24,366 nt of DNA from a virus. Position numbers and translations under genes: made by a program. This document shows, one piece after another, positions 1 through 24,366 of this stretch (position 1 is its first letter; each line of letters opens with the position of its first letter). The DNA is taken from IMG/VR virus record IMGVR_UViG_3300028840_002120, positions 1 to 24,366 of that record; one strand, written 5' to 3'. A model generated the notes under the pieces. That model was given only the letters and a program-made list of their open reading frames with translations. It was not told where the DNA came from and searched no databases.

Positions 1-789
1 GGGAAATCACCTTGTAACCTGATTTCCGGAAAACCTTATAGGGGGATTAATGCCATAGTTTGCTTTCTAACTACCTTTAAAGAGGGGTTTAATTCACCAT
101 TTTGGTTGACGTTCAAACAAGCCAAGCGGTTAGGCGGAAATGTAAAGAAAGGTGAAAAGGGTATTCCAATTATTTTTTGGAAATGGTTTGACAGTACTGA
201 CAAAGACACGGGCAAGCCTTGCAAGGTGCCTTGTGTTCGATATTATACCGCTTTCAACCTGGATCAATGCGAAAACATACCAGAAAGCAAAATTCCACAA
301 GACAAAGGGCTTGATTTCAAACCAGTAGAACAAGCGGAAAAACTGGTTAATAATTGGCTAGGCAAGCCTGAAATTAGGCATAGTGGCGATATAGCTTGCT
401 ATTCCCCCGCCCTCGATTATATCAACATGCCTGAACCTTGCCGCTTTACTTCTGTTGACGGTTACTATTCAACATTGTTTCACGAGTTAACCCATAGTAC
501 TGGACACCCTAACCGACTAGGTAGGTTTGAGCAAAACGCGGTTAATGGTTTTGGTTCTGATAGCTATAGCAAAGAGGAACTAATAGCTGAAATCGGAGCG
601 GCTTTGTTATGTATGCAATGCGGTATTGATAGCGCGGACCTTCAAAAAAACCAAGCCGCATATGTTGCCAATTGGTTAAGGGCTCTCAAAGATGATAGAC
701 GTTTACTAGTCAATGCAGGACAAGCCGCTCAAAAAGCGGTTGACTTAATCAACGGTATCAACCGCAAAAAGGGGGGAAACAATGATTAA
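1..789 (+). CDS. ArdC-like antirestriction / zincin metallopeptidase domain protein (5' partial)
   Basis: The reading frame is open from base 1 with no start in view, so the true N-terminus lies upstream; 262 residues are visible. The first 60 or so residues (SGKPYRGIN, then WLTFKQAKRLGGNVKKGEKG) match the ArdC N-terminal domain, a single-stranded-DNA-binding fold in plasmid antirestriction proteins. Residues 161-169 read HELTHSTGH, the HExxH zinc motif of the zincin-like metallopeptidase domain that usually follows. Downstream E(E)LIAEIGAA supplies the likely third zinc ligand, and the tail YVANWLRALKDDRRLL is typical of the family. ArdC proteins protect incoming DNA from restriction; that role here is inferred from family. 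The stop overlaps the next gene by 8 bases. Starting at the TTG at 106 would cut the ArdC domain, so I reject it. Confidence 0.9.
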   Translation, partial: GKSPCNLISGKPYRGINAIVCFLTTFKEGFNSPFWLTFKQAKRLGGNVKKGEKGIPIIFWKWFDSTDKDTGKPCKVPCVRYYTAFNLDQCENIPESKIPQDKGLDFKPVEQAEKLVNNWLGKPEIRHSGDIACYSPALDYINMPEPCRFTSVDGYYSTLFHELTHSTGHPNRLGRFEQNAVNGFGSDSYSKEELIAEIGAALLCMQCGIDSADLQKNQAAYVANWLRALKDDRRLLVNAGQAAQKAVDLINGINRKKGGNND

Positions 790-1513
790 AATCAGCAAAG
801 AAAACAAAAAAGTTAGTAAGCTGGACGCGGTTAGTTTTGGTATACAAGCTTTTGCAATTCCACTTAATATCTTGTTGGACAATATTCGTAGTTTACCTGC
901 GACCCATCAAGCAAAACATGACGCAAGGGAAAACCTTGAGCTAGAAGAGAGTATAAAAACAATTGACGGGAAAAAATATTGTCTAACTTGCCCTAGCGCG
1001 GGCACTTGCGGGGGGATATGTTACGCTTTGCAAGGATCATACAGGTGGAATACTGTCAAAGCGGCTAGGGCCTGGAATACCGCTTGCACTTTCCTTGATA
1101 ACTTTGCAAGCCATGTAATCAAGTCACTCGAAAAAATCAAAAGGCCTATAGTACGTATACATGACAGCGGAGATTTCTATTCGCTGCGCTATTTTCAACA
1201 ATGGGTGCAGGTAGCAAAGGCCTTGCCGAATAAAATTTTCTATGGATACACAAAAGCGCTCACTATTGTTGATTTTAACGCTTTGCCGTCAAATTTTCAC
1301 CTAGTGCAATCAATGGGCGGCAAACATGACGACATAATTAACCCAATGCTCCCCATTGCCCGAATTTTTGCTAGCCATGCGGCAAGGGAAAAAGCCGGTT
1401 ATATTAACGGTAATCTTGATGATATGCCAGCCATAACCGGAGAAAAACGCATAGGCCTAGTGTATCACGGAGTAAAAAAATTAACTGAACAACAGAAACA
1501 ATTTTTCAAATAG
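782..1513 (+). CDS. GP88-family protein (mycobacteriophage gene product 88-like)
   Basis: A 243-aa protein with the two hallmarks I associate with the GP88 family: a cysteine cluster C67-x2-C70-x5-C76-x3-C80 followed by YALQGSYRW, and the block RIHDSGDFYS (125-134) followed by a tryptophan and FYGYTK (153-158). The spacing of the four cysteines would suit a metal or iron-sulfur site, but that is inference; the family has no firmly assigned activity that I know of. The start is ATG at 782 behind a strong AAAGGGGGGAAACA ribosome-binding stretch, and it overlaps the ArdC-like gene, so the two are co-translated. Genes of this type travel with phages and plasmids, so a role in early takeover or DNA protection is plausible. 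Confidence 0.8.
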   Translation: MIKISKENKKVSKLDAVSFGIQAFAIPLNILLDNIRSLPATHQAKHDARENLELEESIKTIDGKKYCLTCPSAGTCGGICYALQGSYRWNTVKAARAWNTACTFLDNFASHVIKSLEKIKRPIVRIHDSGDFYSLRYFQQWVQVAKALPNKIFYGYTKALTIVDFNALPSNFHLVQSMGGKHDDIINPMLPIARIFASHAAREKAGYINGNLDDMPAITGEKRIGLVYHGVKKLTEQQKQFFK

Positions 1514-1526
1514 GAAAGGGCACACA

Positions 1527-1724
1527 ATGACAAAACAGGATTATATTGATAGGTTTGATATGGCGATGGAATTGCTAAAAGAACAGTTAATTTTATTGAT
1601 ATGGGAGAAGCAAGGGCATTACCCTACCGAACGTCAACGCAACATGATACACGATTTATCCGTTGAAACAATCTACCAAACAACTATCAGTAACATAGTA
1701 AACAAAGGGAAGGTGACGCCATGA
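1527..1724 (+). CDS. hypothetical protein, 65 aa, helical
   Basis: I do not recognise this protein. It begins MTKQDYIDRFDMAMELLKEQ and looks wholly alpha-helical, with no cysteines, signal or membrane segment. ATG at 1527 is preceded by AGGAAAGGG at a good distance, and the stop codon overlaps the start of the next gene by four bases (ATGA), a sign of translational coupling in one operon with the ArdC-like and GP88-like genes. Coding status rests on the tight packing and ribosome-binding site; function is unknown. Confidence 0.65.
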   Translation: MTKQDYIDRFDMAMELLKEQLILLIWEKQGHYPTERQRNMIHDLSVETIYQTTISNIVNKGKVTP

Positions 1725-2128
1725 AAAACAAAAAACGCATATCCTGGATTGACAACGAAGAGGAAAGGATACAGGCTTTAAAGAATGCAAACTGGAATAA
1801 GAATTATAAAGAGCAAAACCGCTGCAAGGCAAGTGACAGGGTTATAGGTAACCTTGGGAATAGTTGGCTACCTTGTAAAAACCAAGCCGCGCAAGATTCT
1901 AACCTTTGCCCCTGTCATAAAGAGATAAACAAAACAGAGCCCGAAACAATGCGAATTGACACCCCCAAAACGGAAAGCCCTTTGCAAAAACCACCGTTGA
2001 CAGTTTGCAGTAGATGCGGGGGAAAGGCGGAAAAAGGCCTTTTCCGGTACGCTTGCCCTATGTGTCAACCTCTCTACTTTCAACCTTGTTTGAAATGTGG
2101 AGCAAAGCGCCTTTGGTGCTGTTGCTAG
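1721..2128 (+). CDS. cysteine-rich putative zinc-binding protein, 135 aa
   Basis: Last gene of the left + strand operon; its ATG overlaps the previous stop by four bases. The N-terminal half carries a C-x(16)-C-K-N-Q-A-x(6)-C-x-C-H cluster, then a Pro/Thr/Glu linker (about 68-92). The C-terminal half has CSRCGGKAEKGLFRYACPMC, a two-CxxC zinc ribbon, then CLKC and a terminal CCC. This suggests two small zinc-binding modules joined by a flexible linker, perhaps for nucleic acid or protein binding, but I recognise no named family. The first cluster resembles one at the C-terminus of the gene at 17205. A strong terminator follows 30 bases after the stop. Confidence 0.7.
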   Translation: MKNKKRISWIDNEEERIQALKNANWNKNYKEQNRCKASDRVIGNLGNSWLPCKNQAAQDSNLCPCHKEINKTEPETMRIDTPKTESPLQKPPLTVCSRCGGKAEKGLFRYACPMCQPLYFQPCLKCGAKRLWCCC

Positions 2129-2129
2129 G

Positions 2130-2262
2130 CCGTTTAACCCTTTTCAAGCTTAGCAATCAGAGCCCCTAGTTATTTGCCTTGTTAGGGGCTCTTTCTCTAT
2201 GATTTCAACCATTTAACTATTATTCAGATTGCTTTCTAAGGCCTTTAAACCGTTTAACCCTT
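2130..2262 (+). repeat. direct repeat CCGTTTAACCCTT (two copies) in the intergenic region
   Basis: CCGTTTAACCCTT occurs at 2130-2142 and again at 2250-2262, bracketing the + strand terminator. The core CGTTTAACC also appears inverted (GGTTAAACG) at 2830-2838. The whole stretch 2129-2340 has no convincing gene. It also holds a small dyad TATAAC-TT-GTTATA at 2284-2297. The copies may be protein-binding sites or simple duplications. Confidence 0.5.
2159..2197 (+). terminator. intrinsic terminator of the left + strand operon
   Basis: A perfect 10-bp stem, AGAGCCCCTA (2159-2168) with TAGGGGCTCT (2183-2192), and a 14-base loop, followed by the T-rich run TTCTCT. It lies 30 bases after the cysteine-rich gene and ends the ArdC-GP88 operon. 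Confidence 0.85.
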
Positions 2263-2340
2263 GCCAAGGTACCCCATAAAATTTATAACTTGTTATAGTG
2301 AAAATAGTGAAGCGGAAAAAGCAGAAAAAGAACAAAAGAA

Positions 2341-2369
2341 AGGGCTCTCTGCATTGCACAAAGAGCCCT
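2341..2369 (-). terminator. intrinsic terminator for leftward (minus-strand) genes
   Basis: An 8-bp perfect stem, AGGGCTCT (2341-2348) with AGAGCCCT (2362-2369), and a 13-base loop. Read on the minus strand it is followed by a long T-rich tract (TTCTTTTGTTCTTTTTC, the complement of 2323-2340), so it works leftwards. It lies just beyond the stop of the 33-aa minus-strand ORF and faces the + strand terminator at 2159. Confidence 0.8.
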
Positions 2370-2387
2370 GATAGCAAAACGGTTGAC

Positions 2388-2489
2388 CTAGTAACCGGCT
2401 TTAATTAACCGCTTTGCCCTTGTCAAATTGGCCCGACGTAATCGAAAAACAACTAGCCAATGTTTAAACCTTTCAACTAGTCTTTTCAT
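2388..2489 (-). CDS. small basic protein, 33 aa (minus strand)
   Basis: Translation from ATG at 2489 gives a 33-residue, strongly basic peptide beginning MKRLVERFKHWLVVFRLRRA and ending RLIKAGY. It could form one amphipathic, arginine-rich helix. It sits 10 bases after the stop of the 53-aa gene, with AAGGG eight bases upstream of the start, and immediately before a leftward terminator. Its position between gene and terminator is the main support; peptides this short are hard to prove. Function unknown. Confidence 0.45.
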   Translation of the reverse strand: MKRLVERFKHWLVVFRLRRANLTRAKRLIKAGY

Positions 2490-2499
2490 GTTCAAACCC

Positions 2500-2661
2500 T
2501 TAATCTTGGCGCACTATAACGCGCCTTTTCCCATTGATGGTTATAACGTCCAACCTTTGGCGAGGTTTTTTCTGTTCTTTGCCATGCTCCGCTTCGCTTT
2601 TCTCAATCTTGCGTATAACCTTTGCCTTGTCACTTGCTATTATGATTAAACTTTGTTTCAT
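2500..2661 (-). CDS. small protein, 53 aa, first gene of the minus-strand mini-operon
   Basis: ATG at 2661 is preceded by AGGGGGAAACA, the same ribosome-binding stretch used by the GP88-like gene on the opposite strand. The 53-residue product starts MKQSLIIIASDKAKVIRKIE, has a charged middle, then RLDVITINGKRRVIVRQD, a pattern of short beta strands at the C-terminus. I recognise no family. A perfect consensus promoter 25 bases upstream and a terminator downstream make it very likely real and constitutively or early expressed. It is below the size at which ORF finders usually report. Confidence 0.7.
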   Translation of the reverse strand: MKQSLIIIASDKAKVIRKIEKSEAEHGKEQKKPRQRLDVITINGKRRVIVRQD

Positions 2662-2685
2662 TGTTTCCCCCTAGTGTCTATACTT

Positions 2686-2714
2686 ATTATAGCGCCACCC
2701 TTGGGAAATGTCAA
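2686..2714 (-). promoter_or_regulatory. perfect sigma70-type promoter, leftward
   Basis: On the minus strand: TTGACA (complement of 2709-2714), exactly 17 bases, then TATAAT (complement of 2686-2691). Both hexamers match consensus with ideal spacing. It reads into the 53-aa and 33-aa genes. A full-consensus housekeeping promoter implies strong expression immediately on entry, without phage factors. Confidence 0.85.
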
Positions 2715-2839
2715 ACCGGCTTGTTAAAAACTACTCAAATAAACATATAAAATTAGTATGTTACGGCCTTACGTGTATAAGACCTAACTTGTGGATATTA
2801 CTAGTTAAAAAAATTTACTCTATTTCAACGGTTAAACGT

Positions 2840-2947
2840 TCAACCTAGCGCCAAAACAAACAAGCCCCAAAGACCACCTATCGCGGCAACAAAAAACAAT
2901 GAAGCCCCTAAAACGCATAACCCTAACCCTATAATTTCCCTTAACAC
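2840..2947 (-). CDS. single-span membrane peptide, 35 aa (minus strand)
   Basis: GTG at 2947, with AGGGGG eight bases upstream, opens a 35-residue ORF that begins MLREIIGLGLCVLGASLFF and continues almost without charge to its last residue. After the first four residues it is one long hydrophobic stretch with glycine and alanine spacing, so a single transmembrane helix is expected. A well-spaced promoter lies just upstream (2980-3009). It resembles the many tiny phage or plasmid membrane peptides; no function can be assigned. Non-coding remains possible because the ribosome-binding stretch is also one of the local G-rich repeats. Confidence 0.5.
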   Translation of the reverse strand: MLREIIGLGLCVLGASLFFVAAIGGLWGLFVLALG

Positions 2948-2979
2948 GATATTAACCCCCTATCCTATAGGTTACCCCC

Positions 2980-3009
2980 ATTATACCAGTTAACCCCCTT
3001 ACAAGTCAA
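2980..3009 (-). promoter_or_regulatory. leftward sigma70-type promoter
   Basis: Minus strand TTGACT (complement of 3004-3009), 18 bases, then TATAAT (complement of 2980-2985). It points at the 35-aa membrane peptide 33 bases downstream. Its -35 lies 26 bases from the -35 of a rightward promoter-like sequence, so the pair is divergent. Confidence 0.6.
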
Positions 3010-3035
3010 ATAGGGGTTAGGTAGATATAGACCTA

Positions 3036-3065
3036 TTGACATATAGGGTTAGTTAGTAGTATAGG
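3036..3065 (+). promoter_or_regulatory. possible rightward sigma70-type promoter, divergent to the previous one
   Basis: TTGACA at 3036-3041, 18 bases, then TATAGG at 3060-3065. The -35 is perfect and the -10 matches four of six. Between the two divergent -35 boxes is an interrupted palindrome TAGGT-N8-ACCTA (about 3018-3035), placed like an operator. No clear gene follows for 800 bases, so the transcript may be non-coding or a long leader. Confidence 0.4.
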
Positions 3066-3094
3066 GGTTTAGTAGTAGGGGTATGAGTACCGGT

Positions 3095-3574
3095 TGCAAG
3101 TACCATGCCAACTCTCTATATATTCATGAATAAATATTACTACTACCCTATATATACCCTACCATATATGTATATTAACCCCTATATATGGCTATATGAT
3201 CTATTAGCCCGCCCTTGCAAGACCTATGCCACTATATACGTAACTATAGTTACCAATATACGCCTATATACTAATAAATTAGTGTATTTATAACTATTGA
3301 TTATTATATGATTATATGTATATACTCCACCAATAGGGTAAGCAAGATATATACCAGCATATAGGCATAGTTATTGAATGGTAATGCAGGCTTTGTGCCA
3401 AATAGCGCGGGCCTAGAAGCGTAACTATAGTTACCATAAGCAATAACTATACCAATTGAAGTAAGTATAATGGTACGTATATTGCAATAAATTAAAATGA
3501 CTATATATGTATATAGGTGTATAGGGGTGTATAGTAATGTAAGGGGTACGGTTCGTAATGCAAAGACCATGCCA
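3095..3574 (+). repeat. four TGCA-N7-TGCCA boxes
   Basis: The 16-base pattern TGCA-N7-TGCCA occurs at 3095-3110, 3216-3231, 3385-3400 and 3559-3574, all in the same orientation. Spacer bases are partly conserved (A/G after TGCA; CCA or CTA before TGCCA in three copies). Spacing between copies is 121, 169 and 174 bases. The repeats lie in otherwise AT-rich, gene-free DNA, as expected for binding sites of a replication, partition or regulatory protein. Confidence 0.6.
3240..3434. repeat. two identical 14-bp perfect palindromes GTAACTATAGTTAC
   Basis: GTAACTATAGTTAC is at 3240-3253 and 3421-3434, each within the longer shared CGTAACTATAGTTACCA. Each palindrome follows a TGCA-N7-TGCCA box (by 8 and 20 bases), so box plus palindrome forms a composite unit present twice. 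A dimeric DNA-binding protein is the natural reading. Confidence 0.65.
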
Positions 3575-3797
3575 GGGTCCCATCCGGTAACTCACACACA
3601 AACCTAAAATAACCATTGGAATAATTGTACCTTATACCCAAAAAGTAAAATAGAAATAGGGTACCCATATTGAATTCTGAGAGTAGTACTAAAAACCTGG
3701 GGGAACTATTATTACCAACCAGTAACTCTTCTCATGAAGAAATTCCCAATGATTTCAATACTAGGTTAAAACTAGAGTGCTTTACGAATACTTATTA

Positions 3798-3833
3798 TTC
3801 AATTATGTATAAGTACGCTACTATTAGTAGAGG
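3798..3833 (+). promoter_or_regulatory. phage promoter for the small-gene operon (copy 1)
   Basis: The block TTCAATTATGTATAAGTA followed 13 bases later by TAGAGG closely matches a block at 6798-6833, the only other long + strand intergenic gap ahead of an operon. TATAAG (3808-3813) would be the -10. No good -35 is visible, so it may be a phage-modified or activator-dependent promoter. It lies 35 bases before the first gene, whose ribosome-binding site is AGAGGGGG. Confidence 0.55.
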
Positions 3834-3847
3834 GGGAAAATAAGAAC

Positions 3848-4153
3848 ATGAGAGACTTAATAGATGAAGCTGGAGCTAGAATAGTAAGGGGCAAAGTGCG
3901 ACGTGTAGAGATAAACTATTTTTGGACTCCTGTCTATGAAATAGAATTAGATAACCCCTGGGATAAGATCAAATTCAAGTGGGGTAAAGGCCATATGGTT
4001 GGTACCCTATCTAAGTATATAGGTGAAGACTACTGGTGGGTGTTATTTACAGATGGGTGTTTTGACAGGTGTGTAGAGATGAGAGGCTACATGTTCTCCC
4101 ACGCCAACCCAGTTACCTACATGAGACGGAGCAAAGAATCTCGTGAGCAATAA
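3848..4153 (+). CDS. small protein of the YM-tail paralogue array, 101 aa
   Basis: First gene of an operon of eleven overlapping small genes. ATG at 3848 follows AGAGGGGG. The product has tryptophan- and tyrosine-rich beta-strand stretches (IKFKWGKGHMVGTLSKYIGE, then DYWWVLFTDGC) and ends NPVTYMRRSKESREQ. The VTYMRR tail corresponds to the I-x-Y-M-K/R tail of the next genes, so I group it as a divergent member lacking the K-x-G-D N-terminus. Function unknown. It overlaps the next gene by 11 bases. Confidence 0.7.
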   Translation: MRDLIDEAGARIVRGKVRRVEINYFWTPVYEIELDNPWDKIKFKWGKGHMVGTLSKYIGEDYWWVLFTDGCFDRCVEMRGYMFSHANPVTYMRRSKESREQ

Positions 4154-4370
4154 TAAGTATAAGTTAGGTGATAGGGTTAGATTTAATAGTCAGAGGCTTA
4201 AAGGAGTAGGGGTAGTGGTGGCTATTTCTCAATTTGCTCCAGATTGTTATGTGGTTCAAGGCCCGCCCCGAGCGGGTGGTCGCGGCCTCCGGATAGGCTT
4301 ACACGAGAAAGAAATGAAATATGACACTATAGACTATATGAAATATATGAGAAGGAAAAGGGAAGAATAG
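4143..4370 (+). CDS. YM-tail array protein, 75 aa
   Basis: GTG start at 4143 inside the end of the previous gene. It begins with the basic segment KYKLGDRVRF, the K-x-G-D-x-V signature seen at the start of most genes in this array and of many SH3/KOW-like barrels, and ends YDTIDYMKYMRRKREE. The middle alternates short beta strands (GVGVVVAIS, CYVVQG). I infer a small beta barrel with a short helical, basic C-terminal tag. Partner and function unknown. Its stop (TAG, 4368-4370) shares a base with the next GTG. Confidence 0.75.
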   Translation: MSNNKYKLGDRVRFNSQRLKGVGVVVAISQFAPDCYVVQGPPRAGGRGLRIGLHEKEMKYDTIDYMKYMRRKREE

Positions 4371-4618
4371 TGGGTTGGAAACAAAAGTTACACCTATTTC
4401 AGTTGGGAGATAGAGTAAACTTTGATTACCTGGGCAGGAAAGTAACGGGGAAGATTACAGGTATAAGGACCACTAAATCTCCCTATTCTGGATTCCCTCT
4501 ATATCAGGAGTATACGGTAGAATTCTCGGATGGCCGCCGCATGAATATGTGCTGCTGCAAAGAAAGTGACCTTATGCTGGCAGATACTATAGAGTATATG
4601 AAAAGGAAGAAACAGTGA
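4370..4618 (+). CDS. YM-tail array protein, 82 aa
   Basis: The GTG start at 4370 uses the last base of the preceding stop. After a short lead the K-x-G-D-type motif appears as FQLGDRVNFDYLG, then strands KVTGKITGIR and YTVEFSDGRR, a CCC cluster, and the tail ADTIEYMKRKKQ. The Y-T-V-E-F-S-D-G-R pattern is typical of small SH3-like barrels that end a strand in a G-R turn. It is a paralogue of its neighbours; function unknown. Confidence 0.75.
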   Translation: MGWKQKLHLFQLGDRVNFDYLGRKVTGKITGIRTTKSPYSGFPLYQEYTVEFSDGRRMNMCCCKESDLMLADTIEYMKRKKQ

Positions 4619-4836
4619 AATATAAGGTAGGAGACAAGATTAAGCTGTCTACGGGATATGAGTTTAGCCCGCAGGTGTATATCGGAACAGTAGTAAGAGA
4701 GCCTACCAAGAAGAATAATCTCTATTTGATAGAATTCAAGGCAGATGAGAGAGGTACACAAAGAATATACCTAACCGCTGATCAAATTAGGCCTTTAAAT
4801 GTAATGACTTATATGAAGCGAGGTAAAAAGAAGTGA
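4615..4836 (+). CDS. YM-tail array protein, 73 aa
   Basis: GTG at 4615 overlaps the preceding TGA by four bases (GTGA). The sequence opens KYKVGDKIKLS, has the strands YIGTVVREP and LYLIEFKAD, and closes LNVMTYMKRGKKK. Layout and length match the preceding gene, supporting tandem duplication followed by strong divergence. No catalytic motif or cysteines are seen; probably a binding protein, by inference only. Confidence 0.75.
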   Translation: MKYKVGDKIKLSTGYEFSPQVYIGTVVREPTKKNNLYLIEFKADERGTQRIYLTADQIRPLNVMTYMKRGKKK

Positions 4837-5045
4837 AGTTTAAAGAGGGAGATAGTGCTTTATATACGGACGAGGAGGGTACAGTCCATAGAGTAAAGAT
4901 CCTAGAAGCTTACCCCGTAACACGATGCTATATAATAACCCCTGTGATCAACCAGGATACAGGACATACAACGGTGGCTGTAGCAGAATACTACTTAAAA
5001 ATAGACTTGTTGAACTATATGGTTGATAGGAAGAGTAAAAAATGA
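4833..5045 (+). CDS. YM-tail array protein, 70 aa (divergent tail)
   Basis: GTG at 4833 overlaps the preceding TGA (GTGA). It opens KFKEGDSALYTDEEGTVHRV, again K-x-G-D followed by strands, and ends LLNYMVDRKSKK. The Y-M pair and terminal lysines are kept, but the basic residue after Met is replaced by Val-Asp. It overlaps the next gene's ATG by four bases (ATGA). Confidence 0.7.
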   Translation: MKFKEGDSALYTDEEGTVHRVKILEAYPVTRCYIITPVINQDTGHTTVAVAEYYLKIDLLNYMVDRKSKK

Positions 5046-5314
5046 CAAAATATGCGTTAATTCCACTTTTAGCCCTAGTGGTTTTAGGATGTTTTCTACT
5101 TAAGGCTACCAGCGAGTTAGACAAGTCAATAGATTCCTTTTCTAAATCTATAGATAACCTAGAGTGTGTCTATGAAGTTACTGAAGGCTGGCCAGAGAAA
5201 TTTCCTATGGAAGAGTTCAAGGAACGGATGCCAGATGCTCCCTGGACCAAGGAGAGTATAAACTCCTTCGTGGACTTATTGGTAGAAGATTGTATGAAAG
5301 CTAAAGGCTATTAG
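5042..5314 (+). CDS. membrane-anchored or lipoprotein-like small protein, 90 aa
   Basis: ATG at 5042 overlaps the previous stop. The N-terminus (residues 4-21) is hydrophobic: LIPLLALVVLGCFLLKA. V-L-G-C17 could serve as a lipobox, or the segment may be an uncleaved membrane anchor. The rest is soluble and acidic, with a helical repeat SIDSFSKSIDNL and two further cysteines. It is the one clearly envelope-directed product in this operon and lacks the Y-M tail. Function unknown; superinfection exclusion is a possibility by position and type only. Confidence 0.65.
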   Translation: MTKYALIPLLALVVLGCFLLKATSELDKSIDSFSKSIDNLECVYEVTEGWPEKFPMEEFKERMPDAPWTKESINSFVDLLVEDCMKAKGY

Positions 5315-5388
5315 ATATACCCCTGAGATGCACCAGATTGCTCTGTATCGCGTTTTAATTGCTCAGGCATACCCAGATAGAGGCTAAA

Positions 5389-5625
5389 ATGATTAAGAAA
5401 GAGACTAAGATAACAAAAGTAGAACGAATACATACAGTTAGTGTTATTTGCGATGTATGTAAGAAAGAGATCACTCCTGACGATACATATGAATGGCAGG
5501 AGATCCATTTTGTAGCCTTTACCGGAGGCTTTGGGTCAGTTTTTGGAGATGATACTACTGTTCAATGTGAGATTTGCCAACACTGTCTGAAGAAGCTTAT
5601 AGGACAATATTGCCGCTATGATTAG
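5389..5625 (+). CDS. two-CxxC putative zinc-binding protein, 78 aa
   Basis: I take ATG at 5389, preceded by AGAGGC; an earlier in-frame TTG at 5359 has no ribosome-binding site. The protein has ICDVCKKEI near residues 24-32 and CEICQHCLKKL near its end, two CxxC pairs that can bind one zinc. Between them is an aromatic, glycine-rich stretch (FVAFTGGFGSVFG). Small proteins of this type are common in phage early regions; no specific function is known to me. The 74 bases before it hold no gene. Confidence 0.65.
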   Translation: MIKKETKITKVERIHTVSVICDVCKKEITPDDTYEWQEIHFVAFTGGFGSVFGDDTTVQCEICQHCLKKLIGQYCRYD

Positions 5626-5896
5626 ATATTATAATGGAGATTGCGTGAAAGTACAGGTATTCTTTCCGGGCAATCACAAGGGACCCAATACTAAGTGGGT
5701 TTCTGGTACAGTTATATCATGTGAGTACGGGAATCCAGAAGGCGTACATATGCCTGATAGCTATACAGTACTTTTAAAGCCCAGGAACGAGGAACTGTTT
5801 TCCTTCGGCTTTGGTGAAGTAGCTCCCATCTTAAGCGTAGGACCTAAATACATTAAGAGAGACACTTTGGGGTATATGAGGAAGAATAAAAAATGA
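5618..5896 (+). CDS. YM-tail array protein, 92 aa
   Basis: ATG at 5618 overlaps the preceding gene by 8 bases. It opens MIRYYNGDCVKVQVFF, the array's N-terminal motif with N-G-D in place of x-G-D, has the strands WVSGTVISCEYG and SYTVLLKPR, and ends KRDTLGYMRKNKK. It is the longest repeat-type member after the first gene. Its separation from the first block by two unrelated genes shows that the array is interspersed, not a simple tandem. Confidence 0.75.
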   Translation: MIRYYNGDCVKVQVFFPGNHKGPNTKWVSGTVISCEYGNPEGVHMPDSYTVLLKPRNEELFSFGFGEVAPILSVGPKYIKRDTLGYMRKNKK

Positions 5897-6198
5897 GCAA
5901 AGACGATATCTTAGATGATCTTAAGGGTACTTGTGAGAAGTCTAGGCACCCCTATCTTAAAAAACCCCGATTCTATCGGGTTGTAAATAGGGGCAAAAAG
6001 CGGTGCCCCAACAGTAATAGCGGGCTTCATACTCCTGATAAATTGGAATGGGGAGTAGATTTAAGAGACGACAACCACATGGTAGACTTATGGTGCGGAG
6101 ATTGCGGTAAGAAATTCAGGAAGATACCCTTCAGAGACTTACCGGAAGAATTTCAGGACCATATAAACAAGACGCTGGAGGAGAAAATTAATGTTTAA
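5893..6198 (+). CDS. putative zinc-binding small protein, 101 aa
   Basis: ATG at 5893 overlaps the preceding TGA by four bases. Visible features are a basic N-terminal half with a cysteine (KRCPNSNSG), the sequence HMVDLWCGDCGKKFR with a CxxC knuckle, and a charged helical C-terminus. One CxxC plus an earlier Cys or His could form a zinc site. It has no Y-M tail. It resembles small phage zinc-ribbon proteins in general, without a match I can name. Confidence 0.65.
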   Translation: MSKDDILDDLKGTCEKSRHPYLKKPRFYRVVNRGKKRCPNSNSGLHTPDKLEWGVDLRDDNHMVDLWCGDCGKKFRKIPFRDLPEEFQDHINKTLEEKINV

Positions 6199-6442
6199 AT
6201 TTGGGGATTTTGTGAGAGTTACCTCCGGCCATCCGGAGTATAACTTCTGGTCTGAGGCTATAGGTATGGTATTAGATTCCTCTTGGTCTCCTCAGTCGGG
6301 TAACCAAGAGTATAGAGTAAGAATGACACATCCTACACTTACAGGCATACATTATGATGCTACATTTGAAGGATGGCATTTAAGTTCGGTAGATACTATA
6401 GACTATATGAAGTACAGGAAAAGGAAAGAGTGGCAGGTATGA
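6191..6442 (+). CDS. YM-tail array protein, 83 aa
   Basis: ATG at 6191 overlaps the preceding gene by 8 bases, with GGAGGAG just upstream. It opens MFKFGDFVRVTSGHPEYNFW, has strands (AIGMVLDSSW, EYRVRMTH), and ends VDTIDYMKYRKRKEWQV. The tail is nearly identical to that of the gene at 4143 (DTIDYMKY), although the rest has diverged strongly. That contrast suggests the tail is under selection. Confidence 0.75.
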   Translation: MFKFGDFVRVTSGHPEYNFWSEAIGMVLDSSWSPQSGNQEYRVRMTHPTLTGIHYDATFEGWHLSSVDTIDYMKYRKRKEWQV

Positions 6443-6765
6443 ATAAGGCTGAGAGATTACTCAAGAAAAAGAAAAAATTTGAAGATAAAGCAGATCGTAT
6501 CCATGGACTTATAGAGTATAGAAAGTGGCAAAATGAGGATTCTTTAAAATTCTCTGGAAGCCCAAACCAAGATAAACCTCTAGTACACATGGCTGCTAAA
6601 AGAGATTGGAAAAATGGGTCCCTGATACCTGCCGTTATGCTAGAAAACAACGTGATAGTCTCAGGAGTTGAGGAAATTCAACAATTTAGGGACTGGTTGA
6701 CCGAAATGCTATCTGATTCCCTGACTTCAGAAATGCGTGAAATTAAAGAGAAAAACAATAAGTAA
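6439..6765 (+). CDS. hypothetical charged helical protein, 108 aa
   Basis: I choose ATG at 6439, which overlaps the preceding TGA (ATGA); an in-frame TTG at 6373 would overlap the previous gene by 70 bases without a ribosome-binding site. The N-terminus is a lysine-rich helix (ERLLKKKKKFEDKADRI), the middle contains a small strand region (SLIPAVMLENNVIVSG), and the C-terminus is an acidic helix. It is the last gene before the next promoter. Function unknown. Confidence 0.65.
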   Translation: MNKAERLLKKKKKFEDKADRIHGLIEYRKWQNEDSLKFSGSPNQDKPLVHMAAKRDWKNGSLIPAVMLENNVIVSGVEEIQQFRDWLTEMLSDSLTSEMREIKEKNNK

Positions 6766-6783
6766 CATTTTTTACAGGAACAA

Positions 6784-6833
6784 TTGTTACTATTTTGTTT
6801 AACTATGTATAAGTATTGCCCTTATTATAGAGG
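6784..6833 (+). promoter_or_regulatory. phage promoter before the packaging/head operon (copy 2)
   Basis: TTTAACTATGTATAAGTA at 6798-6815 and TAGAGG at 6828-6833 match the block at 3798-3833 (15 of the first 18 bases identical, same distance to TAGAGG). Here a -35-like TTGTTA (6784-6789) lies 18 bases before TATAAG (6808-6813). It starts a transcript with a leader of about 130 bases. Confidence 0.6.
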
Positions 6834-6841
6834 CATCTTTA

Positions 6842-6909
6842 AGGACATGTGCCTGGGTGGTTAGCTTGTCCTCCTAGCCTGTTTCTTGCGGCTTTCTGCT
6901 GCTCACAGG
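6842..6909 (+). promoter_or_regulatory. structured 5' leader, two hairpins
   Basis: Downstream of the promoter the leader can form AGGACA/TGTCCT (6842-6847 with 6867-6872). A nested hairpin follows: CCTGT/ACAGG (6878-6882 with 6905-6909) enclosing GCGGC/GCTGC (6888-6892 with 6898-6902, one G-U pair). Neither has a following T-tract, so they are not terminators; they may control translation or stability of the first gene. Confidence 0.4.
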
Positions 6910-6958
6910 TAACACTTTATTTGATTCGTATCTATCCCCACCTGAAGACGGATTAACA

Positions 6959-7147
6959 ATGAAGCCGATAGTTGACTGCCCAGGCCTAAACCAATTAGCT
7001 AGGGCCATAGAACTTTGTGATGAAATACTCTCTAGCCACACCCAGGCCAAAATAATTTCCCTTAAAGAGCATAGATTCATAAAGGAACTGAGAGCGGAAC
7101 TTATAGAAGAATTTCGCCGTCTTAGCAGAAAGATGCTATTTGGATAA
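6959..7147 (+). CDS. hypothetical helical protein, 62 aa
   Basis: First gene after the second promoter; ATG at 6959 with only a weak ribosome-binding site (GAAGACGG). The product is helical and charged: LNQLARAIELCDEILSSH, then ELRAELIEEFRRLSRKM. It ends 9 bases before the next start. I do not recognise it. It may be a small early or packaging-associated protein; evidence is limited to position and a plausible helical composition. Confidence 0.55.
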   Translation: MKPIVDCPGLNQLARAIELCDEILSSHTQAKIISLKEHRFIKELRAELIEEFRRLSRKMLFG

Positions 7148-7156
7148 TGGGCAACT

Positions 7157-7546
7157 ATGGCATTCAAGAAATCCTTGAAAAAAGTCCTTCCTAATCCGGA
7201 AGATCAAGTCCAAATCCCCATTAAAGACGCACATTCGCTAGAAATATCCCCTATTTGTAAAACGGAGAAAGAGTATACTGACAGGATGGTTCTTAGTATC
7301 GGCGGTCTTCACCGCAAGATAGGTATATTAAAAAGACCTGATGTATACGGACCTGAAGATATTATAGAGGAAAAACTAGCTCTAGAGTCTGTGGGTGCTG
7401 AATTGATCATTCCGAGTATCATTAAGCCCCTAGGATTATCCAATCCTGACTGGATTACATATCTAGTACTGTTTACGCATGATAAAAAGCTGTTTGTATG
7501 CCCTGCGGACTTTGATTCATTTTCCGATATGAGGTACGGGAGGTAG
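7157..7546 (+). CDS. hypothetical protein, 129 aa, mixed alpha/beta
   Basis: ATG at 7157. The protein has a basic N-terminus (MAFKKSLKKVLPNPEDQ), a charged middle, and a hydrophobic C-terminal half, WITYLVLFTHDKKLFVCPADFD, that looks like two beta strands with a D/H-D-K-K turn. No catalytic motif or membrane helix is visible, and I do not recognise the family. Its stop codon lies inside the first helix of the structured RNA element that follows, which could couple that element to ribosome passage. Confidence 0.65.
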   Translation: MAFKKSLKKVLPNPEDQVQIPIKDAHSLEISPICKTEKEYTDRMVLSIGGLHRKIGILKRPDVYGPEDIIEEKLALESVGAELIIPSIIKPLGLSNPDWITYLVLFTHDKKLFVCPADFDSFSDMRYGR

Positions 7547-7660
7547 ACGAGGGTAACTTCGGTTACTCTCATGTGATTCCTCCCATTACTTAGTAAGCCT
7601 AAGTAACTTCCTCCTCGTCTGTTGGGTGGAGGGGCTAGTATTGCTGGTCCCTCCCCCGAC
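7545..7660 (+). ncRNA. compact structured RNA element (three-way junction plus 3' hairpin)
   Basis: Helix P1 pairs AGACGAGG (7545-7552) with CCTCGTCT (7613-7620), all 8 bp. Inside it, P2 is GTAAC-TTCG-GTTAC (7553-7566), closing the very stable C(UUCG)G tetraloop. P3 is TTACTTAG/CTAAGTAA (7586-7593 with 7599-7606) with a 5-base loop. Next to P1, P4 pairs 7621-7633 with 7649-7660 with one bulge and one G-U pair. P2 can extend to 9 bp (7549-7557 with 7562-7570) only by opening part of P1, so two folds compete. No T-tract follows, so it is not an ordinary terminator. Whether it is a leader, a processed RNA or a packaging-related RNA is unknown. Confidence 0.6.
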
Positions 7661-7677
7661 AATTTGTGAGAATTATT

Positions 7678-7887
7678 ATGAAAATTAGGTTAGATCCTTC
7701 AAAAAATAGTGATGATTCCCGTATGATAGACGGAGCCCTAAAGATACTAAGTGCTTTAGGGGGAGGTATCCTAGAGTTAGGCCCTGGAATTTATACATCT
7801 AAAGGGATTCGTGTTCCTTCGGGGTGTGTTATTACGGGCAAGGGAATAGGTACTCCTATCACCAGTAGTATAACCAAAAAGAAGTAA
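7678..7887 (+). CDS. short beta-helix-like protein, part 1 (69 aa)
   Basis: I choose ATG at 7678, preceded by GTGAG; GTG at 7666 is the alternative. The sequence resembles the first turns of a pectate-lyase-type right-handed parallel beta-helix: D-D-S-R-M-I-D-G-A-L-K-I, then GGGILELGPGIYTSKGIRV and PSGCVITGKGIG. In such proteins this N-cap and the first rungs precede hundreds of residues, but here the frame stops at TAA 7885. The next ORF continues in the same frame with more rungs. These folds occur in phage tailspikes and head fibres. Confidence 0.65.
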   Translation: MKIRLDPSKNSDDSRMIDGALKILSALGGGILELGPGIYTSKGIRVPSGCVITGKGIGTPITSSITKKK

Positions 7888-7896
7888 GGAGTCGCC

Positions 7897-8067
7897 ATGA
7901 CGCTCAATACTAACGCCATTTTAAGACATGTGGTGGTTGCTGGTGATGTCCATATCGTAGGAAATAATGTACGTGTGGAAAAGTGTACTATTACCGGCAA
8001 TATCTTGGTCAAAGATACAGCCAAAAACTCTAAAATACGTAATAATCGGTTTTTATTAAGGAGGTAG
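7897..8067 (+). CDS. short beta-helix-like protein, part 2 (56 aa)
   Basis: ATG at 7897 follows TAAGGAG, a proper ribosome-binding site that overlaps the stop of the preceding ORF, and is in the same frame. The product reads like successive beta-helix rungs: LRHVVVAGDVHIVGNNVRV, EKCTITGNILVKD, SKIRNNRF. Either the helix is made of two chains, or low-level stop readthrough gives one 128-residue protein, or a former single gene was split by a stop and re-equipped with a start. The stop TAG lies within GAGGTAG, which precedes the next gene. Confidence 0.65.
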   Translation: MTLNTNAILRHVVVAGDVHIVGNNVRVEKCTITGNILVKDTAKNSKIRNNRFLLRR

Positions 8068-8076
8068 AGAGTCCAG

Positions 8077-8271
8077 ATGGACCCTGCTAGTTTATCAATT
8101 GTAGAAGAAGGGGTTTCAGACCCACCTAGAGGAAGCGAATTAGTGGAGTGGTATGAATTTTTGGGTGTTATGATCCTTTGGGACCTAGCCCGCTCGGTGT
8201 TTACAGCTTGGTTGACTAAATATTGGCTTAGTAAGCGTCCAGCGAAGGAAAGGAAAGCCCAGGATGCCTAA
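8077..8271 (+). CDS. hypothetical small protein with one possible membrane segment, 64 aa
   Basis: ATG at 8077, with AAGGAGG about 12 bases upstream. The first 25 residues are acidic; residues 27-48 (YEFLGVMILWDLARSVFTAWL) are hydrophobic and aromatic but contain Asp and Arg, so this may be an amphipathic or weak membrane helix. The C-terminus is basic (SKRPAKERKAQDA). It overlaps the next gene by 8 bases. No family recognised. Confidence 0.6.
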   Translation: MDPASLSIVEEGVSDPPRGSELVEWYEFLGVMILWDLARSVFTAWLTKYWLSKRPAKERKAQDA

Positions 8272-8590
8272 GATTCGCCACAGAGGGTCTATTAGATACT
8301 CGGAACCTACCGATATTGAGAAGCCAGATAAGCTTATCGATACAGACGAATTACATATTGAGCGGCAGAAGCCTAATCGTGTAAAATTAGGCATCGAAGA
8401 GGGTGAGACCCGCTTTCCACCCGAGTCCGTAGCGCCTAATAAGCGGAAGTACGACGAAAAAGGGCGTTATGTCAAGCACCAAAAGAGTGTTCAGAAGAAA
8501 AAGGAGGAACGAAAAGTTCCTTCAATGACGGAAATTATGAAAAATTCCTCTCTTTCTAACCCATACCGGAAGAAAAATGGCGGAAAGTAA
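8264..8590 (+). CDS. hypothetical basic protein, 108 aa, upstream of terminase
   Basis: ATG at 8264 overlaps the preceding gene. The protein is highly charged and probably mostly disordered: MPKIRHRGSIRYSEPTD at the start, a KRKYDEKGRYVKHQKSVQKK segment, and the tail PYRKKNGGK. The I-R-H-R-G start recalls L-K-H-R-G in two other small proteins here (11218 and 12327). It overlaps the small terminase gene by 14 bases, so it is translationally tied to packaging genes. Nucleic-acid binding is inferred from charge only. Confidence 0.6.
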   Translation: MPKIRHRGSIRYSEPTDIEKPDKLIDTDELHIERQKPNRVKLGIEEGETRFPPESVAPNKRKYDEKGRYVKHQKSVQKKKEERKVPSMTEIMKNSSLSNPYRKKNGGK

Positions 8591-9131
8591 GCAAAAAGAT
8601 GTAAAATTGGCCGAAATTCCAGTGAATGCTAGTGAAGAGGCAGCTAAAAAGCGCCTTAGAAACCTATCTAAAGACGGCTGGAGTGTTGTACAGCTATTTT
8701 TACAGGAAATTCAAGCCAACGACCTGGTCAAAGAGGTGTTAGGGGGTACTAAAGTTACTCTCACTAACCAAATTGAGGTATTGAAAGAGAGAATCGAGTT
8801 AGAATTCGAAGACGACGAAGAGGTTAAAAAGTTAATTCAGGCAACTTTTCCTACATATAACACTATTCGTAGGTGGACTAAGGCCAAAGACTGGCAAGAC
8901 GCTGTGTATGGTAGCATTAAGTATGCTAATTTATTCGATAACTTCCATAAAGCGAAAGTTATTGAGGGCGTATATAAGAAAGCTACGGCAGATGGACGCC
9001 AGGATATGAAAGCCGCAGAGCTTTACTTTAAGATCGAGGCTGATGTGTTCGGTAAAAATAAAGATAAAGGGGCTGAAAGTCTGCAAGACGAGTTGACGAG
9101 CGTGGTATTAGGGAAAAAGAAGTCTAAGTAA
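8577..9131 (+). CDS. terS: terminase small subunit (probable)
   Basis: 184 residues directly upstream of the large terminase (9-base gap), the usual place and length for TerS, which recognises the packaging start on phage DNA and regulates the motor. The central segment has a helix-turn-helix-like stretch, TFPTYNTIRRWTKAKDWQDA, followed by helices AKVIEGVYKKATADGRQDMK and AAELYFKIEADVFGKNKDK, which resembles the W-then-A-rich pattern of phage TerS proteins. The tail is lysine-rich (GKKKSK). No sequence-specific hallmark is decisive; the call leans on context. Confidence 0.75.
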   Translation: MAESKQKDVKLAEIPVNASEEAAKKRLRNLSKDGWSVVQLFLQEIQANDLVKEVLGGTKVTLTNQIEVLKERIELEFEDDEEVKKLIQATFPTYNTIRRWTKAKDWQDAVYGSIKYANLFDNFHKAKVIEGVYKKATADGRQDMKAAELYFKIEADVFGKNKDKGAESLQDELTSVVLGKKKSK

Positions 9132-9140
9132 GGATGAGGA

Positions 9141-10634
9141 ATGGAAGCCTACGTTGAGTATGGTGAACCTTTAAAATTACATGAGCTGCACATTGAGGAG
9201 TTGGTCAAAACTCTAGAAGCTAAGGGCGTTAAGCTTGTTTCTTCTAAAATTGGCCCCCTGACTCCTAAGCAGGCACTGATTTGCAATGATGAAGCTCGGT
9301 TTAAGGTAGTAGCGTGCGGACGTAGGTTTGGGAAGTCGATGCTATGTACACTTATCGCCCTGGCAGTACTATTACAGCCGGGACGAAAGGTGTGGGTAGT
9401 AGCTAAAGACTACGGACTCACGGATAGGGTCTTTAAAGAACTCTATCATTTGGTGGTAAATGAACTAAAGCTCGCTAAGAGTAAGTCCATGTATCACCGG
9501 TTTGTTACCCTAAACAACGGAAGTGAGTTTAGGGGCAAGTCCTGCACCAACCGAACCTCTTTAGTTGGTGATGCTGTTGATCTCATAATTTGGGATGAGG
9601 CTGCTCTAGAAGAGCAAGGAGAAGATATATGGAACCAGGAGCTTCGGCCCTGTTTAACTGACCGAAAAGGTTCAGCTATCTTTATTTCTACTCCTAGGGG
9701 CCGTAATCACTTTTATGAGTGGTATAAGCTAGGCAAAAAAGGTGAATTTGTACGCAATGCTTTAGAAGAAGCAGATTCAGAACTATCGGAAGAAGACATT
9801 GCTATCTCTGACTGGTCTTCATACAAGTTTACCTCTTATGCCAACACTACTGAAGAAGGGGGATATTTAGATAGGGCTGAGATTGATGCGGCTAGACTGA
9901 CTCTACCGCCGCTGAAGTTTCGTCAGGAGTATCTGGCAGATTTTACGGCTGTTTCTGATAGAACCTTTCCAGAGTTTAATTTCGACACACAGCTTATAGA
10001 CGAAGACTTTGGTGGAAATATCATACAGCCCAATAATCCGGAAGTTTACGCCAGCATGGACTTTAACTATTCTACACCATGTACTACTCTCTACGCCCAA
10101 ATGGATGGAAACTTAAATATTTTCATTTTCGATGAGTTTGTCCCTCCAGAAGCTCAAACTACAGTTCATGCCCAAGCGAAGCAATTGTTAGAGATGGATG
10201 CTAAATTAGGAGGGGCAATAAAAGTAGTTGTAGCTGATATTGCGGGCAAACAAAAAGATTTGGCTGGAAGAAGTGCCTGGGATGATTTAAATTCTTGGGG
10301 AATCTATCCCACAGGCAGGAAGCAAAGGATAGAGACGGGCTGTGACCTGATCCGCCTCTGGTGTAAGTACCCTGTCATAGATGAGAAGGGGAAAATACTC
10401 TTTGAGGAAGATGGATTAACTCCCATAACATATCCTAAACTATTTGTACATAAGAGATGTGAAAGTCTTATTTATGCCCTAGAAACTGCCACTGCGCCAG
10501 AAACCCAAGGAGGATTGCTGAAAGAGGGATATAAAAAGGACGGTAAAACGGACGGACCCTTGGATGCTCTCCGGTATTTATTGGTATATTTGCTCCATGA
10601 TTCCGGTTATGTAGGAGCAGTTCCAGTAATTTAA
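9141..10634 (+). CDS. terL: terminase large subunit (packaging ATPase/nuclease)
   Basis: 497 residues, the normal TerL length. The ATPase domain shows Walker A GRRFGKS (60-66), Walker B VDLIIWDEAA with D152-E153, and the coupling motif FISTPRG (181-187). The C-terminal RNase H-like nuclease domain has the expected acidic residues: D307 in SMDFNYS, D366 in VVADIAG and D475 in GPLDALRY. TerL binds the portal vertex, pumps DNA into the prohead with ATP, and cuts the concatemer. ATG at 9141 follows a GGATGAGG ribosome-binding stretch. All key residues are present, so it should be active. Confidence 0.95.
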   Translation: MEAYVEYGEPLKLHELHIEELVKTLEAKGVKLVSSKIGPLTPKQALICNDEARFKVVACGRRFGKSMLCTLIALAVLLQPGRKVWVVAKDYGLTDRVFKELYHLVVNELKLAKSKSMYHRFVTLNNGSEFRGKSCTNRTSLVGDAVDLIIWDEAALEEQGEDIWNQELRPCLTDRKGSAIFISTPRGRNHFYEWYKLGKKGEFVRNALEEADSELSEEDIAISDWSSYKFTSYANTTEEGGYLDRAEIDAARLTLPPLKFRQEYLADFTAVSDRTFPEFNFDTQLIDEDFGGNIIQPNNPEVYASMDFNYSTPCTTLYAQMDGNLNIFIFDEFVPPEAQTTVHAQAKQLLEMDAKLGGAIKVVVADIAGKQKDLAGRSAWDDLNSWGIYPTGRKQRIETGCDLIRLWCKYPVIDEKGKILFEEDGLTPITYPKLFVHKRCESLIYALETATAPETQGGLLKEGYKKDGKTDGPLDALRYLLVYLLHDSGYVGAVPVI

Positions 10635-10654
10635 GCCAAGTAAAAGGAAAAAAC

Positions 10655-10981
10655 ATGACTGACAGTATTATTCAAAATAGACGTATGATACGTCAAAGAT
10701 TTGACCCGACAGCTTTTCATCAGACAGTAGAACTAGACGCGGTCACTACTTCCGACAAGGTAAAACTTGATGTCGTAGCGACAAAGATCACTGTTCAGCC
10801 CCCAACCGGTATGACTATTACGGTAGATGTATCCTTGGACGGAATTCGGTGGACCCAAGTAGTTACAGGCCTCACAGCCCTGTTTACTTATGGAGACGCC
10901 ATTGGTGATCATCTAGTTAAACATGTGAGAATAACGAGAACTGCTGGTTCTTCGGGGAAAGTAATAATTGTTGGAGCCTAA
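10655..10981 (+). CDS. small beta-rich head-region protein, 108 aa
   Basis: ATG at 10655 behind AAAAGGA. The sequence alternates beta strands with glycine turns: TVELDAVTTSDKVKLDVV, then ITVDVSLDGIRWTQVV, and KHVRITRTAGSSGKVIIVGA. The S-L-D-G-I-R-W motif and a V-R-I-T-R edge strand recall small discoidin-like or Ig-like beta sandwiches common in virion proteins. It sits between terminase and portal. A decoration or structural role is plausible but not proved; no named family. Confidence 0.6.
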   Translation: MTDSIIQNRRMIRQRFDPTAFHQTVELDAVTTSDKVKLDVVATKITVQPPTGMTITVDVSLDGIRWTQVVTGLTALFTYGDAIGDHLVKHVRITRTAGSSGKVIIVGA

Positions 10982-10983
10982 GT

Positions 10984-11214
10984 ATGCCAGATCCCATCCC
11001 CAAATTAGTGATATATGTGAACGGAAGGTTTAGGCTTATCAAGTCCAACCTGCCTAGTTCTGTGCAGGGCGATGCGGATATGCAACGTAAGTTACTATTG
11101 CTCATGGCTCACAAATATCGCTTCTTCGATTGGGGAAACAAGCTTCCAGAAGAAAAATTTGAAGAAATTAACACTTATGTATATAGTTTAGTTCAAGACT
11201 TATACGAGGAATAA
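10984..11214 (+). CDS. hypothetical protein, 76 aa
   Basis: ATG at 10984, two bases after the preceding stop, in a run of co-translated head genes. It has a short strand part (PKLVIYVNGRFRLIKSN) and then a helical, aromatic C-terminus (LLLLMAHKYRFFDWGNKL, then EEINTYVYSLVQDLYEE). Not recognised. Small proteins at this position are often head accessory factors; here that is inference from position. Confidence 0.6.
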   Translation: MPDPIPKLVIYVNGRFRLIKSNLPSSVQGDADMQRKLLLLMAHKYRFFDWGNKLPEEKFEEINTYVYSLVQDLYEE

Positions 11215-11217
11215 ACA

Positions 11218-11523
11218 ATGCCCAAACGTGCAGATAAAGCTACAGGAAAGAGTACGCTGAAACATAGGGGGCAAAGCCGCAAACAACAGGGAAATCCAGG
11301 AACTAAGGCTTATAAGGCAGAGACTGAAAAAGTCAAGCCTAAGACTATGAAAGACCGTGGTCCTGGTTCAGCGTTTGCCAATGCTCTCTATAGGAGCGAA
11401 GCTGCTCGTCTTAAGGAAGAGTCAAAGAAACCAGGAAATCTGGGCTATAAAGAAACACTTCCTGTTGGCCCGCAAGCAAAGAATAAATCTTTGACTAAGT
11501 ATTTGAAAAAAGGCAAAAAATAA
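11218..11523 (+). CDS. very basic small protein, 101 aa, with LKHRG motif
   Basis: ATG at 11218. It is lysine- and arginine-rich throughout and low in hydrophobics: MPKRADKATGKSTLKHRGQS, KAYKAETEKVKPKTM, and the tail TKYLKKGKK. The STLKHRGQSRKQQG segment parallels FALKHRGKKLHQG in the 47-aa protein at 12327. Such proteins may bind DNA inside the head or neutralise charge during packaging; I can only infer this from composition and from its place between terminase and portal. Confidence 0.6.
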   Translation: MPKRADKATGKSTLKHRGQSRKQQGNPGTKAYKAETEKVKPKTMKDRGPGSAFANALYRSEAARLKEESKKPGNLGYKETLPVGPQAKNKSLTKYLKKGKK

Positions 11524-11781
11524 ATGCTTGAGGATAAGAAGAATTCTCCTAAAGATAAAACCCCGGATAACTCTACTCAGCAGACTCCAGTAGTTAGGCC
11601 AACGAGGACTTCTACTAAGAAGAAAATCCTGACAGCGCTTAAAAACAAGGATGCTCTGGAAAGCAGTCTATATGTGGATGCTCATAAACTTGTCAATGTT
11701 TATAAAGAGTTATTTAAGAAAAAAGGGCACAATATTATCGAGAATTCTAAAAATCTAAAGAAATCAAGGAGTAAAAAATAA
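11524..11781 (+). CDS. hypothetical lysine-rich protein, 85 aa
   Basis: ATG at 11524 immediately follows the preceding stop (no gap). The N-terminal 35 residues are Pro/Thr/Lys-rich and probably disordered; residues 35-70 form a helical segment (KKKILTALKNKDALESSLYV, DAHKLVNVYKELFKKKGH), and the end is KNLKKSRSKK. The stop TAA shares its final A with the ATG of the next gene. Function unknown. Confidence 0.6.
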   Translation: MLEDKKNSPKDKTPDNSTQQTPVVRPTRTSTKKKILTALKNKDALESSLYVDAHKLVNVYKELFKKKGHNIIENSKNLKKSRSKK

Positions 11782-12299
11782 TGGGTGTCGGACGTAGACT
11801 TGTTCAACTACTCCATAAAATTGTGGATGATGTTAGAGACAATATTCCCCGCAGAAGGCGTGTGGATCTCCGAGAAGAAACTCTCCAGGATTCTCGCGGC
11901 GCATACGGGGCTATCAGAGGACTGCGTCGGAGACAGGAAAGAGATCTGGGTCAGGATTTTTTCGAGGCCAAGATTCCTAGAGCCTGGGAAGCCGATGTAG
12001 ATATTGAAAGAGTAGACTTTGGTGGTGGTGACTTTGGTCTCCGCATTACCTTTAGCGAGTCTATTCAGGCTATCGACAGAGGTTTCATTGCTGGTGACGA
12101 ACTACAGATCATCGAAGACGATTCAGCTCTTGAGGGCCAACGTTTCGTGGCAGTTGAAGAGGTGAATACGGGCGATGTCGCCGCTGGTAAGGTTCGCGTT
12201 GTTTCCGCAACGGTTCTAAGACTTCCGGATGACGCTGGTTGGGTAGATGAGTTGGGACCAAGGGTTCAAGCTCGTTTAGCGGCTGGTGCTCGCCAATAA
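11781..12299 (+). CDS. putative abundant virion/decoration protein, 172 aa
   Basis: ATG at 11781 uses the last base of the preceding stop. The N-terminal third is arginine-rich and helical (MGVGRRLVQLLHKIVDDVRD, then GAIRGLRRRQERDLG); the C-terminal two thirds is beta-rich: GLRITFSESIQAIDRGFIAG, DELQIIEDDSALEGQRFVAV, GKVRVVSATVLRLPDDAG. Its DNA is visibly more GC-rich than its neighbours and resembles the major capsid gene in codon choice, which suggests high expression. Overlapping frame 1 also contains a 71-codon ORF (11785), which I treat as a shadow. A decoration or head-lining role is inference. Confidence 0.6.
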   Translation: MGVGRRLVQLLHKIVDDVRDNIPRRRRVDLREETLQDSRGAYGAIRGLRRRQERDLGQDFFEAKIPRAWEADVDIERVDFGGGDFGLRITFSESIQAIDRGFIAGDELQIIEDDSALEGQRFVAVEEVNTGDVAAGKVRVVSATVLRLPDDAGWVDELGPRVQARLAAGARQ

Positions 12300-12326
12300 T
12301 AGTCAACTTTCGAAAGGAGATAAATA

Positions 12327-12470
12327 ATGGCAGAGAAACGTAAAGTTTCGGATAAGGCTTTTGCGCTTAAGCATCGTGGCAAAAAGCTTCATCAAGGTGA
12401 GAAGGTCGGTATGCCCGAGCCTCTGGCCAAAGAAGAAGTTGCCAAGAGCCTGAAAAAGAAAAAGAAATAA
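12327..12470 (+). CDS. tiny basic protein, 47 aa
   Basis: ATG at 12327 behind GAAAGGAGATAAATA, an excellent ribosome-binding site. The 47-residue product begins MAEKRKVSDKAFALKHRGKK and ends SLKKKKK. The F-A-L-K-H-R-G motif is shared with the 101-aa protein at 11218. It is almost certainly unstructured and nucleic-acid- or protein-binding by charge. It is short but well placed, with a strong ribosome-binding site and codon use like its neighbours. Confidence 0.65.
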   Translation: MAEKRKVSDKAFALKHRGKKLHQGEKVGMPEPLAKEEVAKSLKKKKK

Positions 12471-12480
12471 CTTTAGGAGA

Positions 12481-12544
12481 AGGGGAGTTAGGTTGTAGTT
12501 CGATAGACCTGGTACCGGGCAGAACAAAACAATGCAACTCCCCT
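12481..12544 (+). ncRNA. stem-enclosed structured element before the portal gene
   Basis: A 9-bp perfect stem AGGGGAGTT (12481-12489) with AACTCCCCT (12536-12544) encloses 46 bases, including the helix AGGT/ACCT (12490-12493 with 12507-12510) and the palindrome GGTACC. It occupies nearly all of the 99-base gap before the portal gene. It vaguely resembles an acceptor stem plus D-arm, but no anticodon arm or T-arm is present. The run CCCTTTAATTT follows, so a weak terminator or attenuator is possible. Confidence 0.45.
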
Positions 12545-12569
12545 CCCTTTAATTTAGGAGAGAGGAAGT

Positions 12570-14438
12570 ATGTCCTTTAATCTCGGTGTTCAAAACTATC
12601 CTGGTGGTTATCTAGGGGGATTTGGATTTGGTACAGTAGGTATCTATCTATACGAAGATATTTATTATCGCCAGTGGATCACCGAAATTGCTTTAGCCTT
12701 TTATGAGGGTCGCCAAGACGAATTCGTGTGGTTGGATCTACTAAAGCAGTTTAGGAATCCTGAAAAGCAGCAAATTCTGCCCCTTAATCTTACTAAAGAG
12801 ATTATAGATGAAACTGCTATTTTGTACCGAGAGCCACCTATCTATGCAGTGAAAAGTCGCAATACTGGTAAGCCTCTGAAAAAAGATCAGAAGCTTTGGG
12901 AGAGAATCCAGAGAGATAGCCGGTATCTGCAAACTATGGATAGGGTGGACAGATGGTGTAGGCTTTTAGGTACAGTTCTACTGAAAGTATCATTTATTAA
13001 TGAATCCACCGGGCAGGTAGTAACCAAGAATGAGGGGGGAAAAGTCCAGCTAGATGTGCTACACGGTGGAGTATATGATATCAAATATATAGATAGCCCT
13101 TATTATATTTCAGAATTATTGATCGGATTTGGTCAAGGATTTTTGGGATTTAATAGAGGAGCAGGCGGAATGGGCCAGACCCGAAGAGGTCCTTTAGGAC
13201 AACTTACGGGCGTTGGTGCCGGAGCTGTAGGTAAAGTTGGTGGTTCTAAACACGGACAAATAAGTACTATCTACTGGTCACCTACCTCCCATAAAGTAGA
13301 GGATGAAGAGGGTAAAACGCTGCATGACGGTGATAATCCTTATGGAATGATCCCCGCAGTACCATTCTTTAATTCTGATCCAGCTCATTATTATTTTCTA
13401 CCTATTAATGAGCCTCTTATATATGCAAATCATGCTATAAATATGCGTATTACGGATCTGAACCATATTGCTAAGTTCCAATCATTTGGTATTCCAGTTC
13501 TTTCGGGAGTTGAAAGAGGCACTTCTATCCGTAGAGGTAGGCCAGTGGATGACTTCAATTTCTTTAGGGCTGGCTCCGCTACTCGCAGCCACGTTGGAGC
13601 TATAGCCAGATTTGGTCAGGGAGCCCAGTTTCGCACATTCGATAATAGCTTTGGTTTCTTTGCTGACGGCAATGCAGATGCAAACGCTGTTGGAGCAAGT
13701 ATCGGACCAGATACAGCCATCGCTGTTGGGGAAAAAGGTGATTTCAAATTTGCCCACCCCCAGGCAGATATCGTTGGTTTGACCAAAACTATCCAGCAAT
13801 TTCAAGACTGGGTGCGTGTAAATCATGGTTTAAATCCAAAAGGTGGATCGTTTGATCAACCTCAAAAAGAGTCTGGTTTCAGCAAGATGCTGGAAAAGAT
13901 TGGTGTTCTAGAAGAAAACGTTCGCCGTCAGAAACTATTTATGGAAAGGGAGCAACAGCTCTTTGATACCATTAAAAAGTTGTGGAATACTCACTATTCT
14001 TCTGGCTCTGACCGTTTTTCGGAGGATGCTTATCTAGAAATCAACTATGTAGAACCCCATTTTCCTACTGATCCTCTGACCAAAATCAACCTCCTTGAGG
14101 GGGAGAGAAAGATTATTGAGTCGGGAGATCGCAGAGCTATTCATGAGCTATATAAGCATAAATCGCCCGATGAGATCGATGAGCTTATTATACAATATCA
14201 CAAAGATAGAATGGAGCAAATGGATAGGGAGCTGGAGTTGATGAAGAAGCAGTCCAAGGCTATGGATGCTATGGGCCTACAGTATAACGCTGCTGAGACT
14301 CAGACACAGTACAATGCGAGTGTTAAAGCCAAGGGAGCAGACCCTTCTGCGTCGAGTCAGGACAATCGTACCAAACACTCTGTAGATAGTTCTAAACAGA
14401 AAGGTAAGAATCTAGATACTCGTAAAAAGCAGAAGTAA
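12570..14438 (+). CDS. portal protein
   Basis: 622 residues between terminase and scaffold/capsid, the standard place for the portal, which forms the dodecameric DNA channel at one capsid vertex and docks TerL. Family-like features are an N-terminal helical region with PLNLTKEIIDETAILYREPP (close to the typical V-D-x-x-x-x-Y-x-x-P signature of SPP1-type portals) and a long C-terminal helical region (from about 430) ending in a lysine-rich, disordered tail. Odd: a glycine-rich insertion near residues 180-235 (GFGQGFLGFNRGAGGMGQTR) and Ala/Gly-rich loops near 350-380. ATG at 12570 follows GGAGAGAGGAAG. Confidence 0.85.
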   Translation: MSFNLGVQNYPGGYLGGFGFGTVGIYLYEDIYYRQWITEIALAFYEGRQDEFVWLDLLKQFRNPEKQQILPLNLTKEIIDETAILYREPPIYAVKSRNTGKPLKKDQKLWERIQRDSRYLQTMDRVDRWCRLLGTVLLKVSFINESTGQVVTKNEGGKVQLDVLHGGVYDIKYIDSPYYISELLIGFGQGFLGFNRGAGGMGQTRRGPLGQLTGVGAGAVGKVGGSKHGQISTIYWSPTSHKVEDEEGKTLHDGDNPYGMIPAVPFFNSDPAHYYFLPINEPLIYANHAINMRITDLNHIAKFQSFGIPVLSGVERGTSIRRGRPVDDFNFFRAGSATRSHVGAIARFGQGAQFRTFDNSFGFFADGNADANAVGASIGPDTAIAVGEKGDFKFAHPQADIVGLTKTIQQFQDWVRVNHGLNPKGGSFDQPQKESGFSKMLEKIGVLEENVRRQKLFMEREQQLFDTIKKLWNTHYSSGSDRFSEDAYLEINYVEPHFPTDPLTKINLLEGERKIIESGDRRAIHELYKHKSPDEIDELIIQYHKDRMEQMDRELELMKKQSKAMDAMGLQYNAAETQTQYNASVKAKGADPSASSQDNRTKHSVDSSKQKGKNLDTRKKQK

Positions 14439-14446
14439 GAGGAGAG

Positions 14447-14462
14447 AGCGGCAATAGCCGCT
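14447..14462 (+). promoter_or_regulatory. GC-rich hairpin between portal and next gene
   Basis: AGCGGC-AATA-GCCGCT (14447-14462), six perfect base pairs with a four-base loop, starts 8 bases after the portal stop and directly precedes the AAAGGGAGG ribosome-binding site of the next gene. No T-tract follows. It may protect or process the mRNA or tune translation of the next gene. Confidence 0.45.
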
Positions 14463-14476
14463 AAAGGGAGGATCGC

Positions 14477-14803
14477 ATGTCAGTTACTCATCAATTAGTG
14501 TTGGATACTGTTCCAGCTACTTTCGCTATAGACGAAGGCACTGAAGATCAGATGATCAAACTCCATAAAAAGTGGAGACAGAAAGTCTTCTATGGAAAAA
14601 GTAAGACTATCAGTATCCCAAATCCGGATGATTTGCCTGCCGATGTTCGCCCAGAGTCCATTATTGGTATCAGGGTGGTCAGGATTCCGGAAGAAGAGCT
14701 ATTAAGACGGCGGGCACTAAAAGACCCTAGAGCCAGGATGTTCTTAGAAAAGACAGGTCAGTTTGAGGAGGGCATCGACTTACTGGACCAGGGTATGAAA
14801 TAA
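14477..14803 (+). CDS. hypothetical head-region protein, 108 aa
   Basis: ATG at 14477 with GGGAGGATCGC upstream, placed between portal and scaffold. Visible elements are an N-terminal strand-helix (HQLVLDTVPATFAIDEGTED), a basic helix (QMIKLHKKWRQKVFYGKSKT), a strand SIIGIRVVRIPEEELLRRR and an acidic helical C-terminus. No protease motif can be seen, so it is not an obvious prohead protease. A head accessory role is inferred only from position. Confidence 0.6.
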   Translation: MSVTHQLVLDTVPATFAIDEGTEDQMIKLHKKWRQKVFYGKSKTISIPNPDDLPADVRPESIIGIRVVRIPEEELLRRRALKDPRARMFLEKTGQFEEGIDLLDQGMK

Positions 14804-14805
14804 AT

Positions 14806-14850
14806 CCGAGTAGACCTCGGTAAGGGTTAATTTTAAACCAGGGTAGACCC
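14806..14850 (+). promoter_or_regulatory. run of small hairpins before the scaffold gene
   Basis: CCGAG-TAGAC-CTCGG (14806-14820), then GGTT/AACC (14825-14828 with 14836-14839), then GGG-TAGA-CCC (14841-14850). The first and third hairpins present the same TAGAC(C) sequence. The run ends just before AAAGGAGG, the scaffold gene's ribosome-binding site. Such structures may set the scaffold-to-capsid expression ratio. Confidence 0.4.
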
Positions 14851-14863
14851 CAAAGGAGGCGAA

Positions 14864-15742
14864 ATGCCAGATCTGCTTGACACCCTCGGAAAAGAAGCTG
14901 AAGGCGCTAAGGCTGATGCTAAAGCGGCTAAAGCTGACAACGATATGTTGGATGGAGAGCCTAAAAAAGTCGATTTAGAGACTGTAAAGCCTACTCCACC
15001 CACGGACGAGGGAAAAGAGAAGAAGACCGCTGAACCAGCAGAGGACAAGGACAGTCCTTATAAGGATTGGACGGTCAAAGATTTCGAGAAAGCTCTTAAG
15101 GACGCACGCAAGGATGCGGGTAAGTATCGTACCAAAGCTAAAGATCTCGAAGAGCAAATGGATTCTAAACTGGAGTCTGTTATTCAAGAAATCGATAGTA
15201 AATATGCCCCTCTTAAAAAGAAAGCTGCTGAGTTTGACAAAATCAAAGCTGAGCAGGAAGATAAAAAGAGGGACATGTCGGAAAAGCTGGCTCACCGGGA
15301 ATCTCTAATTCGTGAATTAGAAGAGCAACTGGAAGCAGCCAAAGACTCTTCTCATAAGGAGAAGGTCGCATTACAATCAGAGCTAGACAAAGTAAAGGGC
15401 TCTCTAGAGGGTCATTTGGCCTACTACAGAGAGCAGCTTGACAAAGAGATGGAAGCAATTCCAGCTCAATGGAAAGAAGTTGCCGATGCTATGGTAAAAG
15501 GCACAAATGATACAAGAGAAGCTCTGGCTCTCATTCGTGATGCCAAAAATAAGAATTTCTTCGGAGATAAAAAGGTAGAAGTCTATCATGGAACTCCTAA
15601 TAAAGCCAGTGATGGTGCTAGAATGAGTTCCCAACCAACCGAAGACCAAAAGAAAGATATGAAGTCAAAAGATAAGATTAAAGCCGGTCTAAAAGGTTTA
15701 GTTTCCGAGGTAAAGACAACAAGAGGTAAGTTCGGTATCTAA
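14864..15742 (+). CDS. scaffolding protein (probable)
   Basis: 292 residues immediately upstream of the capsid gene, the usual place for a scaffold. It is rich in Lys, Glu, Asp and Ala with almost no hydrophobic core. The N-terminus is low-complexity (EGAKADAKAAKADNDMLDGE), and residues about 75-210 form a long coiled coil (DLEEQMDSKLESVIQEIDSK, then RESLIRELEEQLEAAKDSSH). The C-terminus is basic (GLKGLVSEVKTTRGKFGI), as in scaffolds that bind capsid through a charged terminal helix. It should guide procapsid assembly and then leave. ATG at 14864 follows AAAGGAGGCGAA. Confidence 0.8.
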   Translation: MPDLLDTLGKEAEGAKADAKAAKADNDMLDGEPKKVDLETVKPTPPTDEGKEKKTAEPAEDKDSPYKDWTVKDFEKALKDARKDAGKYRTKAKDLEEQMDSKLESVIQEIDSKYAPLKKKAAEFDKIKAEQEDKKRDMSEKLAHRESLIRELEEQLEAAKDSSHKEKVALQSELDKVKGSLEGHLAYYREQLDKEMEAIPAQWKEVADAMVKGTNDTREALALIRDAKNKNFFGDKKVEVYHGTPNKASDGARMSSQPTEDQKKDMKSKDKIKAGLKGLVSEVKTTRGKFGI

Positions 15743-15764
15743 CCTAGACAGAGGTAATTAATCA

Positions 15765-17132
15765 ATGGCACAAGTTGTGACTCTCACAGAAGCTGCAAAA
15801 CTCTCTAATAACCTTCTGGTTGAGGGCATTATCGAGGATATCGTTACGGTTGATGATTGGTATCAATATCTTCCGTTCGTGGTGTTTGAGGGCTTAGCCT
15901 ATACTTTCACCCGTGAAGCGACTCTCGCTAAGGCCGATTTTGCGGCTCCCGGCACTTCCCTAGCTGCGGCTAAATTTCAGGGCGGTGCTACGTTCCAAAA
16001 TGTGAACGTTAACCTAGCAGCTATTATTGGCGACATCATTCTCGATGGTCAAATCGAGGATCAACTCTCTGATCACAATGATCAACTTCAGGTACAGATT
16101 TCTTCCAAAGCGAAGCAGATCGCACGTATCTACATGAACGCGATTATCAATGGTCGTAGGGTTCCAGGTGGCGCTTTAACGCAAGCCAATAGTGGTCCTA
16201 TCGGCATCGAAGCCAAATTCGACGGCATGAAGAGAATTCTTGAAGCCGAAGCTGGCAACGTCGATGACGTCAACCATCCTTTCTACAATGCTGGCGCGTC
16301 TACTCAGACTTTGGCGCTCGTTGAGGATGATCCTTCATCTTCGCGTAATGGTCGCCCAGGCCGTGTGTTCGCACTCGAAGATTTGGACAATCTGATTGAC
16401 CGTATTACGGTTGGTCGTCCTGACTTCTTGATGATGAACGCTCGTGAGATCCGGACGCTACGTGTTCTCTTGAGGAACACCGGCGGTGGTACGGATGCGT
16501 ATCAAATTCAACAGCAGGGTCTTGGTAATATGAAGCCTATGCTTTTCTATCAAGATATTCCTATTTTCCGTAATGACTTTGTTTCTAAAGAAGACGGCGT
16601 CAACTTGGTTGATACCGGTGCTGTTGCGGCTGTTGGCGCTACTAGCATTACTACAGCTGAAGACTATAGTGGTGGTGTTCCGGCGGCTTTGTCCGACGGT
16701 ATCACTGCTGGTACGGCTGAAGTCCGTGTTCGTGACGACGACGCTATTCTCCGGCGCTGGAAAATTACGGCAGCTACTGCGGCTAACCCGTCAGTGTTGA
16801 CCGTGACGGCGACTGGGCAGTTCTTGGATGTCGAGAACAACCGTGTGGAGAGCGTGTTGGCTCCTAACAACGCTTCTCTCAGTCTCGTGGCAGAAACGTA
16901 TGAGATTTTTGAGAGAGCTGACGGCTCTACTGTTTACGCTGGTAAATGGGGTGAGTACGAAGGCGTTGTGGGCTTTACGTCCGCTCAAAATGCTGGTCTT
17001 AAACTTGAGTATGTCGGTCCTCGTGAAGATGAGAACGCCTACCAATATCGTCTCAAATGGTATTGTGGTTTCGATCTTTACAACCGTCTTGCTCTTGCTA
17101 GGGCTAAAGACGTTCTTCCGCTGGAGGCTTAA
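15765..17132 (+). CDS. major capsid protein, HK97-type fold (probable)
   Basis: 455 residues, following the scaffold. The N-terminal arm and E-loop-like stretch (TREATLAKADFAAPGTSLAA), a long spine-like helix (QLQVQISSKAKQIARIYMNA, about residues 105-125), the P-domain-like segment FLMMNAREIRTLRVLLRNT and the D-I-P-I-F-R-N-D strand all fit HK97-type capsids. Residues about 275-385 look like an inserted beta domain (AEVRVRDDDAILRRWKITAA) before the fold resumes at VGFTSAQNAGLKLEYVG. The gene has the most GC-rich, highly biased codon use in the window, as expected for the most abundant product. A terminator follows. Confidence 0.85.
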   Translation: MAQVVTLTEAAKLSNNLLVEGIIEDIVTVDDWYQYLPFVVFEGLAYTFTREATLAKADFAAPGTSLAAAKFQGGATFQNVNVNLAAIIGDIILDGQIEDQLSDHNDQLQVQISSKAKQIARIYMNAIINGRRVPGGALTQANSGPIGIEAKFDGMKRILEAEAGNVDDVNHPFYNAGASTQTLALVEDDPSSSRNGRPGRVFALEDLDNLIDRITVGRPDFLMMNAREIRTLRVLLRNTGGGTDAYQIQQQGLGNMKPMLFYQDIPIFRNDFVSKEDGVNLVDTGAVAAVGATSITTAEDYSGGVPAALSDGITAGTAEVRVRDDDAILRRWKITAATAANPSVLTVTATGQFLDVENNRVESVLAPNNASLSLVAETYEIFERADGSTVYAGKWGEYEGVVGFTSAQNAGLKLEYVGPREDENAYQYRLKWYCGFDLYNRLALARAKDVLPLEA

Positions 17133-17154
17133 TCTAGCGTAGAATTTATAGTAG

Positions 17155-17177
17155 GGGCGGGGTATTAAGCCCCGTCC
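17155..17177 (+). terminator. terminator-like hairpin after the capsid gene
   Basis: GGGCGGGG (17155-17162) pairs with CCCCGTCC (17170-17177), 8 bp with one G-U, and a seven-base loop TATTAAG. The downstream sequence TTACTTCGTTTGTTTC is T-rich but not a pure T-run, so termination may be partial, letting some transcription continue into the structural genes. Confidence 0.65.
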
Positions 17178-17204
17178 TTACTTCGTTTGTTTCGAGGAGG
17201 GAAA

Positions 17205-17831
17205 ATGTACTGGAATCGCAAGGTTACCGACAAAGAATATATTGTCGTGAAGCATCCCTTGCGGGATTCTTCAAATACCTATTATCATGGTATTAAATTT
17301 ACTAGAGGCTACGCTGTAGTCGCCAAGGGCTCTAAGAGCCATACTTTTATCAAGAGTGCTCCGTTTCTTAAACATCATAAAGAATTCGATCTATCCTACC
17401 TAAAAAATATCTTTAGACTTAAAGAAGTTAAGTTAATCTTTGGCCACGATGTTTATCATCATTATCTACAGTCTATAGGTCTAGATAATAATGGATTACC
17501 TACAGAAACAACGGAGGAAAAACCACAAGAAGAACAAATTGTCCAAGAAGAAAATTTAGTAACAGAGGCTACCGAAGCAGAAACTGTATCTGAGGTACCT
17601 GAGTTGGTGGAGGATGATTCTCCCCAAGACGTCTTAGAAAAAGAGGAAGAGACGCTGGATTTCGAGAGTTTGACACCAGATCAGAGAGCAGAAGCTCATA
17701 AAACTCTAGGACTTTGTTCCTATATCCGTAAAAAAGACGGTAAAGTATGTGACAATAAGGCATTAAATAGCAGTCCATCAGGTTACTGTTTTGCTCACGT
17801 AAGATTTGACCCAGAACGAAGGAAGAAATAA
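17205..17831 (+). CDS. post-capsid protein with acidic linker and C-terminal Cys/His motif, 208 aa
   Basis: I choose ATG at 17205, directly behind GAGGAGGG; an in-frame GTG at 17187 is possible but unsupported. Residues 1-95 are a compact basic domain (YIVVKHPLRDSSNTYYHGIK, GYAVVAKGSKSHTFIKSAPF). Residues 105-160 are a Glu-rich, disordered linker. The C-terminus has C-x10-C-D-N-K-A-x(8)-C-x2-H, a likely zinc knuckle resembling the N-terminal cluster of the protein at 1721. It resembles neck or head-completion genes in position, but I cannot name it. Confidence 0.6.
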   Translation: MYWNRKVTDKEYIVVKHPLRDSSNTYYHGIKFTRGYAVVAKGSKSHTFIKSAPFLKHHKEFDLSYLKNIFRLKEVKLIFGHDVYHHYLQSIGLDNNGLPTETTEEKPQEEQIVQEENLVTEATEAETVSEVPELVEDDSPQDVLEKEEETLDFESLTPDQRAEAHKTLGLCSYIRKKDGKVCDNKALNSSPSGYCFAHVRFDPERRKK

Positions 17832-17840
17832 GGAGGAATC

Positions 17841-18182
17841 ATGGGACTTTTACGACTTGACAGACAACGTCTGGAAATTAATATGATTTTGGGTGTGCTG
17901 GAAGAGTACAAGCCTACTACCCAAGTAAAACGGCTTCAAAAACGCTTAGAACTTCTTCGTAAAAGATATACAATTGCGATGGAAGAGTTTCGTAAGGTTA
18001 CTCAGGAGGAAATTGCTCCTGAATTGACTACTATCGAAGAAGAAATCAATGAAATCAACAATGCAGCTTATCCTGAACTCGCTAAGATCCAGAATGGCGA
18101 AGTAGCAGAGCCTATTAAGCTTAAAAGAGATAAGCCCGAGGACAAACCAGCAAAGAAAGCTAAAAAGAAAGCCAAGAAATAA
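17841..18182 (+). CDS. coiled-coil protein with lysine-rich tail, 113 aa
   Basis: ATG at 17841 behind AAGGAGGAATC. Residues 1-85 are helical coiled coil (VKRLQKRLELLRKRYTIAME, then IAPELTTIEEEINEINNAAY); residues 90-113 are KLKRDKPEDKPAKKAKKKAK-like. The basic tail could bind DNA or the acidic linker of the previous protein; both ideas are inference. Not recognised as a known family. Confidence 0.65.
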   Translation: MGLLRLDRQRLEINMILGVLEEYKPTTQVKRLQKRLELLRKRYTIAMEEFRKVTQEEIAPELTTIEEEINEINNAAYPELAKIQNGEVAEPIKLKRDKPEDKPAKKAKKKAKK

Positions 18183-18193
18183 GAAGGTAAATA

Positions 18194-18931
18194 ATGGGAT
18201 CTAAGGGTAGCACGGGAGCCGGAGTTCAACATACTTCTAGAGGTCCCACCCAGGGCGTAGCTCTTGTAGGGCCTAACGGAAGACACGTAGATGTTGTAAT
18301 CGATGGAGACGGCAAAGTTCGGCTCCTCGTTGACGCGAACGTGACTGTTGAAAACGCTACCATTAACGTAGATTTAGATTCCGAGTCTGGCGATAATGTT
18401 GCTATCGGAAATATTACTAATTCTGATAAGTTATTTGTACATTCCGATGGAACAGTTAGTATACGCTTGCTAGATGAGTCCGGAACTGCCTTCTCTACCC
18501 TTAATCCGCTACCTACTGAGATAGTTACCTCCCCTGGGGGCCTAGAAGTTAAAGTTGAGGCTTCATCTGGGGATACTATCGCTATATCAGGCCACCAGAC
18601 GCAAGTATTTGACGAGAACGAAGTAACTGTTAATACAGGTGGAAGTTATACTAACGTCCTTACATATGTGGCCCCATTCGATGATACGCATATAACTTTT
18701 GCAGAAGTTACAGGTCCAGTAGATTCAGTAGTTCGTATGAGACTAAATGGAACCACTATACGAAAAAGACACCTAACCGCAGGTGCTCCTAACGTAGAAT
18801 TTCCATTTATTGAACCACGACGGCTCACTTCTGGGCAGTCCTTAACAATAGATGTAAAACCTGACGCAACTCCTCCAGCCCATTTTTCTGGGGTTGAATT
18901 CTTTGCGTCAATTCAAGGATTTATCGGCTAA
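18194..18931 (+). CDS. structural protein with virion repeat, 245 aa
   Basis: ATG at 18194 behind AAGGTAAATA. It is almost entirely predicted beta structure: VDVVIDGDGKVRLLVDANVT, ATINVDLDSESGDNVAIGN, then SDKLFVHSDGTVSIRLLDES. The last is the repeat [D/E]x(2)D-x-V-[AS]-I-G-x(6-9)-L-x-[IV]-x-[SA]-D-G-[ST] that recurs in the next gene. The C-terminal 110 residues (YTNVLTYVAPFDDTHITFAE, then SLTIDVKPDATPPAHFSGVE) look like a separate beta sandwich. Likely a head fibre, decoration or tail-adjacent protein. Confidence 0.65.
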   Translation: MGSKGSTGAGVQHTSRGPTQGVALVGPNGRHVDVVIDGDGKVRLLVDANVTVENATINVDLDSESGDNVAIGNITNSDKLFVHSDGTVSIRLLDESGTAFSTLNPLPTEIVTSPGGLEVKVEASSGDTIAISGHQTQVFDENEVTVNTGGSYTNVLTYVAPFDDTHITFAEVTGPVDSVVRMRLNGTTIRKRHLTAGAPNVEFPFIEPRRLTSGQSLTIDVKPDATPPAHFSGVEFFASIQGFIG

Positions 18932-18990
18932 ATAGTTGGGAGGATTGGAATCAAGCACAATGAATATTTATAGTAATTTAGGAGAAATAA

Positions 18991-20052
18991 ATGGCTGATT
19001 TCAATCAATTTGGAAACCTTGTAGGTGAGTATAATTCATCTTTACCTACTTTATCAGATGGTGATAAGAGATCTCTACAGGTAGACTCTAGTGGTCGCTT
19101 AATAGTGGCAGCTAATCTTAATGTAGATCTCGATCATACAGAAGATTCTGTAGCAATTGGTGATGGTACTGATCTTTTAGATATTAATTCGGACGGTAGT
19201 TTAACTGTCCGCCTAAGTGACGGCACAAACTCGGCTGTCATTGATGGTTCTGGAAATCTGCAAGTTGTTGAAACTAATAGCGCAGATATCTTAACTTCCC
19301 TTCAACTTTTAGACGACGCGGTTTTTGCAGTTGATGATGCTGCCGGTGCTACGGATGCTGGCTTCCAAATCTTGGCAGTCAGAGATGATGCACTAGCAAC
19401 ACTCACTGAGGTGGATGGGGATTATACCCGTCTACGCACCAATGACCGTGGAGCTTTGTGGATTAAACCTGATGGTGACATTGCAGTTACCGCAACTGAT
19501 CTAGACATTCGAGACCTTACACATGTAAGTGATAGTGTATCTATTGGTGATGGCACCGATACATTAGGAATCGAAGCTGATGGATCTATTTTAACACGTC
19601 TTTATGATAGTGGGGGTACTGGATTGACCAGTACTCTGGTAGGTGCTGACCAGGCTCTAGATGTTAATGTTGTTCAGACAGTTGAAACCCATGGTACAGA
19701 GGCTGATACCGCTTCCGATAGTGGTGATGATGGCTTAATCGCTATGACTGGTGGTGTGGATACTCTAGTGTCTATTGCTGTCGGTGCTGGCGTGACTTAC
19801 CACATCAAGGCTTTTCATTGGGCTGCTAGTGAACAGGCAGACTTTAGATTAGAAGTTAGGGATAGTGGTGCTCTTACAGAAACTATACGCAGAAGCCTAA
19901 ACTCTGGTGCTGTACCTAGCGGAGAGTTCACCTTTCCTACAGATATAGAAGTGACTGGAGCTGCAAACCGTACTTTGGAAGTTCGGGTGAGAAATGCGGC
20001 TGGTGATGCTACCGGCCTAGCTCATGCAGCTATTAATGGTTATACAACTTAA
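18991..20052 (+). CDS. structural repeat protein, 353 aa, with C-terminal beta-sandwich
   Basis: ATG at 18991 behind TTTAGGAGAAATA. Two internal copies of a virion repeat are clear: EDSVAIGDGTDLLDINSDGS (starting near residue 50) and SDSVSIGDGTDTLGIEADGS (near 178), each followed by an [RT]-L-x-D strand. The last 110 residues (VAGVTYHIKA-like strand set, FRLEVRDSGALTETIRRSLN, LEVRVRNAAGDATGLAHAAI) look like a jelly-roll knob, as in receptor-binding or fibre tips. The gene is acidic and Asp/Gly-rich. I infer an exposed head or tail fibre. Confidence 0.65.
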   Translation: MADFNQFGNLVGEYNSSLPTLSDGDKRSLQVDSSGRLIVAANLNVDLDHTEDSVAIGDGTDLLDINSDGSLTVRLSDGTNSAVIDGSGNLQVVETNSADILTSLQLLDDAVFAVDDAAGATDAGFQILAVRDDALATLTEVDGDYTRLRTNDRGALWIKPDGDIAVTATDLDIRDLTHVSDSVSIGDGTDTLGIEADGSILTRLYDSGGTGLTSTLVGADQALDVNVVQTVETHGTEADTASDSGDDGLIAMTGGVDTLVSIAVGAGVTYHIKAFHWAASEQADFRLEVRDSGALTETIRRSLNSGAVPSGEFTFPTDIEVTGAANRTLEVRVRNAAGDATGLAHAAINGYTT

Positions 20053-20064
20053 TAAGTAGTTAAT

Positions 20065-21453
20065 ATGGCGGATTTTGGTCCTACAGAACAAGAGATAAAA
20101 AATGTAGTTAATCCTGAAGAGAACTATTTTGTTCTTATTGACGGGACTAACCCGACCCATAAAGCTGTAGTAGATTCTACTGGGGCTTTGAAAGTTACTG
20201 GCGCGGGCGGTGGGGAGCAATACCCCACCGGCCAGGCCGATACCGGAGTCGAAAAAGGCAATATAGCCCTAGGAAGCGACGGGAGTAACTTTTATTACCT
20301 TCTCACTAACAATCTGGGTAGACTTCAGGTAGACGTTATTGGGGGTGGGGGAACCTCTGGTCAGCTAGTTCAGGATGGTGACGCGGTCCAAGCAGGCGAT
20401 GTTGGTCGTATTATAGTAGGTACAGATGGCTCTAATTATCAACATATTGCTGTAGATTCTGCTGGACAATTGCAAATAGATGTTCTTAGTTCTGCACTGC
20501 CTACTGGAGCTTCCACATTAGCAGAACAGCAGACGCAGACTACCGCTCTGCAAGCTATTCAGACAGCAGTAGAGATACTGGATGACTGGGATCAAAATGA
20601 TAGAGCTAAAGTTAGTCCTATTCCAGGCCAAAATGGTATTTCTGCTGGTTCTGGAGTGATTGATGCTTTGACTCCAAGACTTACTCTGGCTACCGATGAT
20701 CCTGCTGTAGTCTCTTTATCAATACTTGATGATTGGGATGAGACGGACAGGGCTAAAGTAAATCCAGTTGTTGGACAAGCAGGACTAGCTGCTGGTACAG
20801 GTATAGATGTAGCCAACGCATTACGGGTATCTTTAGCCACAGATGTGCCGCTTCCTGTGGGCACCAATATTCTCGGTAAAATCGGATTAGTAGATCCAGC
20901 AGGAGATCCTCTAGCCAAACAAGAAGGGGCATCTGTCGTAGGAACTCCTTATGGAATTCCTATGGTAGGTACGGATGATTCTACGGAGTACCATATAATT
21001 ACGGTAACCGAAGATATTCAGGACTTTAAACATAGATTAGCTATAGAGGGTAAGGTTTCTGTTAGTGCTCCTACAGCTCCCCCGGCTGCTACTTCTGTTT
21101 CTATTCCAGCAGATACACCGCTAGAGGTATCTAATACAGAGACTACAGAATGGACTATCCCTAACGGAGTTACTTTTACGTTAAGTCAAATAACTTATGG
21201 GGCAGAGGGTGATCCCAACGAAAAGGGATCTAAGATTACTGTCTATTATGTAGATTCAGGTGGTACGCCACATGTCATTGATAGGGCTTATTTTACTGGA
21301 TTTAGCGGACAAATTTTCCCGGATACCAGTGAAGCTAGAGATGGGACTAGTATGACAGGCAATGGCACTTCCACCCTAATTCGTATAGTTAGGGAGAGAT
21401 TAGGTGGAGCTACTTTAGAAATAGACTGTGTAGCAAGAGGATACTACGCGTAA
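20065..21453 (+). CDS. structural repeat protein, 462 aa, with two DDWD repeats
   Basis: Begins with repeats of the form [IV]-x-[ILV]-G-[ST]-D-G-S-N-x(5-7)-V-x-x-x-G-x-L-x-[IV]-D-V (ALGSDGSNFYYLLTNNLGRL; IIVGTDGSNYQHIAVDSAGQ). These are followed by a coiled-coil-like hinge (TLAEQQTQTTALQAIQTAVE). Then come two near-identical 50-residue repeats, ILDDWDQNDRAKVSPIPGQN and ILDDWDETDRAKVNPVVGQA (starting near residues 170 and 221), each ending R-x-[TS]-L-A-T-D-x-P. The final 140 residues form a beta domain. L-D-D-W-D-x-x-D-R-A-K repeats are familiar from metagenomic phage structural proteins; their exact role is unknown. The stop overlaps the next ATG by one base. Confidence 0.7.
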   Translation: MADFGPTEQEIKNVVNPEENYFVLIDGTNPTHKAVVDSTGALKVTGAGGGEQYPTGQADTGVEKGNIALGSDGSNFYYLLTNNLGRLQVDVIGGGGTSGQLVQDGDAVQAGDVGRIIVGTDGSNYQHIAVDSAGQLQIDVLSSALPTGASTLAEQQTQTTALQAIQTAVEILDDWDQNDRAKVSPIPGQNGISAGSGVIDALTPRLTLATDDPAVVSLSILDDWDETDRAKVNPVVGQAGLAAGTGIDVANALRVSLATDVPLPVGTNILGKIGLVDPAGDPLAKQEGASVVGTPYGIPMVGTDDSTEYHIITVTEDIQDFKHRLAIEGKVSVSAPTAPPAATSVSIPADTPLEVSNTETTEWTIPNGVTFTLSQITYGAEGDPNEKGSKITVYYVDSGGTPHVIDRAYFTGFSGQIFPDTSEARDGTSMTGNGTSTLIRIVRERLGGATLEIDCVARGYYA

Positions 21454-21779
21454 TGGCACAAACACTCCATAAATATTATTATAAAGAGGTTTCAGAAAAT
21501 ACTGAAGATTATGATGCCTATGTAATCCCCAATGGGGAAGTATGGGAGATTGGTTTTTGGAATGGGTCTGCGAATGCTTACCGTGAAACCCATGTCTGTC
21601 TAATTTGGGATTATGATGGTTCATCCCCAGAGATAATTGCTATTACCTATAATTCAGAAAAAAGACACATTTTACGTCAATTTACTGGCGATGGAACCAA
21701 GAAAATAGCTATTGTGCTAGTCAACGACTCTCCTAATGTAGAGAGGTTGGGAGCCGAATTTGAATATAAGGTGCTCTAA
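21453..21779 (+). CDS. small beta-sandwich virion-like protein, 108 aa
   Basis: ATG at 21453 shares a base with the previous stop (TAATG). The sequence is aromatic and strand-rich: HKYYYKEVSENTEDYDAYVI, GEVWEIGFWNGSANAYRETH, CLIWDYDGSSPEIIAITYN, KKIAIVLVNDSPNVERLGAE. It resembles the C-terminal domain of the preceding long protein in style (P-N-G-x-x-W/F-x-[LI] followed by strands), so it may be a free-standing copy of that knob. Virion role inferred. Confidence 0.6.
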   Translation: MAQTLHKYYYKEVSENTEDYDAYVIPNGEVWEIGFWNGSANAYRETHVCLIWDYDGSSPEIIAITYNSEKRHILRQFTGDGTKKIAIVLVNDSPNVERLGAEFEYKVL

Positions 21780-22381
21780 TGGGAACTAAAGCGAGACCTA
21801 GAAAAGCTGATAGAGCCGCAGATGGCAGGCAATTAGTACGTTCAGATAGCCGTCCTATAGATGCCACAACCTATTTTACTAGCCGGGGAGATACAGCTTC
21901 TACTCTCGGTAATGGGGAAATTATACAGTGGGATTTCTCGACTGCCGATGATGAAGTTACGGATTCTATTACTACTACAATTCCAAGTGGTTTTAAAAGA
22001 AAGAGATTAAAACTTAGTTTTTCAGATGATGTAAGAGTTAAAGAGGGTACTCTATATTGGTTGAACGCTCCTTTCGGAACTTTTGTAGATTTTTGGGTTG
22101 TATGTCCAGACGGCCAATATTATTATGATCGAAGTGGTACTCCTCAGCAGGCTAGTGGTGATACTCCTATAGTACATTATGTTAATCACCATATGATTAT
22201 GGGCGATTGTCCTATGGGTGACGAGATGAATACTGAGGCAGCTAATGAGAATCCTATTCCCCCAAACTATGAGTTGTGGGTAGAGGTGACTATTGATGAG
22301 AATGACACGAGCTGCGTAGGGTCGGGGGAATTAGAGCTATATAGAACGCGTACCCACCTCCTTCCTGGAGAATCAGCATAA
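21779..22381 (+). CDS. beta-rich structural protein, 200 aa
   Basis: ATG at 21779 shares a base with the previous stop. The N-terminus is basic (MGTKARPRKADRAADGRQLV), then beta strands with Ser/Thr-rich loops (GEIIQWDFSTADDEVTDSIT, LKLSFSDDVRVKEGTLYWLN, FVDFWVVCPDGQYYYDRSGT). Near 130-160 is a His/Met-rich stretch (HYVNHHMIMGDCPMGDEMN) that could bind metal. It ends with ELWVEVTIDENDTSCVGSG and an edge strand. Likely a virion surface protein; not recognised. Confidence 0.6.
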   Translation: MGTKARPRKADRAADGRQLVRSDSRPIDATTYFTSRGDTASTLGNGEIIQWDFSTADDEVTDSITTTIPSGFKRKRLKLSFSDDVRVKEGTLYWLNAPFGTFVDFWVVCPDGQYYYDRSGTPQQASGDTPIVHYVNHHMIMGDCPMGDEMNTEAANENPIPPNYELWVEVTIDENDTSCVGSGELELYRTRTHLLPGESA

Positions 22382-22761
22382 TGTTACAGCTATGGTCTCT
22401 TATAAATACTTTAGCTATGTTCCCTATAATGGCTGCACAACTTATTCTAGGGGCACTCATACATGTAATTGGAAAACTGTTTAAAAGTCATAAACTTAGA
22501 ACTCATGGAAAAGATCTAGCTATAGCCGTGGATCAATACATGAATGTAGTTTGGTTAGGTAATCCGGATGAAACCATTAGCTCTAGGACGGGAAGAGCGA
22601 TAAGATCTGGAAAACCTAAATGGTATATTAAGTACTTGTTACATCCCTTCGTAGACAACGCAGCAAAATTCTTTGGCGATGGACCAAACCACTGTATAAA
22701 CGCCATTGAAGAAGATGAATATGAAGAAGGACAGTACGAAGTTTGGAAGTGGTATAAATAA
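22381..22761 (+). CDS. membrane-associated phage protein, 126 aa
   Basis: ATG at 22381 shares a base with the previous stop. Residues 3-33 are hydrophobic (LWSLINTLAMFPIMAAQLIL), a membrane helix or hairpin. The soluble part has the pattern D-Q-Y-M-N-V-V-W-L-G-N-P-D-E-T-I-S-S-R-x-G-R and later N-H-C-I-N-A-I. I have the impression this N-x-x-x-G-x-P-x-E-T-[IL]-S-S-R plus late H-C layout recurs in phage hypothetical proteins, often near lysis or tail genes. No enzymatic role is known to me. Confidence 0.6.
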   Translation: MLQLWSLINTLAMFPIMAAQLILGALIHVIGKLFKSHKLRTHGKDLAIAVDQYMNVVWLGNPDETISSRTGRAIRSGKPKWYIKYLLHPFVDNAAKFFGDGPNHCINAIEEDEYEEGQYEVWKWYK

Positions 22762-22784
22762 CCCTTAGATCATTGGGAGAGATC

Positions 22785-22958
22785 ATGAGGAAAATAGAGA
22801 CTAAAAAGAAACCAAAGTCTCTGGAAACTAAGGGCAAAATACGTATATTGAAAAATACTCATCATAAATGGATGCAGTTTTCCGTATTTCTGCAACTTAT
22901 CCAGGTTACTCTCCTAGTATTTATAGCTGGGAAAATTTTTGGATATTTTAGTTTCTAG
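22785..22958 (+). CDS. small membrane protein, 57 aa
   Basis: I choose ATG at 22785, behind GGGAGAGATC; the in-frame TTG at 22773 overlaps that site. The N-terminal 30 residues are very basic (KIETKKKPKSLETKGKIRIL), followed by one hydrophobic stretch (FSVFLQLIQVTLLVFIAGKI) to the end. The charge layout predicts a cytoplasmic N-terminus and one membrane span. It could be a holin-like or anchor protein; the second spans typical of holins are missing, so I do not call it one. Confidence 0.6.
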   Translation: MRKIETKKKPKSLETKGKIRILKNTHHKWMQFSVFLQLIQVTLLVFIAGKIFGYFSF

Positions 22959-22966
22959 GAGGGATT

Positions 22967-23317
22967 GTGAAAACTGGGAAACTCATCAAAAAGATGGCAA
23001 GTCATAGGGACGTACAGCCCAAACAAATAGGCCAACCACCTACTCCAGGGGAGCAAGTTCAGGTGAAAACTGATAGTATTAAAGAAGAAGTGATGGCAGA
23101 AGTAGAGGAAATGTTGGTGCAAAAAGAAGTGGCTGATGCAGAATATTTCGAAGGAGAATTCAAAATCCTACGTAATGAAATAAGGTCCCTAAAAGCTAGT
23201 TATAGCGCTCTCATATCTGAAAATGCAGAGTATAAGAAAAAGTTAGATACTCTCTTGGATACTATTGAGAAAGCTAAGGAACAAAAACCTAAAGTTTTTG
23301 AAAGGTTATTTAAGTAA
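22967..23317 (+). CDS. coiled-coil protein, 116 aa
   Basis: GTG at 22967 follows AGGAGGGATT. The first 35 residues are basic and Pro/Gln-rich; residues 36-110 form a long charged helix with heptad-like spacing (DSIKEEVMAEVEEMLVQKEV, LRNEIRSLKASYSALISENA, YKKKLDTLLDTIEKAKEQKP). It lies between a small membrane protein and a virion-type protein and overlaps the next ATG by one base. Possibly an assembly factor or stalk; not recognised. Confidence 0.6.
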   Translation: MKTGKLIKKMASHRDVQPKQIGQPPTPGEQVQVKTDSIKEEVMAEVEEMLVQKEVADAEYFEGEFKILRNEIRSLKASYSALISENAEYKKKLDTLLDTIEKAKEQKPKVFERLFK

Positions 23318-24366
23318 TGTCAGTTATTATTGATTTTACCTCCCCCGGCAATCCTCCTAATAATATTGCCAGTTTTCAGGTAGAGAGAAGTGCGAGAGCA
23401 GCAGACGGCACTATCGCTAACGCAGGAGACGTAAACAACGTAACTAAAGTTATCACAGTTACTTTTAGTGGTACGCCACCTGCTGATAATGTCCTTCGAG
23501 GGGATCAAATGGAAATTGGGGGCTTGCTATATAATATTATAGCGAATACCTCCACTACTATAACTTTCTCTGCTACAACCGACTTATCTACTATTACCAC
23601 ATTTCCTGCTTCTTTTATAGTTTTAAATGATTTAGCAGAATTTAGTACTTTTGAAGTTATAGGAAGTGTTACTCCAGACGTTCCTTTTACAGGAAGCACC
23701 ATCCACCAATATACTGATACTGCTGGTACTATTTATGATTTCTATCAGATTAAAACCGTTGACTCTGGTGGAACTGTAAGCGCCGATCCTCTCACAGATC
23801 CTTTTCGTCCAGGGCAGGTTGTAAGCCTAGCTATTGATGAAAAGAGACTCACGCCCAAAGACCAACTCGCTGGAATTATAGGAGGAAGTCTTTCTTTTGA
23901 GGTTACAGTTATTATTGGAGGTCGTAGACAAGATCCTAAAGATAATAGAGTAGTTGCTAGCGTATTTTCTCCACCCCATATATCTCCTCTGGGAAGGATG
24001 ACAGAGATTGCAGAAATAGAAATGACTCGGGTAGGCTTAGGACAATACAGGACTACCTGGACGGTACCCACGGAAGCACCGCAAGCTGTTGGTGGATTTA
24101 CGCTATATCCAGACGATCAGTATATAGTTGCTTATAAGGGTAATTTTACTGGACTTATCGGGGGAGCCCCTGATACTTTCAGAGAATTTGATAGTGAATT
24201 ATTTTCATTGCGTTTCTTGGATGGACCCATTCATGGTCGATTCCCAGCTTACGCAACCTTAGAAGATCTAAGACAAACTTTCTTTGAAATTGATGCATAT
24301 CTTCCTGAATCCCTATCTGAGAAGACGGATGTGGAAGCTAGAAATAAGATATTACAATATCACCTG
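23317..24366 (+). CDS. structural protein with fibronectin-III-like segment (3' partial)
   Basis: ATG at 23317 shares a base with the preceding stop (TAATG), and the frame stays open for 350 codons to the end of the window. It opens MSVIIDFTSPGNPPNNIASF. Residues about 45-105 are beta strands with Thr/Ser turns (KVITVTFSGTPPADNVLRGD). Around residue 140 comes YDFYQIKTVDSGGTVSADPL, the typical last strands of a fibronectin-III domain (F-Y-x-[IV]-[KR]-x-x-D-x-x-G-x-x-S). The next part, QVVSLAIDEKRLTPKDQLAG then YRTTWTVPTEAPQ, looks like a second Ig-like domain. The last visible residues (ATLEDLRQTFFEIDAYLPES) become helical. Likely a virion protein; its full length is unknown. Confidence 0.7.
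   Translation, partial: MSVIIDFTSPGNPPNNIASFQVERSARAADGTIANAGDVNNVTKVITVTFSGTPPADNVLRGDQMEIGGLLYNIIANTSTTITFSATTDLSTITTFPASFIVLNDLAEFSTFEVIGSVTPDVPFTGSTIHQYTDTAGTIYDFYQIKTVDSGGTVSADPLTDPFRPGQVVSLAIDEKRLTPKDQLAGIIGGSLSFEVTVIIGGRRQDPKDNRVVASVFSPPHISPLGRMTEIAEIEMTRVGLGQYRTTWTVPTEAPQAVGGFTLYPDDQYIVAYKGNFTGLIGGAPDTFREFDSELFSLRFLDGPIHGRFPAYATLEDLRQTFFEIDAYLPESLSEKTDVEARNKILQYHL

Follow-up and report, generated by a model that had tools for sequence, protein, structure and literature searches.

The tailed array and its genomic context

The window analysed here is the whole of a 24,366-nucleotide (24-kb) virus record from a tailed phage (IMG/VR record IMGVR_UViG_3300028840_002120), and it encodes a terminase (9141), a portal-like protein (12570) and a major head protein (15765). 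Searches with ten window genes against Pfam identified no prohead protease, and the head genes are divergent. The array of interest occupies 3848-6442 on the + strand. It opens with a chimeric tailed gene (3848..4153; tail NPVTYMRRSKESREQ, core NPVTYMRRSK), followed by genes for tailed barrel proteins at 4143..4370 (tail DTIDYMKYMRRK), 4370..4618 (tail DTIEYMKRKKQ) and 4615..4836 (tail NVMTYMKRGKKK, core NVMTYMKRGKK), and by a tailed barrel with a divergent tail at 4833..5045 (DLLNYMVDRKSKK, core DLLNYMVDRK) that is missing at the sibling locus. An untailed membrane or lipoprotein-like protein (5042..5314) lies among the tailed genes, as does an untailed Cys-rich, zinc-binding-like protein (5389..5625) that matches PHROG 5435 (E 2e-12), annotated as of unknown function. 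A tailed barrel at 5618..5896 ends in DTLGYMRKNKK, and its sibling orthologue in DVIEHMRKNKK. The array closes with an untailed Cys-rich protein (5893..6198) and a tailed barrel (6191..6442; tail DTIDYMKYRKRKEWQV, core DTIDYMKYRKRK) that is missing at the sibling locus. An earlier note on this DNA had described seven shared C-terminal tails, an x-G-D start in six of the genes, and two cysteine proteins and a membrane protein interspersed among them. All seven tails were found in ORFs at these coordinates, x-x-G-D is seen in six of the seven tailed ORFs, and the two Cys-rich ORFs and the membrane or lipoprotein-like ORF are present. Searches with the tailed window proteins against Pfam and PHROGs assigned them to no family.

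The array has several neighbours. The untailed protein encoded at 6439-6765 ends in SLTSEMREIKEKNNK, which is possibly a decayed tail and scored below threshold. Just upstream of the array, 3000-3670 is a low-complexity stretch of TATA/CTATATA-rich words without a convincing gene, and it has an alignable counterpart upstream of the sibling array. A 243-aa protein encoded at 782-1513 matches PHROGs 1392 and 1617 (unknown function), and the protein of the adjoining gene at 106-789 matches a PHROG annotated as anti-restriction.

Searches with the large terminase (TerL) found two contigs that are near-identical to the window (L003 and L006) and a second sub-lineage (L004, L005 and L007) with a TerL that is 90% identical and contigs of up to 107 kb; the same query against host genomes gave no match. 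The second sub-lineage keeps the array at its syntenic locus, with other membership. The sibling genomes also encode a DNA polymerase, a primase-helicase, UvsX, a ribonucleotide reductase and an RNA ligase.

The tail recurs across the sibling genomes

The tail follows the consensus [DNS]-[TVPA]-[IVL]-x-[YTNH]-M-[KR]-x-x-[KR] near the C-terminus. Position by position, it has D/N/S at position 1, T/V/I/P/A at 2, I/V/L at 3, Y/T/N/H at 5, M at 6 and K/R at 7 and 10, with positions 4 and 8-9 free. Of 36 sites, 33 have Met at position 6, and almost all tails carry Lys/Arg at positions 7 and 10. The core is followed by 0 to 12 variable residues, and the proteins end in K, Q, E, N, A, T or V.

Between 30 and 36 of the 197 called genes on the sibling contigs are tailed: a refined matrix matches 36, about 30 of them clearly, where internal positions or shuffled ends predict fewer than one. 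Because the matrix picks sites by amino acid, its weak members are uncertain, and a few of the 36 are weak in that they lack the Met or have more than 12 residues past the core. In a held-out test, the matrix was trained on the seven window tails alone and the syntenic locus was left out. Here, 25 of 161 non-syntenic sibling genes were scored as tailed against 0.83 expected from internal positions and, at a stricter cut, 19 against 0, while the controls gave 1/161 at N-termini and 0/208 ORFs of a control phage region. In the two sub-lineages, 39/388 and 12/201 ORFs pass, compared with 1/3051 among unrelated viral contigs totalling 887 kb. Among the matches listed, 5 of 4460 ORFs of unrelated viral contigs are tailed, never two per contig, in a set that includes contigs picked for YMKxxKK-stop. 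These counts confirm that the recurrence of the tail is real and far beyond chance. Because the tail is known from one lineage with two sub-lineages, part of this recurrence reflects common ancestry of the gene ends.

Tailed genes are small, at 54-153 aa, and lie mostly outside the structural gene block (26/124 outside vs 1/54 inside, P=5e-4), the lone match inside the block being a weak one without the Met. The earlier note had proposed a search of related phages for the same ending, and the sibling genomes indeed hold many more tailed small proteins. Its description of the tail as a feature of one gene family at one locus does not stand, however, as the 30-36 tailed proteins are found across the sibling genome and include non-barrel proteins. 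A tail widespread among viruses was also considered and rejected: in degenerate DNA scans of IMG/VR, the tail was confined to its own lineage among the matches listed. A search of INPHARED with a 20-aa consensus tail, a query so short that it is insensitive, gave no match, and the open-access literature searched contains no description of such a tail.

Tailed bodies are mostly, and not exclusively, small barrels

The 40 tailed bodies fall into 29 phmmer clusters. A barrel profile matches 23 of the 40, a count that is circular in part since some of these bodies helped to build the profile, and does not match 17, which include Cys-rich domains and a 153-aa domain. In profile searches, the barrel resembles the Tudor domain (E 0.007) and, also weakly, L19, L24 and Spt5, while no barrel body scored above the curated cut-offs of Pfam, the sequences being too divergent. 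An AlphaFold model of the 4615 protein, built with an alignment (mean pLDDT 74), has an all-beta body with four assigned strands of at least three residues, consistent with a five-stranded small barrel. The barrel strands lie within residues 1-61 with pLDDT around 80, and the tail, with pLDDT below 50, is disordered in the model and outside the barrel. Foldseek pairs this model with PWWP/Tudor domains at a probability of 0.9-1.0, with E-values of only 0.03-0.2, and with many small viral barrels, also at weak E-values. The earlier note had assumed variable barrels and proposed a test for a common SH3/KOW-like fold. The bodies are indeed mostly Tudor/SH3-like, whereas at least ten tailed bodies are not barrels, and the evidence from predicted structures for the shared fold comes from the 4615 model, the one aligned model. 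Because the Tudor/SH3/KOW-like barrel is a common fold, the x-G-D start alone is not new; we know of no Tudor/SH3/KOW-like family with such a tail. Genes with a barrel head tend to carry the tail as well (odds ratio 10).

Our data support that the tail is portable between bodies. Other phages encode homologues of the 153-aa tailed protein (L022:14519-14980), one in Aeromonas phage phiA047 and the rest at 16 IMG/VR loci that include near-duplicates, and none of the 17 is tailed. This family spans diverse phages and has the conserved motifs GEVGFGR and AYHKH, and in the 153-aa protein the tail is added just past the end of the common domain. The single-sequence structure prediction for this protein, the only one for a non-barrel body, has a pLDDT of 38, and a PADLOC scan gave no convincing match. 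Residues 90-149, beside the tail, match MukE (JetB) weakly (E 0.003). A second, Cys-rich tailed body has homologues without a tail in Brevundimonas phages. Conversely, the body of the 4143 protein is identical to that of its sibling L005:5921 at 57 of 60 positions (95%), whereas the tails agree at 4 of 15 and both fit the motif; judging from the two sequences, this pair is best read as a tail swap. Thus, the separation of the tail from the varying body that the earlier note had assumed is borne out by its position outside the barrel in the 4615 model and by its portability across bodies.

The encoded peptide is under selection

Among 30 tail copies, with close orthologues excluded, the conserved tail columns contain 551 same-codon pairs against 526 +/- 23 expected from genome codon usage (P=0.15); the Met column lies outside this test because Met has a single codon. 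Because synonymous codons are random in the conserved columns, selection is on the peptide and not on the DNA. The strong selection on the tail that had been proposed earlier can therefore be placed at the peptide level, and the concern that the tails are an accident of a shared lysine-rich 3' end was tested and did not hold. Whether or not a gene is tailed, Shine-Dalgarno (SD) sequences at overlapping gene ends arise via codon choice. The SD energy at coupled ends is no better in tailed than in untailed genes (-5.7 vs -6.1), nor are the residues of the tail more prone to encode an SD sequence (recoded null -3.78 vs -3.74). Together, the synonymous-codon and SD-energy tests lead us to reject an SD sequence or a Lys-rich 3' end as the origin of the tail. 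A regularity at the DNA level is nevertheless present: of 34 coupled cases, 18 have 16-17 nt between the tail Met codon and the start codon of the gene that follows. This spacing spans two reading-frame relations, and the distance to the gene's own stop codon varies. The spacing may reflect inheritance of an ancestral gene end.

Probable reshuffling of neighbouring paralogues

The first gene of the array illustrates how such genes may form. Its start corresponds to L004:5166, its body to L004:5450 and its tail end to L004:5647. The chimera is in-frame, with joins at 8-11 bp of shared sequence: the first join is at GGGATAAGAT, coding for D-K-I of the shared start, and the second at ATGAGACG, coding for M-R-R of the tail. 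The 3848 gene is an in-frame deletion chimera that joins two complete paralogues and the tail end of a third, and this origin explains its lack of x-G-D. As the sibling copies are complete, the window probably has the derived state. More generally, the arrays would be reshuffled as neighbouring paralogues undergo deletions, fuse or exchange tails, with every shuffled gene retaining a working tail.

Discussion

Based on these data, we suggest a model in which the tail would be a short, N-capped helical linear motif that projects from folded bodies. Helices are usually N-capped by D/N/S followed by T/P/A, and this pattern at the tail start points to a short helix. In the model, the lineage would have equipped at least 30 small accessory proteins with the tail. 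The Tudor/SH3-like barrels would have multiplied via tandem duplication, and the other bodies would be unrelated small domains. The variable body would do a different job in each protein, and the tail would most likely dock all tailed proteins onto one partner, either of the phage or of the host. Recurrence across the genome, selection at the amino-acid level and portability are shown above, as is, in the one 4615 structure model, the flexibility of the tail. Because a flexible, portable and peptide-selected tail on many bodies looks like a docking motif, we lean towards a portable C-terminal docking motif that is carried by rapidly shuffled accessory proteins and recognises one common partner. 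Compared with the earlier interpretation overall, selection, a tail external to the barrel and portability hold, whereas docking and the single partner, like the tail helix, are what we infer. The 16-17 nt Met spacing counts against docking, which does not predict such a regularity in the DNA. More tentatively, the phage may run an addressing scheme, in which one C-terminal zip code directs about 30 interchangeable accessory proteins to one partner, or to one site in the infected cell or virion, and new genes would become useful once tailed by a neighbour.

Several alternatives to a docking motif make use of the same features. The tail could be non-specifically sticky, i.e. a basic, amphipathic C-terminal stretch with affinity for nucleic acid, ribosomes or membrane but for no one specific partner. 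The near-invariant basic residues fit this idea, as do the many Tudor/KOW-like bodies, this fold being frequent in nucleic-acid or ribosome binding; it is unlikely, however, since the Met and the D/N/S-T/V/P/A-I/V/L pattern exceed what basicity needs. The tail could also be a product of common descent only, as the terminal helix of a single family of barrels that is kept for folding or oligomerization. The co-occurrence of head and tail and the 23 profile matches agree with such an origin. By contrast, the tail is present on non-barrel bodies, a homologue of a tailed body elsewhere lacks it, and in the 4615 model it lies outside the barrel, at a pLDDT below 50, so that we regard descent as quite an unlikely sole source; a tail that is part of the barrel is likewise disfavoured by the non-barrel bodies and the 4615 model.

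An explanation in terms of gene junctions would make the tail a by-product of a conserved SD sequence and an overlapping next start, serving translation coupling and copied by recombination. Overlap with the next gene is found in 34 of 42 tailed compared with 72 of 143 untailed genes, the Met codon has a fixed distance to the next start in about half of the coupled cases, and recombination junctions lie in shared motifs, the tail among them. In the lambda nin region, chains of small overlapping, interlinked genes have a conserved junction geometry, and the array is similar in both respects; however, unlike in lambda, the junction nucleotides here are not conserved past the encoded peptide. In addition, the conserved columns lack synonymous conservation, the SD energies and SD-proneness of tailed ends are unexceptional, and tails are kept where no close next gene is called (e.g. 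L021:15909 and L005:6377). As a sole cause, gene junctions are therefore disfavoured, and we consider this account improbable. Finally, the tail might be a degron that times the turnover of early proteins via a host or phage protease, as could be expected of a C-terminal element on many small non-structural proteins. C-degrons require a fixed free terminus, whereas the extreme C-terminus here is not conserved given the variable residues past the core, which makes a degron very improbable.

Returning to the docking motif, the nearest precedent, which it resembles in logic, is the capsid targeting sequence (CTS) of T4, also a short terminal peptide on diverse, otherwise unrelated small phage proteins. 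The CTS is N-terminal, while the tail described here is C-terminal, is carried by about 30 proteins and is known from sequence alone. The internal proteins of T-even phages are described as diverse defence proteins in which only the CTS is conserved (PMC3012670). In encapsulins and microcompartments, short terminal encapsulation or cargo-loading peptides on different cargo proteins dock to one shell (PMC11157265). As short terminal peptides on different proteins these are similar to the tail; they differ in sequence, and the tail is found in a phage genome with no shell known. Jumbo phages likewise sort many of their own proteins, in their case into the phage nucleus and, unlike here, apparently without a terminal signal (PMC11087766).

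Most accessory genes of phages are small, evolve fast and lack annotation. One short tail, repeated at the C-terminus of at least 30 small proteins of otherwise unrelated sequence, resembles a common docking tag or address, and a tag shared by about one-sixth of the genes of one phage would place these genes in one functional class without any single function being known. These sequences record how a phage retains its tag while recombination between neighbours swaps bodies and tails, and one tail peptide could lead to the common partner of all tailed proteins.
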